Positions 1-64,000 of a DNA stretch of 64,000 bases are shown piece by piece. Origin of the DNA: Roseibium aggregatum (lineage in GTDB: Bacteria > Pseudomonadota > Alphaproteobacteria > Rhizobiales > Stappiaceae); NCBI RefSeq assembly GCF_014692675.1, contig NZ_JABFCZ010000018.1, positions 62,001 to 126,000 on the forward strand, written 5' to 3'. The translations under genes were made by a program, and so were the position numbers. Below the pieces are notes generated by a model. That model did no database searches. It was not told where the DNA came from and saw nothing but the letters and a program-made list of their open reading frames with translations. Each line of letters opens with the position of its first letter. Within the stretch, counting starts at the first letter, position 1.

Positions 1-32
1 TCCGCGTTCCGCGCCAGCATTGCGATTTTCAT
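1..32 (-). CDS. rimK: RimK, ribosomal protein S6 glutamate ligase (5' end only)
   Basis: Only the first ten codons are in the window and read MKIAMLARNA, very like the start of E. coli RimK (MKIAILSRD). RimK is an ATP-grasp ligase that adds glutamates to the C-terminus of ribosomal protein S6. A GGAGG at 39-43 sits six bases before the ATG. The gene upstream on the same strand is a RimB-type protease, the usual partner of rimK, and this supports the call more than the short peptide does. Confidence 0.65.
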   Translation of the reverse strand, partial: MKIAMLARNA

Positions 33-130
33 AAATAACCTCCAATCGGGATGGGATGCGGCCGGTCTGCCGGCCATCTGGCTGCCGCAACGCCTTTCGG
101 GACGTCAGAATCCGAAGCGCTGGCGCGACA

Positions 131-613
131 TTACTTGTGCGGCCATGACCCGGGAATGACGGGATCCCCGGCCAGAAAGGACCGGCCAGGATCGACAAGG
201 ACGTTGCGGCCGCGGATTGCCGTTCGGCCCAGGATCATGTCGAACCCCATGTTCTCCCGGTTGGCCAGGGAGACTTCCACATGCCAGTGATGATGCCCGA
301 GGATCAGCAAAGTCTCGATGACATGCCGCTGTTCGGGCACTCCGCTCGTGTTCTTGATGTCCCGCGCATCCGCGAGCGGAACCTCCACCTGCATATCGCG
401 GTGATAGCGTGAACCGGGCAGACGAAAGCGCACCCAGCTCCTTCCGTCCCGATCGTAAATCTCCTGGTCCTCCGCATGCAAGGCCGACGTCCGCGCACCC
501 GTATCGATCTTGGCCCGGATCAAGGGCAGATCGAGTTCCGGAAGGGCGACGAGTTCACGCCAGCCGATCACATCCGCAGGAGGTCCCGGCGTTTTAGGTT
601 TCGCGGATTGCAT
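131..613 (-). CDS. rimB: RimB-type retropepsin-like protease (ATP-dependent zinc protease family)
   Basis: A protein of about 160 residues with a retropepsin-like fold. IDTGARTSAL carries the DTGA aspartate motif typical of this family, and the C-terminal part MILGRTAIRG is the conserved flap-side segment. Members near rimK are thought to modulate S6 glutamylation; that role comes from family knowledge. The ATG at 611-613 was chosen because homology begins soon after it (ADVIGWRELV). An upstream ATG at 689-691 is possible but would place the 687-708 palindrome over the start. rimK begins 98 bp downstream, so the two are probably co-transcribed. Confidence 0.75.
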   Translation of the reverse strand: MQSAKPKTPGPPADVIGWRELVALPELDLPLIRAKIDTGARTSALHAEDQEIYDRDGRSWVRFRLPGSRYHRDMQVEVPLADARDIKNTSGVPEQRHVIETLLILGHHHWHVEVSLANRENMGFDMILGRTAIRGRNVLVDPGRSFLAGDPVIPGSWPHK

Positions 614-686
614 GCACTTTGGTTCCGGTTCCCGTTGTCCCAGTCGGATCGAGCGCCTTTTCCTGCCAGGCTCTCGTGAGACCTGA

Positions 687-708
687 ATCATAAATACGGA
701 TTTATGAT
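687..708. promoter_or_regulatory. AT-rich inverted repeat upstream of rimB
   Basis: ATCATAAAT at 687-695 and ATTTATGAT at 700-708 form perfect 9-bp arms around ACGG. The site stands out as AT-rich in a GC-rich background and lies about 75 bp before the chosen rimB start. It looks like an operator for the rimB-rimK unit; the binding protein is unknown. Confidence 0.4.
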
Positions 709-880
709 GCATGGAAAGCGGAAAAACACGTCGTCGACCTGCAAGACGGCAACCGCCACTCCCTCCTGTTCCAACATAGGTAAAAAAGATCCCCGGAACA
801 CGCACAAAACCTTCAGTTCCATGCATGCACCAGGGCAGGTTGGGCTGCGGGGAGTCCGTTAAATCCTGTGGATCAGGCCG

Positions 881-897
881 CTAGGGTCAGGACCCTG
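881..897. repeat. Gene-end quasi-palindrome GGGTCAGGACCC, copy 1
   Basis: CTAGGGTCAGGACCCTGG has arms GGGTC and GACCC around AG (core 884-895). It lies just past the stop codon (902-904) of the cytochrome c gene. The same core recurs at 7828, 14536 and 47935, and is cut by the window end at 63994. The function is unknown; it may be a gene-end or protein-binding site. Confidence 0.55.
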
Positions 898-901
898 GAA
901 A

Positions 902-1486
902 CTACTTCGCCTTTTCGATCTTCAGCTTGATCCCGGAGTACCATTCGGCAAGCGCGCGGATGTCGTCATCGCTGAGATCGGCAGCGATATCGGACATGAT
1001 TTCATGGGTCCGCTTGCCGCCCCGGAACGCCTTGAGCTGGGTGTCGATATACATCACCGTCTCGCCGGCAAGATTGGGCGCATCCTCCATGGTCGCGATG
1101 CCTTCAGCGCCGTGACAGGGCACGCAGGTCTCCGGCGCTTGCGCATCCGTCTTGCCGGCCGGCAGGCTCGCCGACGCCTTCTGTTCAGAATACCAGGCCG
1201 CCACATCGGCGATCGTCTGATCGTCGAGCGACTTGGCGACGACGCTCATCATCTCGTGGGTGCGCGCGCCGGAGCGGAACGCCAGCAGTTGCCGGGCGAT
1301 ATAGGACGCCGGCTCGCCGCCGATATTCGGTGCGATCGGAATTTTGGCCAGCCCCTCGATCCCGTGACAGGTCCGGCACATATTCGCTTTCTTGCGGCCA
1401 GCCGCCGGGTCGCCCGCCGGCATTTCCGCAAATGCGCTCTGGGCGAGGAAAACCCCGCCCAGAGCCAGTATCACGCCACGCAGCAT
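902..1486 (-). CDS. Periplasmic dihaem cytochrome c (c4-like)
   Basis: 194 residues with a signal peptide (LALGGVFLAQSAFAE) and two cytochrome c domains, each with one CXXCH haem site: CRTCH near residue 38 and CVPCH near residue 127. Downstream methionines suit axial ligation (HEMMSVV, HEIMSDI). This tandem layout is typical of c4-type electron carriers. It is the last gene of the dehydrogenase operon, and its ATG overlaps the upstream stop as TGATG. It probably accepts electrons from the GMC flavoprotein and/or the quinoprotein-like protein. A TTG one codon earlier is a weaker start. Confidence 0.85.
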   Translation of the reverse strand: MLRGVILALGGVFLAQSAFAEMPAGDPAAGRKKANMCRTCHGIEGLAKIPIAPNIGGEPASYIARQLLAFRSGARTHEMMSVVAKSLDDQTIADVAAWYSEQKASASLPAGKTDAQAPETCVPCHGAEGIATMEDAPNLAGETVMYIDTQLKAFRGGKRTHEIMSDIAADLSDDDIRALAEWYSGIKLKIEKAK

Positions 1487-2739
1487 CAATTGCCCTCGTA
1501 CCAGATCCGGTAGATGGCACCGGCCAGGTCGTCGGACACCAGGATCGATCCGTCACGCAGTTCGGCGACATCGACCGGACGGCCGAGATACTCGCCGTTC
1601 TCGTCGATCCAGCCTTCCGCGAACGGCTCGCTGGTCGCGGTTCCGTCATCGGCAACGTAGGTCACCATCACACGGGCGCCGACCGGGGTCGTCCGGTTCC
1701 ACGAACCGTGCTGTGCGGAGAAGATGGCGCCCTGGTATTTGGCCGGGAACATCTTGCCCGTGTAGAACTTCATGCCGAGGTCGGCGGCATGGGCGACCTG
1801 CTCGACGGCCGGGAACACGATATCCGCCGGCGGCTCCTCGTTCTGATACTCGTTGGTGCGGGTATGACCGCCGCCGTACCACGGGAAACCGAAGTTCTGT
1901 CCGGCCGCGGTCGCATGGTTGATTTCACCCGGAGGGATGTCGTCGCCCATACCGTCGACCTGGTTGTCGGTGAACCAGACGTCGCCGGTCTTCGGATCGA
2001 TATCCATGCCGACCGAATTGCGGATGCCGGTCGCAAAGACCTCGCGGCCCGTACCGTCGGTGTTCAGGCGGATGATGCCGCCGATGCCCCACTTCCTGTA
2101 GAGGTCCAGCTTTTCCGGTGCCGGCACGTTGAACGGCTGACCGAGGGTGATGTAGAGCTTGCCGTCCGGCCCGATATCGCAGACACGGGCGGTGTGGTTG
2201 TAGCTTTCTTCCTCCGGCGGGATCAGTTCGCCCTGCTTGACCACGTTGAAGGCGGCCACATCCGGGCTTTCATAAAAGAACTCGGCCGCCGGATAGACCA
2301 GGACCCGGTTCTGTTCGGCGATATAAAGGAACCCGTCCTTGGAGAAGCACGGCCCGTTCGGGATCGCGAACTTCAGCGACGGCGCGAAATCCTTCACCTC
2401 GTCGGCGACGCGGTCCTTGTTGCGGTCGGTGACCGACCAGACCTTGTCCTTGCGGGTTCCGACGAAGGTCACGATGCCCTGCGGTCCCACCGCCATGTGG
2501 CGTGCATCGGGCACGACCGCGTAAAGGCCGATCTTGAAACCGTCCGGCAGCTTGATCCGCTCAAGGTTCTTCTTGATGCCGTCGGCATAGTCGCCGGTCT
2601 GGTCGATGAAGGTGAATTCCGAAGTCCCTGTCGTCTGGAAATTCGACAGTTTCTCCAGATTTTCCGGCACCGGCGCCTGGGCGTGAGCCAGGACCGTTAC
2701 CGCGAGCAGGCTCGCTGTTCCCAAAAGCAGTCTTTTCAT
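1486..2739 (-). CDS. Secreted sorbosone/glucose dehydrogenase-type beta-propeller (PQQ-dependent family)
   Basis: 417 residues with signal peptide MKRLLLGTASLLAVTVLAHA, then a six-bladed propeller of the sorbosone/soluble glucose dehydrogenase (GSDH) type. Landmarks are LPDGFKIGLYA, DGKLYITLGQ, GIRNSVGMDIDPKTGDVWFTDN, FSAQHGSWNRTTPVG and a final DGSILVSDDLAGAIYRI. Some members bind PQQ and calcium and oxidise sugars in the periplasm; others have no known activity, so the substrate is open. The ATG at 2737-2739 follows an AGGAAGT Shine-Dalgarno sequence. It lies between the GMC subunit and the cytochrome, suggesting electrons pass to that cytochrome. Confidence 0.8.
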   Translation of the reverse strand: MKRLLLGTASLLAVTVLAHAQAPVPENLEKLSNFQTTGTSEFTFIDQTGDYADGIKKNLERIKLPDGFKIGLYAVVPDARHMAVGPQGIVTFVGTRKDKVWSVTDRNKDRVADEVKDFAPSLKFAIPNGPCFSKDGFLYIAEQNRVLVYPAAEFFYESPDVAAFNVVKQGELIPPEEESYNHTARVCDIGPDGKLYITLGQPFNVPAPEKLDLYRKWGIGGIIRLNTDGTGREVFATGIRNSVGMDIDPKTGDVWFTDNQVDGMGDDIPPGEINHATAAGQNFGFPWYGGGHTRTNEYQNEEPPADIVFPAVEQVAHAADLGMKFYTGKMFPAKYQGAIFSAQHGSWNRTTPVGARVMVTYVADDGTATSEPFAEGWIDENGEYLGRPVDVAELRDGSILVSDDLAGAIYRIWYEGN

Positions 2740-2833
2740 TACTTCCTCCCAATGTAAGTCGCACTCGACGTGCTTGCGGGGCGGCCTTCGCGAAGACCAC
2801 CCCAGTTTCAAGCAAATGCAATGCAGCCGGCTG

Positions 2834-4405
2834 CTAGAGATTGCCTTTGCTCATTTCCCCCGCGATGTGATCCGCCTGCCGGATGGCAAGGGCAACGATC
2901 GTCAGCGTGGGATTCTCCGCGGCACCCGTCGTGAACTGGCTGCCGTCAGAAACGAAAAGATTCGGAATGTCGTGCGTCTGCCCCCATTTGTTGACGACCC
3001 CGTCGCGGGCATTTGCAGACATCCGGTTGGTTCCAAGATTGTGCGTCGACGGATAAGGCGGCGTCGGGAACGTCCGGGTGGCTCCCACCGCGTCATAGAT
3101 CGCCTGGCCTTGGCTGTAGGCATGGTTGCGCATGGCGATGTCGTTGGGGTGATCGTCGAAATGCACGTCGGGGACCGGAAGCCCGTGGCTGTCCTTCACG
3201 TCATGGTTCAGCGTGATCCGGTTTGTTTCCTGGGGCATGTCCTCGCCCACGATCCACATGCCGGCCATGTTTTCGTATGAATCGAGCGCGGTCGTGAACT
3301 CGCGGCCCCATGCACCCGGATCCAGGAAGGCCGCCATGAACGGCAGGCCCAGGGACAGGGTCTCGAACTCATAGCCGCCGACGAAACCGCGGGACGGATC
3401 GAACCGGGCCTCGTCCTGGATAATGCCGGCCATGGTCGTGCCGCGCCACATGCGCACCGGCTTGTCGAAAACCGCATAGACCGAACCGGTCGTGTGGCGC
3501 ATGTAGTTGCGCCCGACCTGGCCGGAGGAATTGGCAAGGCCGTCCGGGAACATGTTCGACGCGGAATTCAGAAGCAGCCTCGGGCTTTCAATGGAATTTC
3601 CGGCCACGCAGACAAGCCGCGCCTTCTGCATCTGCTGATTGCCGTCCTTGTCGGCGTAGACGACGCCGGTCACCTTGCCGGATGCGTCATGCTCGATCTT
3701 CAGCACATGGCAGCGGTCGCGGACTTCCAGATTGCCGGTGGCTTCGCCGCGCGGAACGTCCGTATAGGCCGCCGACCACTTCGCCCCCCACTTGCAGCCC
3801 TGGAAACAGAAGCCGGTCTGCTGGCAGGAGATCCGGTCGTCGTAATCCTCGCTGTTGATCGCCATCCGGCCGGTATGGACTTCCTTGTAGCCCAGCGCCT
3901 TGGCACCGGCCTCGAAGACCTTGAAGTTATTGCTGCCGGGGAGCCCGGGACGCCCGCCGGTGCGGGTCACGCCGAGTTTGGTCTCGGCTTTTTCGTACCA
4001 GGGTTCCATTTCGGCGAGATCGATGGGCCAGTCGAGGAGGTTCGCGCCCTGAACGTCCCCGTATGTTGTTTTGGTCTTGAATTCGTGAGGCTGGAAGCGC
4101 AGCGATGCCCCTGCCCAGTGGATCGTCGTGCCGCCGACGGCCTTCACGATCCAGGCCGGCAGGCCGGAAAAGTCCTTCGCGACACGCCAGTCGCCGGAGG
4201 TCGTGCGCGGATCGGTCCAGGCAAGCTGACCGAAACTGTCCCACTCGTCGTTGATGTAGTCGTCGGGGAGATAACGCCCCCCCGCCTCAAGGGCGACGAC
4301 CTTGACGCCTTTTTGCGCCAGTTCGTTGGAAAGAACGCCGCCGCCTGCGCCGGTGCCGATGACGACGACGACGCTGTCGTCGTTGAGATCAAATGATGCA
4401 GCCAT
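2834..4405 (-). CDS. GMC-family FAD dehydrogenase, catalytic (alpha) subunit
   Basis: 523 residues. The N-terminal dinucleotide motif VVVIGTGAGGGVLSNELAQK (about residues 13-32) binds FAD. Cysteines 194, 200 and 204 have the C-x5-C-x3-C spacing that ligates a 3Fe-4S cluster in bacterial FAD glucose and fructose dehydrogenase alpha subunits. The C-terminal NLGTNRMS and TGAAENPTLT segments are the GMC_oxred_C signature. It has no signal peptide, so export probably depends on the Tat-bearing gamma subunit encoded 14 bp upstream. The likely reaction is oxidation of a sugar, polyol or sugar acid; the substrate cannot be read from sequence. Confidence 0.85.
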   Translation of the reverse strand: MAASFDLNDDSVVVVIGTGAGGGVLSNELAQKGVKVVALEAGGRYLPDDYINDEWDSFGQLAWTDPRTTSGDWRVAKDFSGLPAWIVKAVGGTTIHWAGASLRFQPHEFKTKTTYGDVQGANLLDWPIDLAEMEPWYEKAETKLGVTRTGGRPGLPGSNNFKVFEAGAKALGYKEVHTGRMAINSEDYDDRISCQQTGFCFQGCKWGAKWSAAYTDVPRGEATGNLEVRDRCHVLKIEHDASGKVTGVVYADKDGNQQMQKARLVCVAGNSIESPRLLLNSASNMFPDGLANSSGQVGRNYMRHTTGSVYAVFDKPVRMWRGTTMAGIIQDEARFDPSRGFVGGYEFETLSLGLPFMAAFLDPGAWGREFTTALDSYENMAGMWIVGEDMPQETNRITLNHDVKDSHGLPVPDVHFDDHPNDIAMRNHAYSQGQAIYDAVGATRTFPTPPYPSTHNLGTNRMSANARDGVVNKWGQTHDIPNLFVSDGSQFTTGAAENPTLTIVALAIRQADHIAGEMSKGNL

Positions 4406-4419
4406 GTTCGCGCCCTCCC

Positions 4420-4944
4420 TCAGATCCAGTCTATGTCGTTGAAGCCGCGGTCGATGTAGCCACCCTTGGAATAGCTCTCGCCCTCATAACCGAACAGCGG
4501 CCACACGGCCTTCTGGTTGTAGAGCCCGGTCACGAGGCCGCCGCGGATGGTCTGGAAGAACGGGCTGTCTTCCTGGGCGCGCAGAATATCCACCCGGTCG
4601 CGTTCCCAGCCGGTGGCGAGATAACCGGCATATCCCTTGCCGGCGGCGGCAGCATTGAGGGCCGCGATCCCCGCCTCGATCATCTGGGCCTGATCGGCGT
4701 TGTCGTAGCCCTTCACGGCGGCCGCATAGAACTGATCCGCCACATGGTCGTGGGGATAGATGTCCCGCGCCATCTGGATCAGCGCCGCCATGGTGTCCGG
4801 CTTGATGTATTCGACCTCCAAGGCCCAGGCCGCCGTCGGACCGGCAACAAATCCCGCCCCGATCACAAACGCCCCGCCGATTGCCGCGCTGCGGGCCAGC
4901 AGGTCCCTTCTCGTCATCTTGTGACGGTCCAGAGTTGCCTTCAT
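4420..4944 (-). CDS. Gluconate 2-dehydrogenase subunit 3-type gamma subunit, Tat-exported
   Basis: 174 residues. MTRRDLLARSAAIGGAFVIGAG is a twin-arginine signal followed by a hydrophobic stretch and an Ala-rich cleavage region. The rest (DTMAALIQMARDIYPHD, then GWERDRVDILRAQE and PLFGYEGESYSKGGYIDRG) matches the small subunit that chaperones and co-exports GMC catalytic subunits. Its place directly before the GMC gene fits a hitchhiker export complex. The neighbouring genes are 14 bp downstream and 30 bp upstream, so it is mid-operon. Confidence 0.85.
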   Translation of the reverse strand: MKATLDRHKMTRRDLLARSAAIGGAFVIGAGFVAGPTAAWALEVEYIKPDTMAALIQMARDIYPHDHVADQFYAAAVKGYDNADQAQMIEAGIAALNAAAAGKGYAGYLATGWERDRVDILRAQEDSPFFQTIRGGLVTGLYNQKAVWPLFGYEGESYSKGGYIDRGFNDIDWI

Positions 4945-4974
4945 TTTCTCCTCCCTCAGTCTCCGCGACGGCGC

Positions 4975-5370
4975 TTACCTGTAGCGGCCGTGCCGCTGCA
5001 GCACCTCGATCTGGTATCCGTCCGGGTCCTGGACGAAGAAGAAGCGCGCCAGCAGCGCACCATCACGGTCAAATTCCACGATCTTGCGGGGAGAAAGGCC
5101 CGCCGCTTCGAACCGGGCATGTTCGCTGTCGAGATCCTCGACGCAGAAGGCCACGTGACCGTAGCCATCGCCAAGGTCGTAAGGCTCCTCCCGTCCCTTG
5201 TTGACGGTCAGCTCGATCTCGAAATCAGCGGAAGAATTTTTCAGATAGACAAGGGTAAAGCTGTCGAAGTCGAGACGTTCGGAGACCTCCAGACCAAAGG
5301 CCTTCTTGTAGAAGTCAACAGAACGCACTTCATCGAGCACGCGAAACATCGCATGTATTACTTTAGCCAA
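4975..5370 (-). CDS. Glyoxalase I-like VOC protein
   Basis: 131 residues, one VOC module pair. The four metal-ligand positions of E. coli GloA appear conserved as His6, Glu53 (EIELTVN), His72 (GYGHVAF) and Glu122 (GYQIEVLQ), so a Ni/Zn lactoylglutathione lyase-type activity is plausible. It is the first gene of the leftward dehydrogenase operon, where it might remove reactive dicarbonyls made during sugar oxidation (inference). The start is supported by GGAGGAG just upstream. Confidence 0.75.
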   Translation of the reverse strand: MAKVIHAMFRVLDEVRSVDFYKKAFGLEVSERLDFDSFTLVYLKNSSADFEIELTVNKGREEPYDLGDGYGHVAFCVEDLDSEHARFEAAGLSPRKIVEFDRDGALLARFFFVQDPDGYQIEVLQRHGRYR

Positions 5371-5436
5371 CTTCTCCTCCCAACAGACCGTCTTTGCGAT
5401 CCTGATGGAAGGTTGCCCGAATATTTCAATGGGTGG

Positions 5437-5454
5437 GTAGTATCAAAGTACTAC
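5437..5454. promoter_or_regulatory. Inverted repeat GTAGTA-N6-TACTAC, candidate operator of the dehydrogenase operon
   Basis: The arms GTAGTA (5437-5442) and TACTAC (5449-5454) are perfect around TCAAAG. The site is in the 90-bp gap between the RHH gene and the glyoxalase gene, about 70 bp before the operon's first ATG. The T-poor flank argues against a terminator and for a regulator site. Confidence 0.4.
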
Positions 5455-5460
5455 ACGCAA

Positions 5461-5751
5461 TTATTCTGCGGCGATTGTTTCGATCGGCGCCATGGTATGG
5501 CGGACACGCACGATACAGGCGCACCGCAAAAGCGACGTGAAGTTCCGCGCTTCCCCATGCAGTTCGAGCACTTCCGAATGCAGTTTTGAAACGAATGCGG
5601 GCGTACTCAACCCTTCGGCAGCGGCGATTTCGTCGACGATCTGCCAAAAGGACCGCTCCAGTCTGATGCTGGTGCTTTGTCCATTAAGCCTGAGACGGCG
5701 CGTTTCCGGTTCATAGTCAGCTGGGTCTTGCCCGGCAAAAATCTGACACAC
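5461..5751 (-). CDS. Ribbon-helix-helix (RHH_4) protein
   Basis: 96 residues. It opens MCQIFAGQDPADYEPETRRL and continues TSIRLERSFWQIVDEIAAAEGLSTPAFVSKLHSEV, a clear RHH_4 fold: a basic beta strand (RRLRLNGQSTSIRLE), then two helices. Proteins of this family are small presumed DNA-binding regulators in alphaproteobacteria; no target is known from the sequence. It is on the same strand as, and upstream of, the dehydrogenase operon. Confidence 0.75.
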   Translation of the reverse strand: MCQIFAGQDPADYEPETRRLRLNGQSTSIRLERSFWQIVDEIAAAEGLSTPAFVSKLHSEVLELHGEARNFTSLLRCACIVRVRHTMAPIETIAAE

Positions 5752-6001
5752 GTTCAGTCCTCCCCGGTATTTCTACGCCTTCAGCTTCCGCTGCATGCGG
5801 AAAAAACTCAAGAAAAATCAATGCAGGTGACTGTTAAAACCCTCCCAGAAGTCACTGAGAACACCCTTTTGTCTAGTTGTTTCAACATTTTGCAACCTGC
5901 TGAAAAACACATGTTCCTTCAGTGATAAAATCTCCATTCCAAAGTGACGCAATGGAGACGGCGAAAGACCTTCAAACCACTGTCTGCCGGATCTTTGACG
6001 G
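5752..6001. other. Intergenic region without a supported gene
   Basis: These 250 bp separate the RHH and VOC genes, both leftward. The sequence is less GC-rich than its flanks. I see no convincing gene, terminator or operator. A minus-strand frame of 73 codons at 5818-6039 overlaps the VOC gene's end and has no recognisable domain. Confidence 0.5.
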
Positions 6002-6592
6002 TCACGTGCTCCCGTAGGGATCTTTCGGCGAACGGTCATCCGACAGACTGCGCCGCGTGGTCCGCGTCAGGTTCTCGATCGCGTCCGCGAGATGGATCTC
6101 CGCGATATTATAGTCGCCGCGCGCAACCCGGATCTTGTGCGCCTCGATCATCACCTCGCCATAAGAAACGCCCGCCGGCGGTTCGAAGCGGTAGGACGCC
6201 AGCTCGATCAGGAAGCCGAGCGGATCCTCGAAATAGATGGAATCCATAAAGCCGCGGTCCTTCGGTCCGCTGTGGCGGATCCCGCGTTCGTCGAGGCGTT
6301 CGACCGTCTGCTGGAAGGTCGCCCGGGAGACGGATAGCGCCAGGTGATGCACGCATCCGATATCGGTCGACGTCCTTTTCGGATCCGGCTTGCGCTCCTC
6401 ATTGGTGAAAATCGTGATCAGCCGGCCATCGCCCGGATCGAAATAGAGATGGCTCTCATTGGCATTGTCGAGGTTGGGCTGTTCGAACACGAAGGGCATG
6501 CCCAAAAGCCCCTCCCAGAAATCGATCGATGTCTGCCTGTCGGCTCCCACCAGCGTGATGTGATGAACGCCCTGGCTCTGGATTTTCCTCAT
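6002..6592 (-). CDS. VOC-family (glyoxalase/ring-cleavage dioxygenase-like) protein
   Basis: 196 residues with two VOC half-domains. HHITLVGADRQTSIDFWEGLLGM and CVHHLALSVSRATFQQTVERLDERG give the histidine ligands, and IYFEDPLGFLIELASYRF gives the glutamate. The pattern resembles ring-cleavage or glyoxalase-type enzymes, and the substrate is unknown. The ATG at 6590-6592 is preceded by AAGGGAG; an in-frame ATG 45 bp upstream lacks such a site. A C-terminal extension of about 60 residues follows the core fold. Confidence 0.75.
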   Translation of the reverse strand: MRKIQSQGVHHITLVGADRQTSIDFWEGLLGMPFVFEQPNLDNANESHLYFDPGDGRLITIFTNEERKPDPKRTSTDIGCVHHLALSVSRATFQQTVERLDERGIRHSGPKDRGFMDSIYFEDPLGFLIELASYRFEPPAGVSYGEVMIEAHKIRVARGDYNIAEIHLADAIENLTRTTRRSLSDDRSPKDPYGST

Positions 6593-6806
6593 GACACGCT
6601 CCCTTCCCGATAGCCTCGGTCTTCGTCCTGAATTCATTCCGGCCGACAGATGGTCGTTACAGACATTTCTGCGGCGATCCCAAACCCGCGCCTATATTCC
6701 AAGTCCCGGCCGCATTTGGCCAGCCCCCTTTCCGAATGGCGCAAAACGGTTATGATCGGCTCACCCCCTGCCCCCATGCGCCGCGTCAACAGCAAGGACA
6801 CCGATA

Positions 6807-7808
6807 ATGGACAAGGCGCCAGACAAAGCGCCGGCGGACAGTTCCGCTCCCGATTCCGCCAACAGACCGGAAGACAACAGGTCCCGGTTCCGCCTGCCGG
6901 TCTGGGACGATCTGCCCCCCAACACCATCGGCGCCTTGTGGATATTGCTGGCAGCCTTCCTGTTCACCATCATGGCGACCTTCATCAAGATGGCCGGAGA
7001 GAACATTTCGGTGTTCCAGATCCTGGCCATTCGCCAGCTTGTGATGGTCGTCATCGTCGCTCCGAAAATCCTCCGGGGCCTTCCGACCTCGCTTGCGACC
7101 CATCGCCCGGATCTGCAGATCGCACGCGTGATCTTTGCGACCATCGCCATGCTCTGCGGCTTTACCGCGATCATCAAGCTGCCGCTGGCGGACGCGACCG
7201 CGCTGGGCTTCTCGAAAACCTTCTTCATCACGATCTTCGCGATCTTCTTTCTGGGCGAACAGGTCGGCATCCACCGCTGGGGTGCGACCATTGTCGGCTT
7301 TATCGGCGTTCTCCTTATGCTCAGACCCGAAGGAACCGGTTTCGTCGACCCGTATGCCCTTCTTGCCATCATGGGCGCGGCCGGAGCCGGGATCGTGATG
7401 ATCATCCTGCGCATCCTGACCCGGACGGATTCGCCGACCACCATCCTGACTTACCAGGCCCTGCTGGTCGGCTTGCTGATGATCGGCCCGGCGATCTACA
7501 CATGGCACGCGCCGACGCTTGAACAGTGGGGCATCCTGATCCTGGTCGGCGTTGTCGCCTGGGGCTCCCAGATGTGCAACATCAAGGCCTTCCGGGCCGG
7601 TGAGGCCACGGCCATTGCCTCGCTCGACTACACCAGGCTGCTTTATGCCGCGATCATCGGCGTTGTTGTTTTCGGCAACTGGCCGAGCGTCGAAACGCTC
7701 GCAGGCGCCGCGATCATCATCGGCGCCTCGCTTTACACCGTCCGCCGCGAGGCGAAGCGCGGCCGCCAACTGGCTCGCGCCGCCGAAGGGCGCGGTTACA
7801 ACAATTAA
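6807..7808 (+). CDS. DMT-superfamily (EamA) transporter
   Basis: 333 residues with a charged cytoplasmic N-terminus of about 35 residues, then ten predicted membrane helices in two EamA repeats (WILLAAFLFTIMATFIKM to GFIGVLLMLRPEG, then LLAIMGAAGAGIVMIILRIL to GAAIIIGASLYTVRRE). Such proteins usually export amino acids, nucleotides or other small metabolites. It is divergent from the VOC gene and convergent with the NTF2-like gene, so it is probably monocistronic. Confidence 0.85.
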   Translation: MDKAPDKAPADSSAPDSANRPEDNRSRFRLPVWDDLPPNTIGALWILLAAFLFTIMATFIKMAGENISVFQILAIRQLVMVVIVAPKILRGLPTSLATHRPDLQIARVIFATIAMLCGFTAIIKLPLADATALGFSKTFFITIFAIFFLGEQVGIHRWGATIVGFIGVLLMLRPEGTGFVDPYALLAIMGAAGAGIVMIILRILTRTDSPTTILTYQALLVGLLMIGPAIYTWHAPTLEQWGILILVGVVAWGSQMCNIKAFRAGEATAIASLDYTRLLYAAIIGVVVFGNWPSVETLAGAAIIIGASLYTVRREAKRGRQLARAAEGRGYNN

Positions 7809-7827
7809 AGCATGTTCCGTTCAATTC

Positions 7828-7837
7828 GGGTCAGGAC
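7828..7837. repeat. Gene-end motif GGGTCAGGAC, copy 2
   Basis: An exact 10-mer match to the shared core, lying between the convergent ends of the DMT gene (stop at 7808) and the NTF2-like gene. The TCA inside the motif (7831-7833) is the complement of the NTF2-like gene's TGA stop. The second arm is degenerate here (ATA instead of CC). Confidence 0.5.
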
Positions 7838-8259
7838 ATATCCGCGATCGAATGCCACCAGATGCGCACTTCTTCGGCCCGGCCGTCAGGCGCGAAATCG
7901 GCTTTCAGCAAGCCGTCAAGCGTCAGTCGCGGCAGCGGGTCGCCGGGCTTGCGGTCCGGCAACCCCGTCCCCGTGGAAGCAGCCCAGATCCGGAACAATT
8001 CCTCCGAGGCGACCTGGTAGCTGACATGCCAATGCGCAATGCCGCCGCGTGGCGTCTCGGCAAGGACTTCGTAGCTCAGGGCAATATCGCGCTGCAACTC
8101 GATGCGGGCCCAATAGGCGGCCAGTTCCTCTGCTCCGGTCTGCACCTGGAAAGGCGTATTCCAGTAGCGTCCGCCGTCGACGAAGAGCGCGGCGAAACCC
8201 TGCTTGTCCTGACCTTCCCAGACCCGTTTGTATGCCGCCATGAAATCATGGATGCCCAT
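7831..8259 (-). CDS. NTF2-like (SnoaL-type) protein
   Basis: 142 residues of the small alpha+beta barrel type: an opening helix (HDFMAAYKRVWEGQDKQGFAALF), then WNTPFQVQTGAEELAAYW and a sheet ending RIWWHSI. These folds serve as small isomerases, hydratases or ligand-binding proteins; nothing here fixes the activity. The gene ends at its stop within the repeated gene-end motif. The HTH/PBP regulator lies 35 bp upstream on the same strand, so the two may be co-transcribed. Confidence 0.65.
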   Translation of the reverse strand: MGIHDFMAAYKRVWEGQDKQGFAALFVDGGRYWNTPFQVQTGAEELAAYWARIELQRDIALSYEVLAETPRGGIAHWHVSYQVASEELFRIWAASTGTGLPDRKPGDPLPRLTLDGLLKADFAPDGRAEEVRIWWHSIADMS

Positions 8260-8294
8260 GCCATCTCCAATGCTGATCGTTTCGCCAAGGCGCG

Positions 8295-9191
8295 TCAGTA
8301 GCCGTTGAAGTGGACCTTGCCGAGGTCGGAGATATCGTAGCCGCCAAGCTGTTCCGCCTTGTTCGCGAATGCCTCGCTCCGCGCAAAGGCAAGCAGTTTC
8401 TGGAAGGCCGGCTCGAAATACTCCCGTCTCAGGACGACGAGGTCGAACCGCTCGGTGCAGACCGGAACGAAATCCAGCCGGCTCTGGCGCGCGGCACTTT
8501 CAAGGCCGAACGCGACATCCGCATCGCCGCCGAAGACCGCCTGGGCCGCTTCCCGTTCGTCGCGGACCGTCGGCCCATCGACGATGGCGGCCTCCAGATT
8601 GTTACCGGCGGCCGCGACCAGCTTCTGCAAGAGGACATGGGTCCCCGCCGCCTGCTGGCGCCGGGCGAGGCGCTTGCCCGCAAGATCGGCAACCGTCTTG
8701 ATCCGCGCCGGATTTCCCGACGGAACGATGAAACCCCTGTGGCGCTTGGCCCATTCGATCAGGACGACGGACTTGAAGGCGAACTGGCTTGAGACCGCCT
8801 CGATATTCCAGTCTTCGTCTTCCATGTCCGGAACATGGACGCCGGCCGCCACGCCTTCCTTGCGGGCGAGGCGCTCGATACCGTCCAGCGAACCGTCGAA
8901 CAGGCTTGCAAGCCCGCAACCGGATTCGCGCAGGGCCCATTCGAGCAGCAGATCATGGCTGCCGAGAACGACAGCGGGGCGCTCGTGTCCCTCGTCCGCC
9001 GCATCGCCGGCCCGGTCGATCCAGGCAAGCACCGCGTCGCGCGGAAAGAGCAGCTTGCCCGTGGCCCGGCTGTGCGGCACCTCGCCGGCCGCCGCCAGGT
9101 CGTAAACCTTCCGTTCCTTGACCCGGATCAGGTCGGCCAGTTCACGGGTTGTCAGATAGGGCGGCAGGTCCTGCATCATTTTTTCGCTCAC
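8295..9191 (-). CDS. Helix-turn-helix plus periplasmic-binding-like domain regulator
   Basis: 298 residues. The N-terminus has an excisionase/MerR-like winged helix (YLTTRELADLIRVKERKVYDLAAAGEVPHSRATGKLLF, about residues 12-49). It is followed by a PBP-like ligand domain (SHDLLLEWALRESGCGL to DLGKVHFNGY) like those that sense molybdate or similar ligands. There is no signal peptide, so it should be a cytoplasmic one-component regulator. No molybdate transport or cofactor gene is next to it, so the ligand is open. Confidence 0.7.
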   Translation of the reverse strand: MSEKMMQDLPPYLTTRELADLIRVKERKVYDLAAAGEVPHSRATGKLLFPRDAVLAWIDRAGDAADEGHERPAVVLGSHDLLLEWALRESGCGLASLFDGSLDGIERLARKEGVAAGVHVPDMEDEDWNIEAVSSQFAFKSVVLIEWAKRHRGFIVPSGNPARIKTVADLAGKRLARRQQAAGTHVLLQKLVAAAGNNLEAAIVDGPTVRDEREAAQAVFGGDADVAFGLESAARQSRLDFVPVCTERFDLVVLRREYFEPAFQKLLAFARSEAFANKAEQLGGYDISDLGKVHFNGY

Positions 9192-9258
9192 AGTGTTTTT
9201 TTAATCGGTAGCGAGAAGCCACGCAGAAAACAACCCATTGGCGACAGGCCGCTGCGGA

Positions 9259-10920
9259 TCAGCCGACCTGTGCTGCCCGCTTTGCCAGTTCCTCTTCCAC
9301 GAGTTCCTTCTTCGACAATTTGCCGACCATCGTTTTCGGCAGTTCGGTGCGGAATTCGTACTCCCGCGGAAGCTCGATCGCGGAGAGCTGATCCTTGAGG
9401 AAGGCCGCCAGCTCTTCTTCGGTCAGCTGATAGCCTTCCTTGAGCTTGACGAACGCCTTCGGCGACTGGCCCCGATAGGGATCGGGAATACCGATCACAA
9501 TCACTTCCGCCACCGCTTCGTGCAGATAGATAGCCTCTTCCACGACCCGAGGGTAGACATTATAGCCGGAACACAGGATCAGGTCCTTGATCCGGTCGAC
9601 CAGATAGATGAACCCGTCCGGATCGATATAGCCGACATCGCCGGTATGGAGAAAACCGTCCGCCTCGATGGTCTCCTCGGTGGCATCCGGCCGCTTCCAG
9701 TAGCCTTTCATGACCTGCGGCCCCTGAAGGCAAAGTTCGCCCTTTTCACCGTCGGGCAGAACCGTGTTGCGGTCCTCGATGCTGCAGAAACGCGCCTTCG
9801 TTCCCGGCACCAGCGTGCCGATGGATCCGGTCTTGCCCGTCCCGTCGAGCGGATTGACCGCCGCGACCGGCGAGGTTTCGGTGAGCCCGTAGCCTTCGAC
9901 CAGGACGCATCGGGTCAGCGCCTCGAACTTCTGCTTGACCTCGACCGGCAACGGCGCCCCGCCGGAAATGCATACCCGGATACTGCTGAGGTCGTATTTC
10001 TGGGTCAGCGGCGAGTTGTTGATCGCGGTGTAGATCGTCGGCACACCCGGGAACAGGGTCACCTTCTTGCGGGTGATCACGTTCAACAGCGACTTCAGCT
10101 CGAACCTCGGCTGCAGCACCATTTCCGCCCCCAGGATGACGGACAGGTTCTGCGCGGCGGTCATGGCGAAGACATGGAAAAAGGGCAGGACGCAAAGCAG
10201 CTTTTCCTCGCCCTTCTTCGCCATCTGAAAGACGCAGTTCATCTGCTCGATATTGGCGGAAAGGTTGCGGTGGGTGAGCATCGCGCCCTTGGGGACCCCG
10301 GTGGTGCCGCCGGTATACTGCAGAACTGCGGTCGCCGTTTCCGGGTCGATCTCGACCGACTCTGGCCGGCCCACCCCCTTCGTCAGGTCCTCAAACCGGA
10401 TATGTGTCGTGCCGTCCGGGATCCGCGCCACTTCCTTGCGCTTCAGCAGTTTGAAGGCGATGCTCTTGACCGTCGGCAGGCAGGACGACATGGAACAGAC
10501 AATGATCTTGTCGAGCGCACCTTCCGCGCGCACGGCCTCGACCGTATCGAAGATCATCTTCAGGTCGAGCGTGACCATGATCCTCACATCCGCGTCCCGG
10601 GCCTGGAATTCAATCTCCCGCTTGACGTAGAGCGGATTGAAATTGACCACCGTGCCGCCGATTTTCAGAATCGCGAAATAGAAGATGGTGTAGTAGGGCG
10701 TGTTGGGAAGACACAGGCCGACGTGAACGCCAGGCTTCACCCCGATTGCCTGCAGACCGGCCGCGGTCTTGTCGACCAGCGCGCCCAGTTGCGCATAGCT
10801 CCACATACGGCCCAGGAAATCGATTGCCGGCCGGTCTCCGAATTGCCGAACCGTGTCCTCCAGATAGCCATGCACCGGACGAGGCGTAAACGCGCTCCTC
10901 CACTCCTCCACAGTCGTCAT
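9259..10920 (-). CDS. fadD: Long-chain fatty acid-CoA ligase
   Basis: 553 residues of the ANL adenylation family. LQYTGGTTGVPKGAMLTHRN (about 200) is the AMP-binding P-loop; GYGLTETSP and DGFLHTGDVGYIDPDG are the A4/A7 motifs; DRIKDLILCSGYNVYP is the hinge; the final PKTMVGKLSKKEL supplies the catalytic lysine. It activates fatty acids as acyl-CoA with ATP. The ATG at 10918-10920 was chosen for its GGAGCAGG Shine-Dalgarno; the open frame extends further upstream without family similarity. Confidence 0.88.
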   Translation of the reverse strand: MTTVEEWRSAFTPRPVHGYLEDTVRQFGDRPAIDFLGRMWSYAQLGALVDKTAAGLQAIGVKPGVHVGLCLPNTPYYTIFYFAILKIGGTVVNFNPLYVKREIEFQARDADVRIMVTLDLKMIFDTVEAVRAEGALDKIIVCSMSSCLPTVKSIAFKLLKRKEVARIPDGTTHIRFEDLTKGVGRPESVEIDPETATAVLQYTGGTTGVPKGAMLTHRNLSANIEQMNCVFQMAKKGEEKLLCVLPFFHVFAMTAAQNLSVILGAEMVLQPRFELKSLLNVITRKKVTLFPGVPTIYTAINNSPLTQKYDLSSIRVCISGGAPLPVEVKQKFEALTRCVLVEGYGLTETSPVAAVNPLDGTGKTGSIGTLVPGTKARFCSIEDRNTVLPDGEKGELCLQGPQVMKGYWKRPDATEETIEADGFLHTGDVGYIDPDGFIYLVDRIKDLILCSGYNVYPRVVEEAIYLHEAVAEVIVIGIPDPYRGQSPKAFVKLKEGYQLTEEELAAFLKDQLSAIELPREYEFRTELPKTMVGKLSKKELVEEELAKRAAQVG

Positions 10921-11128
10921 TACCTGCTCCAGATCATTCTTATTCTTACACCCGCGGGCCTGCGAAAGACATATGCGAACGACATCCGGACGGCCTCCTC
11001 CAGCCGTTTCCTCCGTGCCGTTCCTCCCTGTTACCAGCCAAGCGAACGCCGACTTGCAAGCCGTGTGTCTGAAATGGACACAACCTTCCGTGAACGTCAA
11101 CTCGTGACCGAAGGTCAGCAGCGCGAAT

Positions 11129-12853
11129 TCATGCCGGCTCAATAAGTTCGAACCGATCCACGTCGAACATCCCGAAATCGGTGATCTTGAGATGGGGAAT
11201 GACAGGAAGCGGCAGGAAGGCGACCTGGAGGAACGGCTCCGGCAGGGTGCAGCCGAGATCCTTCGCCGCCTGGCGCAGGTCCTCCAGGGCATGGCGGACC
11301 GTCTCGAACGGCTCCAGGCTCATCAGTCCGGCAAGCGGCAGGGCCAGTTCGGCCCGGATACCGTCATCGTCGGCAACGACGAAACCGCCGTGGAGGGCGA
11401 TGACCCGGTTGACCGCATGGGCCATCGCCACCTCGCTGGCGCCGACGACGCAGATATTGTGGCTGTCATGGCCGACGGATGACGCGATCGCGCCTGCCTT
11501 CATGCCGAACCCCTTGACGAAGCCCTTGCCGATATTGCCGGTCCCCTTGTGCCGCTCGACGACGGCGACTTTCAGCACATCCGCATCGAGATCGATCTGC
11601 GCCTGCCCGTTTTCGACCGGTAGCGCGTGCTTGAGATGTTCGGTGATGATCCGTCCCGGCACCACACCGATGACGTCGCCCTCACGGTTCGCGGCCCGGA
11701 TCTCGAAAGACGTTGCCTGCACCTTATCCGCCTTGACGCTCGTCAACCCAACCGGGGCAACGATCTTCCGCCGGTCGTAGAGCTCGTCCGTCACCGGCCG
11801 TCCGCCGCTGACGACCGACGCCACCTGGCAATCCTCGAAATCGTCGAGCAGCACCAGATCCGCCCGCCTGCCCGGCGCAATCAGGCCGCGGTCCTTCAGC
11901 CCGAACGCATTGGCCGCCGACCAGCTCGCCGCCCGGTACGCATCGAGCGGCCGGATACCCTTGGCGATCAGCCGCCGGATCATGCTGTCGAGATGGCCTT
12001 CCTCGGCAATGTCGAGCGGATTGCGGTCATCGGTGCAAAGCGCGACGAACGCGGACACATCCGGCTGCAGGATCGGGTAAAGCGCTTCCAGGTCCTTGGA
12101 GACGGAACCTTCGCGGATCAGGATATTCATGCCCTTGGAAAGCTTTTCCAGCGCCTCTTCGGCGGTCGTCGCCTCATGGTCGGTGCGGATACCGGCCGCC
12201 AGATAGCCGTTGAGTGCGAGCCCGGACAGCAGCGGCGCATGGCCGTCGATATGCCCGTCCTGGAAGGCGGCGAGCTTGGCCAGCACCTTCGGATCGCGCG
12301 CCAGAACGCCGGGGAAATTCATGAATTCCGCAAGGCCGGTCACCTTGGGATGGTCCTTGAACGGCAGCAGGTCCTCGATTTCCAGGCAGGCCCCGGAGGT
12401 CTCGAAGGCGGTCGCGGGAACGCAGGAGGACAGGTTGACCCTGAGGTCCATCACCGTTTCCAGGGAGCTGTCCAGAAAATAGCGGATGCCTGCACTGCCA
12501 AGCACATTGGCGATCTCGTGCGGATCGCAGATCGCCGTCGTCACTCCGTGGGGCAGCACGCACCGGTCGAATTCGAACGGCGTGACCAGTGAGGATTCCA
12601 CATGCAGATGGGTGTCGATGAACCCCGGCACCACGACCCGCCCGTCCGCATCGACCGTTCTGGCCGCCTCGTAGTTTCCGTAGGTCCCGACGATCCGGTC
12701 GCCGACGACGGCGATATCGCTTTCGGTGAGCGAGCCGTCCAGAACACTGAAGATCCGGGCATTTTTGATGACGAGATCGGCAGGCTCTTCGCCGGATCCC
12801 GCGGCGATCGCCCGTGCCAGAAAGTCGATTGGGTGATCCGTGCCGGCAGCCAT
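11129..12853 (-). CDS. ade: Adenine deaminase
   Basis: 574 residues of the amidohydrolase-type adenine deaminase, which converts adenine to hypoxanthine for purine salvage. Metal-site landmarks are [34 protein letters not shown] and [14 protein letters not shown]. The C-terminal half ([25 protein letters not shown]) is the conserved second part. The ATG at 12853 follows GGAG with a good spacing; an upstream in-frame start at 13015 has no family similarity. It is divergent from frcR. Confidence 0.88.
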
Positions 12854-13122
12854 GGGGGTCTCCAAAGAATCGGGAAGCCGCAGCTTCGTTTCACGCCAGT
12901 CTATCGGAGGACCCGCCGCGCCGACAACGCCGCTGCGCCCTTCGGACCGCTTTGAAGAAAAAGCCCTCAGCCGGTCCAAAACGTCGCCTTCGAGGCGATT
13001 CATCTGTCCGGACACTGGATTTCAGACGGCTTCGCCATAAAATCTTACGCAGCGAAAACAATATTTTACAATACCTTACCGCATTGCATTAAAAAGAAAA
13101 TGCGACGGCATCACTTTTAAAA

Positions 13123-13151
13123 TTGACAGAAAACAGCCGATTACAAATAAT
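13123..13151 (+). promoter_or_regulatory. Sigma70-type promoter of frcR
   Basis: TTGACA at 13123-13128, a 17-bp spacer, and AATAAT at 13146-13151. This is one of the closest matches to the consensus in the window and lies about 70 bp before the frcR start. Confidence 0.55.
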
Positions 13152-13169
13152 TAAATCAAGAATAATTAA
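13146..13169. promoter_or_regulatory. Direct repeats AATAATTAA over the frcR -10 region
   Basis: AATAATTAA occurs at 13146-13154 and again at 13161-13169, with a period of 15 bp. The first copy covers the -10 hexamer and the second covers the likely transcription start. This is a plausible autoregulatory site for the ROK regulator FrcR. Confidence 0.4.
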
Positions 13170-13222
13170 TAGCTCCGAACTGAAATTGGCCGCCGGCAGG
13201 CGGCGTCCGGGAGGAAAAGGCC

Positions 13223-14497
13223 TTGAACAAGCGCGATCAGAGCGGGCGCGGATCGAACTCCGCCCAACTGCGCCAGTACAACGAGCGCATCGTCCTGCTG
13301 ATGCTTCGCCGCGCCGGCAGCGCGTCCAAGGCCGACCTCGCCCGTGCGACGAAACTGACCAATGCGGCGGTCGGCGGCATCATCCAGACCCTGATCGAGG
13401 ACGGGCTGATCATTGAAAGCGGCAAGCGTCATGACGGCGGCCGCGGACAGCCGGCGACCCTCCTGAAACTCGCGCCGCGCGGCGCCTTCGGCTTCGGCGT
13501 GCGGATCGACCGCACCAACCTGGAAGTCGTCCTGCTCGATTTCGAGGGCAAGGTCATCGGCCGCCGCGCCCACGACATGATCCTGCCGCCGCCCGCCAAG
13601 ACCCTGGAAATCATCCGCAGCGACCTCGACAACCTGAAATCCCTGCTGAGCGACGAGGAACAGGACCGCATCGCCGGGATCGGCGTCGCCCAGCCGTTCA
13701 ACCTGGGTGCCTGGCTCCTCGAACTCGGCCTGCCGCCGGCAAGCTTTCGCGAGTGGGACGATTTCGACATCACCGAGGCATTGCAGGACGCCACCGACCT
13801 GCCAGTGTTCCACGAGAACGACGGCACGGCTGCGGCCGTGGCGGAACTCTTTTACGGCCATGGCCGCGAACACGACAACTTCCTCTACCTCTTTCTCGGC
13901 CCGGCGATCGGCGGAGGCCTGATCCTGTCCGGCGACGTCGTGCGCGGTGTCACCGGCAATGCGGGCGATGTGGCCATGATGCCGGTTCCGCCGAGCAGGT
14001 TGTCGACGGCGCCGGAGCCGAAGAAGCAATGGGACCTGCTTCTGACCCGCGCCTCCCTGGTGTCGCTTGCCCGTCACCTGTCGCCGGAGAATTTTGCGTC
14101 GCTCAGCCGCCTGGACCTGCAGGACGCCGCCGAGCGGGGCGATCCGGCGGTCACCGAATGGATGGCTGACTGCATCGACGCGCTCACGCCGTCGCTCGGC
14201 GCCGCCTATGCCCTCCTCGACATGCCGCTCGTCATCATCGACAGCGATCTCGACGGTGTCTTCGCCGAGCAGCTGACGAAAGGGCTGGCCGCGGCACTGG
14301 CGGAAGCCGCGCCGGAAGCCCGCAACACACCCGATCTGCTGTTCGGCAGCTTCCATCAGGATGCAGGCGCGATCGGCGCCGCCAGCCTGCCGATGTTTTT
14401 CAACTTTTCGCCGCGCGCGGCGATCCTGACCGGGAACCGGCCCGGAGGCTCCGCCGGCGCTGCCGTCCGGAATGAAGAGGCCGGCGCACCGGCCTGA
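13223..14497 (+). CDS. frcR: ROK-family transcriptional regulator of the fructose operon (FrcR-like)
   Basis: 424 residues. The N-terminal winged helix SKADLARATKLTNAAVGGIIQTLIEDGLI (about 35-63) is followed by a ROK sugar-kinase-like fold. The zinc motif CxCGxxGC of classic NagC-type ROK proteins is not visible; GNAGDVAMMPVP stands in that region. The start is TTG at 13223, behind a strong GGGAGGAAAAGG. It precedes frcBCA-frcK in the order known from Sinorhizobium meliloti, so it probably senses fructose or a phosphate of it (inference). Confidence 0.8.
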   Translation: MNKRDQSGRGSNSAQLRQYNERIVLLMLRRAGSASKADLARATKLTNAAVGGIIQTLIEDGLIIESGKRHDGGRGQPATLLKLAPRGAFGFGVRIDRTNLEVVLLDFEGKVIGRRAHDMILPPPAKTLEIIRSDLDNLKSLLSDEEQDRIAGIGVAQPFNLGAWLLELGLPPASFREWDDFDITEALQDATDLPVFHENDGTAAAVAELFYGHGREHDNFLYLFLGPAIGGGLILSGDVVRGVTGNAGDVAMMPVPPSRLSTAPEPKKQWDLLLTRASLVSLARHLSPENFASLSRLDLQDAAERGDPAVTEWMADCIDALTPSLGAAYALLDMPLVIIDSDLDGVFAEQLTKGLAAALAEAAPEARNTPDLLFGSFHQDAGAIGAASLPMFFNFSPRAAILTGNRPGGSAGAAVRNEEAGAPA

Positions 14498-14528
14498 GGG
14501 ACACGGCCGAAAGATGCGGCCATAAGAT

Positions 14529-14563
14529 ACGGTTCGGGTCAGGACTGGCCAAATCCGAACCGT
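14529..14563. promoter_or_regulatory. Inverted repeat ACGGTTCGG / CCGAACCGT between frcR and frcB
   Basis: Perfect 9-bp arms at 14529-14537 and 14555-14563 flank a 17-bp centre that contains most of the gene-end motif GGGTCAGGAC (14536-14545). It is 32 bp before the frcB ATG and has no T-tract. It could be an operator of FrcR or an mRNA hairpin separating the regulator from the transporter. Confidence 0.45.
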
Positions 14564-14594
14564 CCATTCAAGACACGGCCAGGGAGGAAACGAA

Positions 14595-15611
14595 ATGATC
14601 CGTAAGCTACTCGCAACAGGCTCCGTCCTCGCGGTCATGGCGGCTGCACCCGCTGCGGCAGCAGACATCTCCGCCTGCCTGATCACCAAGACCGACACCA
14701 ATCCCTTCTTCGTCAAGATGAAGGAAGGCGCCTCGGCCAAGGCCAAGGAACTCGGGATCGACCTGAAGACCTATGCCGGCAGGATCGACGGCGACCATGA
14801 AACCCAGGTCTCGGCCATCGAAACCTGCATCGCCGACGGTGCGAAGGGCATCCTGCTGACCGCATCCGACACCTCCTCGATTGTCTCCTCGGTTCAGCAG
14901 GCACGCGACGCCGGCCTTCTGGTGATCGCCCTCGATACGCCGCTCGATCCCATCGACGCTGCGGACGCCACCTTCGCCACCGACAACTTCAAGGCCGGTG
15001 AACTGATCGGCAAATGGGCCGCCGCCACGCTCGGCGCCGACGCCGCCGATGCCAAGATCGGCATGCTCGACCTGGCCGTCAGCCAGCCGACCGTGGGCGT
15101 GCTGCGCGACCAGGGTTTCCTGCAGGGATTCGGCATCGACCTCGGCGACCCGAACAAGTGGGGTGACGAAACCGATCCGCGCATCGTCGGCAACGACGTG
15201 ACCGCCGGCAACGAGGAAGGCGGCCGCAAGGCCATGGAAAACCTGCTCGCCAAGGACCCGATGATCAACGTGGTCTACACCATCAACGAACCGGCCGCCG
15301 CCGGCGCCTATGAGGCGCTCAAGGCCATCGGCCGCGAAAACGACGTTCTGATCGTCTCCGTCGACGGCGGCTGCCCCGGCGTCGCCAACGTCAAGGACGG
15401 CGTGATCGGCGCCACCTCCCAGCAGTATCCGCTGCTGATGGCCTCCAAGGGTATCGAGGCGATTGCCGAATACGCCAAGAGCGGCGCCAAGCCGGAGCCG
15501 AGCCCGGGCAAGGACTTCTTCGACACCGGCGTCGCGCTCGTGACCGACAAGCCGGCCGAGGGCGTTCCGTCCATCGACACCGCCGAAGGCACCAAGCTCT
15601 GCTGGGGTTGA
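14595..15611 (+). CDS. frcB: Fructose ABC transporter, periplasmic binding protein
   Basis: 338 residues with signal peptide [19 protein letters not shown], then a type I sugar-binding fold: [58 protein letters not shown], and [26 protein letters not shown]. It closely resembles rhizobial FrcB. A GGGAGG precedes the ATG. It delivers fructose (possibly also ribose or mannose) to FrcC. A strong hairpin follows the gene, as is common where the binding protein is made in excess. Confidence 0.85.
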
Positions 15612-15640
15612 TTGAACCCTCAAGCAGACGGCAAGCTCTC

Positions 15641-15667
15641 CTTGGGGGCGGTTCCGCCGCCCCCAAG
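15641..15667 (+). terminator. Intercistronic stem-loop between frcB and frcC
   Basis: CTTGGGGGCGG (15641-15651) pairs perfectly with CCGCCCCCAAG (15657-15667) around TTCCG. There is no T-run after it. This suits partial termination or protection of the frcB mRNA 3' end rather than a full stop. Confidence 0.65.
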
Positions 15668-15712
15668 CTCAGGAAGCCCGGAAAGGCTCCAAAATCCGTG
15701 GGAGGATAAGGG

Positions 15713-16795
15713 ATGACTTCAAGCAACCAGACAGCCGCCAATCCGGCTTCCTATGAAGCCGCTGCCGCAGCGACCCCCCAGCAGGTGGCCGCCTTCGACG
15801 ACCATCGTCACGGCCTGATGCACAAGGTTCAGCACGCCTTGCACATGACCCCGTCGCTGGTGCCGCTGATCGTGCTGCTTTTGTCCATGCTCGTCTTCGG
15901 CATCCTGCTCGGCTCGAAGTTCTTCTCGCCCTTCGCCCTGACCTTGATCCTGCAGCAGGTGCAGATCGTCGGCATTGTGGCCGCAGCCCAGAGCCTCGTG
16001 ATCCTGACCGCCGGGATCGACCTGTCCGTCGGCGCGATCATGGTCCTGTCCTCGGTGGTCATGGGCCAGTTCGCTTTCCGCTACGGATTGCCCGTCCCGC
16101 TCGCAGTCTTTTCCGGTCTGCTCTGCGGCTCGATCTGCGGCTATATCAACGGCTGGCTCGTCGCCGCGATGAAACTGCCGCCGTTCATCGTCACGCTCGG
16201 CATGTGGCAGATCGTGCTGGCGACCAATTTCCTCTATTCCGCCAACGAGACCATTCGCGCCCAGGAGATTGCCGAACAGGCGCCCCTGCTCCATTTCTTC
16301 GGCAACAAGGTCAACATCGGCGGCGCGATCTTCACCTATGGCGTGATCTTCATGGTGCTTCTGGTCATCGTGCTGGCCTATTGCCTGCGCCATACCGCCT
16401 GGGGCCGCCATGTCTACGCCGTCGGCGATGATCCGGAGGCGGCCGCACTCTCCGGCGTTCAGGTGAAAAAGACCCTGATCTCCGTTTACGTGCTGTCCGG
16501 CCTGATCTGCGCCTTTGCCGGCTGGGCCCTGATCGGGCGCATCGGCTCCGTGTCGCCGACCTCCGGCCAGTTGTCGAATATCGAATCCATTACCGCGGTC
16601 GTGATCGGCGGCATCTCCCTCTTCGGCGGCCGCGGCTCGATCCTCGGAACCCTGTTCGGCGCCCTGATCGTCGGCGTCTTCACCCTTGGCCTGCGTCTGC
16701 TCGGTGCCGACGCGCAATGGACCTATCTGCTCATCGGCGTGCTGATCATCGCAGCCGTTGCCGTGGACCAGTGGATCAGAAAGGTGTCAGTCTGA
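15713..16795 (+). CDS. frcC: Fructose ABC transporter, permease
   Basis: 360 residues. A cytoplasmic N-terminal stretch of about 45 residues precedes 8-10 membrane helices of the BPD_transp_2 (RbsC-like) type. VILTAGIDLSVGAIMVLSSV and ITAVVIGGISLFGGRGSILGT are conserved permease segments. GGGAGG lies shortly before the ATG. Its TGA overlaps the frcA ATG by one base (TGATG), so the two are translationally coupled. Confidence 0.88.
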   Translation: MTSSNQTAANPASYEAAAAATPQQVAAFDDHRHGLMHKVQHALHMTPSLVPLIVLLLSMLVFGILLGSKFFSPFALTLILQQVQIVGIVAAAQSLVILTAGIDLSVGAIMVLSSVVMGQFAFRYGLPVPLAVFSGLLCGSICGYINGWLVAAMKLPPFIVTLGMWQIVLATNFLYSANETIRAQEIAEQAPLLHFFGNKVNIGGAIFTYGVIFMVLLVIVLAYCLRHTAWGRHVYAVGDDPEAAALSGVQVKKTLISVYVLSGLICAFAGWALIGRIGSVSPTSGQLSNIESITAVVIGGISLFGGRGSILGTLFGALIVGVFTLGLRLLGADAQWTYLLIGVLIIAAVAVDQWIRKVSV

Positions 16796-17568
16796 TGGAA
16801 CCCCTTCTCAAAGGCCGCAATCTCGTCAAACGCTATGGCCGCGTAACTGCCCTGGATCATTGCGATTTCGATCTGATGCCGGGAGAGATCCTTGCCGTGA
16901 TCGGCGACAATGGCGCCGGCAAGAGCACCCTGATCAAGGCAATTTCCGGCGCCGTCGTTCCCGATGAGGGCGAAATCCATCTGGACGGCAAGCGCATCCA
17001 TTTCACCTCGCCGATCCAGGCCCGCGAGGCCGGCATCGAAACCGTGTACCAGACGCTTGCCATGTCGCCGGCGCTCTCAATCGCCGACAACATGTTCATG
17101 GGCCGCGAGATCCGCAAACCCGGGTTCCGAGGCAGGTGGCTGCGCCAGCTCGACCGCCGGAAGATGGAAGAGATGGCCCGTGAAAAGCTCTCCGAACTCG
17201 GCCTGATGACCATCCAGAACATCAACCAGGCGGTGGAAACCCTGTCCGGCGGCCAGCGCCAGGGCGTCGCCGTCGCGCGCGCCGCCGCGTTCGGCTCGAA
17301 GGTGGTCATCATGGACGAACCGACCGCAGCGCTCGGCGTCAAGGAAAGCCGCCGCGTGCTCGAACTGATCAAGGACGTGAAAGCACGCGGGCTCCCCATC
17401 ATCCTCATAAGCCATAATATGCCCCACGTCTTTGAGGTGGCCGACCGCATCCATATTCACCGGCTCGGAAAACGGGCGGCTGTCATCAAGCCGCAGGATT
17501 TCTCCATGGCGGATGCGGTCGCCATCATGACCGGAGCCATGGATCCACCCGAAGGGCTTGCGGCCTAA
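16795..17568 (+). CDS. frcA: Fructose ABC transporter, ATPase
   Basis: 257 residues with a single ABC domain, unlike two-domain RbsA-type sugar ATPases but like rhizobial FrcA. Walker A is GDNGAGKST (about 36-44), the signature is LSGGQRQG, and Walker B is VVIMDEPTAALG. ILISHNMPHVF is the switch-histidine region. The ATG at 16795 overlaps the frcC stop. Confidence 0.88.
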   Translation: MEPLLKGRNLVKRYGRVTALDHCDFDLMPGEILAVIGDNGAGKSTLIKAISGAVVPDEGEIHLDGKRIHFTSPIQAREAGIETVYQTLAMSPALSIADNMFMGREIRKPGFRGRWLRQLDRRKMEEMAREKLSELGLMTIQNINQAVETLSGGQRQGVAVARAAAFGSKVVIMDEPTAALGVKESRRVLELIKDVKARGLPIILISHNMPHVFEVADRIHIHRLGKRAAVIKPQDFSMADAVAIMTGAMDPPEGLAA

Positions 17569-17592
17569 CAAGGCTGAAAGCCCCCTCCCGGC

Positions 17593-17622
17593 GGGCCGGC
17601 ATCCTCAAACGAATGCCGGTCC
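17593..17622 (+). other. Stem-loop between frcA and frcK
   Basis: CCGGCAT (17596-17602) pairs with ATGCCGG (17613-17619), extendable by three pairs including one G-T. The loop is about 10 nt. It is located 20 bp before the frcK ATG, with no T-tract, so it is more likely an mRNA processing or stability element. Confidence 0.45.
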
Positions 17623-17641
17623 GCAATTCTGGAAGAACCCG

Positions 17642-18586
17642 ATGATACTGATTTGCGGCGAAGCGCTCTTCGACATGTTCGCCTCCGACCTCGCGCAGGA
17701 CCCCGTCACCTTCGACGCCTATGTGGGCGGATCGCCCTTCAATGTTGCGATCGGCCTTGCCCGGCTTGGCGACGACGTCGCCTTTTTCGGCGGCATCTCG
17801 AAAGACCTGCTCGGTGAGAAACTGATCGGACGGCTCAGGTCGGAAGGCGTCGGTACCGGCCACGTCTGCCGTCCGGAAGCGCTCACGACCCTGAGCGTCG
17901 TGCAAAAGGATGCAAACGGCCATCCGGCCTATACCTTCTATGGCGACGGCGCCGCCGACCGCATGGTCACGGTGGCCGACCTGCCGTCGGAAATCGACGA
18001 TCTTTCCATCCTGCACGTCGGGTCCTATTCCGCCCTCGTCGAACCGGTCGCTTCGGCCCTGAAGACCCTGATGAGGCAGCAGAAGGCGAACTGCCTGATC
18101 GCCTTTGACCCGAACATACGCCCGACGGTCGTCGCCGACCTTTGCCGCTGGCGGCAAAACACGGAAGAGATTGCCGCCCTTGCCGACATCATAAAGGTGA
18201 GCGACGAGGACCTTGCCCTGATTTACCCGGATCGGGACCCCGCGGAAATCGCCCGGCACTGGCTGGACCTTGGCGCCGGGCTCGTCGTCGTCACTGCCGG
18301 CGCCGGGGGGGCAACGGCCTTCACCGGGGACCTTAGCGTCCAAGTGCCCGGCAGGACCGTCACCGTCATCGACACCGTTGGCGCGGGAGACACCTTCCAG
18401 GCCGCCCTGCTGTCCGGGCTTGTCGCGCGTGACATCACGAGCCGGGATGCCATGGAGGGGCTTGACCATGCTGCACTGCATGAGATTGTCTTGAAGGCGG
18501 TCAACGCCTCGGCGCTGACCTGCACCAGACAGGGGGCGGACCTCCCCTCGCGGGAAGACGTGATCCGGTTTGAAAACAATTGCTGA
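17642..18586 (+). CDS. frcK: Fructokinase (PfkB family)
   Basis: 314 residues. It has the PfkB N-terminal AYVGGSPFNVAIGLARLG (about 24-41) and the C-terminal anion-hole motif DTVGAGDTFQAALLSGL (about 241-257). It phosphorylates fructose brought in by FrcBCA to fructose-6-P. The start ATG ATA CTG at 17642 places the first strand MILICGEALFDMF correctly. Fructose-6-P then needs Pgi (25040) to reach Zwf. Confidence 0.83.
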   Translation: MILICGEALFDMFASDLAQDPVTFDAYVGGSPFNVAIGLARLGDDVAFFGGISKDLLGEKLIGRLRSEGVGTGHVCRPEALTTLSVVQKDANGHPAYTFYGDGAADRMVTVADLPSEIDDLSILHVGSYSALVEPVASALKTLMRQQKANCLIAFDPNIRPTVVADLCRWRQNTEEIAALADIIKVSDEDLALIYPDRDPAEIARHWLDLGAGLVVVTAGAGGATAFTGDLSVQVPGRTVTVIDTVGAGDTFQAALLSGLVARDITSRDAMEGLDHAALHEIVLKAVNASALTCTRQGADLPSREDVIRFENNC

Positions 18587-18608
18587 CAAGCAAATTAAAT
18601 CGATTTAA
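18570..18608 (+). promoter_or_regulatory. zwf promoter and CG-centred operator TTAAATCGATTTAA
   Basis: TTAAATCGATTTAA at 18595-18608 is a perfect 14-bp palindrome ending 36 bp before the zwf ATG. It overlaps a plausible -10 (ATTAAA, 18594-18599) that follows TTGAAA at 18570-18575. CG-centred palindromes of this form are typical of LacI/GalR-family repressors. A 12/14 match is found before pgi at 25001-25014. Confidence 0.6.
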
Positions 18609-18644
18609 AACCCGATCGAAATTACCAGATTTGAGGATCGTTTC

Positions 18645-20117
18645 ATGGCGGCACGTTTCTTGGAGGTCGACGATTTTGACCTTGTGGTCTTTGGGGCCTC
18701 GGGCGATCTCGCCCACCGCAAACTGATCCCGGCCCTTTATCACCGCGACTGCGACGGCCAGTTGCCGGAAAACGCGCGAATCGTCTGCAGCGCCCGCCGC
18801 GACTATTCCCACGACGACTACCGCGAATGGGCCAGCCTGGCCCTGAAGGAGCATGTCAGGGACATCGACGAAGCTCATCTCAACCGCTTCCTGGGCCGGA
18901 TCTACTACGTCAAGATCGACATCGGCAGCGGCGAAGGTTTCGACGACCTGAAGAAGATCCTGAACGAACGCGCCGATGTGATCCGCGCCTTCTATCTCGC
19001 CGTCGGTCCGGACCTGTTCGGCACGATCTGCGAGAAGATCGGCAGAGCCGGTCTCGTCACCGACCAGACGCGAGTTGTCATTGAAAAACCGATCGGCAAG
19101 GACGGCGCATCCGCCAAGATCCTGAACGACACCGTCGGCGCCGTCTTCGACGAGCACCAGATTTTCCGTATCGACCACTACCTGGGCAAGGAAACGGTGC
19201 AGAACCTGATGGCGCTGCGCTTCGCCAACGCCCTGTTCGAACCGCTGTGGAACGCCGCCCACATCGACCATGTCCAGATTACCGTCGCCGAATCCCTAGG
19301 GGTCGGCGGACGGGCGGGCTATTACGATACTGCCGGCGCCCTGCGCGACATGGTCCAGAACCACATTCTCCAGCTGCTCTGCCTTGTGGCCATGGAACCG
19401 CCGGAATCCATGGATGCCGACAGCGTCCGTGACGAGAAGCTGAAGGTCCTCAAGGCGCTTGCCCCGATCAGCGAACAGAATATGGAAAAGGTCACGGTCC
19501 GCGGCCAGTATCGTGCGGGTGCATCCGCAGGCGGAGCGGTACCCGGTTATCTGGAGGAACTCGGCGACCAGACGAGCACCACGGAAACCTTCGTCGCGCT
19601 GAAGGCGGAAATTGCCAACTGGCGCTGGGCGGGCGTTCCCTTCTATCTGCGCACCGGCAAGCGGCTTGCCCAGCGCGTCTCGGAGATCGTGGTCCAGTTC
19701 CGCCCGATCCCCCATTCGATCTTCGATGAGGAAGCAGGTACCATATCGGCGAACCGGCTGATCATTCGCCTGCAGCCGGATGAAGGCGTGCAGATGAAGG
19801 TCATGATCAAGGACCCGGGTCCGGGCGGCATGCGCCTGCGCCAGGTTCCCCTCGACATGAGCTTTGCCGAGGCCTTCAAGGTGCGCAATCCGGACGCCTA
19901 CGAGCGGCTGATCATGGACGTGATCCGCGGCAACCAGACCCTGTTCATGCGCCGCGACGAAGTGGATGCCGCCTGGACCTGGGTCGACCCGATCCTGGAG
20001 GCCTGGGCAAATTCCAAGGACAAGCCACGCGGTTACACCGCCGGCACCTGGGGCCCGTCGGCCTCCATTGCCCTGGTCGAACGCGACGGCCGCACCTGGG
20101 CCGAAGACGGGCTTTGA
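18645..20117 (+). CDS. zwf: Glucose-6-phosphate 1-dehydrogenase
   Basis: 490 residues. NADP-binding motif [12 protein letters not shown] (16-27), EKPIGKD (147-153), and substrate/catalytic motif RIDHYLGKE (175-183) are all intact. It oxidises glucose-6-P to 6-phosphogluconolactone, the entry to the Entner-Doudoroff path. GAGG lies about ten bases before the ATG. It is the first gene of zwf-edd-eda; the usual pgl between zwf and edd is absent. Confidence 0.95.
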
Positions 20118-20163
20118 GCCGCCCGGCCCGACACCTGAGAACCAAGCGATCGAGGAACCAGCC

Positions 20164-21987
20164 ATGACGACCATCCAAGCCCGCGTCGGCGAAGTCACCG
20201 AACGCATCGTCAAACGCAGCCACGACGGCCGCTCGCGTTATCTGGACCGTATCCGTGCCGCCGCCGACAAGGGGCCGCACCGCTCCCGCCTGTCCTGCGG
20301 CAACCTCGCCCACGGCTTTGCCGCCTGCGGCCTGTCCGACAAGCAGGCGCTCTCCGGCGACGTGGTGCCGAACCTCGGCATCATCACCGCCTATAACGAC
20401 ATGCTGTCGGCCCATCAGCCTTACGAGCATTTTCCCGACCTGATCCGTCAGGCCGCGCATGAAGTGGGTGCCGTGGCGCAGGTCGCCGGAGGCGTGCCGG
20501 CCATGTGCGACGGCGTCACCCAGGGCCAGGACGGCATGGAACTGTCGCTGTTTTCCCGCGATGTGATCGCCATGGCCGCGGCCGTCGGCCTGTCGCACCA
20601 GATGTTCGACGCCGCGGTGTTCCTGGGGATCTGCGACAAGATCGTGCCCGGACTGGTGATTTCCGCCCTCTCCTTCGGCCATCTGCCGGTGGTCTTCATT
20701 CCCGCCGGCCCGATGACGACGGGCATTTCCAACGACGAGAAGGCCAAGATCCGCCAGCTCTATGCCGAAGGCAAGGTCGGCCGGGACGCGCTGCTGGAAT
20801 CGGAATCCAAGGCCTATCACGGGCCGGGAACCTGCACCTTCTACGGCACCGCCAATTCCAACCAGATGCTGATGGAGATCATGGGGCTGCACATGCCGGG
20901 CGCCTCTTTCGTCAATCCGGGCACGCCCTTGCGCGATGCCCTGACCCGCGAAGCCGCGAAACGGGCGCTCGCCATCACCGCTCTCGGCAACGAATTCACC
21001 CCCGTCGGCGAGGTGATCGACGAAAAGGCCATCGTCAACGGCGTCGTCGGCCTTCATGCCACCGGCGGGTCCACCAACCACACCATGCACCTGGTCGCCA
21101 TGGCGGCAACCGCCGGCATCCGGCTGACATGGGACGATATTTCCGATCTTTCCGACGTGGTCCCGCTTCTGGCTCGCGTCTACCCGAACGGCAAATCTGA
21201 CGTGAACCATTTCCAGGCCGCCGGCGGCCTCGGCTTCCTGATCCGGGAACTGCTTTCGGGCGGTTACCTGCACCAGGACGTCAAGACGGTCCACGGCACG
21301 GACCTCGCCGGCTATACGGTCGAAGCCAAACTCGACGGTGACGGCACCGTCCGGCGCGAGCCGGTGCCGGACGCCTCCGGCGACGAGACCGTTCTGGCGC
21401 CGCTTGCCAAGGCGTTCCAGCCGACCGGCGGACTGAAGATGCTGACCGGCAACATCGGCAAGGCGGTGATCAAGATTTCGGCCGTCGCGAAGGAGCGTCA
21501 TGTCATCGAAGCGCCCGCCCGCGTGTTCCATTCCCAGGAAGACTTCCTCGCCGCCTTCTCGCGCAAGGAACTCAACAGCGATGTCGCCGCTGTGGTCCGC
21601 TTCATGGGCCCTAAGGCCTGCGGCATGCCGGAGCTGCACAAACTCACCCCTTCCCTCGGCATCCTGCAGGACCGCGGCCACAAGGTGGCGCTGATAACCG
21701 ACGGGCGCATGTCGGGCGCCTCCGGCAAGGTGCCCGCGGCCATCCATGTCACCCCGGAAGCCGCCGACGGCGGCGCGATCGCAAGGATCCGCGACGGCGA
21801 CATGATCCGCATCAACGCCGTGACCGGCGCTCTGGAGGTTCTGGTCGACGCGGCGGAATTCGCCGCCCGCGAACCGGCAACCCAGGACATGAGCGCGCAT
21901 CAGACCGGTGTCGGCCGCGACCTCTTCGCCGCCTTCCGCGCCAACGTCGGTACGGCGGATACGGGCGCGCATGTTTTCGGCGCGTGA
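20164..21987 (+). CDS. edd: Phosphogluconate dehydratase
   Basis: 607 residues of the IlvD/Edd family, dehydrating 6-phosphogluconate to KDPG with an iron-sulfur cluster. Landmarks are [63 protein letters not shown] and the C-terminal [19 protein letters not shown]. Length and motifs match Edd rather than IlvD. It starts 46 bp after zwf. Confidence 0.95.
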
Positions 21988-22028
21988 GAACAGATTTAGG
22001 CTGAAAGCCCTTCGAGGAGATCCGATTA

Positions 22029-22667
22029 ATGTCCCAGAACACCGACCGGCTGGATGCCATCATGACCGCGGCTCCGGTCATTCCGGTCCTGATCATTGAA
22101 GACCCCAAAAGAGCGGTCCCCATGGCCAAGGCGCTGGTGCGCGGCGGGTTGAAGGTCCTGGAAATCACGCTTAGAACCGCACATGCGCTTGAAGCCATTG
22201 ACGCCATCCGCGAACACGTCAGCGACGCGATCGTCGGTGCGGGAACGGTCCTGAACGCCGGCCAGTATGCCGATGTGGTTGCCGCCGGGTCCCAGTTCGT
22301 CGTGTCGCCCGGGGCGACCGATGCGCTGGTCGATGCTGCGGCCCATTATGACGTGCCGCTGCTGCCGGGAGCGGCAACGGCTTCGGAAGTCATGCGCCTG
22401 ATGGAACGCGGTTACAGCCGGCTGAAATTCTTCCCCGCCGAACAGGCCGGAGGTGCTGCCTATCTGAAATCCCTGTCCTCGCCCTTGAGCGCGATAAAAT
22501 TCTGCCCGACCGGCGGCATTACGCCGGAAAAGGCGAAGACCTACCTCGGCCTGCCGAATGTGGTCTGCGTCGGCGGGTCCTGGGTCGCGACCGCCGAGAT
22601 GATCATGGCTGAAGAATGGGATGAAATCGAACGGCTGGCCCGCGCCGCGGCGGCACTCGGCAAATAG
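22029..22667 (+). CDS. eda: KDPG aldolase (2-dehydro-3-deoxyphosphogluconate aldolase)
   Basis: 212 residues, class I aldolase. The Schiff-base lysine is Lys133 in RLKFFPAEQAGG, and the general base is Glu45 in LEITLRT. It splits KDPG into pyruvate and glyceraldehyde-3-P. It follows edd by 41 bp, with CGAGGAGAT as the Shine-Dalgarno region, and closes the operon. Confidence 0.94.
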   Translation: MSQNTDRLDAIMTAAPVIPVLIIEDPKRAVPMAKALVRGGLKVLEITLRTAHALEAIDAIREHVSDAIVGAGTVLNAGQYADVVAAGSQFVVSPGATDALVDAAAHYDVPLLPGAATASEVMRLMERGYSRLKFFPAEQAGGAAYLKSLSSPLSAIKFCPTGGITPEKAKTYLGLPNVVCVGGSWVATAEMIMAEEWDEIERLARAAAALGK

Positions 22668-22723
22668 GCCGGCGAACAGGGACCGCCGTTTCAGGTTGCC
22701 TGCCGATCGTTTGGCAAGCCGAC

Positions 22724-23257
22724 TTAACTGGCCGGTTCCACGGTTTCCCAGACAAGGCGAAGCCCTGCGGAATTGTCGTTACGCCAGACGAACTCGCCAA
22801 GAACCGGCTTGTCGAACTTCTTGATGGTAAGCATGACTTCCTCGGGCAGGGACTTGAAACCCTTGGCAGTGACGCGGCAGCCGTTCTGGCCTGCGTCCAC
22901 GATCGTCCCGGAAATTTCGGTGATGCCATCCTTGTCGGCGATCTTGACCGGGATGGAGACCTTGTTGCGCCGCTCCCGCCGCTTGTCCTGAACCGTGCCG
23001 GTCTCTCCACGCGGGAAGACGACTGCCGCCTCGTTGCCCTTGACCGCGGTCACCTGCGCCTTGGTCAGCTTGCCGGTATTGCCGACGCGGATGCCGATAT
23101 TCTTGCGCAACTCGTTCACGTCGTCCGCAATGAGCTTGCATCCCCACTCGCTCACGTTCGAGGCGGTGGCCTTGATGCAGGCAAGGTTGTCGAAGTCAAT
23201 CACAAGGACTTCTTCCGTGACATCTTCCTGATCCTGAAGGTGCGCGAGGCCGTGCAT
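22724..23257 (-). CDS. Tandem PilZ-domain protein
   Basis: 177 residues. The C-terminal half has DKRRERRNKVSIPVKI (R-x-x-x-R at 93-97) and DAGQNGC (121-127), a PilZ layout with Gly where Ser is usual in the second motif. The N-terminal half carries NVSEWG (34-39), a good D/N-x-S-x-x-G match but without an RxxxR. So it looks like two PilZ folds with the cyclic-di-GMP motifs divided between them. Binding is therefore uncertain. It is convergent with eda. Confidence 0.75.
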   Translation of the reverse strand: MHGLAHLQDQEDVTEEVLVIDFDNLACIKATASNVSEWGCKLIADDVNELRKNIGIRVGNTGKLTKAQVTAVKGNEAAVVFPRGETGTVQDKRRERRNKVSIPVKIADKDGITEISGTIVDAGQNGCRVTAKGFKSLPEEVMLTIKKFDKPVLGEFVWRNDNSAGLRLVWETVEPAS

Positions 23258-23389
23258 TACCCATCTCCGAAATCTACCGAAATTGAAACTATCAACAAAC
23301 GGTTGCCGATCACTTAAGGGAAACCGGTTTTTGATGCGGTTACCTCATTCAATATTCAGCAGTTTTGACAGTTCTTCGGTTCACTGGGC

Positions 23390-23995
23390 CTACATCTGGG
23401 CATAGGCCGCAAGCGCGACAACGGCGAGCATGGACAGGGCCATCAGCACGTTGATGGTAAAATGTGCCCGCTCGCTCAGATCCAGACGATGAAGGTAGAT
23501 CCCGGCGCCCAGCCAGAGCAGATGCACGGGTATCCAGATGGCGTTGATCGCAAGGAATTTCAGGACCGTTTCCGTAGCAAGACTATCCGGATAGAAATTG
23601 AAGCCTGAGAAGAACGTCGTATTGACCGCGTAGGCCTTGGGATTGATCGCCTGAAGCGCCAGCCCCCCCATGATACCCGGCGCCCGCTCGGAATGGATGA
23701 AGGCAATCCGCGTTCCGGACAGGGCGATCTTGAGCGCAAGATAGAAGAGATACGCGGCCGAGGCGTAAAACAGGATGTCCCTGACGACCGGAACGGAGAA
23801 GATGACGGCGGCCAGGCCGCTGACCACGGCAAGAGCGACCATATTCGTGCCGATGAAAAGCCCGGTGACATAGCGCAGACCCGCCCGGGCACCGAACCCG
23901 GATCCGACACCGGCCGTCGACAGCACGCCGGGACCCGGCGTGATCAGAAGAAAAAAGACGGCACCGAGAAAGATCAGCATGACGAGAGTGAGCAA
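23390..23995 (-). CDS. LysE/RhtB-family amino acid exporter
   Basis: 201 residues with about six membrane helices. FFLLITPGPGVLSTAGVGSGFGARAGL is the family's N-terminal signature, and LALQAINPKAYAVNTTFF is the second conserved segment. The exported amino acid cannot be told. It stands alone between the PilZ gene and the divergent carbonic anhydrase. Confidence 0.85.
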   Translation of the reverse strand: MLTLVMLIFLGAVFFLLITPGPGVLSTAGVGSGFGARAGLRYVTGLFIGTNMVALAVVSGLAAVIFSVPVVRDILFYASAAYLFYLALKIALSGTRIAFIHSERAPGIMGGLALQAINPKAYAVNTTFFSGFNFYPDSLATETVLKFLAINAIWIPVHLLWLGAGIYLHRLDLSERAHFTINVLMALSMLAVVALAAYAQM

Positions 23996-24111
23996 ACCTG
24001 CGATTGAATTGGTGGATCGATTCTATTTACCGATATCCCAAGGATAAAGGGACCGAAGGGATATAACAGTGTTAACCTCCCGAATGAAAATTCGATATGG
24101 AGCCCATTTCC

Positions 24112-24903
24112 ATGAAACCTTTGACGACACCGACATTTGCGCTGGTATTTTCCTGCTGCCTCTTTGCAACCGCTGCGACCGCGGAAACCCTTTGCACCGG
24201 GTTCGGCCCGCAAACGCCCCGCGACATCTCGAATAAAGCCGGAACAAATCCCCGGACGTTCACCCTCGCGCCCGACGCCACAAAAATGAACCTGTGCGAT
24301 ATCCACACCCATACCAATGCCGAACACAAGGGGCCCGGCTTCACGGTATTTGCCGGCGGCGGCGAACATGGCGGCTTCAAGTGCAACGAGACCGATCAGT
24401 TGACCGAGGCGGAGCTCGAGGATCCGGGCGAACTTGCCTATCACGGCGTGAAGCCGGGCGACACCATCGAGGTTCACTGGGTTTACACCTCATGCGATGG
24501 TATTCCCGGACCGGGCCTCGGCTCGTGTCTGAGCGACACTTGCGCCAACCCGCAATTGCGCGTGGAAGCCCAGGTCTTTCTGGTCGTGAACGATCCGAAG
24601 GCCCTCGACTTCACGGATTTCGCCTATGAGGACAACAAGGTGAACGGCCTGTACCAGGCCAAGGCGCTTCCGACGGGAACCGGCGAGCCCGTGCGCTTTG
24701 CCGGATCGACCACCGGACCGAGCTATACCCAGGAGGTCTGTTCGCCTCTCCAGGTCACCTGGAGCGTTCGGCCGCAATGCGCGAAGCTCGACATCAACTC
24801 GCTGAACCGGTGGGCGAAAAACGGCAACATCTTCAAGGAGGACCACTCCCATGGCGTCCGCCAGCTCGTGACCGCACCGGAACTTCTGGCGCCGATCGAT
24901 TAA
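24112..24903 (+). CDS. Delta-class carbonic anhydrase-like secreted protein
   Basis: 263 residues with signal peptide FALVFSCCLFATAATAE. CDIHTHTNAEHKG, FAGGGEHGGFKC and IEVHWVYTSC supply the clustered His residues of delta-class (diatom TWCA1-like) carbonic anhydrases; several cysteines (CTGFG, SCLSDTCANP, VCSPLQ) suggest disulfides. If active it would hydrate CO2 in the periplasm. The ATG at 24112 has GGAG nine bases upstream; the ATG at 24097 is the alternative. The family assignment is by remembered motif, not by search. Confidence 0.65.
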   Translation: MKPLTTPTFALVFSCCLFATAATAETLCTGFGPQTPRDISNKAGTNPRTFTLAPDATKMNLCDIHTHTNAEHKGPGFTVFAGGGEHGGFKCNETDQLTEAELEDPGELAYHGVKPGDTIEVHWVYTSCDGIPGPGLGSCLSDTCANPQLRVEAQVFLVVNDPKALDFTDFAYEDNKVNGLYQAKALPTGTGEPVRFAGSTTGPSYTQEVCSPLQVTWSVRPQCAKLDINSLNRWAKNGNIFKEDHSHGVRQLVTAPELLAPID

Positions 24904-24936
24904 GTCGTAAACTCATCCATATTTTCAGCCTGCCCC

Positions 24937-24998
24937 TCCTCTCCCCCGGTATCCTGTGCTAAGACGCTACCGGAGGAGAGGATCTCGGGAATCCTCTC
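24937..24998 (+). promoter_or_regulatory. Overlapping hairpins in the pgi leader (terminator/attenuator-like)
   Basis: Segment 24937-24951 pairs with 24968-24982 over 15 positions with one mismatch. The second segment also overlaps GAGAGGAT (24976-24983), which pairs perfectly with ATCCTCTC (24991-24998) and is followed by GTTTTAATCGTTTT. The two hairpins cannot form together. It may be the carbonic anhydrase terminator or an attenuator for pgi. Confidence 0.45.
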
Positions 24999-25000
24999 GT

Positions 25001-25014
25001 TTTAATCGTTTTAA
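25001..25014. promoter_or_regulatory. pgi operator TTTAATCGTTTTAA
   Basis: Matches the zwf palindrome TTAAATCGATTTAA at 12 of 14 positions, with the same CG centre, and ends 25 bp before the pgi ATG. The shared site and placement suggest co-regulation of pgi and zwf-edd-eda by one LacI-type repressor (inference). Confidence 0.55.
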
Positions 25015-25039
25015 ATACACATCCCAGGAGGCCCTTTGC

Positions 25040-26674
25040 ATGGCTGCAGCGGACACTTTCCAGAACCTCGCCTCCCATGCCCGGACGTTTGAAGAGCGGC
25101 CCTTGCGCAAGCTGTTTGAGGCCTACCCGGCCCGTTTCGACACGCTGTCGTTCCGCCTCGATGATCTGCTGATCGATTTCTCCAAATGCATCCTGGACGA
25201 AAAGGCGCTGGAGCTGCTTCTCGGTCTCGCCCGTGAAGCCGGCGTGGAAGCCCGCCGGGATGCCATGTTCGAAGGCGCAAAGATCAACGAAACCGAAGGC
25301 CGCGCCGTCTTGCATACCGCCTTGCGGAACAGTTCGGACCGGCCCGTGCTTGTCGATGGCGAGAACGTCATGCCTGAGATCCGCTCCGTGCTGACAGCAA
25401 TGGCCGACTTCGCCGAAGTGGTCCGCGCCGGTGATCTGACGGCAAAGAACGGCGCGCCTTTCACCGACGTGGTCAATATCGGTATCGGCGGCTCCGACCT
25501 GGGCCCCCTGATGACCACGCTGGCGCTGGCGCCCTACCACGACGGTCCGGCGGTCCACTACGTCTCCAACGTCGACGGCGCTCATATCGCCGATACGCTG
25601 AAGGCGCTTAACCCGGCAACAACCTTGATCCTGGTCGCCTCGAAAACCTTCACCACCATCGAAACCATGACCAATGCGCAGACGGCGCGCAAATGGATCA
25701 CCGATGTGCTCGGCGAAGAGGCCGTCGAAGCGCATTTCGCGGCCATTTCCACAGCCCTCGACAAGGTCGCGGCCTTCGGCATCGCGGAGGACAGGATCTT
25801 CGGCTTCTGGGACTGGGTCGGCGGACGCTACTCCATCTGGTCGGCCATCGGCCTGCCGCTGATGATCGCCATCGGCCCCGATGCCTTCGCCGATTTCCTG
25901 GAAGGCGCCCATGCCATGGACCGGCATTTCGCCGAAGCGCCGCTGGAGACCAACCTGCCTGTGCTGCTTGGACTGGTCGGTGTCTGGAACCGGGATATCC
26001 TGGGGTATTCCGCGCGGGCGGTCCTGCCCTATGACCAGCGGCTTGCCCGCCTTCCCGCCTACCTGCAGCAGCTCGACATGGAATCCAACGGCAAACGGGT
26101 CAGGCTGGACGGCACACCGGTAGACATGGACACGGGGCCACTGGTCTGGGGCGAACCCGGCACCAACGGACAGCACGCCTTCTACCAGCTCCTGCATCAG
26201 GGAACGACAGTGATCCCTTGCGAATTCATCGTTGCCGCCAGGGGCCACGAAGCGGATCTCGTTCACCATCACGAAATGCTGGTCGCAAATTGCCTGGCCC
26301 AGTCGGAGGCCCTGATGGTCGGCCGAACGCTTCAGGAGGCGAAAGCCCTGCTGAAGGCATCAGGGAAGTCGGACGAAGAAGCGGACCGCCTTGCCCCGCA
26401 CAAGGTTTTCCCCGGCAACCGGCCGTCCCTGACCATTGCCTACGACAGGCTGACCCCGTTTGCACTTGGCCGGCTGATCGCCCTTTACGAGCACCGGGTC
26501 TTCGTCGAGGGCGTGATCTGGGGGATCAATTCCTTCGACCAGTGGGGTGTGGAACTCGGCAAGGAACTCGCGACCGCGCTGCTGCCCATGGTCCGGGGCG
26601 AACAGGGACCGGACGGCAAGGACAGCTCCACGAAAGGCCTTCTCGCCACGCTTTCTCAACCGGTCGCCGGTTAG
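25040..26674 (+). CDS. pgi: Glucose-6-phosphate isomerase
   Basis: 544 residues. [36 protein letters not shown] and the C-terminal [17 protein letters not shown] signature are intact. It interconverts fructose-6-P and glucose-6-P, which is the required link between FrcK and Zwf here. The ATG at 25040 is preceded by CAGGAGG at 25025-25031; the frame stays open further upstream but without family similarity. Confidence 0.95.
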
Positions 26675-26846
26675 GCTTCAAATGGTGGAGACCGCTCCAC
26701 AGACCGATTGCCGTCTTGAAGAAACCCGATTACCTTTGGGCATCTTTAAGCGAAAAATATGGAACGAAATGACATATCTCATTGTTGCCAATACAATATG
26801 ATGAGATCACCTTCGTACTCTTCGATGGAATCTGGAGACTTGTGAA
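26675..26846. other. Intergenic region, pgi to lipoprotein gene
   Basis: A short hairpin GTGGAG-ACCG-CTCCAC at 26685-26700 lies just past pgi and may serve as a weak terminator. The remainder is AT-rich towards the lipoprotein gene and probably holds its promoter; no exact -35/-10 pair is assigned. Confidence 0.4.
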
Positions 26847-27119
26847 ATGAAGAAGTTGATTGTTCTCGCAGCTGCCGGTCTGCTTCTGGCGGCCTGCCAG
26901 TCGGACAGCCAGCGTGACCGTGCGCTCGTCGGCGGCGGCCTCGGTGCTGCAACCGGGGCAGTCATCGGTTCGGCCATTGACGGCGGCGGTGCCGGCGGCG
27001 CCATTGCCGGTGCCGCGATCGGTGCAGTCGGCGGCGCGGTCGTCGGATCGGCGACCACTCCGAAGAACTGCGTTGCCTATGACCGCTACGGCCGTCCGTA
27101 CCGGGTTGCATGCCCGTAA
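26847..27119 (+). CDS. Glycine-zipper lipoprotein A
   Basis: 90 residues. The lipobox LLAAC places the acylated Cys at residue 17. A glycine-zipper stretch follows (GGGLGAATGAVIGSAIDGGG, then GAIAGAAIGAVGGAVVGSA), and a short tail PKNCVAYDRYGRPYRVACP holds two Cys. Such outer-membrane lipoproteins are small envelope components of unclear role. It is a paralogue of the next gene, with the same order of parts. Confidence 0.8.
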   Translation: MKKLIVLAAAGLLLAACQSDSQRDRALVGGGLGAATGAVIGSAIDGGGAGGAIAGAAIGAVGGAVVGSATTPKNCVAYDRYGRPYRVACP

Positions 27120-27196
27120 AATAGACAAGACCGACATTTGGCCAGAACCGTTGTAAAATAAGGGTGATTCGATTCCTAAAACGTCGGGAGGCGTGG

Positions 27197-27469
27197 ATGA
27201 AACCCTTACTTGCCGTAGCGGTTCTGGCCGTTTTCCTAGCCGGTTGCGTAAACAGCGAAAGCCAGCGGGACCGCATGCTGATCGGCGGAGGTCTCGGTGC
27301 GGCGACCGGTGCCGCGGTCGGCGCTGCCGTCGGCTCGGGCGGGGGAGCCACCCTTGCCGGCGCTGCAATCGGTGCCATGGGCGGCGGGATTATCGGCGTG
27401 ATGACCACGCCGAGGAACTGCGTTGCCCGCGACCAGAACGGCGTGCCCTACAAGGTGCGCTGCCCCTGA
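27197..27469 (+). CDS. Glycine-zipper lipoprotein B (tandem paralogue)
   Basis: 90 residues with lipobox FLAGC, then SQRDRMLIGGGLGAATGAAV, glycine zipper, and tail PRNCVARDQNGVPYKVRCP. It is the same length and order as lipoprotein A, so it is a tandem duplicate that has diverged in the signal region and zipper. The ATG at 27197 is preceded by GGGAGG; the open frame upstream is not used. A strong terminator follows. Confidence 0.8.
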   Translation: MKPLLAVAVLAVFLAGCVNSESQRDRMLIGGGLGAATGAAVGAAVGSGGGATLAGAAIGAMGGGIIGVMTTPRNCVARDQNGVPYKVRCP

Positions 27470-27504
27470 GGCGGCGAATTACCGGACCGGTCTTCAGAAA
27501 CGAC

Positions 27505-27535
27505 AAAAGGCAGGGGCGCAAGCCCCTGCCTTTTT
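27505..27535. terminator. Rho-independent terminator after the lipoprotein pair, bidirectional
   Basis: A 13-base arm AAAAGGCAGGGGC pairs with GCCCCTGCCTTTT around GCAA and continues into TTTTT. It lies between the lipoprotein genes and ald, which converge, so it can serve both strands. Confidence 0.9.
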
Positions 27536-27559
27536 CATGTTCTTCCGCAGGAAGTTGCC

Positions 27560-28696
27560 TCAGGCGGCCTGCGACACCTTGGTTTCCAGCGCCGTCTTCG
27601 GATCGACGAAGTCATAGCCAAGTGCGGTGGCGACGGCTTCGCAGGTAACCATGCCGGCATGAACGTTCAGGCCCGGCAGGAACAGCGGGTCATCGAGCAG
27701 CGCCTGCTTCGCGCCCTTGTCTGCAAGGGCGAGCGTGAACGGCAGGGTGGCGTTGTTGAGTGCATAGGCAGACGTCCGCGGAACAGCACCCGGCATGTTC
27801 GCCACGCAGTAATGGACGACCTCGTCGACGATATAGCTCGGCTCCGAATGGGTGGTCGGCTTCGAGGTGGCAAAGCAGCCGCCCTGGTCGATGGCCACGT
27901 CCACCAGAACCGCCCCCGGCTTCATGCGCTTGACCATGTCCGCGCTGACAAGCTTCGGTGCTGCCGCTCCGGGAACCAGAACCGCGCCGACCACCATGTC
28001 GGCGTCCATGACGTACTGCTCCAGCGCCGCCTTCGTGGAATAGACGGTCTTCAGCGCCGGCCCGAAGGTCTGCGACAGATGGGCCAGAACGGTGACGTTG
28101 CGATCCAGCACCGTCACGTCCGCGCCGAGGCCCAGAGCCATTGTGATGCAGTTGGAGCCGACGACGCCGCCACCGATGACGACGACCTTGGCCGGCGCAA
28201 CGCCCGGCACGCCGCCGATGAGGATGCCCACGCCGCCGTTTGCACGTTCCAGCGCGGTCGCGCCAGCGGTCACGGCCAGCCGGCCGGCGACCTGGGACAT
28301 CGGCGCCAGCAGCGGCAGCCCGCCATCGACACCCTGGACCGTTTCATAGGCGATGCAGGTCGCGCCGGACTTCACAAGGTCCGCCGTCTGGGGCGCATCG
28401 GGCGCAAGGTGGAGATAGGTGAAAAGGATATGATCCGGACGCAGCATGGCTCGTTCCACGGCCTGCGGCTCCTTGACCTTGACGATCATTTCCGCCGTGT
28501 CGAAGACTTCGGCCGCCGATCCGAGGATCTTCGCGCCCGCGGCTTCATAGACCGCGTCGTCCGCACGGATGCCCGCGCCCGCCTGGGTTTCCACGAAAAC
28601 CTCGTGGCCGCGCGCCACGATCTCCTGAACACTGTCCGGGGTCAGACCGACCCGGTATTCCTGGTTCTTGATTTCCTTCGGCACACCGATGCGCAT
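27560..28696 (-). CDS. ald: Alanine dehydrogenase
   Basis: 378 residues. [20 protein letters not shown] is the family N-terminus, [21 protein letters not shown] is the NAD motif, and [20 protein letters not shown] is the conserved substrate-side block. It converts L-alanine to pyruvate and ammonia with NAD, or the reverse. It is divergent from an Lrp/AsnC gene, the usual AldR arrangement. Confidence 0.95.
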
Positions 28697-28810
28697 GATT
28701 TTGCCCTCTCTGGTCGGGTTCGAGTTGCTAACTATTTTAAGCCACCATCGCTCGAATTTCCTTGCAATCGCCGCATGGAAAACCTCAAAATTGCAATATC
28801 GAAATAAAAA

Positions 28811-28838
28811 TTGGCAAATTATTCGAATTTTCTGCCAA
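28811..28838. promoter_or_regulatory. Dyad-symmetric site between ald and the Lrp-type gene
   Basis: TTGGCA (28811-28816) and TGCCAA (28833-28838) are perfect arms centred on ATTCGAAT (28821-28828); 11 of 14 position pairs match overall. It ends ten bases before the regulator's ATG. This suits an Lrp/AldR site controlling both divergent genes. Confidence 0.55.
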
Positions 28839-28848
28839 AGGAGCTTTC

Positions 28849-29322
28849 ATGAAACTCGATCGGCTTGACCGCCGTATCCTTCAGGAACTGCAACGCGACG
28901 GACGGATTGCCAATGCGGACCTTGCCGAAAAGGTCGGCCTGTCGCCGTCGACCTGCCTGCGCCGCGTCCGCGCCCTGGAAGACGTCGGGATCATAGACAA
29001 GTATGTCGCGCTTTTGGATCAGCGCAAGCTTGGAAGGCGTATGGATGTCTTCGTCGAAATCGCCCTGACGGGCCAGTCGAACGAGGTGCTGGAGAGTTTC
29101 GAAAAGGCGGTCGCCCGCTCCGGCGAGATCATGGAATGCTATCTGATGGCCGGCGACGCCGACTACATGCTGCGCGTGACGGCCGCCGACCCGACCGATT
29201 TCGAGCGTATTCACCGGGAGGAACTGGCGCGCCTGCCCGGCGTTCTCAGAATGAAATCCTCCTTCGCCATCCGGCCGATCGTGCGCAAGACCGCCTTTCC
29301 GATGGCCGAAAACCGCGATTGA
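28849..29322 (+). CDS. Lrp/AsnC-family regulator (AldR-like)
   Basis: 157 residues. The N-terminal HTH is LDRRILQELQRDGRIANADLAEKVGLSPSTCLRRVRALE (about 5-43). The RAM effector domain follows, with the usual VMECYLMAGDADYMLRV-like segment (here IMECYLMAGDADYMLRV). The ATG at 28849 follows AAAGGAG. Its divergence from ald suggests that it activates ald in response to alanine, as AldR does in rhizobia. Confidence 0.88.
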   Translation: MKLDRLDRRILQELQRDGRIANADLAEKVGLSPSTCLRRVRALEDVGIIDKYVALLDQRKLGRRMDVFVEIALTGQSNEVLESFEKAVARSGEIMECYLMAGDADYMLRVTAADPTDFERIHREELARLPGVLRMKSSFAIRPIVRKTAFPMAENRD

Positions 29323-29423
29323 TCGGCCGGTGCACGTCGGTGGACAATCCGTATCGACGCCCTTGATGACGCAAGTTATAGTCGCGACAGCACATGGAGC
29401 TGCACCAAGGGAGAAACCGCAGG

Positions 29424-30302
29424 GTGACCTACAAGGTAACCCGGCTTATCGATCCGACCTATCAGCTGGCCGAATGTCCGACATGGGACGACAGGACCGG
29501 CCGCCTGCTGTGGACCGATATTCAAGGCCGGACCATCCAGTCCATGGACTGGGCCACCAAATCCATCACATCGTGGCAATTCGAAAACGAGGTCGGATCA
29601 TTCGGCCTGGCGGATGACGGCCGGCTTGTCGTCAGCGTGTGGGACAAGGTCATCCTGTTCGATCCTGAGAGAGGCGAAAGGTCGGTGCTGGCGGAGATCG
29701 AGACCGACCTGCCCCAGACCCGGCTGAACGACGGCAAGGTGGGCCCGGACGGCGCCTTCTGGGTCGGCACCATGGACACGTCGGACCCGCGTGAGCCGAT
29801 CGGCGGGTTCTACCGGGTGGATGCGGGCGGCGACGTCTGGCAGATCCGCGACGGGCTCAAGGTCTCCAATGGTCTCGCCTGGTCCCCGGACGGAACCCTC
29901 ATGTACCATTCCGACAGTTCGCCGGGATGGATCGAGGCCTATGTCTTCGATCCTGCGACCGGCGCTCTCGGAGCGAAGATGCTCTTCGCCCAACAGAAAG
30001 ACGAGACCGGCAGACCGGACGGCGCCACCGTGGATGCGGAAGGCAACTACTGGAGCGCGGGCGTCTCCGCCGGTGTTCTCAACTGCTTTTCGCCCGACGG
30101 CGAGCTGAAACGCGCCATTCCCATGCCTTGCCCGAAGCCGACCATGCCCTGCTTCTGCGGACCTGATCTCGACCAGCTGGTGGTCACGAGCCTCAAGGCT
30201 TCACCGGAGACCGACGACGGTGTCTCCGGCGGGGTCTATCTGGTGGAAGGCCATGGGACAAAGGGCCTGCCGGCGGCCCGGTTCAGGACGGGCGCAATCT
30301 GA
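29424..30302 (+). CDS. SMP-30/gluconolactonase family protein
   Basis: 292 residues, a six-bladed propeller. ECPTWDDRTGRLLWTDI supplies the first metal-ligand Glu, LNDGKVGPDGAFWVGTM the Asn/Asp pair, and VSNGLAWSPDGTLMYHSDS the last ligands. The family hydrolyses sugar lactones. The GTG at 29424 is favoured by AAGGGAG upstream; an ATG at 29394 has no such site. A role in opening 6-phosphogluconolactone is unproven. Confidence 0.82.
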   Translation: MTYKVTRLIDPTYQLAECPTWDDRTGRLLWTDIQGRTIQSMDWATKSITSWQFENEVGSFGLADDGRLVVSVWDKVILFDPERGERSVLAEIETDLPQTRLNDGKVGPDGAFWVGTMDTSDPREPIGGFYRVDAGGDVWQIRDGLKVSNGLAWSPDGTLMYHSDSSPGWIEAYVFDPATGALGAKMLFAQQKDETGRPDGATVDAEGNYWSAGVSAGVLNCFSPDGELKRAIPMPCPKPTMPCFCGPDLDQLVVTSLKASPETDDGVSGGVYLVEGHGTKGLPAARFRTGAI

Positions 30303-30400
30303 CCGCTCGCGTCGCCTGGCGTCCTTCCCGGTTGTAAGGCCTTGCCAATATCGCAAGAATGCGAAACCGCCTTTTCAACCGCGAGCCTAATTGCCTGATC

Positions 30401-31576
30401 ATGTCCTTGCTCTACCGCCCCCTGATTGCCAGAAACCCCGCAGAAGCACACCGGGCGGCGACGCCCCTGGAACTGCTGTTCGATCTTGTCTCGGTCATCG
30501 CGATTGCCGCGGCCGCGGCGGGCCTCCATCATGCCGTCGTCGAAGCACACACCTTCGAAGGCGTGATCACCTTCCTGATGGCCTTTTTCGCGATCTGGTG
30601 GGCCTGGATGAACTACACCTGGTTCGCCTCGGCCTATGACAATGACGACATGGTCTTCCGGCTTCTGACCATGGTCATCATGGCCGGCTCGCTGACCATG
30701 GCCGCAGGCATCAATGTCCTGGTCGAGACCGGTGACCTCGCCATGGTCGTCATCGGCTATGTGATCATGCGCGTCGGCATGATCGCCTTCTGGCTCAGGG
30801 CGGCCGCATCCGACCGGAAGCGCCAAGCGACGGCCATCGCCTATGCGGTCGGCATCGGCCTCGTTCAGATATTCTGGATCGTCGCCTTCATTCCGCTGCA
30901 ACCTCTCGCGGCTCCCGTGAATTACGGTCTGTTTCTCGTCGGGGTGGTGCTGGAGCTGACCGTCCCGGTGATCGCGGAACGCAAGAGCACCACACCCTGG
31001 CACCGCCATCACATCATCGAACGCTACGGCCTGTTGAACATCATCGTTCTCGGCGAAACCCTGCTGTCGGGCGCCATGTCGCTGCAGCAACTGGCCGACG
31101 GCACGATCGACTTCGCCTTCATCGACGTTGCCGTATCCGCCCTCGTCATCGTCTTTTCCATGTGGTGGCTTTATTTCAGCGCCGAGGACCATCTTGAAAC
31201 CAGCGACCTCAACCGCGCCCTGATCTGGGGCTATGGCCACTACATCATATTTGCGTCGGGCGCCGCCGTCGGCGTCGGTTTCGCCATTCTGGTGGATGTC
31301 CTCTCCGGTCACGGACATGCGTCTCTAATGGCCGGGACCTACGCCGTCGCGGTCCCGGTCGCGCTTTACATGGTCGGCCTGTGGTTCGTCCGCGACCGTT
31401 TTACACTCAAGGGAAGCGCCCGTTTTTCGCTACCGGTCTTTGCCGTGCCGGTTCTGCTCGCTCCGCTCACACCGGTCGCCCTGGAAGGCATCGCCGGCGC
31501 GGTTGCCCTCAGCGTGATTTCAAGGAATTGCCTGGCCCACAGGGCGCACGGAATACGTAACCCCGGCAGCCACTAG
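30401..31576 (+). CDS. Low-temperature-requirement A (LtrA) family membrane protein
   Basis: 391 residues with about ten membrane helices. TPLELLFDLVSVIAIAAAA, FFAIWWAWMNYTWFASAYDNDD and HHIIERYGLLNIIVLGET are the LtrA hallmarks. The biochemical function of LtrA is not known. The start ATG at 30401 precedes the conserved N-terminus. The stop shares CTAG with the stop of the convergent repeat-protein gene. Confidence 0.85.
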   Translation: MSLLYRPLIARNPAEAHRAATPLELLFDLVSVIAIAAAAAGLHHAVVEAHTFEGVITFLMAFFAIWWAWMNYTWFASAYDNDDMVFRLLTMVIMAGSLTMAAGINVLVETGDLAMVVIGYVIMRVGMIAFWLRAAASDRKRQATAIAYAVGIGLVQIFWIVAFIPLQPLAAPVNYGLFLVGVVLELTVPVIAERKSTTPWHRHHIIERYGLLNIIVLGETLLSGAMSLQQLADGTIDFAFIDVAVSALVIVFSMWWLYFSAEDHLETSDLNRALIWGYGHYIIFASGAAVGVGFAILVDVLSGHGHASLMAGTYAVAVPVALYMVGLWFVRDRFTLKGSARFSLPVFAVPVLLAPLTPVALEGIAGAVALSVISRNCLAHRAHGIRNPGSH

Positions 31577-32163
31577 TATCTGCAGCCGCTGCGCACCCTG
31601 ACCGGCTTCCAGACGGTCTGCGCCTCGCGGACCTTCACGGTACGGGTCACGGTGCTGTAGACCGCCGGTTCGCGCACGACCTGCTGTGATGCCGGCTGGA
31701 CCAGCACCCGTTCCTTGACCGATCCGTAGATCGCCGGCTGGCGGACGGCGACCCTGCCGCCCGGCTTCACCAGCACCCGTTCCTGGACGGTGGAATAAGC
31801 GGGTGGATAGGCGATCTTGCACAGGATCCGGCGTCCTTTCCGGACACGGTATTCCCAGCCGTAGCTTGCAGGCCGGACCTGCACCCGGCGGGACTGAAGC
31901 GCATAAACGGGCGCAACGGTGCGATAGCTGATCCGTTCCGGCTGAAGCACCACCTGCCGGGCCCGATAGGCATAGACGGCAGGCTGGCGCACCACATGAC
32001 TGGAAGCCGGCCTGACCAGCACCTGTTCCTGAACGGTCTGGTAGACGGCCGGAACGACGGCCTGCTCGTAACAGGCAAGCGCCCTGCCGCCGGCAAAGGC
32101 CGATTGATGCTGGGAGAGGGCCAACAAAATGCCCACACTGGCGCTGACAACGGTTCGACGCAT
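31573..32163 (-). CDS. Secreted repeat-built protein of unknown function
   Basis: 196 residues. Signal peptide VVSASVGILLALSQHQSAFA is followed by about six imperfect units of roughly 23 residues with the pattern PAVY-x-TV-x-x-x-VLV-x-PA-x5-VRQ. Examples are PAVYQTVQEQVLVRPAS, PAYSTVQERVLVKPGG, and PAIYGSVKERVLVQPAS. The protein is basic and has three Cys. I do not recognise a named family. The unit suggests a stack of short beta strands. The ATG at 32163 comes after AGGGGGGAAGTG. Confidence 0.7.
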   Translation of the reverse strand: MRRTVVSASVGILLALSQHQSAFAGGRALACYEQAVVPAVYQTVQEQVLVRPASSHVVRQPAVYAYRARQVVLQPERISYRTVAPVYALQSRRVQVRPASYGWEYRVRKGRRILCKIAYPPAYSTVQERVLVKPGGRVAVRQPAIYGSVKERVLVQPASQQVVREPAVYSTVTRTVKVREAQTVWKPVRVRSGCRY

Positions 32164-32281
32164 GACACTTCCCCCCTGTCCCGAGCCTGTGAAATGACAG
32201 GCCGCAAGGCGAAGTCTAGGGAAAATTAACGAAGTGTTAAACCCCAAAAAGCCGCAACGTCAGGTCCGGACATACAGTTCG

Positions 32282-33070
32282 CTACCGGTTGTCGTAATCC
32301 GTATCTTCGTTGATCACGTGCCGGGCTTCTTCCGGCACCCACTCTCCCCAGCGCGGCTCGAGCTTGTGATCGACCGAGACCCGATCGTCGAAGACGAAAC
32401 ACTCGCCCTTCCAGAGGCTTTTGTCCTCCGGTACCTTTTCCAGGTAATTCAGGATGCCGCCCTGAAGGTGATAGACCTCTTCAAAGCCTTCCCGGAGCAT
32501 GAGCGAGGTGGCCTTTTCGCAGCGGATACCGCCGGTGCAGAACATGGCGACCTTCGGCTTGTTCTCAAGCTCGACCGCCTGTTGCACCCAGTCGGGAAAC
32601 TCGCGGAACGACTGGGTCTTCGGGTTGAGTGCGCGCTCGAAGGTGCCGAAGGCATATTCGTAGTCGTTGCGGGTATCGATGACGACCACATCCGGGTCGC
32701 TGATCAGTTCGTTCCAGTCTTCCGGCTTAACATAGGTGCCGACCAGTTCGTTCGGATCGATGCCGTCGACTGCAAGCCGCACGATCTCCTGTTTCAGGCG
32801 CACCTTCATGCGCTTGAACACGTGCCGGTGGCTCCAGGCCTCCTTGTGCTCCAGGTCCGCAAGCCGCGGATCGGCGCGCAGGTGCTCCAGAAGCTCCCGG
32901 ACCCCGTACTGGGGACCGCACACCGTGCCGTTGATGCCTTCGCGCGCCAGGAGCAGGCTGCCGCGCACGTCCCGTTCCACGCAGAACCGCTTCAGCGCGT
33001 CACGCATCTCCTCGTAGTTCTCGAGGGTGGCAAACTTGTAGAGGGCGGCAATCAGGTACTGGTTCGACAT
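32282..33070 (-). CDS. trhO: tRNA uridine(34) hydroxylase TrhO (rhodanese family)
   Basis: 262 residues. N-terminal acylphosphatase-like fold with [14 protein letters not shown], then a rhodanese domain with active site [11 protein letters not shown] (Cys178). TrhO hydroxylates U34 of certain tRNAs to 5-hydroxyuridine. Length and motifs match YceA/TrhO. It is an isolated gene on the minus strand. Confidence 0.9.
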
Positions 33071-33183
33071 GGCGCTCAGGCTTCGGGCAGCTGTATTTCT
33101 TTGCGGTCAGAGTGACCCGCCGCTTATACAGCCATGGCAGAGCAAAAGAGAAGTCCGCAATTCATCGGACCCCTCGCCGCCAA

Positions 33184-33366
33184 TTATTCGCGAGCCAGGT
33201 CCTTCCTGCAGTCCGCGATCAGCGCCAGCGCCTTCTCGCCTTCACCGATCTCCTGACCGAGCGCCAGGCAGAGCTTCGCCAGGAACACTTCCGTGTATTC
33301 CGGAGCAATGGCGTCAATCGCCTCCGCCATCGCCTCATAGAAGGTTTCGAACTCGTCTGAAGTCAT
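33184..33366 (-). CDS. DUF2783-type small protein
   Basis: 60 residues: MTSDEFETFYEAMAEAID then IAPEYTEVFLAKLCLALGQEIG and EGEKALALIADCRKDLARE, all helical. It fits the small DUF2783 family, which commonly lies beside flavin monooxygenases. Its ATG overlaps the monooxygenase stop by four bases (ATGA), so it is translationally coupled to it. Its function is not known; a partner role is inferred. Confidence 0.65.
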   Translation of the reverse strand: MTSDEFETFYEAMAEAIDAIAPEYTEVFLAKLCLALGQEIGEGEKALALIADCRKDLARE

Positions 33367-34979
33367 CGAGCCCCTCCTGCATTTTGAAGAATATGGCGCA
33401 GAGCGTTTTCAACCCCGTCCGGTTCGCCCTGACGCCACCTTGCCGCCACGTGCATGTCGGGGCGGATGAGATAGAGCGTGCCCTCTTCCGCGTCATAGGC
33501 GCGGGCGCCATCCGTCTCTAACCCGATACGTAGGACAGTCACGCCTTCCATCCAGTCCAATTCACCTTTATCCGGCCCGTCTCCGAAGGAAAGAACCGTA
33601 AAGCCTGAAAGCCTTTCGGAAAGATGCCCCTGGTCCAGAGGCGGGTCGGCGGCGACCGAACCGGGAGCGGGGCCGGAGGAAAAAGCCGGATCGTCTGCAA
33701 GCGTGACCGGGCTGTCGGCATAGGTATAGGGAACCATCTGCCGGGGGTTTGCCAGCGCACCTGCGTATGGTTTCGTCAGGGCGAGCGACAGGGCCGCGTC
33801 GCGCATCACCTGCCAGCCATGGCTCGGCGGCGTCATGAACCGGGTGCTTTTCGAGGCATTGGCAAAGACGTCCAGCGTCGCTCCGCGCCGTTCCGGCGTA
33901 TAGCTGTCGAGCAGTCCCTCCCCGGCCCGGCCATTCAGCACCCAGCCCAGTTTCCAGCCGATGTTCTGGACATCGGCGAGCCCGTTGTTCAGGCCGCGCA
34001 CGCCGAAGATCGGCACGATATGGGCGCTGTCGCCGATGAAGAAGATCCGCCCGTCCCGGTAATCGTCGAGCGCCAGCGTGTTCGCCGAATAGACGCTCCA
34101 CCATTCCAGATCGTAACCGCCGGTATGGCCGATATCGGCCAGCACCGCTTCCACGTTTCGGCGCACTTCCTCTTCCCGCGTCGCCTCTTCCGCGGATTCG
34201 GCGTCGCGCAGCTGGTAGTCGATCCGCCAGATGTTGTCGGGCTGACGATGCACCAGCACGGTTCCGCCCGGCCGGCAGACCGGGTCGAACAGGGCCCGGC
34301 GGATGGTCGGATAATCGTGTTCCATGCGCACGTCGGCAATCACGTAGCGGCCTTCGTAATTCTCGCCCTGAAGCCTGAGCCCACGCATTTTCCGGACCGG
34401 GCTGTGGGCGCCGTCGGCCGCCAGCACCCAGTCCGCCTTGAAGGCGTAGTCCGCGGCCGGATCGGAGACGGAAAGCCTGACCCCGTCGTTCTCGTCGGCG
34501 ACATCCGTTACCGCGCTCTGCCAGCGGATCTCGATCAGCGGCGAGGCATCCGCCGCCTCCCACAGGAACTGCTCGATATACTGCTGCTGGAGATTGTACA
34601 TCGGCCGGAACCGCTCGGCCTCACTGTCCGGCATCTTGAATTCCAGGATCTGCTTGCCCCGGTAGAATGTCCGCCCCGTGGTCCAGCCGAGTGACTTCTC
34701 CAAAAACGGCTTCAACGCGCCGATCCGGTCGAGGATGTAATAGCTCTGGCGCGCAATGCAGATCGCCCGGCTGCCGTCGTTGAAGGTCGCCTTCTTTTCC
34801 AGAACCACCGACCGCACGCCCTCACTGGCGAGGGTGAGCGCCGCTGTCAGCCCGACCGGGCCCGCGCCGACGATTGCCACCGGCGCATCGTCGCTCAGAT
34901 GGGCGCGGTCCGTCGGGCCGTCGAAATGCGGATAGGTGAAATAGAGCGAATCGAGTTCCAATCGGCCTGCAGGACGCAT
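33363..34979 (-). CDS. FAD-dependent aromatic monooxygenase (MhpA/PheA-like)
   Basis: 538 residues. VAIVGAGPVGLTAALTLASEG (about 34-54) binds FAD; the second FAD motif is GRIFFIGDSAHIVPIFGVRGLNNGLADVQNIGWKL; a C-terminal thioredoxin-like domain follows. This is the group A flavin hydroxylase design, typical for phenols or aromatic acids. The ATG at 34979 follows GGAGG; the ORF runs upstream over the LuxR gene without similarity. It is divergent from a LuxR-type gene that may control it. Confidence 0.82.
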   Translation of the reverse strand: MRPAGRLELDSLYFTYPHFDGPTDRAHLSDDAPVAIVGAGPVGLTAALTLASEGVRSVVLEKKATFNDGSRAICIARQSYYILDRIGALKPFLEKSLGWTTGRTFYRGKQILEFKMPDSEAERFRPMYNLQQQYIEQFLWEAADASPLIEIRWQSAVTDVADENDGVRLSVSDPAADYAFKADWVLAADGAHSPVRKMRGLRLQGENYEGRYVIADVRMEHDYPTIRRALFDPVCRPGGTVLVHRQPDNIWRIDYQLRDAESAEEATREEEVRRNVEAVLADIGHTGGYDLEWWSVYSANTLALDDYRDGRIFFIGDSAHIVPIFGVRGLNNGLADVQNIGWKLGWVLNGRAGEGLLDSYTPERRGATLDVFANASKSTRFMTPPSHGWQVMRDAALSLALTKPYAGALANPRQMVPYTYADSPVTLADDPAFSSGPAPGSVAADPPLDQGHLSERLSGFTVLSFGDGPDKGELDWMEGVTVLRIGLETDGARAYDAEEGTLYLIRPDMHVAARWRQGEPDGVENALRHILQNAGGAR

Positions 34980-35051
34980 GGGGGTTTCCTCCCTTTCTGG
35001 AACAGGCGAGGCCTGTCTTTCCCCTGCTATACATCGCAGGCGCCATGGAAT

Positions 35052-35777
35052 ATGTCCTCTTTTATGGAGGACAAGGACCATAGTCACGCCGCTGGCGGCA
35101 GTCTTGCGGACGTCTCGCAATGCCTGGGCACGCTCGGCAAACCGGCGTTCCTGGAGCCTTTCTTTGACCTTCTGAAATCCACGGCGACCGCCCAGATCAT
35201 GATTTTCAGCTACAGGGACAACCACGCCCAGTGCCTGCTGTCGCGCAATTTCATCGAAGGCGGCATCGGCAAGCGCCTGGCCGCGGACTATCTGGACGAC
35301 TGGTTCCTGCAGGACCCGCTCTATACGCGGATCATGGCCCTCGACGGGGGAAGTTTCGAAACCCACCGGCTGAAAGACGTCCTGCCGGAAGTTTCGCAAG
35401 ACTACCGGCGCCGGTTCTTCGACGACCCGTCCATCGAGGACAAGACGACGGTGCTGTCGGTCAGCAAACAACGGCTGGCGATCAGCTTCTACTGGCAGAC
35501 CCGATGTGACACCTCACCGGATCTTCTGAATATCGCCGCCCGGCTGGTCCAGCTTCATTTCGACGCCCTGGCGCCCTCGTCCGAACCGCCTGCCCTGCAG
35601 GTACTGTCGGCCCGCGAGCGGGACATTTGCCTCGGTATGCTGGCCGGCAAGAAAGCGGAGCTGATCGGCCACGAACTCGACATCAAGCCCACCAGCGTCG
35701 CCACCTACCGCCAGCGGGCCTACGAGAAACTCGGTATCAATTCCCGCGGCGAACTGTTCGCCATCTGCCGGACTTAG
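35052..35777 (+). CDS. LuxR-family transcriptional regulator
   Basis: 241 residues. The C-terminal HTH is LSARERDICLGMLAGKKAELIGHELDIKPTSVATYRQRAYEKLGI (about 182-226). The N-terminal 170 residues are a sensor domain with no clear acyl-homoserine-lactone motif. The start is ATG at 35052, with ATG at 35064 as alternative; neither has a strong Shine-Dalgarno. It is divergent from the flavin monooxygenase gene with only about 70 bp between, so it probably regulates it. Confidence 0.78.
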   Translation: MSSFMEDKDHSHAAGGSLADVSQCLGTLGKPAFLEPFFDLLKSTATAQIMIFSYRDNHAQCLLSRNFIEGGIGKRLAADYLDDWFLQDPLYTRIMALDGGSFETHRLKDVLPEVSQDYRRRFFDDPSIEDKTTVLSVSKQRLAISFYWQTRCDTSPDLLNIAARLVQLHFDALAPSSEPPALQVLSARERDICLGMLAGKKAELIGHELDIKPTSVATYRQRAYEKLGINSRGELFAICRT

Positions 35778-35789
35778 GGAAATGGACGT

Positions 35790-36698
35790 TTAGCGTTCCG
35801 ACCGCCGATTTTCGTTGGCCGCCTGCGGCGCGAGCGCCCTGACCGTCTCGACCATGCCGCGCGACGTGTCCCGGGTGCGCCTTGTCTCGTGGCCGAAGGG
35901 CGAGTTTGCCAAGAGGCGCATCATCGCGGCCGCGCCCTCATGGAAACCGCCGGTCAGGCCGAGCGCTTCGTAGGTGTCGCGGATTTCCTCCATCTCCCGC
36001 ACCCAGCGCCCCGCATCGGCGGGCAGGCGCGGAATGTTGGTTTCCGCCTTGGTGAGAAACCCCGGCTGGCTGCGCTTCAGTTCCGCGATAAAGGCCTCAA
36101 GCAGTCCCATCCGTTCGGCAGCCACGAACCCGGCGGTCAGCAGCGCGTTGTGCCCCTTGGTCTGGGAGGCGTAGACCATCTTGAAACCGGAGGCATCGCC
36201 GATGCAGTCGCCAAGGTGAACGATCTCGAACGCCGGACCGTCGAGCACATCGAGCATCTCGCTCCCTGTCCCGGAAAGATAAAGCCGCGGAACCTTGCCG
36301 TCCTTCGGCGGCTGGCCGACGATGCCGCCGTCGACGAACGTTGCCGGCGTGTCGTCGAACAGGTCTGCTATCTCCCGCACCAGCACCGGCGAAATCGCGT
36401 TGCCTTCGACAAAGATAAGTGGTTTGGGCGCGTCGCGCAGGCAGTCCGCCACGGCGCGGGCTTCCTCCTGCGCGACGGCCGGCGGCAGGACGGAAAACAG
36501 GATATCGCAGGCGGCAACGAGGCTCGTCAGATCCGCAGCGTCTTCAATCCCCGCCTCTTTCGCCCGTCCGACGCTCTCCCGCGAACGCCCTGTCAGCACG
36601 GACACGACCCGGAACCCGGCCCCGGTCAGTTCCCGGGCCATGTTGCCACCCATCTCGCCGATGCCGAGAAGTCCGATGACGGGATTTTCCGTGCTCAT
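35790..36698 (-). CDS. NAD(P)-dependent 3-hydroxyacid/6-phosphogluconate dehydrogenase-like protein
   Basis: 302 residues. The Rossmann motif is IGLLGIGEMGGNMARELTGAG (about 8-28), followed by a DUF1932-type C-terminal helical domain (GDASGFKMVYASQTKGHNALLTA). The DGGIVGQPP region replaces the usual active-site segment of HIBADH enzymes. The substrate is unknown. It is convergent with the LuxR gene, with 12 bp between. Confidence 0.72.
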   Translation of the reverse strand: MSTENPVIGLLGIGEMGGNMARELTGAGFRVVSVLTGRSRESVGRAKEAGIEDAADLTSLVAACDILFSVLPPAVAQEEARAVADCLRDAPKPLIFVEGNAISPVLVREIADLFDDTPATFVDGGIVGQPPKDGKVPRLYLSGTGSEMLDVLDGPAFEIVHLGDCIGDASGFKMVYASQTKGHNALLTAGFVAAERMGLLEAFIAELKRSQPGFLTKAETNIPRLPADAGRWVREMEEIRDTYEALGLTGGFHEGAAAMMRLLANSPFGHETRRTRDTSRGMVETVRALAPQAANENRRSER

Positions 36699-36992
36699 TG
36701 CGCCCCTCCGAAGCGATTATGGTGAGGGACTATGTGTCGGGGGACTGTTCGGACGCAAGCAACAAGCTTTGTCGAACGGCATTCATCGGACTGATACGGG
36801 AAAAGAAATAGCGGGTTCGGCGCGAAGGGTTCGACCCCTTAGGGGTTCGCAAGGCGAACAGCCGCCCGAGCTGATGCGAGGCCCCGACTGGAGCGAAGCG
36901 CCTTTGACAAAAGGCGCGGCAGCGTGAAGCGAAACGACGAAGTCGGAAATCGCTCGCTCAAGTAGCCGAAGGCGGTAGCGCAACGAGAAAAA
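36699..36992. other. Intergenic region 3' of tRNA-Lys
   Basis: It contains GGTTCG three times within 36812-36850, the hairpin ACCCCTTAGGGGT (36834-36846) and a perfect hairpin GCGCCTTT-GACA-AAAGGCGC (36898-36917). None is followed by a T-run on the tRNA strand. A 73-codon minus-strand frame (36783-37004) runs through it and into the tRNA, and is probably not a gene. It looks like an old repeat or junction sequence. Confidence 0.4.
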
Positions 36993-37068
36993 TGGTGGGT
37001 GCACAGGGATTCGAACCCGGGACCGTCTGATTAAGAGTCAGATGCTCTACCAACTGAGCTATACACCC
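36993..37068 (-). tRNA. tRNA-Lys (CTT anticodon), CCA encoded
   Basis: Acceptor arms GGGTGTA and TGCACCC pair with one G-T. The D-arm reads AGCTCAGTTGGTAGAGC, the anticodon loop CTCTTAA gives anticodon CUU (Lys), the T-loop is GGTTCGAATCC, and the 3' CCA is encoded. 76 nt including CCA. Confidence 0.97.
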
Positions 37069-37103
37069 ATCGCGGCCGCGCTCGAAGCGCACCGGATGGC
37101 GGG

Positions 37104-37132
37104 TATATATCGTCGTGATCGGCTCGGCACAA
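37104..37132 (-). promoter_or_regulatory. Promoter of tRNA-Lys
   Basis: On the minus strand TTGTGC (37127-37132), a 17-bp spacer, and TATATA (37104-37109) lie 36 bp before the first tRNA base. This matches the sigma70 pattern well. Confidence 0.55.
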
Positions 37133-37207
37133 TCCCTTTCGTGACATTTTTTTGGCATTTCCCGAATGACATGGGAGCAAGGCCTTCAGCCTTGCCCTTC
37201 CCTCGCT

Positions 37208-37328
37208 TGTCATCCCCGGCAAGCACAGCGCGACCGGGGATCCAGTACGCCGTGACGTCTCGACTCAAGCAACCACCGTCTCGGAATACTGGATCCCGGC
37301 TCTCCGCTGCGCTCCGGCCGGGATGACA
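37208..37328. repeat. Palindromic intergenic repeat element
   Basis: Bounded by TGTCATCCC (37208-37216) and GGGATGACA (37320-37328), with inner copies GGGGATCCAGTA and TACTGGATCCC in opposite orientation. The layout is that of dispersed REP/MITE-like elements seen in alphaproteobacterial intergenic DNA. It has no coding capacity. Confidence 0.7.
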
Positions 37329-37451
37329 ACCGGGGTTGGGCAAAGCCGTGCGCCCGCACAATTGCGCCCCTCACCGCCGCCTCCCGTCAAACCCCGCCTG
37401 TAATTTTCAAAAAGCCTTGCCACGATAAACGCAATAAATGGAATTTTGCAC

Positions 37452-37480
37452 TTGACCCTGCCTGCCCCCCTGACTAGGGT
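37452..37480 (+). promoter_or_regulatory. Promoter of the ilvBN leader
   Basis: TTGACC at 37452-37457, a 17-bp spacer, and TAGGGT at 37475-37480. Transcription from here would make a leader of about 190 nt to the attenuator. Confidence 0.45.
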
Positions 37481-37579
37481 GCGGCGCATCAAGAAGGAGG
37501 TTGTGTTCCTTCGCGATCTCCGGTCCGGGGTCTCCGGCCGTTGAATTGTCAAAAGTTTCGGATTCGGGAAGACTGCATC

Positions 37580-37630
37580 ATGACGTCTCTCATTCTAGTA
37601 GTAGGAAAGCGCGCCGCCGGAACGGGATGA
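37580..37630 (+). CDS. ilvL: ilv leader peptide
   Basis: A 16-codon frame reading MTSLILVVGKRAAGTG. Codons 4-8 are Leu-Ile-Leu-Val-Val, exactly the amino acids made by the downstream pathway, and use uncommon CTA and GTA GTA codons. GGGAAG lies eight bases before the ATG. The stop codon is in the loop of a perfect hairpin (37620-37637). It is too short for routine gene calling. Ribosome stalling at the branched-chain codons would favour read-through of the terminator at 37659. Confidence 0.85.
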   Translation: MTSLILVVGKRAAGTG

Positions 37631-37637
37631 CCCGTTC
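37620..37637 (+). other. Pause hairpin at the leader stop codon
   Basis: GAACGGG (37620-37626) pairs with CCCGTTC (37631-37637) around ATGA, which contains the end of the leader frame. A second pairing GCGCGCC (37609-37615) with GGCGCGC (37648-37654) is also possible, giving alternative folds. Confidence 0.55.
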
Positions 37638-37658
37638 GGAACAGGCTGGCGCGCGCTG

Positions 37659-37681
37659 AGGTCCCGATGGGGCCTTTTTTT
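37659..37681 (+). terminator. ilvBN attenuator terminator
   Basis: AGGTCCC pairs with GGGGCCT (one T-G pair) around GAT and runs into seven T residues. It is 131 bp before the ilvB ATG and 28 bp past the leader stop. Confidence 0.85.
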
Positions 37682-37811
37682 ATGCCTCCCCGTTCCGCTT
37701 CGTGCTTCCGGATGAGCCGGATCAAGGTCGCGAATTCGAAACCCTGACAAAAACCCAGAAAACAGACACGACGAGCCACATGCCGACAGGCCAAACGCAA
37801 GGAAATCGAGA

Positions 37812-39587
37812 ATGACACGGGAGATGACCGGCGCCAACATGGTGATCCAGGCGCTGCAGGACCAGGGAGTTGACACCGTTTTCGGCTACCCGGGCGGCGC
37901 TGTGCTTCCGATCTATGACGAGATCATTCAGCAGGACGCGGTCGAGCATATCCTTGTGCGCCACGAGCAGGGCGCCGGCCATGCGGCCGAAGGCTATGCG
38001 CGGGCCACCGGCAAGCCGGGCGTGGTGCTGGTTACCTCCGGTCCGGGCGCGACCAACATGGTCACGGCGCTGACCGACGCCATGATGGACAGCATCCCGC
38101 TGGTCTGCATCACCGGCCAGGTCCCGACCCATCTGATCGGCAACGATGCCTTCCAGGAATGCGACACGGTCGGCATCACCCGGCCGTGCACCAAGCACAA
38201 CTGGCTGGTCCGCGACGTCGACGACCTCGCCCGCATCCTGCATGAGGCCTTTTATGTCGCCACCTCCGGCCGGCCGGGCCCGGTCGTTGTCGACATTCCG
38301 AAGGACGTCCAGTTCGCCACCGGCACCTATCACGGCCCGAGCGCAAACCCGGCCGCCGCCCACAAGAGCTACCGTCCGCAGGTCAAGGGTGATGCCCAGT
38401 CGATCCGGGCGGCTGCCGAACTGATGGCCCATGCCAAGAAGCCGGTGTTCTATACCGGAGGCGGCGTCGTCAACTCCGGTCCCCATGCCGCCCAGCTGCT
38501 GCGCGAACTGGTCGACCTGACCGGCTTCCCGATCACCTCCACCCTGATGGGCCTCGGCGCCTATCCGGCGAGCGGCGCAAACTGGCTCGGCATGCTCGGC
38601 ATGCACGGCACCTTTGAAGCCAACATGACCATGCACGACTGTGACGTCATGGTCTGCATCGGTGCGCGCTTCGACGACCGCATCACCGGCCGCGTCGACG
38701 CCTTCGCGCCGGATGCCAAGATCATCCACATCGACATCGACCCGTCGTCGATCAACAAGACGGTCAAGGCCCATCTGCCGATCATCGGCGACGTCGGCCA
38801 CGTTCTGGAGGATCTGGTGCGCATCTGGCGGTCGTCGTCGCTGAAGGCCGATCCGGCCGCGATGAAGGCCTGGTGGGAGCAGATCGACGCCTGGCGGGCG
38901 CGCAACTCGCTCGCCTACAAGCCCAACGAAGACATCATCATGCCGCAGTACGCCATTCAGCGGCTGTATGAACTGACCAAGGACCGCAACACCTATATCT
39001 CGACCGAGGTCGGCCAGCACCAGATGTGGGCCGCCCAGTTCTACGGCTTCGAGGCGCCGAACCGCTGGCTCACCTCCGGCGGCCTCGGCACCATGGGCTA
39101 CGGCCTGCCCGCCTGCATCGGCGCCCAGGTCGCCCACCGCGACGCGCTGTGCATCGACATCGCCGGCGACGCCTCGATCCTGATGAACATCCAGGAAATG
39201 TCGACGGCGGTTCAATACGGCCTTCCGGTCAAGGTGTTCGTGCTGAACAACCAGTACATGGGCATGGTGCGCCAGTGGCAGCAGTTGCTTCACGGCAACC
39301 GCCTGTCCCACTCCTATACGGACAGCCTGCCCGACTTCGTCAAGCTGGCCGAAGCCTATGGCGGGGTCGGCTTCAGGGTCGACAAGCCGGGCGACCTGGA
39401 CGGCGCCATCGAGGAAATGATTGCCGTCGACAAGCCGGTGCTGTTCGACTGCCGGGTGGCGAACCTTGCCAACTGCTTCCCGATGATCCCGTCTGGCAAG
39501 GCCCACAACGAAATGCTGCTTCCCGACGAAGCCAACGACGAAGCCGTGGCCAATGCCATCGGCGCGGCAGGCAAGGCCCTGGTTTGA
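37812..39587 (+). CDS. ilvB: Acetolactate synthase, large subunit
   Basis: 591 residues, TPP-dependent. VFGYPGGAVLPIYDE and RHEQGAGHAAEGYARATGKPG hold the catalytic Glu; VCIGARFDDRITG is the FAD/central domain; DIAGDASILMNIQE is the GDG-type Mg/TPP motif (GDA here). It makes acetolactate and acetohydroxybutyrate for valine, leucine and isoleucine. The gene is governed by the leader upstream. Confidence 0.95.
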   Translation: MTREMTGANMVIQALQDQGVDTVFGYPGGAVLPIYDEIIQQDAVEHILVRHEQGAGHAAEGYARATGKPGVVLVTSGPGATNMVTALTDAMMDSIPLVCITGQVPTHLIGNDAFQECDTVGITRPCTKHNWLVRDVDDLARILHEAFYVATSGRPGPVVVDIPKDVQFATGTYHGPSANPAAAHKSYRPQVKGDAQSIRAAAELMAHAKKPVFYTGGGVVNSGPHAAQLLRELVDLTGFPITSTLMGLGAYPASGANWLGMLGMHGTFEANMTMHDCDVMVCIGARFDDRITGRVDAFAPDAKIIHIDIDPSSINKTVKAHLPIIGDVGHVLEDLVRIWRSSSLKADPAAMKAWWEQIDAWRARNSLAYKPNEDIIMPQYAIQRLYELTKDRNTYISTEVGQHQMWAAQFYGFEAPNRWLTSGGLGTMGYGLPACIGAQVAHRDALCIDIAGDASILMNIQEMSTAVQYGLPVKVFVLNNQYMGMVRQWQQLLHGNRLSHSYTDSLPDFVKLAEAYGGVGFRVDKPGDLDGAIEEMIAVDKPVLFDCRVANLANCFPMIPSGKAHNEMLLPDEANDEAVANAIGAAGKALV

Positions 39588-39597
39588 GGATAGAAAC

Positions 39598-40173
39598 ATG
39601 AACGCACAAGCAAATCCGACCGCCCTATCCGCCTATTTCCTCGCGGAAGTCAGCGACAAGATCGAGACCCATACGCTTTCGGTCCTGGTCGACAACGAAC
39701 CGGGCGTCCTCGCCCGGGTCATCGGCCTGTTTTCCGGCCGCGGCTACAACATCGACAGCCTCACCGTGTCGGAAACCGAGCACGAGAAGCACCTGTCGCG
39801 GATCACCATCGTCACCACCGGTACGCCCATGGTGATCGAGCAGATCCGCAACCAGCTCGACCGGCTGGTGCCCGTCCACCGGGTGACCGACCTCACCGTT
39901 CAGGCGCGCATGGCCAACCAGGAAAAGCCGCTGGAGCGGGAACTGGCGCTGGTGAAGGTCGCCGGCAGCGGCGACAAGCGCCTGGAAGCGCTCCGTCTCG
40001 GCGACGCCTTCCGCGCCACCGTCATCGACGCGACGACGGACCATTTCGTCTTCGAGATCACCGGCCGGACCTCCAAGATCGAGCAGTTCATCTCCATCAT
40101 GAAACCGCTCGGCCTCGTGGAAGTCTCCCGCACCGGCGTGGCCGCCGTCCAGCGCGGCGCCGAAGGGCTTTAA
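39598..40173 (+). CDS. ilvN: Acetolactate synthase, small (regulatory) subunit
   Basis: 191 residues. The ACT domain THTLSVLVDNEPGVLARVIGLFSGRGYNIDSLTV binds valine for feedback inhibition, and the C-terminal ALS_ss_C domain ends GVAAVQRG. The ATG at 39598 lies ten bases after the ilvB stop, with AGGATAG in front. It forms the holoenzyme with IlvB. Confidence 0.95.
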   Translation: MNAQANPTALSAYFLAEVSDKIETHTLSVLVDNEPGVLARVIGLFSGRGYNIDSLTVSETEHEKHLSRITIVTTGTPMVIEQIRNQLDRLVPVHRVTDLTVQARMANQEKPLERELALVKVAGSGDKRLEALRLGDAFRATVIDATTDHFVFEITGRTSKIEQFISIMKPLGLVEVSRTGVAAVQRGAEGL

Positions 40174-40183
40174 GGTCCGGCTT

Positions 40184-40213
40184 GCCCGCCGCTTGTGAAA
40201 TCAGGCGGCGGGC
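40184..40213 (+). terminator. Stem-loop after ilvN
   Basis: GCCCGCCGC (40184-40192) pairs perfectly with GCGGCGGGC (40205-40213) around a 12-nt loop. There is no T-run, so termination may be Rho-dependent or the hairpin may protect the mRNA end. Confidence 0.55.
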
Positions 40214-40227
40214 GCTAAGCGTCTGAC

Positions 40228-41046
40228 ATGACATTCGACCTTCAAACCTATCTCGACCGCATCGGCCTCACCGGCTGCGAACCGACCCTGGAGGGGCTGC
40301 GCGCGCTGCAGTCCCACCACATGGCGGCCATCCCGTTCGAAAACGTTCTGCCGTTCCTGGGGCAGATCCCGGATGTCCGTTCCGAAGCAGTCTGGAAAAA
40401 GATCGTCGAGAACCGGCATGGCGGCTACTGCTTCGAGCAGAACACACTGTTCGGGGAGGCGCTGGCAGCGATCGGCTTTTCCGCCCGGCCGGTGCTCGCC
40501 CGCGTACGCAAGGGGCCGCCGGAGGGGTGGAACAGAAGCCATCTCGCCTTCGTCGTCACCATCGACGGCAAGGAATGGCTGGCCGATTGCGGTTTCGGAG
40601 GACCTGCGCCTGCCGAACCTGTCAGTCTTGAGACGGCGGACCCGCAGACCATCCGTGGCCAGAACTTCCGCATCCGCTTCGATGAGGAAGCGCGGGAACA
40701 GGTTCTGGAACGCGAGATGCCCGATGGCTGGCTCGAACTCTACAGCTTCGACCGCATGCAGCCGACCCGCCCCGACATAGAGGCCGCGAACTATATCTGC
40801 GCCACCTGGGACAGGAAGCCGTTCATCGCCAATCTGATGTTCGCCCGCCTGACGGACGGCGGCCGCTTCACCTTTCTGAACGGCGCGGCCCGGCGCAAGG
40901 ACGACGGCACCGGCGAGGCCTGGCAGATCGAAACCCCGGAAGCCTTTCGCAGCTATGTCACCGAGGATCTGGGACTTGGCTACGACGACGCCACCATCGA
41001 CGCGCTGTGGTCCCGCATGAGCAGGCTTTACCCGCCGATTACCTGA
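40228..41046 (+). CDS. Arylamine N-acetyltransferase
   Basis: 272 residues. The catalytic triad is clear: Cys68 in RHGGYCFEQN, His105 in NRSHLAFVV and Asp120 in ADCGFGG. It transfers acetyl from acetyl-CoA to arylamines or hydrazines. It is encoded 54 bp after ilvN but probably separated by the hairpin. Confidence 0.92.
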   Translation: MTFDLQTYLDRIGLTGCEPTLEGLRALQSHHMAAIPFENVLPFLGQIPDVRSEAVWKKIVENRHGGYCFEQNTLFGEALAAIGFSARPVLARVRKGPPEGWNRSHLAFVVTIDGKEWLADCGFGGPAPAEPVSLETADPQTIRGQNFRIRFDEEAREQVLEREMPDGWLELYSFDRMQPTRPDIEAANYICATWDRKPFIANLMFARLTDGGRFTFLNGAARRKDDGTGEAWQIETPEAFRSYVTEDLGLGYDDATIDALWSRMSRLYPPIT

Positions 41047-41204
41047 GCAAATCCCGTGTTTTTATGTCGCAATCGCGAAAGACATCCGCGTGAGCGGTAG
41101 ACGCACCCCTGTGTCTTTGCGTATATGTGCGCGCCCGGACGGTCGTGACCGGCCCTCCGGCTTCAGACAGGTTCCTGCCACATCCCATCAGGAAGGCCCC
41201 CGCC

Positions 41205-42449
41205 ATGATCCACGGTCTCTCCCGACCGAAAAACCAGATTCGCTGGCTGCTGCTGGAGGGGATTTCCCCGACCGCGCACGCGGTTCTGGAAAAAGCCGGC
41301 TACACCAATGTCGAGCTCCTTTCGACCGCCCTCGACAAGGACGCCCTCATCGAAAAGATCCAGAACGTCCATGTGGTCGGCATCCGCTCGCGCACCCAGC
41401 TCACCGAAGAGGTGCTGGAAGCGGCGAAGACGCTGGTGGCCGTCGGCTGCTTTTCCGTCGGCACCAACCAGGTCGATCTGGACGCCACGCTGATCCGCGG
41501 CATTCCGGTCTTCAACGCGCCGTTCTCAAATACCCGCTCGGTCGCCGAGCTGACGATTGCCGAAACCGTCATGCTGATGCGCGGCATCTTCCCGAAGTCC
41601 ACCGCCGCCCACCACGGCAAGTGGATGAAGACGGCTGTCGGCTCCCACGAAGTGCGCGGCAAGACGCTGGGTATCGTCGGTTACGGCAACATCGGCACCC
41701 AGCTCGCCAACCTGGGCGAAGCCATGGGCATGCGCGTGATCTTCTTCGATCTGACCGACAAGCTGCAGCACGGCAACGTCATGCCGGCCGAAAGCCTCGA
41801 TGAACTGCTGGAACAGTCGGACGTGGTCTCGCTGCACGTGCCGGACACGCCCGCGACGCGCAACATGATCACCGCAACCGAAATTGCGAAGATGAAGAAG
41901 GGCGCCTTCCTCATCAACAACGCCCGCGGCAAGGTGGTCGACATCGACGCCCTGGCCGAAGCGCTGAAGAGCGGTCACCTGGCGGGTGCGGCCATCGACG
42001 TCTTCCCGGTGGAGCCGAAGTCCAACAAGGACGAATTCATCAGCCCGCTGCGCGGTCTCGACAACGTGATCCTGACCCCGCATGTGGGCGGTTCCACCGA
42101 GGAAGCCCAGGACCGGATCGGCGAGGAAGTCTCCAAGCGTCTGGTGGAATATTCCGACGTCGGCTCCACCATCGGCGCGGTCAACTTCCCGGCCGTGCAA
42201 CTGCCCAAGGGCACGGATGCCACCCGGTTCATCCAGGTGCACCACAACGCGCCAGGGGCGCTTCGCACCCTCAACGACCTGTTCGCCCGCCACGACCTCA
42301 ACATCTGCGCCCAGTACCTGCAGTCCTACCGGGACATCGGTTACGTGGTGGTCGACGTGGACAGCCCGGTCGAAAACTCCGAGGACATCCTGGAGGAAAT
42401 CCGCGCCCTGCCCAACACGATCCGGGCCCGGCTGCTGAACCGGGTGTAA
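41205..42449 (+). CDS. serA: Phosphoglycerate dehydrogenase
   Basis: 414 residues, E. coli-type with a C-terminal ACT domain. NAD motif GIVGYGNIGTQLANLGEAMGM, catalytic ARGKVVDIDAL and HVGGSTEEAQDRIG are intact. The ACT domain (HHNAPGALRTLNDLFARHDLNICAQYL) should give serine feedback. It starts serine synthesis from 3-phosphoglycerate. The ATG at 41205 precedes MIHGLSRPKNQIRWLLLEG, close to the E. coli N-terminus in layout. A strong terminator follows. Confidence 0.93.
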   Translation: MIHGLSRPKNQIRWLLLEGISPTAHAVLEKAGYTNVELLSTALDKDALIEKIQNVHVVGIRSRTQLTEEVLEAAKTLVAVGCFSVGTNQVDLDATLIRGIPVFNAPFSNTRSVAELTIAETVMLMRGIFPKSTAAHHGKWMKTAVGSHEVRGKTLGIVGYGNIGTQLANLGEAMGMRVIFFDLTDKLQHGNVMPAESLDELLEQSDVVSLHVPDTPATRNMITATEIAKMKKGAFLINNARGKVVDIDALAEALKSGHLAGAAIDVFPVEPKSNKDEFISPLRGLDNVILTPHVGGSTEEAQDRIGEEVSKRLVEYSDVGSTIGAVNFPAVQLPKGTDATRFIQVHHNAPGALRTLNDLFARHDLNICAQYLQSYRDIGYVVVDVDSPVENSEDILEEIRALPNTIRARLLNRV

Positions 42450-42457
42450 GAGCAATA

Positions 42458-42489
42458 AAAAACCCCTCTCCGGGCGGAGAGGGGTTTTT
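42458..42489 (+). terminator. Terminator after serA, bidirectional
   Basis: AAAAACCCCTCTCC pairs perfectly with GGAGAGGGGTTTTT around GGGC. It lies between serA and the convergent chemoreceptor gene and can stop transcription from both sides. Confidence 0.92.
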
Positions 42490-42512
42490 CGTCTTGAACG
42501 GACCTGGACGCC

Positions 42513-44198
42513 TTAGGCGGCGGCAACGTCATCCAGGAAGGCGCTGATGGCATCTTCCAGCGCCTGGGCCTGAACGGCCATGTCGCTTGAGACGTGGCGG
42601 ACGTCTTCCGCCGAAGCGGTCGCCCTGGAAGCCGCTTCCGTAACGCCGGCGATATTGTCGGTCGCGTGCTGGGTGCCGACGGCGGCCTGATTGACGTTTT
42701 CCGAAATCTCGCCGGTCGCATCGCCCTGCTGGCGCACGGCGGCGGCGATCGTGGTCGTGAACGCGTTGACGCTCTCGATCTTTTCCGCGATGACGCCAAT
42801 CGCTTCCACCGCCTGATCGGTCGATCCCTGGATCGCCGAGATCTGCTGGCTGATTTCCTCCGTCGCCTTGGAGGTCTGCGTCGCCAGTTCCTTGACCTCC
42901 GCCGCAACGACCGCGAACCCCTTGCCGGCATCGCCGGCGCGCGCTGCCTCGATCGTCGCGTTCAGCGCCAGGAGGTTGGTCTGCTCCGCAATGGCCTGAA
43001 TGAGGGACACGACGTCGCCGATCTTCTGCGCCGCATTGGCAAGGCTCGCCACCTTTTCATTGGTCTCCTGTGCGGATCCGGTAGCCTCGCCGACAATCGC
43101 CGTTGTCTGCTCGACCTGACGCTCGATTTCGGAGATCGAAGCCGCCAGTTCCTCCGCAGCCGCGGCAACCGTCTGAACATTGCTCGAAGCCTGCTGGGAA
43201 GCGGCAGATGCATCGCTTGCCTGCTGATTGGTCGCATTGGCGACCTCCGTCAGCGCCGCGGCTGTCTCTTCCATTTTCTCGGTATTGGCCCCGACCGTGC
43301 TCAAACGCTCCAGAACGTTGGTGCGGAAGGAGGCGATCAGGCTATCGATCCGCTCCTGCCGCTGCGCCTTCTGCAACTGCTCGGCTTCGCTTGCCACCGA
43401 TAGCCGGGACTGCTCGCGGGCATTGTCGCGGAAGACCTCGACGGCGCGGGCCATATGGCCGATCTCGTCTTTCCGGTCGGCATCGACGATATCGATTTCA
43501 AGCTCTCCATCGGCGAGCTGAACCATGTTTTCCCGAAGACGGGTCAGCGGCGAGGTAATGGAGCGAACCACGAACAGCATGGCGGGTGCAATCAGCAGGA
43601 TCGCCAGAAGGGCGGTCCCAATCTGGGCAAACCGGGCCATCGACGCCGTCGAATTCTCGCTTACGATGGTTTCGCTTAATACCACCTTTCCCTGTTCGGA
43701 CAGGGTCGACAGAGCGCCGATCATGTTTTCGCCGCCGCCGTCGATGGCGTCGTTGAGCTTGCTGAATTCCTCGGTCGGGGCATTTGCCTCGATCATCGTC
43801 TTCAGGTCGACCTGGATTGCCTTGGCGACCGTGGCCAGATCCGCTTCGAAAGTGGCCATCAGGTCCGGCTGACCGATCACCTCACCGGTTGCCCTGGCGG
43901 TTTCGATGCCGTCGCGGATCGTCCTGATCGCATCCTCGATGGCCTGGGCGCGCTCGGGCAGAACCTTGCCTTCGTCCTTGTCGATGATGGTGTCCATGGC
44001 GGCCAGGACGAGTTCCACATTCGCCAGGCGCATGCCTTCGACCACCTAGAGGTTGGCGCTGAGCTGCTCCACATCCTGCATGGCCTGTTCGCTCTTGCGG
44101 GCCGAAACCCAGGCAACGGCAACCATGACGCAGAAACCGAAAATGACGCCCGCGGTCACAAGGAGCAGACGTCCTCGCACACTTGATAAATGTATCAT
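42513..44198 (-). pseudogene. Methyl-accepting chemotaxis protein interrupted by an in-frame amber codon
   Basis: The reading frame from ATG 44198 to 42513 is 562 codons, but codon 51 is TAG (44046-44048). Before it are a start, the first membrane helix (LLLVTAGVIFGFCVMVAVAW) and the start of the periplasmic part. After it are the rest of the ligand domain, the second helix ([18 protein letters not shown]), HAMP ([19 protein letters not shown]) and a full signalling hairpin ([32 protein letters not shown]). No other damage is seen. A GTG directly follows the TAG, but restart there would drop the first membrane helix. It may be a recent null, a sequencing error or a suppressed stop. Confidence 0.8.
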
Positions 44199-44729
44199 GA
44201 AACCCCCAAATCACTATTTAAACAAATACTCCATGACGAAGACTAAACAGGGGTTAACGACAACAATACATCTGGCCTGCAGGATATTTTAAATTCAAAA
44301 CTGAAAAGAGCATTCAAAATAGTTTCAACCTTAGGAATAATAGAACTCAGGAAAGCGGAAAATCCGCCTCAGGCCGAACCGTGTATCGGTCCCACCCGCA
44401 ATTCCTGTTGAATTGCCTATTGAACGTAATGAGACATACGGGTTAGCACGTAAAAAACATCCGCCAAGGCATCACTTCGGCGAAAAACGGCGGGTTTCCC
44501 AGGCTGTCCCCCGAATGCGGTCTGAACAAGCACCCTGAACTCGTTTTGCCGGCTCCGGCAGAAGTGCGGACATCCGGCCTCATACCGCCTGTTTCCAGGC
44601 GCGCTCCATTCCGCTGCCATTGTCCCTAGGGACAATTTCCCGTTTGACATCAACGGCCTTTCGGCTGATTCCTTTTAAAAAACGGCCTGTTTGCCGTCCG
44701 AAATCCGTTTCAAGCATCCAGAAGATCCC
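44199..44729. other. Intergenic region between the chemoreceptor and pdxJ
   Basis: 531 bp. The first 150 bp are AT-rich and may hold the chemoreceptor promoter. Further on lie TGCCGG-CT-CCGGCA (44547-44560) and the 18-bp palindrome at 44629. A minus-strand 78-codon frame at 44417-44653 has no recognisable feature and reads across the palindrome, so I do not call it. Confidence 0.5.
44629..44646. promoter_or_regulatory. Perfect 18-bp palindrome ATTGTCCCTAGGGACAAT
   Basis: Fully self-complementary, 83 bp before the pdxJ ATG and within a long divergent intergenic region. It has the size and form of a dimeric repressor site. The binding protein is unknown. Confidence 0.55.
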
Positions 44730-45476
44730 ATGACCGCCTCGCGCCTTTCCGTCAATGTCAATGCCGTCGCCATGCTCCGCAACCGGCGCGACCTGCCCTG
44801 GCCGAGCGTGACCGGATTGTCGGCGATTGCCATGGAAGCCGGCGCCAAGGGCATCACCGTCCACCCGCGCCCGGACGAGCGCCACATTCGCAAGACCGAC
44901 GTCTACGACCTCGCCGAGCTGATCGAGGAGCGCTATCCGAATAAGGAGCTGTGCCTGGAGGGCTATCCGTCCGCGGATTTTTTAAAGCTCGTCGAGGAGG
45001 CCCGGCCCGAACAGGTGCTGTTCGTACCCGACGATCCGGAACAGCAGACCTCCGACCACGGCTGGCAGTTCGACCGCGACACCTCCGCCCTTGCCGCGGC
45101 GATCACGGCGGCGAAGAACTGGGCGGTCACGGTCTCCCTGTTCTGCGATCCGGATCCGTCAGCGCCGGAACATGCCGCCCGGCTCGGCGCGGAGCGGATC
45201 GAGATCTACACCGGCCCCTATGGCGCCTGCTACGACGACCCGGACCGGGCGGAAAAGGAACTGAACAAGGTGGTCGCCACCGCGGAAGCCGCCAGAGACT
45301 GCGGCCTCGGCGTCAACGCCGGCCACGATCTCACCGTCGCCAACATCCCGCCCCTGATCAAACGCGCGCCCTTCATCCGCGAAATGTCCATCGGCCATGG
45401 GTTTACGGCCGATGCCCTGATCTACGGCTTTGCGGAGAGTGTCAGGCGGTTTAGAAGGGCGATGGGAGAGATCTGA
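44730..45476 (+). CDS. pdxJ: Pyridoxine 5'-phosphate synthase
   Basis: 248 residues, TIM barrel. LSVNVNAVAMLRNRR, GITVHPRPDERHIRKTDV, GLGVNAGHDLTVANI and EMSIGHGFTADALIYG are family landmarks, including catalytic Glu/His residues. It makes pyridoxine-P from deoxyxylulose-P and 1-amino-propanone-P. The ATG at 44730 gives the normal N-terminus. The frequent partner acpS does not follow. Confidence 0.94.
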   Translation: MTASRLSVNVNAVAMLRNRRDLPWPSVTGLSAIAMEAGAKGITVHPRPDERHIRKTDVYDLAELIEERYPNKELCLEGYPSADFLKLVEEARPEQVLFVPDDPEQQTSDHGWQFDRDTSALAAAITAAKNWAVTVSLFCDPDPSAPEHAARLGAERIEIYTGPYGACYDDPDRAEKELNKVVATAEAARDCGLGVNAGHDLTVANIPPLIKRAPFIREMSIGHGFTADALIYGFAESVRRFRRAMGEI

Positions 45477-45558
45477 AGCCCGGCGTCGCCCACGCCCCTT
45501 GCGAATCTGCTAACGATGGCCGTCCTGTCACAACCAGTGTCATCAACGGGACCTTGCC

Positions 45559-46098
45559 ATGCGGATTAAATTACTCGCCCTGTGCGGTAGCCTGCGCACC
45601 GGGTCCTCCAACAGGGCCTTGCTCGAAGCAGCCCGGCAGGTTCAGCCCGACAATATCGAAATTTCCATCTATGACGGTATCGCCGCCCTGCCGCATTTTT
45701 CACCGGATCTGGATGACAACGCGCTGTTGCCGGATGCCGCAAAAGTCTTGCGGCAAAGGGTCGAGGACGCCGACGGGCTCGTGATTTCCTGCCCGGAGTA
45801 CATGCACTGCCTGCCCGGCAGCTTCAAGAATGCGCTCGACTGGATGGTGGGAAGCGAAAAATTTCCCGGAAAAGCCGTGGCGCTCTTCCAGGCGACCTCC
45901 CGCCACGAACATGTTCCGGCCCTGTTGCGGGATGTCCTGAAGACCATGGCGGCCGATGTGGTGGAAGAGGCGAGTTTCGTGCTGCCGGCGACGACCAACC
46001 GGATCGAGGCAGATGGCCTTGCCGCCGATCCGGAGATTGCGGCCGCAATCAGGGACAAGCTGCAGTGTTTTGCCGGCCGTATCCGCAGCGGAATCTGA
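45559..46098 (+). CDS. NADPH-dependent FMN reductase-family protein
   Basis: 179 residues, flavodoxin-like. LALCGSLRTGSSNRALLEAA binds the FMN phosphate, and CPEYMHCLPGSFKNALDWMVG is the isoalloxazine loop. Family members reduce quinones, azo dyes, chromate or flavins; the true substrate is not evident. It lies alone, after pdxJ. Confidence 0.82.
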   Translation: MRIKLLALCGSLRTGSSNRALLEAARQVQPDNIEISIYDGIAALPHFSPDLDDNALLPDAAKVLRQRVEDADGLVISCPEYMHCLPGSFKNALDWMVGSEKFPGKAVALFQATSRHEHVPALLRDVLKTMAADVVEEASFVLPATTNRIEADGLAADPEIAAAIRDKLQCFAGRIRSGI

Positions 46099-46228
46099 CA
46101 GGGCAACGCGCGCCGCGGTTCGCACAGGAAGCCTCGGCGGGGTCTGCCCGAAGCAGATCGGGCCGCGGAAATTCCGCGACCCGATCCTCGGTGGCCTCCG
46201 TTATCGGGACTGTCGTGCACCAGATGGT

Positions 46229-46795
46229 TTATTGGGTCGGCCGCGCACCGGTGGATTGACGCGGCGAGGACTGCTCTTCCGCCTTCGCTGCATCCATTTT
46301 GCGCTTCTTCTCGAGCAGGGTCATGTAGACCGGCGCATTTTCCAGTTGCTCGGCCGAGGCGTTGAGCATCAGCTTGCTCTCACCGCCCAGGGTAAAGTCG
46401 TGCTGTATCCGGTCGGCAGGGATCGCAACCTGCTTGGCCCCGACGCCAAGGAAGCCGCCGACATCGATCACATAGGCGACAATCCGGCCCTCCGGGCTGA
46501 TTTCGAATGCGGAGACCTCGCCGAGCGTCTCCCCGTCCGGGCTCTCCACATCGTGTCCGATCAGGTCGGTGGAAAGAATGTTGCCTTTCGTCTGAGCCAT
46601 CACATACGGCGGGGACGATGTCGCCTGGGCTGCGTCGGCAGGCTTTGGAGCGTCCATCGGCGTTTCCACCGCCGGATCGAATGCTTCGCTCTTGGGCGGA
46701 AGCGGCTGCGACGGTGTCGTTGCCTGTTGGGCAAGGGCTGGACCGGCGGCCATTGCGGCCACGACAAGCCCGGCTGCAATCGTTCGGTACATCAT
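46229..46795 (-). CDS. Secreted PRC-barrel protein
   Basis: 188 residues with signal peptide IAAGLVVAAMAAGPALA, a Pro-rich linker, and a PRC-barrel (STDLIGHDVESPDGETLGEVSAFEISPEGRIVAYVIDVGGFLGVG). The C-terminus is charged. PRC barrels in the periplasm are thought to be structural or ligand-binding; no more can be said. A hairpin CGCCGCAC-N7-GTGCGGCG (46824-46846) lies just upstream of its start. Confidence 0.78.
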   Translation of the reverse strand: MMYRTIAAGLVVAAMAAGPALAQQATTPSQPLPPKSEAFDPAVETPMDAPKPADAAQATSSPPYVMAQTKGNILSTDLIGHDVESPDGETLGEVSAFEISPEGRIVAYVIDVGGFLGVGAKQVAIPADRIQHDFTLGGESKLMLNASAEQLENAPVYMTLLEKKRKMDAAKAEEQSSPRQSTGARPTQ

Positions 46796-46971
46796 GTCTA
46801 ACTCCCTTTTCAGTCACCCCCAACGCCGCACAAACCGAGTGCGGCGCGCCAGAAACACACGCAAAGGTAGTGATCAAACAGGGCGATTTTCGGGAGATAC
46901 GGATATAAAATTATTGAGTGAAATAAAGAACTTGGGAAGCACGCAGGTCACGCGCATAGCGCCGAACCTTG

Positions 46972-47745
46972 TCAATTTGATGATGCCGGGGGGCCGTAGA
47001 GCCTGACGATACCGGAAATATCGCCTGCCTGAAGACCATCGAAATCCTCGCTGTACTTGAAATACATCACCTCCCCCTTCCGTCCCGGATGATCCAGCCC
47101 GATCGCGTGGCCGATTTCGTGGGCGAAGGTGAACGACAGATCGTAGACCTTGAGGTCTCCGTCATGGCCGAGTTTCCAGGTCCGTTCCGGATTGATGCAG
47201 ATCGCCGATCTGGAGATAGGGGCGACCTGCGCGGTTGTTTCTCCGGACGGGCGCACGGCTTCCCTATCTTCGCTTCCCAGGCCGCGTTCACTGTTCCTTT
47301 CCCGAGAAACGGTTCGCGGCGCACCGGTTGCCTTGTGAACGTTCGTAAAGGCGTAGCCGCGCGGGACGGTCTGCGCTCCGATCACGATATTCGCCCTGTC
47401 GACAGCGTCGGTCTTTTCGAACACGACACCGCCCGCTTTTTCCCAAAGCCGGAACGCCGCCTCCGCGGCTGCGGTCATATCGGACACGGAAAGCCCCGAG
47501 CGAGCCGCAGCCGCGTCGAGCCGGTCCATGGATTTGCAATTGCGCGCGCTCTCATCCGTGATCGGACCGTCCGCATATGCATAAGTGATGAGGGCCGGCA
47601 TCCCGAGCTGCGGAGCGCCCCATTTCACAAATTGCCTGTCGAGTTTGAGCAGCTTGTAAGCCGCGCTTCCGGCCTGTGCGGCTTCACCCGGCATTATCCA
47701 GGCGGCGACAGCGCCCGCCAGAAGAAGGAGCGCCCGCGCCGTCAA
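46972..47745 (-). CDS. Secreted matrixin-type zinc metalloprotease
   Basis: 257 residues with signal peptide LLLLAGAVAAWIMPGEAAQA. The zinc site HEIGHAIGLDH and downstream Met-turn-like region GEVMYFKY define a matrixin/astacin-like metzincin. The segment between (residues 135-200) is low in complexity compared with the core. It probably cleaves extracellular or periplasmic protein. It is upstream of the PRC gene on the same strand, about 175 bp apart. Confidence 0.82.
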   Translation of the reverse strand: MTARALLLLAGAVAAWIMPGEAAQAGSAAYKLLKLDRQFVKWGAPQLGMPALITYAYADGPITDESARNCKSMDRLDAAAARSGLSVSDMTAAAEAAFRLWEKAGGVVFEKTDAVDRANIVIGAQTVPRGYAFTNVHKATGAPRTVSRERNSERGLGSEDREAVRPSGETTAQVAPISRSAICINPERTWKLGHDGDLKVYDLSFTFAHEIGHAIGLDHPGRKGEVMYFKYSEDFDGLQAGDISGIVRLYGPPASSN

Positions 47746-47931
47746 AACAGCCTGCTTTTCCGCTTGAGGAAGTCTTGCTTCTGTTCCGGCATGCCCGCGG
47801 TGCTTCTATCGCGCTTCAAGATTCGGCGAAAAGCTTTGCATCGATTGGCGCGCATGTAAAATCGGGAAGAACACCAAGGTGGATTTTCTGGTGGAACGAA
47901 CCGCGCGGCGATCTGCGCGCATTTGCCGGGT

Positions 47932-47949
47932 CTAGGGTCAGGACCCTAG
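47932..47949. repeat. Gene-end quasi-palindrome CTAGGGTCAGGACCCTAG, fullest copy
   Basis: Perfect 8-bp arms CTAGGGTC and GACCCTAG around AG. The TAG stop of the GGDEF-EAL gene (47946-47948 on the minus strand) is inside the right arm. This is the most complete of the copies in the window. Confidence 0.6.
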
Positions 47950-49928
47950 CCGGCGGCCTTCTCCCGGTCCCTGCCTGCGTCCTTGTCCTCGCGCACCAGC
48001 GGCAGCACGGAATGTTCCATGAGATAGGGCGCCATTTCCGAAAGAGGCATCGGCTCGCCGTAGTAGAAGCCCTGGAAATGATCGCAGGCAAGCGTCTCCA
48101 GAACAGCCGCCTGCTCCTTCGTTTCGATGCCCTCCGCGGTGACCTTCATGTCCAGCTTGTGGCCGAGCATGATGATCGTATCGAGGATTTCGCGCGACTT
48201 GCCGTCGCCCTGTCCGATTGACTGGACGAAGGACCGGTCGATCTTCAGCTTGTTGAAATTGAACTGCCATAGATAGCCCAGGCTCGAGTAGCCGGTGCCG
48301 AAATCGTCCATGGCGATGGTGACGCCGAGATCCCGGAGATCTTTCAGCTGCTGCGATGCGTTGTGCGACTGTTCGATCAGAAGGCTTTCCGTAACTTCCA
48401 GTTCCAGCCGGCGCGCCGCGAAGCCGTAGTCGGACAAGAATTGCGACACATGTTCGGTAAGCCTGCCGTCCTCGAACTGCCGCGTCGACAGGTTGACGGA
48501 GACGAACATGTGCTCCGGCCAATCCACCGCGGTCCTGATCGCCTGTTCCAGGACCCAGGTGCCGATCGGAATGATATCGCCGGTCTCCTCCGCAATCGGA
48601 ATGAACTCGCTTGGCGGGATGAAGGTGCCCTGGCCGTCCTGAAGCCGCAGCAGCGCTTCGAAGCCGACCACCCGGCTGCCGACAGGATCGATCAGGGGCT
48701 GGAAATAGAGTTCGAAACGGTCGGCGGAAAGCCCGCAGATGACGGCTTCCTCCACCAGCCTGCGCCGCGCGATCGTGTCCTCCAGGTCGGGCGTGAACAC
48801 GACGCATGTGTTCCGTCCGAGAAGTTTCGCCTGATAAAGCGCGATATCCGCCTTGTGCATGCGGTCTTCCAGGCCCAGTCCGCCGCCCTGTTCCAGATAG
48901 ACGCCCACGCTCAGATGGCCCGTGATCGCGATACCGTCGAGCCGGACCGGTTCGCTGACCGTTGTCCGTACCCCCTCGATCAGGTCGTAGAGTTCCTCAT
49001 CCGTACGATCGACCGCCAGAAGAACGAATTCGTCGCCGCCGATCCGGGCGGCAAGATCGGAAGGCCCCAGGTGACTGGAAATCGCATTGCCGACATGGCG
49101 CAGGAACTCGTCCCCGGTCTTGTGGCCGAACGTGTCATTGATCGCCTTGAACTTGTCGATGTCGATAAAGATGACCGCCGTCCGCGCCAGATCCAGTTTT
49201 CCATTCCGGCGGCGCTCCTCCGCCTGCTGGAAGAACGAGTTCCGGTTGTTCAGGCCGGTAATCTGATCGACCAGGGAGAGCATGCGAACCTTTTCGCCCG
49301 TGCGGACCTGCTGACGCATCTTGACGATGTAGGCAACGAAGGGGACCCCGAACATCAGCAGCAAGACCCCGCCCAGAACGAAGGCCAACTGAACGAAATT
49401 GGCGCGGAAAAGCGAGGCGACCTGGCTCTGGTCCAGATAGACCTCGACCACGCCGACGGCCTTTCCGTCAGCTCCCGGAACGGGAACATAGGCTTCGACG
49501 TAGAGGTCGGGCCGATTGGCTTTCTCCGTTCCGTCATTCACCTCGATCACCGCGGCACCGGTCTCCAGGACGCTTCGGGCATGTCCGTTGTGGTCGGCCT
49601 TCGCCCCCGGCTCGAGCGGCGTGCCGCGCTCATCCGAAATCAGGACCAGCCGGCCGTTGGCGTCGAACAGCTTGAAACGGAAGACGTCACCGACCTGCAC
49701 GGCCGTCTCGATCGTGGCGTTCTGGGCCTCGTCGGGAACGCCGGTCTGAAGAAGGGCGTCCAGATCGGGCATGGTGTGAGCGAGATAATCCGCCCAGTTT
49801 CGCGCCTTGCGTTCCGCATTGGCTGCGATGGCGCTGTCCACGGTGGATTTCAGCCCCGATTGCGCCGTCCAGAACATGGCGGCAGCAAAGGAAATCAGAA
49901 AACCAAAGACGATAGCGCCCCTGAACAT
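47946..49928 (-). CDS. Membrane GGDEF-EAL protein
   Basis: 660 residues. The N-terminal helix (GAIVFGFLISFAAAMFW), a periplasmic sensor of about 190 residues and a second helix (LAFVLGGVLLLMFGVPFVAYIV) are followed by GGDEF (IGGDEFVLL; no RxxD I-site, GPSD instead) and EAL (GFEALLRL, EVTES, MDDFGTGYSS) domains. Both catalytic motifs are intact, so it could make or degrade cyclic-di-GMP; the direction is not decidable. The ATG at 49928 has GGAGGAG ahead; the longer frame does not. Confidence 0.88.
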   Translation of the reverse strand: MFRGAIVFGFLISFAAAMFWTAQSGLKSTVDSAIAANAERKARNWADYLAHTMPDLDALLQTGVPDEAQNATIETAVQVGDVFRFKLFDANGRLVLISDERGTPLEPGAKADHNGHARSVLETGAAVIEVNDGTEKANRPDLYVEAYVPVPGADGKAVGVVEVYLDQSQVASLFRANFVQLAFVLGGVLLLMFGVPFVAYIVKMRQQVRTGEKVRMLSLVDQITGLNNRNSFFQQAEERRRNGKLDLARTAVIFIDIDKFKAINDTFGHKTGDEFLRHVGNAISSHLGPSDLAARIGGDEFVLLAVDRTDEELYDLIEGVRTTVSEPVRLDGIAITGHLSVGVYLEQGGGLGLEDRMHKADIALYQAKLLGRNTCVVFTPDLEDTIARRRLVEEAVICGLSADRFELYFQPLIDPVGSRVVGFEALLRLQDGQGTFIPPSEFIPIAEETGDIIPIGTWVLEQAIRTAVDWPEHMFVSVNLSTRQFEDGRLTEHVSQFLSDYGFAARRLELEVTESLLIEQSHNASQQLKDLRDLGVTIAMDDFGTGYSSLGYLWQFNFNKLKIDRSFVQSIGQGDGKSREILDTIIMLGHKLDMKVTAEGIETKEQAAVLETLACDHFQGFYYGEPMPLSEMAPYLMEHSVLPLVREDKDAGRDREKAAG

Positions 49929-50038
49929 GAAATTCGCTCCTCCACCCCACCAATTCTTGGGGGTATTGGCTAATATTTCGATAATTGAAAATAGAGAGAA
50001 GGAAATGCAGCAAAGAAAGGACGAGGGTATCCACGATC

Positions 50039-50069
50039 TTCCCGGACACGCGCAGGACATGTCCGGGAA
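50039..50069 (-). terminator. Stem-loop downstream of the nitrilase gene
   Basis: TTCCCGGACA (50039-50048) pairs perfectly with TGTCCGGGAA (50060-50069) around an 11-nt loop, 31 bp past the nitrilase stop. No T-run follows on the minus strand, so it may work with Rho or as an mRNA end. Confidence 0.5.
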
Positions 50070-50099
50070 ATTCTCAAATAGTCCGGAGGGCTTCTTCCT

Positions 50100-51143
50100 T
50101 CAGGCCGCTTCCTCGCTGCCTGCTGTTTCTTCGACTGCATCGGCTTCGACGGCAACAGCCGATGCTGGAATTTGCCGGTCGCCGCGATCCTGCAGGATCA
50201 CCCGGTCGCCCGGTGTCCGGTTTAACAGGAGCCGCGTGACGTCCGGACGGGAATAATGACCGGCGGGATCGGCAGCGGCCTTGGCGAGCGAGATCATGCC
50301 GAGATCGATATCCGCATAGACGAGCCCCTCCTCGTCCTCCGGCAGCGTTGCACTGATCAATTGCCCATCCGGCGCATAGATCTGGGCGAAGCCGCCGCCT
50401 GGAAGCAGCAGGTTTTTCTTCATCTCGTCCGTGCACAACTGTTCGATCATCTCCTGCGAGACCGTTGCGCAGGGCGCGATGACATAGCAGCCGCCCTCGA
50501 CCGCATAGATCCGGCTCGCCGCGTTGTTGACTTCCGCCCCCAGCGCATAGGCACCGCCCCTGTAGAGCGAAAAGCTCGGCCACGCGGCGATATGGATCTG
50601 CTCGTCCTGAGCATACATGGCGTATTTGGAAAGCGGTTGGAGATGCTCCCAGCAGCACAGCGCTCCGACCCGGCCGAGCGGTGTGTCATGAACGGCAAGG
50701 TCCGTGCCGTCGCCCTCGCCGAAGACTGTGCGTTCCACATGGGTCGGCTTCAGCTTGCGCCTCTGGGCGATGGTCGCGCCGTCCGCCCCGATGATCCACT
50801 GGCCCATGTAGAGGCTGCCGCCCTTGCGTTCCGACAGGCCCATGACGACCATGATGGAATTGTCCTTTGCCGCCTTCGACAGACGCTCGGCCTGGGGCGA
50901 CCCATAGGTCAGCGAATTGTCGAAATAGCGCTGCACGAACTGCATGCCCCAGGCGGGCGCATCCAGCCAGATGTGCCACGGGTAGCCGGGAAGAAAGGTT
51001 TCCGGAAAGGCGATCAGCTCCGCCCCGGCCCCGGCGGCCTCCTTGATCAGCCCGATACATTTGTCGACCGTTGCGTCGAGATCGAGAAAGACCGGCGATG
51101 CCTGGACGGCGGCGGCCTTGAATTTCGGATGTGTGACGGACAT
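50100..51143 (-). CDS. Nitrilase
   Basis: 347 residues. The catalytic triad is Glu48 (FPETFLPGYPW), Lys130 (RRKLKPTHVER) and Cys164 (ALCCWEHLQPLSKYAMYAQDE). The sequence resembles aliphatic/aromatic nitrilases rather than amidases, and hydrolyses nitriles to acid and ammonia. The C-terminal 40 residues are acidic and variable. The ATG at 51143 gives the family N-terminus; the longer frame adds 30 residues without similarity. The divergent AraC gene resembles a NitR arrangement. Confidence 0.9.
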   Translation of the reverse strand: MSVTHPKFKAAAVQASPVFLDLDATVDKCIGLIKEAAGAGAELIAFPETFLPGYPWHIWLDAPAWGMQFVQRYFDNSLTYGSPQAERLSKAAKDNSIMVVMGLSERKGGSLYMGQWIIGADGATIAQRRKLKPTHVERTVFGEGDGTDLAVHDTPLGRVGALCCWEHLQPLSKYAMYAQDEQIHIAAWPSFSLYRGGAYALGAEVNNAASRIYAVEGGCYVIAPCATVSQEMIEQLCTDEMKKNLLLPGGGFAQIYAPDGQLISATLPEDEEGLVYADIDLGMISLAKAAADPAGHYSRPDVTRLLLNRTPGDRVILQDRGDRQIPASAVAVEADAVEETAGSEEAA

Positions 51144-51298
51144 GTGCTTCCCCTCTGCTCGGCTTTTGATCCTGTCCAGAAATTGATCATATGCATCGGT
51201 TGAAAGCCGGCTTGTCTCAGCCACGCAGCACACTTGCTCCAGCGTTTCAATTCGCGCTTTTCAATGGACAGACCCGAGAGCTTTGCTAAGGTTTTTGG

Positions 51299-52285
51299 AT
51301 GGAGAGGCTTTGGTCGACAGATACGATCGTCGCAAAGGACCGTCTTTCCTACTGGGTCGACCTCGTTTGCGACACGTTTGTTCAGCTTGACTGCGATGCG
51401 CCGGACAACGGCGCCTCGTTTCGGGGAGAGATCGCTTGTGGCCGGCTCGCGACCCTCACCCTGTCCCAGGTCACCGCGACACCCCAATGGGTCCGGCGCA
51501 CGCCCGCCAAGATCGCCAGAACGAGCGAGGACTATTTTCTCGTCAGTCTCCAGGCGACCGGACGCGGCGTCGTGATCCAGGACGGACGAACGGCGGAGCT
51601 GAAACCGGGCGACTTCGCGCTTTACGATTCAACCAGGCCTTACGAACTCGTCTTCGACGGCGAGTTTCGCCAATACGTGCTGCAACTCCCCGGCACGGTC
51701 CTCCGCTCGCGCATGCAGGACACTGAGGCGCTCACCGCCCGCACGGTCGACGGCCGGTGCGGTGCGGGGCATCTGGTGAACAGCATGATCAATTCGCTCG
51801 TCCGCGACATGGAAAGCCTCGAACCGGCGTCGCTCACGGCCGTTGCAGAAAGCATGGAGAATATTCTGGTGGCCGGACTGTCGACGCTGGGCGGCACCCC
51901 TGCTCCGCAGCTGTCGGGCCTGACAGCCTTTCACCGCGATCAGATCAAGGCCCATGTCGCCACCCATCTGCGCGACCCGAACCTCTCTGTTGGAACGATT
52001 GCCCGTGCCTTGAAAATCTCACCCAGCACGATCCACCGTGCTTTTTCCAGCGAGGCCGTCTCACTCAATTCATGGATCTGGGGACAGCGGCTCGATGCCG
52101 CCAAACGCGATTTATGCGACCCGGCCCTTGCCCGACGCAGCGTGAGCGAGATCGCCTTCAGTTGGGGCTTCAACGACGCCGCCCATTTCAGCCGCGCCTT
52201 CCGCGCCCGCTTCGGCTGCACGCCCCGTGACCTGAGGGCGGCGTGCATGGCCGATTTTTCGCCCTCTTCCCGGCCAGGGCTCTAG
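51299..52285 (+). CDS. AraC-family regulator, probably of the nitrilase
   Basis: 328 residues. The N-terminal AraC-binding-like cupin (FLVSLQATGRGVVIQDGRTAELKPGDFALYDSTRPYEL) is followed by an HTH_18 pair (LSVGTIARALKISPSTIHRAFSSE, VSEIAFSWGFNDAAHFSRAFRARFGCTPRDLR). This is the NitR/FeaR-type layout. It is divergent from the nitrilase gene, 155 bp apart, and likely activates it on a nitrile inducer (inference). Confidence 0.85.
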   Translation: MERLWSTDTIVAKDRLSYWVDLVCDTFVQLDCDAPDNGASFRGEIACGRLATLTLSQVTATPQWVRRTPAKIARTSEDYFLVSLQATGRGVVIQDGRTAELKPGDFALYDSTRPYELVFDGEFRQYVLQLPGTVLRSRMQDTEALTARTVDGRCGAGHLVNSMINSLVRDMESLEPASLTAVAESMENILVAGLSTLGGTPAPQLSGLTAFHRDQIKAHVATHLRDPNLSVGTIARALKISPSTIHRAFSSEAVSLNSWIWGQRLDAAKRDLCDPALARRSVSEIAFSWGFNDAAHFSRAFRARFGCTPRDLRAACMADFSPSSRPGL

Positions 52286-52305
52286 ATCGCGGGCCTGCCA
52301 GGCCT

Positions 52306-53106
52306 TTAACCCGCCAGCCCTTCCCGCTTGGCCTGCTGATGCTGGTCCTCGACCAGCCCGAGCTTCCAGTAGCCGGAGATATAGGCATCGGCCTTATCGA
52401 TGCCGCGTCCGGTCTGCACCAGCAGGCGCAGCTCGCGGATGACGCCGCTTTCACCTGCAATGCAGGTCTGGATCCGGCCATCCGGAAATTCGAGGCCGCG
52501 AATGAAGTCGATCTGCGCCGCCGACGGCAGATGCGGGTCGTCCTGAACGAGCCAGTGGGTCTTGATGCCTTCAGGGATATCGATCTCCTGCCGGTCGTCT
52601 TCGGAATGGATCTCGAAGATGGCCACGCCCCTCGCCGTCTCCGGCATGGCCTCCAGCGTGGCGGCGGCAACGGGAAGCGCCGACATGTCGGCGGCCACCA
52701 GATACCAGTCGGCATAAAACTCCGTCAGCTTCACCGGCCCCGGCCCCATGAAGGCCAGGAAGTCGCCGGGCGCCGCGCTTTGGGCCCAGAGCGTCGCCGG
52801 TCCCTCGTCCCCGTGGGCGACGAAGTCGATATCCATTTCCAGGCTCTCAGGTCGGAACGAACGCACCGTGTAGGTCCGCACCGGATGGACCCGCTCCTTC
52901 GGCCGGCCTTCCGAATAGAGGGCGGAAAACGCCTCGAAACTTTCCCCCTCACGCGGAAAGGCGAGCTTGCAATGCGCCCCTTCCTGGCCTTCGGGAAAAT
53001 CGGCAAGGCCATCGCCGGTCAGCGTGACGCGGATCATGTGCGGCGTGAGGTAACGGGAGGATTTGACGGTCAGAATGCGGGGACTGCGTCTTTGCGGAGC
53101 GGCCAT
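52306..53106 (-). CDS. Siderophore-interacting (ViuB-like) ferric reductase protein
   Basis: 266 residues. The FAD domain (VRTYTVRSFRPESLEMDIDFVAHGDEGPATLWAQSAAPGD) and SIP NAD-binding domain (WYLVAADMSALPVAAATLEAM) are clear. It reduces ferric siderophores in the cytoplasm to release iron. A TGA-N9-TCA box lies 16-30 bp before its ATG, which fits iron control. It is divergent from a TetR gene. Confidence 0.88.
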   Translation of the reverse strand: MAAPQRRSPRILTVKSSRYLTPHMIRVTLTGDGLADFPEGQEGAHCKLAFPREGESFEAFSALYSEGRPKERVHPVRTYTVRSFRPESLEMDIDFVAHGDEGPATLWAQSAAPGDFLAFMGPGPVKLTEFYADWYLVAADMSALPVAAATLEAMPETARGVAIFEIHSEDDRQEIDIPEGIKTHWLVQDDPHLPSAAQIDFIRGLEFPDGRIQTCIAGESGVIRELRLLVQTGRGIDKADAYISGYWKLGLVEDQHQQAKREGLAG

Positions 53107-53121
53107 TGGATTTCCTAAACA

Positions 53122-53136
53122 TGAGTTATTTACTCA
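53122..53136. promoter_or_regulatory. RirA-type iron-responsive operator (TGA-N9-TCA)
   Basis: TGAGTTATTTACTCA, extended to perfect ATGAGT/ACTCAT arms at 53121-53137. The TGA-N9-TCA form is the iron-responsive operator of RirA in rhizobia. It lies 16 bp before the siderophore-interacting gene. Confidence 0.6.
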
Positions 53137-53259
53137 TATTTATATCCGGCATCTCCGTTTGAAAAGAGGCTCCTTGAAATCGGACAACAAGGCGCTTGCC
53201 CTCACCTCCCCAATTTCCCCCTTGACCTTCCTCTCTGGCTCCGTCATAACTCCCGAACC

Positions 53260-53273
53260 GTACCGTACGGTAC
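53260..53273. promoter_or_regulatory. Palindrome GTACCGTACGGTAC before the TetR gene
   Basis: Perfect 14-bp palindrome ending 21 bp before the TetR ATG, of the form bound by TetR-family dimers. It is a likely autoregulatory operator and may also act on the divergent siderophore-interacting gene. Confidence 0.6.
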
Positions 53274-53294
53274 AAACACTTTTCAGCAACTGCC

Positions 53295-53939
53295 ATGTCC
53301 ATGTCCGCCCACACCATCGACCCCGAGTTTGAAGACATCGCCTTCACGCCGCGCCAGGAAGCGGTGCTGGAGCACGCGTTGGCATTACTCGTCGGTGGGG
53401 GCGAAAAGGCGCTGACGACGGCGGGTCTGGCGCGGACCGCCAACTGCTCCAAGGAAAGCCTCTACAAGTGGTTCGGCGACCGGGACGGGCTGCTTGCCGC
53501 CGTCGTCGCCTATCAGGCAAACAAGGTGCATTTCCCGCCCGAAAGCGGCGCCACGGCGGACGCGGAAACCTTCCGCACCCATCTGGTCGCCTTCGCCACG
53601 GAACTGCTCGCGGTCCTGTTCGGCGAGACCTCGCTTGCGCTCAACCGGCTTTCCATCGGCCAGTCGAACCGGGACGACAACCGCCTCGGACGGCTGCTCC
53701 TGGTCCGCGGCAAGCACATGATCTCCGCCCGCGCGCGATCGCTGCTGGAGGCCGGTCGCCACCGCGGGCTGATCAAGTTCAACGACGCGGAAGAAGCCTA
53801 TCAGGTGCTCTACGGCCTGGCCGTGCGCGACGTTCATATCCGCCTGCTCCTCGGCGACACGCCCAGCGAAGCGGAACGCGACCTGGAAGCCCAGGCAAGG
53901 GTCGCGGTTGACAGGTTTTACCGGCTCTTCGGGGCCTGA
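53295..53939 (+). CDS. TetR-family transcriptional regulator
   Basis: 214 residues. The N-terminal HTH is LTTAGLARTANCSKESLYKWFGDRDGLLAAVVAYQANKV (about 41-79), of the AcrR/AefR type (C-terminal TetR_C_AefR-like domain). ATG at 53295; a second in-frame Met follows after one codon. It is divergent from the siderophore-interacting gene and precedes ilvC by about 100 bp. Confidence 0.85.
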   Translation: MSMSAHTIDPEFEDIAFTPRQEAVLEHALALLVGGGEKALTTAGLARTANCSKESLYKWFGDRDGLLAAVVAYQANKVHFPPESGATADAETFRTHLVAFATELLAVLFGETSLALNRLSIGQSNRDDNRLGRLLLVRGKHMISARARSLLEAGRHRGLIKFNDAEEAYQVLYGLAVRDVHIRLLLGDTPSEAERDLEAQARVAVDRFYRLFGA

Positions 53940-53971
53940 CCGGCGCCGGAAAGCCAACAACCACGGAATAA

Positions 53972-55057
<1,086 letters not shown>

Positions 55058-55081
55058 GCTTGCGGATTATCCGGCTTGCAG

Positions 55082-55107
55082 CGGCCCGCCTACCGGCGGG
55101 CCGTTTT
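55082..55107 (+). terminator. Rho-independent terminator after ilvC
   Basis: CGGCCCGCC pairs perfectly with GGCGGGCCG around TACC, followed by TTTT. It lies between ilvC and the convergent SRPBCC gene. Confidence 0.88.
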
Positions 55108-55123
55108 GCATTTCGATAGGCCG

Positions 55124-55585
55124 CTAGGCCTCCACCACCCGCCCCAGCGCGTCCAGCAGATCCCGGGTCCCGTCTTCGCGCATTTGCGGACCGTCGTAGC
55201 CGTCGAGGAAAGCGCCCTGTTCGGTGAATTTCAGCCGTGTGCCGCCCGGCACGTCGAACAGTTCGATCGTGGTCAGCGATGCGGAAACGTGCCGGCCGTC
55301 GGCGTCCATGTCATAGGCGTAGATGATCCGCTCATCCTCGACGATGTCCAGATAGATCGAATCGAACCGGTAGGAATGGCTGTGATCGTGAAACTCCACG
55401 ACGCCGTGGCTGTGTTCGCGCCCTCCGATGCGGAAGTCCATCGACGCGGCAGAGGTGCCGTCCGGACCGCCGAACCATTTCCGTTTCTTGTCGAAATCGG
55501 CAAAGGCTTCGAAAAGCAGCCTTCTGGACGCCCTGTAGGTCCGCTCCAAAGTGAACATGGCATGGACAACACCGCGTTCGGTCAT
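55124..55585 (-). CDS. SRPBCC/AHSA1-type protein
   Basis: 153 residues. FTLERTYRASRRLLFEAFADFDKKRKWFGGPDG is the AHSA1 N-terminus, DFRIGGREHSHGVVEFHDH the central sheet, and TRLKFTEQGAFLDGYDG...GTRDLLDALGRVV the C-terminal helix. The helix-grip fold binds hydrophobic ligands; a specific role is not evident. The ATG at 55585 has GGAGGG ahead. Confidence 0.82.
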   Translation of the reverse strand: MTERGVVHAMFTLERTYRASRRLLFEAFADFDKKRKWFGGPDGTSAASMDFRIGGREHSHGVVEFHDHSHSYRFDSIYLDIVEDERIIYAYDMDADGRHVSASLTTIELFDVPGGTRLKFTEQGAFLDGYDGPQMREDGTRDLLDALGRVVEA

Positions 55586-55735
55586 GTTCCCTCCTCCGTT
55601 CGATCCCGTTGCATCCGATCGGGAAAGCCTCCGGGCGCTTCGGGACGCCTCTCCTGATCCGCCGTCACGCCGGTGCATCCCGACCTTGCCGGTTCATTGC
55701 CTGCCGCGACCGGACCCTGCGGACCCGGAAAAAGC

Positions 55736-58600
55736 TCAGTGTGAATTCGGCGCTTTCGATTTGCCGTGAGCAACTTTGGTTCCGCCCTGGGAACAAAGCT
55801 CCGCTTCCGCCGCAGCCTTTTCGTCCCCCGCCTCGACGGCTTTCAGAAAATAGTCGCAGGCGCGTCCGGCATCGGCCTTGTCGAACTTGCCGGTCTTGTA
55901 GAGATAGCCGATATCCGTCAACGCGCGCGGCTCCCCGAAACGGGCCGCCTTTTCGAACCAGCGAAGCGCCAGATCGAAGCTCGGCTGGTCGGCCCGGTAG
56001 GCATGGTAGGCGCCCAGCAGCGCGGCGGCTGCCGCATTTCCGGTTTCGGCTTCATCCTCCAGAAAGCTCACCGCCTTTTCCCGCTCGCCCGCATCCGTTT
56101 TGGTATCGAGAGCGAGATCTGCAGCGGCAATGCGTGCCTTGATGGATTTCTTGCCCGCAAGCTGCCACCAGAATGCGGCCTTGTCCGTGTCGCGGGGGGG
56201 TCCCCTTCCGTTGAAATAGGCATCTCCCAGCCGCTGCTGGGCGATCGTCAGCCCGCGATTGGCGGCAAATTCCAGATGCCCGAGGGCCTCTTCCTGCGCG
56301 CCGGGACGCTCGGTCACGTGTGTCAGCAGAAAATCGGCCAGGGCATAGCGGGCCGTGGGTAGATGATCCGCGTCCGCGGCAGCCAGCCTAAAATGCTCTT
56401 CCGCCTTTTCCTGGTCGGCCGGCAGCACGATGCCGTATTGATAGGCCAGGCCGAGAAACAGGTTCCTGTTCCGCTCACCCTGCTTCCGCCACTTGCCGGT
56501 TTCCGTGTTGCGGACCAGTTCGGAAAGCGGGCCGAGGCTCGCCAGAGGGTCGGACTTCGAAATCTTCACGAGCAATCCCACGGCGCCATGAAAATCCGGT
56601 TCTTCCGCCTCTTCCAGTATCTGCGCCCGGCTCCATTTGACGGCAGCCTCCAGGTTTCCATCGTCCGCGGCCACCTTGTAGAGTTTTAGCGCCTCTTCAC
56701 CGTCGCCCAGCATGGCGCTGTGCGACAGCGCCTCGGCCGCTTCGAGCGCCACCTTGGCGTCTCCGCCTTCGCCAAGCTTGATCTGCCAGTGAAGCGCCTT
56801 TTGCCGGTCCCGGAGATCGCCCAGGCCATTGGAGTAGATGTCGACGAGCCGGCGGGCCGCGTAGGCATTGTCCCCTTGCGCGGCTTTTTCGTACCAGTCG
56901 GCTGCGACCTTGGCATCCTTTGCCATGGCAAGCCCGTTTTCCGCCATGTAACCGAGATAGGCCATGGCCAGCGCATTTCCCTGATCGGCCCCCTTCCGGA
57001 AGAGGTCGGCGGCGCGCTTGTCATCCCGCCTGACGCCCTCGCCCTTGAAATAGGCCTGAGCGAGCATCACGGTCCCGTCGACATCACCGCCTTCGTCGCC
57101 TTGCCGGTAATAGGCAACCGCTCGCTTCGGATTGTAAAAGCCCCCGTTTTTATCACCGTAGATATCGCCCAGCCCGGTTGCCGCATCGGCATCTTCGGAG
57201 GCGACTTCCAGATAAATCTCGCGGGCTTTTGCGATATCCTGCTCAACGCCGACACCGTATTGATAGCATTGGGCGAGCGAGAAACCGCCCGCCTGGGGAT
57301 CGGTTTCATAGGCCTTCGTGAACCAGTGGAACGCCTCGGCGTCGTCTTCCGCGACCCCGTTGCCCCAGTAATACATGTCGCCCAGCAGAACCTGGGCATA
57401 GGAACGCCCGTCTTCCGCCGCCGCGCGAATGTATCTGCGCGCCTGTTGCGGCTGCGCCTCGCCCCCCAGTCCGTAGAGCAGCATCCGGCCCGCCTCGTAT
57501 TGGGCGTAGGCATAGCCCCTGTCTGCCGCTTCGACAAAAAGCGCGCGCGCCTGTTCCTGGTCCTTTTGCGTCCCGAGACCACGGTCCATCAGGGAAGCCA
57601 TATAGGCAACCGCCTGCGGATCCCGGTCATACTCGACCATCGCCTGGAAGTGCCTGAAGGCGGCGGCATAGTCCTGCGCCACCCCCTTGCCGATTTCATA
57701 GGCCACGCCCAGGGAGATGTTTGCGCGCTCCCGGCCCAGGTCTATGGCCCGCCTGAAAAGCTCCGCCGCTTTCGTGTAATCCTGCGCCACACCCGACCCC
57801 ACCCAGTACATTTCGCCCAGGAAATGGGTCGAGCGGGGATCGTCGAGATCCGCTCCCTGCCGGTAAAGCTCGACGGCCTTCTCCGGGCCTCCGGGCTTGA
57901 GCATGCCGTCCTCGTAGAGCAAGCCCAGCGAGGCGTAACTGTCGGTGTAACCGTCCTCTATCGCCTGCCTGTAGTATTTCGCAGCCGTTTCGTAATTCCG
58001 GTCGACACCCCAGCCGTTCTCGTAAAGCCAGCCCAGCCAGTCGGTCGCCTGCAATATGCCGTTTTCAGACGCCCACTTGATCCAGAAATAGGCACGGGCA
58101 TGATCCTTGCGCACGCCCAGACCGTTCAGGTACATGGCCCCGAGGCGCATGCCGCTCCAGTAATGGCCGTAATCGGCGGCCTCCTGATAAAGCCAGACCG
58201 CCTTTTTCAGGTCCCGCGCCGTTCCAAGGCCGAGCTGGTAATATTGCCCCAGAGCGCCCTTGGCCGCCGGATACCCCGCATCCGCCGCTGCCTTGAAATG
58301 AAAGAAGGCCTTGTCATAGTCCGGCGTCCAGAACGTCTCGTTTTCGTAGGCCAACCCTAAGCGGAAATGCGCTTCCGGATCCCCTTCGGCAGCCGCAGCC
58401 CGCAACGTATCCAGTTCGAAAAACTCAGGCTCGAGCGATTCATCCAGGGAATCGCGTCCAAGGGATGACAGACTGTCCTCTATCGTCCCCCTGTCCAGGG
58501 ACTTGAGCTCGTCCTCCCCGCCCTCGACCGCACCTGCAGGCAAGGCCGCCGCCGAAAACCAAAGGGCACAGACCCAAAACGCAATCGTCTTCCTGTTCAT
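55736..58600 (-). CDS. Large secreted Sel1-repeat (TPR-like) protein
   Basis: 954 residues with signal peptide VCALWFSAAALPAGA. About twenty or more Sel1 repeats of 36 residues fill it, e.g. AHFRLGLAYENETFWTPDYDKAFFHFKAAAD, YAQVLLGDMYYWGNGVAEDDAEAF, and KAAFWWQLAG. Such solenoids bind proteins, often in envelope or secretion functions. It should be periplasmic. It is divergent from a membrane GGDEF protein, with 392 bp between. Confidence 0.88.
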   Translation of the reverse strand: MNRKTIAFWVCALWFSAAALPAGAVEGGEDELKSLDRGTIEDSLSSLGRDSLDESLEPEFFELDTLRAAAAEGDPEAHFRLGLAYENETFWTPDYDKAFFHFKAAADAGYPAAKGALGQYYQLGLGTARDLKKAVWLYQEAADYGHYWSGMRLGAMYLNGLGVRKDHARAYFWIKWASENGILQATDWLGWLYENGWGVDRNYETAAKYYRQAIEDGYTDSYASLGLLYEDGMLKPGGPEKAVELYRQGADLDDPRSTHFLGEMYWVGSGVAQDYTKAAELFRRAIDLGRERANISLGVAYEIGKGVAQDYAAAFRHFQAMVEYDRDPQAVAYMASLMDRGLGTQKDQEQARALFVEAADRGYAYAQYEAGRMLLYGLGGEAQPQQARRYIRAAAEDGRSYAQVLLGDMYYWGNGVAEDDAEAFHWFTKAYETDPQAGGFSLAQCYQYGVGVEQDIAKAREIYLEVASEDADAATGLGDIYGDKNGGFYNPKRAVAYYRQGDEGGDVDGTVMLAQAYFKGEGVRRDDKRAADLFRKGADQGNALAMAYLGYMAENGLAMAKDAKVAADWYEKAAQGDNAYAARRLVDIYSNGLGDLRDRQKALHWQIKLGEGGDAKVALEAAEALSHSAMLGDGEEALKLYKVAADDGNLEAAVKWSRAQILEEAEEPDFHGAVGLLVKISKSDPLASLGPLSELVRNTETGKWRKQGERNRNLFLGLAYQYGIVLPADQEKAEEHFRLAAADADHLPTARYALADFLLTHVTERPGAQEEALGHLEFAANRGLTIAQQRLGDAYFNGRGPPRDTDKAAFWWQLAGKKSIKARIAAADLALDTKTDAGEREKAVSFLEDEAETGNAAAAALLGAYHAYRADQPSFDLALRWFEKAARFGEPRALTDIGYLYKTGKFDKADAGRACDYFLKAVEAGDEKAAAEAELCSQGGTKVAHGKSKAPNSH

Positions 58601-58992
58601 ATCGCCCGTGACCTGACACCAATCGCGTTCGATAATGGACCATCCGGCCGATCATATTCAATCCCGATAGAATTAGGGTCGGGACTCACTCATTAATTGC
58701 AATCCGGCCGATGCTCCGGCCGGCGAGGCATTCGGCCCGGATTTGTTAAGTCCGCCACCGTCCATTGGCTGTCCCGCGGATACGGACCGGCAATCGGGAT
58801 TATCAATTACCCTTGAAAAAAATACCTATATCCGAAAGTGCAATTTTGTCGCATGCCTGCCTGCCCGGACAATGAACAAGCCGCGCTTTCAAAGGCTTAG
58901 CACCGGCCTCTCCACACCCCCGCCTCCGGCCGAAACAAATTACTGCCCGGTTCGATAAAATTTTATCGAATGCGTTAAACACGCCGCAAGGG
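58601..58992. other. Divergent intergenic region, Sel1 gene to GGDEF gene
   Basis: 392 bp with no supported gene. It holds a degenerate GGGTCGGGACTC (58676-58687) resembling the gene-end motif, though here near gene starts, and the 20-bp palindrome at 58951-58970. The remainder shows nothing I can name. Confidence 0.5.
58951..58970. promoter_or_regulatory. Perfect 20-bp palindrome TTCGATAAAATTTTATCGAA
   Basis: Fully self-complementary, AT-rich centre, 22 bp before the first possible start of the GGDEF gene. Very likely a repressor operator or regulator site. The binding protein is unknown. Confidence 0.6.
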
Positions 58993-60210
58993 GTGGTGCC
59001 TAGTGTCCACGGCATCATCGATACTCATGTTGCCTCATCTTTAACACTCGAAGGCTTTTCTGCCGTGGACAAGTTTACCCTTTTGGCGGCTAACGCCGTT
59101 ATTCTGGTAATGTTTTCAATTGCTTTCCTTGTGGCGTTTCGCGACATGAAACGTGCCCGTTACTGGCGGACATGGACCATTGCGAACCTCGTCCTGGCGT
59201 CCGCCCTGATGTTCTACATCACCGAAGCGGACCTGCCTGCCGTCGTCGTTTTCCTCGTTCCCAACGGCCTGCTCCTGGTGGGATTTGCCCTGCACTGGAA
59301 TGCCGCCCGCCAATTCACCGGCTGCAAGCTCTGCCGCGCACGGATCTGGACACCGGTCGGGATCCTGATCGTGACCGGCCTGCCCGCGCTCGCCATGAAC
59401 AACTACGGACTGACCTACACCGTGACCAATGTCATGCTGTCGGTGCTCGCGTTCGGCACGGCGCGGGAATACTACGGCATGAAGGCGAACCATCTCTCAT
59501 CGCGTCACGGCCTGACCCTGGCCTATGTCCTGATCGGCATCTCGTTTCTGGTGCGCGTGTTTCAGGGAATTGCCGAATGGCAGAACATGGGTATCGGTCT
59601 GCCCGACGACGTTATCCTGACGTTCCATCTGCTGATCGCGCTGATATATGTCAGCGCGAGCGGAGCCTTTTCCCTTGCCATCGCCTTTGAGCGGGCCGTA
59701 GCGGAACAGCGCGAGGCAGCCCACCGCGATCCGCTCACCGGCGTCTACAACCGGCGCGAATTCGAACTGAGGCTGAAGGCCCTGCTGTCGAACGAAGCCC
59801 GGAAGGCTTTCGCCGTCCTTCAGTTCGATCTAGATCACTTCAAGCAGGTCAACGATCGTTTCGGCCATGTCGCCGGCGACGAGGCGCTTCAGTATTGCGC
59901 CGACCTGATCAAGTTCCATCTGCGCGAGGACGACTGCCTCGCCCGCCTGGGCGGCGAGGAATTCGCCGCCATTCTGCCCGAGATTTCCCAGGACGAGGCG
60001 GTTCGGATCGCCGAGGCCATCCGCCAGAGCGTGGCCGAAGCCAGACTGGACTTCGCCCCGGCCGAATTCCGGCTGACCCTGTCTGCCGGTGTCTATCACG
60101 GCACGGGCGGCGACCTCGGCCACAAGGGCCTGATGCGCCGCGTCGACCAGGGCCTTTATCAATCGAAAAATTCCGGCCGCAACCGGGTCTGTCTGGCCGA
60201 CGCCGCCTAA
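58993..60210 (+). CDS. Membrane diguanylate cyclase (GGDEF)
   Basis: Up to 405 residues. About seven membrane helices (FTLLAANAVILVMFSIAFLVAF to LLIALIYVSASGAFSLAIAF) precede a GGDEF domain with LGGEEFAAIL, DPLTGVYNRREFE, and an RxxD I-site (REDD) five residues before GGEEF, so it should be an active, product-inhibited cyclase. GTG at 58993 is the longest start, with AAGGGG very close; GTG at 59065 after GAAGG is the alternative and keeps all helices. Confidence 0.8.
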   Translation: MVPSVHGIIDTHVASSLTLEGFSAVDKFTLLAANAVILVMFSIAFLVAFRDMKRARYWRTWTIANLVLASALMFYITEADLPAVVVFLVPNGLLLVGFALHWNAARQFTGCKLCRARIWTPVGILIVTGLPALAMNNYGLTYTVTNVMLSVLAFGTAREYYGMKANHLSSRHGLTLAYVLIGISFLVRVFQGIAEWQNMGIGLPDDVILTFHLLIALIYVSASGAFSLAIAFERAVAEQREAAHRDPLTGVYNRREFELRLKALLSNEARKAFAVLQFDLDHFKQVNDRFGHVAGDEALQYCADLIKFHLREDDCLARLGGEEFAAILPEISQDEAVRIAEAIRQSVAEARLDFAPAEFRLTLSAGVYHGTGGDLGHKGLMRRVDQGLYQSKNSGRNRVCLADAA

Positions 60211-60243
60211 ACGGGCCTCTGAGCGCCGGCCGGCAACAAGATG

Positions 60244-61128
60244 CTAGAAGGACGCCTCCAGAAGACGGGTGACTTCCTTGTCGCGAGCCCCCTCGGTCTT
60301 GCTGCCCATGACCACGACGAGACGTCTTTCGCCGCCCCGATGTGCCGTCGCCACCAGATTGTACCCCGCCTCGTTGGTGTGCCCCGTCTTCAGTCCGTCG
60401 ACGCCGGGGACCTTGCCAAGCAGATTGTTCGTCGTCGGGTAGGTCCGGCCGTTGTAGGTGAAGGACTTCGCCCGGAAAAAGCCGGCATATTGCGGGAAAC
60501 CTGTCTTCAGCGCCCGTCCGAGTCGGGCCATATCGCGCGCCGTCGACACATGACCCGGGTCCGGCAATCCGCTGGCATTGACGAACCGGGTGCGGGTGAG
60601 GCCAAGCGCACGGGCCTGCGCGTTCATTCTGGCCGCAAAGGCGTCCTCGCTGCCGGAAATGTTTTCCGCAATCACCACCGCCACGTCGTTCGCCGACTTC
60701 ACCGCCAGCGCCCGGGCTGCCTGTTCCACGGTGATCGTCGAGCCCGCCTTCAGGCCGAGCTTCGCCGGCGGCTGGCTTGCCGCCCTGGCCGAGACGGTCA
60801 GCGGAGTTGAAAGCGAATACCGTCCGGAACCGACCTCCTGAAACAGGAGATAGAGCGTCATCATTTTGGTGAGCGAGGCCGGATAGCGGATCTTGTCTGC
60901 GTCATGGGCGTAAAGCGGCGCCCCGGTTGCCATATCGAGCACGACTTCCGAATAGCTGTCGGCGGAGGCCGGCGCCGTGGACGTATAGGCAACCGCCTTT
61001 ACCTGCGGCGGCGGAGCGGCCTGCGAGACAACAGGTGTCGGCGCAACCGGCACGCCCGCCGTCTGACAGGCTGCAAGCGCTAGCGCCATGGCCACCGCAA
61101 ACAACGGCCTTCCCAAAATTCCCGACAT
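60244..61128 (-). CDS. D-alanyl-D-alanine carboxypeptidase (PBP5/6-like lipoprotein)
   Basis: 294 residues. A lipobox (LALAACQ) suggests lipid anchoring. The serine-type motifs are SLTK (Ser85, Lys88), SAN (about 144-146) and KTG (LKTGHTNEAGYN). It trims peptidoglycan pentapeptides. It lacks the long C-terminal PBP5 domain, so it is a short dacF/dacD-like form. Confidence 0.88.
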   Translation of the reverse strand: MSGILGRPLFAVAMALALAACQTAGVPVAPTPVVSQAAPPPQVKAVAYTSTAPASADSYSEVVLDMATGAPLYAHDADKIRYPASLTKMMTLYLLFQEVGSGRYSLSTPLTVSARAASQPPAKLGLKAGSTITVEQAARALAVKSANDVAVVIAENISGSEDAFAARMNAQARALGLTRTRFVNASGLPDPGHVSTARDMARLGRALKTGFPQYAGFFRAKSFTYNGRTYPTTNNLLGKVPGVDGLKTGHTNEAGYNLVATAHRGGERRLVVVMGSKTEGARDKEVTRLLEASF

Positions 61129-61174
61129 GTTTCACTTCACCTTGTCTGCCCCGAAGTTGCCCCGTCTCGCCCCC

Positions 61175-61936
61175 TCAGGCCTTCAGCTTATATCCTGTCT
61201 TGAATATCCAGCGAATGATTGCAAGACAGATAACCAGGAAAAGAAGGGTCATGCTCAGGGACAGCGCGAGACTGACATCCGCCTTGCCATAGAAACTCCA
61301 GCGGAAGCCGGAAATCAGATAGACGACCGGGTTGGCGAGCGTCACCTTCTGCCAGATTTCCGGCAGCATGCTGATGGAATAGAAACTGCCGCCCAGGAAG
61401 GCGAGCGGCGTGACGATCAGAAGCGGCACGAACTGCAGCTTCTCGAACGTGTCGGCCCAGATCCCGATGATGAAGCCGAGCAGGGCGAAGGTCATGGCGG
61501 TCAGAAGGAAGAACGCCACCATCCAGGCCGGATGCTGCACTTCGATCGGCACGAAGAACGTGGCGGTCACGAAAATGATCGTCCCGACCAGGACGGCCTT
61601 GGTCGCCGCCGCGCCGACGAAGGCTACGGTGATTTCGAAATAGGACACGGGCGCGGACAGGATTTCGTAGATCGTGCCGGTGAACTTCGGGAAATAGATG
61701 CCGAAGGATGCATTCGACAGGCTCTGCGTCATCAGGGACAGCATGATCAGTCCGGGCACGATGAAGGCCCCGTAGGAGACGCCGTCCACCTCGCTGATCC
61801 GCGACCCGATCGCCGCGCCGAACACGACGAAATAAAGCGTCGTGGAAATCACCGGCGAGATGATCGACTGCATCAGCGTGCGCCCCGTTCGGGCCATTTC
61901 ATAGAGATAGATCGCCTTGATCGCCTGAAAGTTCAT
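61175..61936 (-). CDS. ABC-2 type transporter, permease
   Basis: 253 residues with six membrane helices. [43 protein letters not shown] is the ABC-2 signature region, as in nodulation-type or drug/polysaccharide exporters. Its ATG overlaps the ATPase stop by four bases. The exported substrate is unknown. Confidence 0.88.
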
Positions 61937-62859
61937 GCCTTTTCCTTCACCAGATCGACGAAGATATCCTCCAGTGAACTCTGGGTCGTATTGAGATCGT
62001 GGAACCGGACACCCGCCTTCGACAGGTCGTTCAAAAGCGCGGTGATGCCGGTGCGCTCGCTCTTTGTGTCGTAGGAATAGGTCAACGACTTGCCGTCGTC
62101 GCCAATGGTCAGGTCATGCGCCTCAAGTCCCGCCGGCAGTTCGCTGATCGGGGTCTGCAGATGCAGGGTCAGTTCCTTTCGGCCGAGCTTGCGCATCAGC
62201 TCGTTCTTTTCCTCCACCAGGATGATCTCGCCCTTGTTGATCACCCCGACGCGGTCGGCCATTTCCTCCGCCTCTTCGATGTAGTGGGTTGTCAGAATGA
62301 TCGTCACGCCGCGGTTCTTCAGGTTCTCCACGATGCGCCACATGTCGCGGCGCAGTTCCACGTCCACGCCTGCGGTCGGCTCGTCCAGGAACAGCACCTT
62401 CGGCTCGTGGGCCAGCGCCTTTGCGACCAGTAGGCGCCGTTTCATGCCGCCGGAGAGCGCCATGATCGGCGCCCTGTGCTTGTCCCACAGGCTGAGGTCT
62501 TTCAGGATCTCCTCGACCAGCGCCGGATTGCTCCGCATGCCGAACAGGCCCCGGCTGAAGGACACCATGTCGATGACCTTCTCGAAGTGGGACACGGGCA
62601 TCTCCTGGGGCACCAGGCCGATCAGTTTTCGTGCCTCCCGATAGTTTCGGATGGCATCGAAACCGCCGACGGTGATCGTGCCCGACGTCGGGCGGACCAG
62701 CCCGCAGATCGTGCTGATCAGGGTCGTCTTGCCGGCGCCGTTGGGTCCGAGCAGGGCGAAGACCTCGCCTTCGTTGATGTCGAGGGAAACCGATTTGAGC
62801 GCCTGGAAGCCGCCGTCGTAGGTTTTGGTCAGGGACTGGACAGAAATGATTGCGGACAT
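61933..62859 (-). CDS. ABC-2 type transporter, ATPase
   Basis: 308 residues. Walker [10 protein letters not shown] (about 40-48), signature LSGGMKRR, Walker [13 protein letters not shown], then [16 protein letters not shown]. The C-terminal 90 residues are the DUF4162-like extension of CcmA/NodI-type ATPases. The ATG at 62859 was chosen by homology and lacks a clear Shine-Dalgarno; a longer frame adds 24 residues without similarity. It forms an exporter with the following permease. Confidence 0.88.
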
Positions 62860-62998
62860 AAATCGATTAGATCTTGAAACGTGTGTGAGGGCGGGACCGG
62901 GCCGGATCACGCCTTGAGCCTGTACCGGCAAACCTGCCCGAACCCGTGATCAGAAGATAGGCATCCGATTGGATTGTGCCAAGGCCAGCCTGCATTGT

Positions 62999-63012
62999 TT
63001 CACCTGAGTGAA
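62999..63012. promoter_or_regulatory. Inverted repeat TTCAC-CTGA-GTGAA before the pirin gene
   Basis: Perfect 5-bp arms, about 80 bp before the pirin ATG, next to AACAG-A-CTGTT (63011-63021). A possible regulator site, e.g. for a stress or LysR-type regulator. Short arms limit confidence. Confidence 0.3.
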
Positions 63013-63091
63013 CAGACTGTTTGGCATTGGCCGATGGGAACCTGTCTTCCGTCCACTATTTTAGGGAAATCACGTATTGGAGCGAGGATCA

Positions 63092-63994
63092 ATGTCCATT
63101 CGGCCCGTCACTCATATCGGCACCACCCAGCCGACCCTCGAAGGGGCCGGCGTGAAACTGGAACGCGTCTTCGGGTTTCAGGATCCGGAGATGCTCGATC
63201 CGTTTCTGCTCCTCGACGATTTCAGGAACGAGCGGCCGGAAGACTATCTGGCGGGTTTTCCCTGGCATCCGCATCGGGGCATCGAGACGATCACCTACGT
63301 CCTGGCCGGCACGGTGGAACACGGCGACAGCCTGGGCAATACCGGCAACCTCGGCGCCGGCGATGTCCAGTGGATGACCGCCGGCCGCGGCATCATGCAC
63401 CAGGAAATGCCCAAGGGCGACGACCGGGGACGCATGCACGGATTTCAGCTCTGGGCCAATCTGCCCTCGTCGCTGAAGATGTCCGAACCGCGCTATCAGG
63501 ATGTCAACGCGGGGGATATCCCCGTGGTTGTCGATGACGACGGCACCACGGTGCGGATCATCTGCGGTGACTTCTGGGGCAAGTCCGGCCCGGTCGACGG
63601 CATTGCCGCTGACCCGCAATACCTCGATGTCTTCGTTCCCGCCGGCGTAAAGAAACGGCTGAAGGTCGACACCTACAAGCAGACCTTCGCCTATATCTTC
63701 GAAGGCTCCGGCGCCTTTGCAGATGCCTCCGACCCCTTCGGCGTTCTGACCGAAAAGGAACTGAACGGCAAAGAACTGCATGTCCGTGACCGGACCGGCG
63801 ACCGGTCCCTGGTCATATTCGGCTCCGGCGACGAAATCGTCGTCCAAGCCGGGGAAAAAGGTATCCGTTTCCTTCTCGTCTCCGGCGCACCGATCCGGGA
63901 GCCTGTCGCGTGGCACGGCCCCATCGTCATGAACACTCGCGAAGAGCTCATACAGGCAGTCAACGAACTGCGCGGCGGCACGTTCATCCGCTAG
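63092..63994 (+). CDS. Pirin-family protein
   Basis: 300 residues, bicupin. The metal ligands are in FPWHPHRGIETITYVLAGTVEHGDS and MHQEMP; FGFQDPEMLDPFLLLDD is the family N-terminus; the second cupin (YKQTFAYIFEGSG) lacks metal residues as is normal. Pirins act as quercetinases or redox-sensitive regulators. The ATG at 63092 follows GGAGCGAGG. The TAG stop begins a further copy of the gene-end motif. Confidence 0.9.
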   Translation: MSIRPVTHIGTTQPTLEGAGVKLERVFGFQDPEMLDPFLLLDDFRNERPEDYLAGFPWHPHRGIETITYVLAGTVEHGDSLGNTGNLGAGDVQWMTAGRGIMHQEMPKGDDRGRMHGFQLWANLPSSLKMSEPRYQDVNAGDIPVVVDDDGTTVRIICGDFWGKSGPVDGIAADPQYLDVFVPAGVKKRLKVDTYKQTFAYIFEGSGAFADASDPFGVLTEKELNGKELHVRDRTGDRSLVIFGSGDEIVVQAGEKGIRFLLVSGAPIREPVAWHGPIVMNTREELIQAVNELRGGTFIR

Positions 63995-64000
63995 GGTCAG
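63991..64000. repeat. Gene-end motif CTAGGGTCAG, cut by the window edge
   Basis: CTAGGGTCAG matches the first ten bases of the 47932 copy and shares CCGCTAGGGTCAG with the 881 copy. It includes the pirin stop codon TAG. The remainder lies outside the window. Confidence 0.5.

Follow-up and report, generated by a model that had tools for sequence, protein, structure and literature searches.

The acetolactate synthase gene ilvB in the 64 kb stretch of DNA analysed here (hereafter the window) is preceded by a promoter, a 16-codon reading frame and a terminator. The question raised by this locus is whether these parts form a transcription attenuator, in which a ribosome on the short frame would determine whether RNA polymerase reaches ilvB, and which aminoacyl-tRNA it would sense. 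We conclude that the element most likely attenuates transcription of the ilvB operon through a translating ribosome, a reading to which we assign a probability of about 0.88. Its short leader ORF contains codons for the end product of the operon, an intrinsic terminator lies between this ORF and the first gene, and the leader and its codons are conserved ahead of the orthologous operon.

Results

Anatomy of the ilvB leader region

The region comprises the following features:

37452..37480, plus strand: promoter TTGACC-N17-TAGGGT of the alphaproteobacterial sigma70 type, with a motif conserved in relatives (TTGACC at 37452-37457, spacer of 17 nt, TAGGGT at 37475-37480)
37576..37690, plus strand: match to Rfam RF02502 (Atu_C8), from the covariance model
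37580..37630, plus strand: leader peptide ORF MTSLILVVGKRAAGTG, 16 residues, ATG at 37580 and stop codon TGA at 37628-37630
37589..37603, plus strand: regulatory codons CTC ATT CTA GTA GTA (Leu-Ile-Leu-Val-Val), of which the Val pair is the most conserved
37609..37654, plus strand: outer stem GCGCGCC (37609-37615) / GGCGCGC (37648-37654), from folding and covariation
37620..37637, plus strand: inner hairpin GAACGGG/CCCGTTC, arms 37620-37626 / 37631-37637 and loop ATGA, from the minimum-energy fold
37638..37664, plus strand: candidate antiterminator, weakly predicted, GGA (37638-37640) / TCC (37662-37664) plus CAG (37642-37644) / CTG (37656-37658)
37658..37681, plus strand: intrinsic terminator, stem 37658-37665 / 37669-37676 and T run 37675-37681
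37812..39587, plus strand: ilvB, acetolactate synthase large subunit, the putatively regulated gene
39553..40173, plus strand: ORF at the position of the small-subunit gene ilvN/ilvH, named by position

A sequence-only reading of this DNA had proposed a promoter, a 16-codon frame, a hairpin over the stop of that frame, a terminator with a run of seven T, and ilvB, in that order, and all of them are in place. The terminator stem has 8 pairs and is followed by the seven T, and in the minimum-energy fold the leader stop codon sits in the loop of the inner hairpin. On both strands of the 64 kb, the leader frame alone (with two nested starts) combines a run of five I/L/V with a terminator. The identity of ilvB is supported by its L113 orthologue (90% identical), which scores 1177.5 bits on NF006581 (cut-off 974). 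The ORF at 39553..40173, which from its position we take to be the ilvN/ilvH small-subunit gene, is probably co-transcribed with ilvB.

A textbook sigma70 scan of 37000-38200 returned 0 promoters and was replaced by a conservation test of the upstream motif. The pattern TTGAC-N(16-20)-CTA(G/A)NNT, written after the alignment had been viewed, is present in 24 of 25 upstream regions, several of them near-identical, versus 6 of 5000 dinucleotide shuffles. These regions are 24 same-genus loci, the window itself among them, plus L031, and the sole region without the motif is that of L027. The distance from the motif to the leader varies among them. We class the promoter as of the alphaproteobacterial sigma70 type; transcription would start at about 37487.

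Divergent from the ilv promoter lies a tRNA-Lys gene (anticodon CTT, 36993-37068, minus strand). The interval between the two contains an inverted repeat around GGATCCAGTA ... TACTGGATCC (37235-37299), whose pattern has 5 matches in the window with up to 2 mismatches versus 1.7 expected, a number that 2 of 100 shuffles also reached.

Leader codons and their conservation

Codons were counted in the 75 of 108 ilvB loci that have the strict architecture, with positions numbered back from CGC, the first codon of the outer stem. L001 (the same place as L069) and L002 (MFS-linked) were omitted, and several of the 33 loci failing the strict architecture show a leader by eye. Val occupies position -3 in 69/75 leaders and position -4 in 64/75, counts that still include 4 chosen frames with fewer than three I/L/V, probably wrong ones. 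The Leu/Ile positions are looser, so that of the Leu-Ile-Leu-Val-Val block to which attention had been drawn it is the last two Val that are most conserved. The chosen frame was the one richest in I/L/V, and I/L/V content is thus partly selected; the distinction between Val and Leu/Ile and the choice of third base are not. In the same-genus alignments, which cover the 24 of 37 genomes whose loci were returned, the Val run is two codons long in 6 sequences and three codons long in 18, a one-codon change that stays in frame.

The third base of these Val codons is strongly biased: 129 of 133 conserved Val codons are GTA or GTG, which together make up 34% of the Val codons in window genes. GTA and GTG are read by tRNA-Val(UAC), and the attenuator therefore probably senses that isoacceptor. 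The preference is in line with selective charging, an idea reportedly due to Elf and Ehrenberg. Codon usage in 41 mechanically chosen long ORFs of the window bears out the earlier description of the block as written in uncommon codons for CTA and GTA, which make up 1.1% of the Leu and 2.1% of the Val codons; for ATT and CTC the shares are 14.5% (Ile) and 26% (Leu).

Folding of the leader RNA

Both-sided changes occur at 3 of the 7 outer-stem pairs, in 15, 17 and 19 of 42 sequences, which are related, so that these changes are not independent events. RNAalifold retained the outer stem and the terminator only, the inner hairpin being out of register in the MAFFT alignment. Because 5 nt separate the last Val codon from the 5' arm of the outer stem, a ribosome stalled on that codon would mask part of this arm. 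An antiterminator helix is predicted once the arm is masked; no conserved form of it was found, and the form predicted in the window is absent from most of the 30 sequences compared.

The strength of this pairing was estimated by folding an RNA that ends before the 3' arm of the terminator, with a ribosome placed codon by codon. In the window, the energy with which the 5' arm of the terminator pairs upstream depends on the codon that the ribosome occupies: -1.2 to -1.3 kcal/mol for ACG, TCT or CTC, -0.2 to -0.3 kcal/mol for ATT, CTA or the first GTA, -3.1 kcal/mol for the second GTA, -6.9 kcal/mol for CGC and -3.0 kcal/mol for the stop codon. Across relatives (55 of 60 sequences; L028, L144, L147, L150 and L155 were omitted because of their frame, anchor or orientation) the median energy is -0.7 kcal/mol two codons ahead of the last Val and -3.0 kcal/mol on the last Val itself, and it does not fall back at the stop codon. 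In the same test, E. coli trpL gave -8.5/-9.3 kcal/mol on its Trp codons, leuL -4.5 to -8.4 kcal/mol on its CTA codons and ivbL -5.3 to -14.8 kcal/mol on its Val codons. With the ribosome at the stop codon these controls gave -0.1, -0.6 and -1.1 kcal/mol, versus the -3.0 kcal/mol of the window. The controls thus behaved as expected, and the antiterminator of the window element appears at the last Val, weak, variable in form and persisting at the stop codon. In terms of the folding model, the switch point at the last Val would be right, the antiterminator weak and the stop-codon state not clean. Of the full classical layout claimed by the sequence-only reading, the antiterminator is the weakly predicted part.

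One test and one candidate model were set aside. Equilibrium folding was dropped as a test for attenuation: it gives the terminator a probability of about 0.98 with the ribosome on the window Val codons, but also of 0.98-1.0 (trpL, leuL) and 0.78-1.0 (ivbL) with the ribosome on the E. coli control codons. It cannot discriminate, because proven E. coli attenuators keep a high terminator probability too and hardly respond. Equilibrium folding also yields a larger antiterminator in the window with the ribosome on Ala codons. This was rejected as the main model since terminator probability falls below 0.7 in only 4 of the 17 relatives listed (L001, L009, L021 and L027) and Ala is not a branched-chain amino acid.

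The predicted antiterminator is weak, its form varies, and it also appears away from the Val stall, which could mean that transcription ends prematurely without codon-specific control, through a constitutive terminator or mainly through the coupling of translation and transcription. However, conservation right beside the outer stem extends to the Val codons and to their third bases (GTA/GTG), and at these same codons the terminator arm changes its pairing energy. We therefore consider codon-independent termination unlikely and retain ribosome-mediated attenuation as the better account of the leader.

RF02502 and the distribution of the leader

The leader had been presented as unannotated, but Rfam family RF02502 (Atu_C8) covers 37576-37690. 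The match extends over all 122 positions and scores 50.6 bits (gathering threshold 50), barely above the cut-off, and the window copy is at the edge of the family. In the genome of the window it is the single match above noise (next best E 3.2). RF02502 matches were obtained in 37/37 same-genus genomes searched, in 49 of 61 relatives overall (26 above cut-off) and, across the order, in 217 of 397 genomes (72 above cut-off), with no match in 4 same-family genomes (genus g28) under strict filters. The family is also present in 30/30 named genomes, which were hand-picked from 80 and in most of which the leader was already evident.

Among the 30 RF02502 loci of the relatives' search, a set that includes the window's own, ilvB lies downstream in 29, the exception being L002, where the element stands before an MFS gene, and all 30 have an ORF with a branched-chain run followed by a terminator. 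The same combination, with the terminator no more than 100 nt from the stop codon, was found in 60 of 80 named ilvB loci (the best 80 of one scan) and was missing from 20, while the controls gave 0/79 on the reverse strand and 1/79 in the stretch from -600 to -300. Comparison with relatives, which had been set as the check on the original proposal, came out in its favour: the promoter, the peptide with its regulatory codons, the outer stem and the terminator are all conserved.

Rfam gives Atu_C8 the type 'Gene; sRNA', and a short RNA delimited by a promoter and a terminator could be a stand-alone regulator acting in trans, with no part in ilvB attenuation. That an attenuator RNA can act in trans is documented for rnTrpL of S. 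meliloti (PMC10117765). Position and coding content speak against this for the present element, as the loci described above lie upstream of ilvB or, in L002, of an MFS gene, and contain a coding frame in which Val codons are conserved and indels span a single codon. Moreover, the Agrobacterium genome examined (L041/G433) has one Atu_C8 match, and this single copy precedes ilvB. An exclusively trans-acting sRNA thus seems unlikely, although the RNA may have a trans role beside attenuation. Given where the Agrobacterium match lies, Atu_C8 most likely corresponds to the ilv leader RNA left by termination. Atu_C8 was reportedly first described by Wilms and colleagues, and a literature search returned no title or abstract calling it an ilv leader.

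A chance meeting of a short ORF and hairpins in GC-rich intergenic DNA is very unlikely. Short ORFs are common, and a terminator scan alone gave 2 matches versus 1.3 expected, but none of 1000 shuffles of 37400-37811 produced an ORF with five I/L/V in a row plus a terminator, and the arrangement is conserved in relatives.

Second copies of the RF02502 element

Two RF02502 matches were found in 24 distinct genomes (G452 and G059 being one genome), of which 23 were examined (G365 was left out). The second copy stands before an MFS transporter gene in 17/23 and before an ilvB paralogue in 2/23:

L111:6151-6270 (G017, same genus as the window): second RF02502 copy, followed by an MFS ORF at 6303-7505
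L116, L118, L120-L122, L124-L126, L157-L161, L163, L176 and L178: other MFS-linked copies
L112:7949-8069 (R. ecuadorense): copy before a second acetolactate synthase, 62% identical to the window IlvB
L162:2359-2479 (Rhizobium sp. CCGE 510): copy before a second acetolactate synthase, 61% identical to the window IlvB

The ilvB genes themselves are duplicated in 4/23, in tandem in G338, G294 and G352, whereas in G259 one copy was viewed, before ilvB. The tandem genes at L114, L115 and L179 have an attenuator copy each, about 2.7 kb apart. In G163, the ORF taken after the other RF02502 copy (L183) had no IlvB match.

The 17 MFS-linked copies come from 1 genome of the window's genus, 5 of one other family and 11 that are Rhizobium/Mesorhizobium-like. 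The G017 transporter scores 217.8 bits on the Bcr/CflA efflux model TIGR00710 (cut-off 200.9), and the 16 other transporters share 47-66% identity with it across the aligned portion. Their leaders keep Val at -3 and -4 in 17/17, with Leu/Ile looser. A TTGAC box lies 37-39 nt before the match, and about 35 nt before the ATG, in 17/17 MFS copies and 2/2 ilvB-paralogue copies; this spacing suggests that their transcripts are leaderless or nearly so. The genome of the window has no second RF02502 element, and its sole MFS relative at E <= 1e-40 is 38% identical. No title or abstract linking the present element to an MFS gene was returned by the literature search.

As a tentative explanation, it is possible that copying has spread the ilv attenuator as a ready sensor cassette. 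Together the copies could then respond when branched-chain synthesis is blocked or the decoding of Val codons slows down, one kind by supplying a spare enzyme and the other by exporting the agent or a metabolite.

In E. coli K-12 (L174, 3852500-3854500) the multidrug pump gene emrD is located near the ilvB leader ivbL, on the opposite strand, a proximity that is probably coincidental.

Discussion

Attenuation of the ilvB operon by a translating ribosome could proceed as follows. RNA polymerase would start near 37487 and a ribosome would translate the 16-residue leader. When tRNA-Val is charged, chiefly the isoacceptor for GTA/GTG, the ribosome would clear the Val codons. Formation of the outer stem and the terminator would follow, and termination near 37681 would leave an RNA of roughly 195 nt. 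When charged Val-tRNA is scarce (or, to a lesser degree, Leu- or Ile-tRNA), the ribosome would stall on the last Val codon, with its footprint over the outer stem's 5' arm. This would free the 3' side of that stem to pair with the terminator's 5' arm, and the polymerase would continue into ilvB.

This reading has consequences beyond the window. RF02502, filed as an sRNA in Rfam, gains a likely mechanism, and valine control of ilvB through the tRNA reading GTA/GTG is predicted for many bacteria of one large order. The MFS-linked copies allow testing whether an amino-acid attenuator has been reused to sense trouble and drive export.

Among known systems, the window element matches RF02502 Atu_C8 in sequence and structure over the whole model. 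The difference is in what the RNA is taken to be: Rfam types it as an sRNA gene, whereas 29 of the 30 loci, the window's own included, are ilvB leaders with a coding frame. The E. coli leaders ivbL, leuL and trpL share with the window element a leader peptide, control codons and a terminator, but their predicted antiterminators are more stable than that of the window and disappear once the ribosome is placed on the stop codon.

For ilvBN of Caulobacter crescentus, PMC4117421 describes an attenuator with a leader CDS (ilvL) in which Ile and Val codons stand in tandem, together with a Rho-independent terminator, and cites Tarleton et al. 1994. As in the window, a leader CDS and a terminator precede the operon. 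RF02502 had no match at E <= 0.001 in 14 control genomes, Caulobacter vibrioides among them, and the Caulobacter leader RNA is therefore either diverged or unrelated in sequence. Within the order of the window organism, an 'ilvIH cis regulatory' element 5' of S. meliloti ilvIH appears in PMC2573895 as a prediction citing Vitreschak et al. 2004, and Table 3 of that paper gives it as then absent from Rfam. A locus of Sinorhizobium saheli (L043/L135) carries an RF02502 ilv leader. Since ilvBN/ilvIH attenuation is already on record, from a description for Caulobacter and a prediction for S. meliloti, the window element joins a known type, of which it is a further example.
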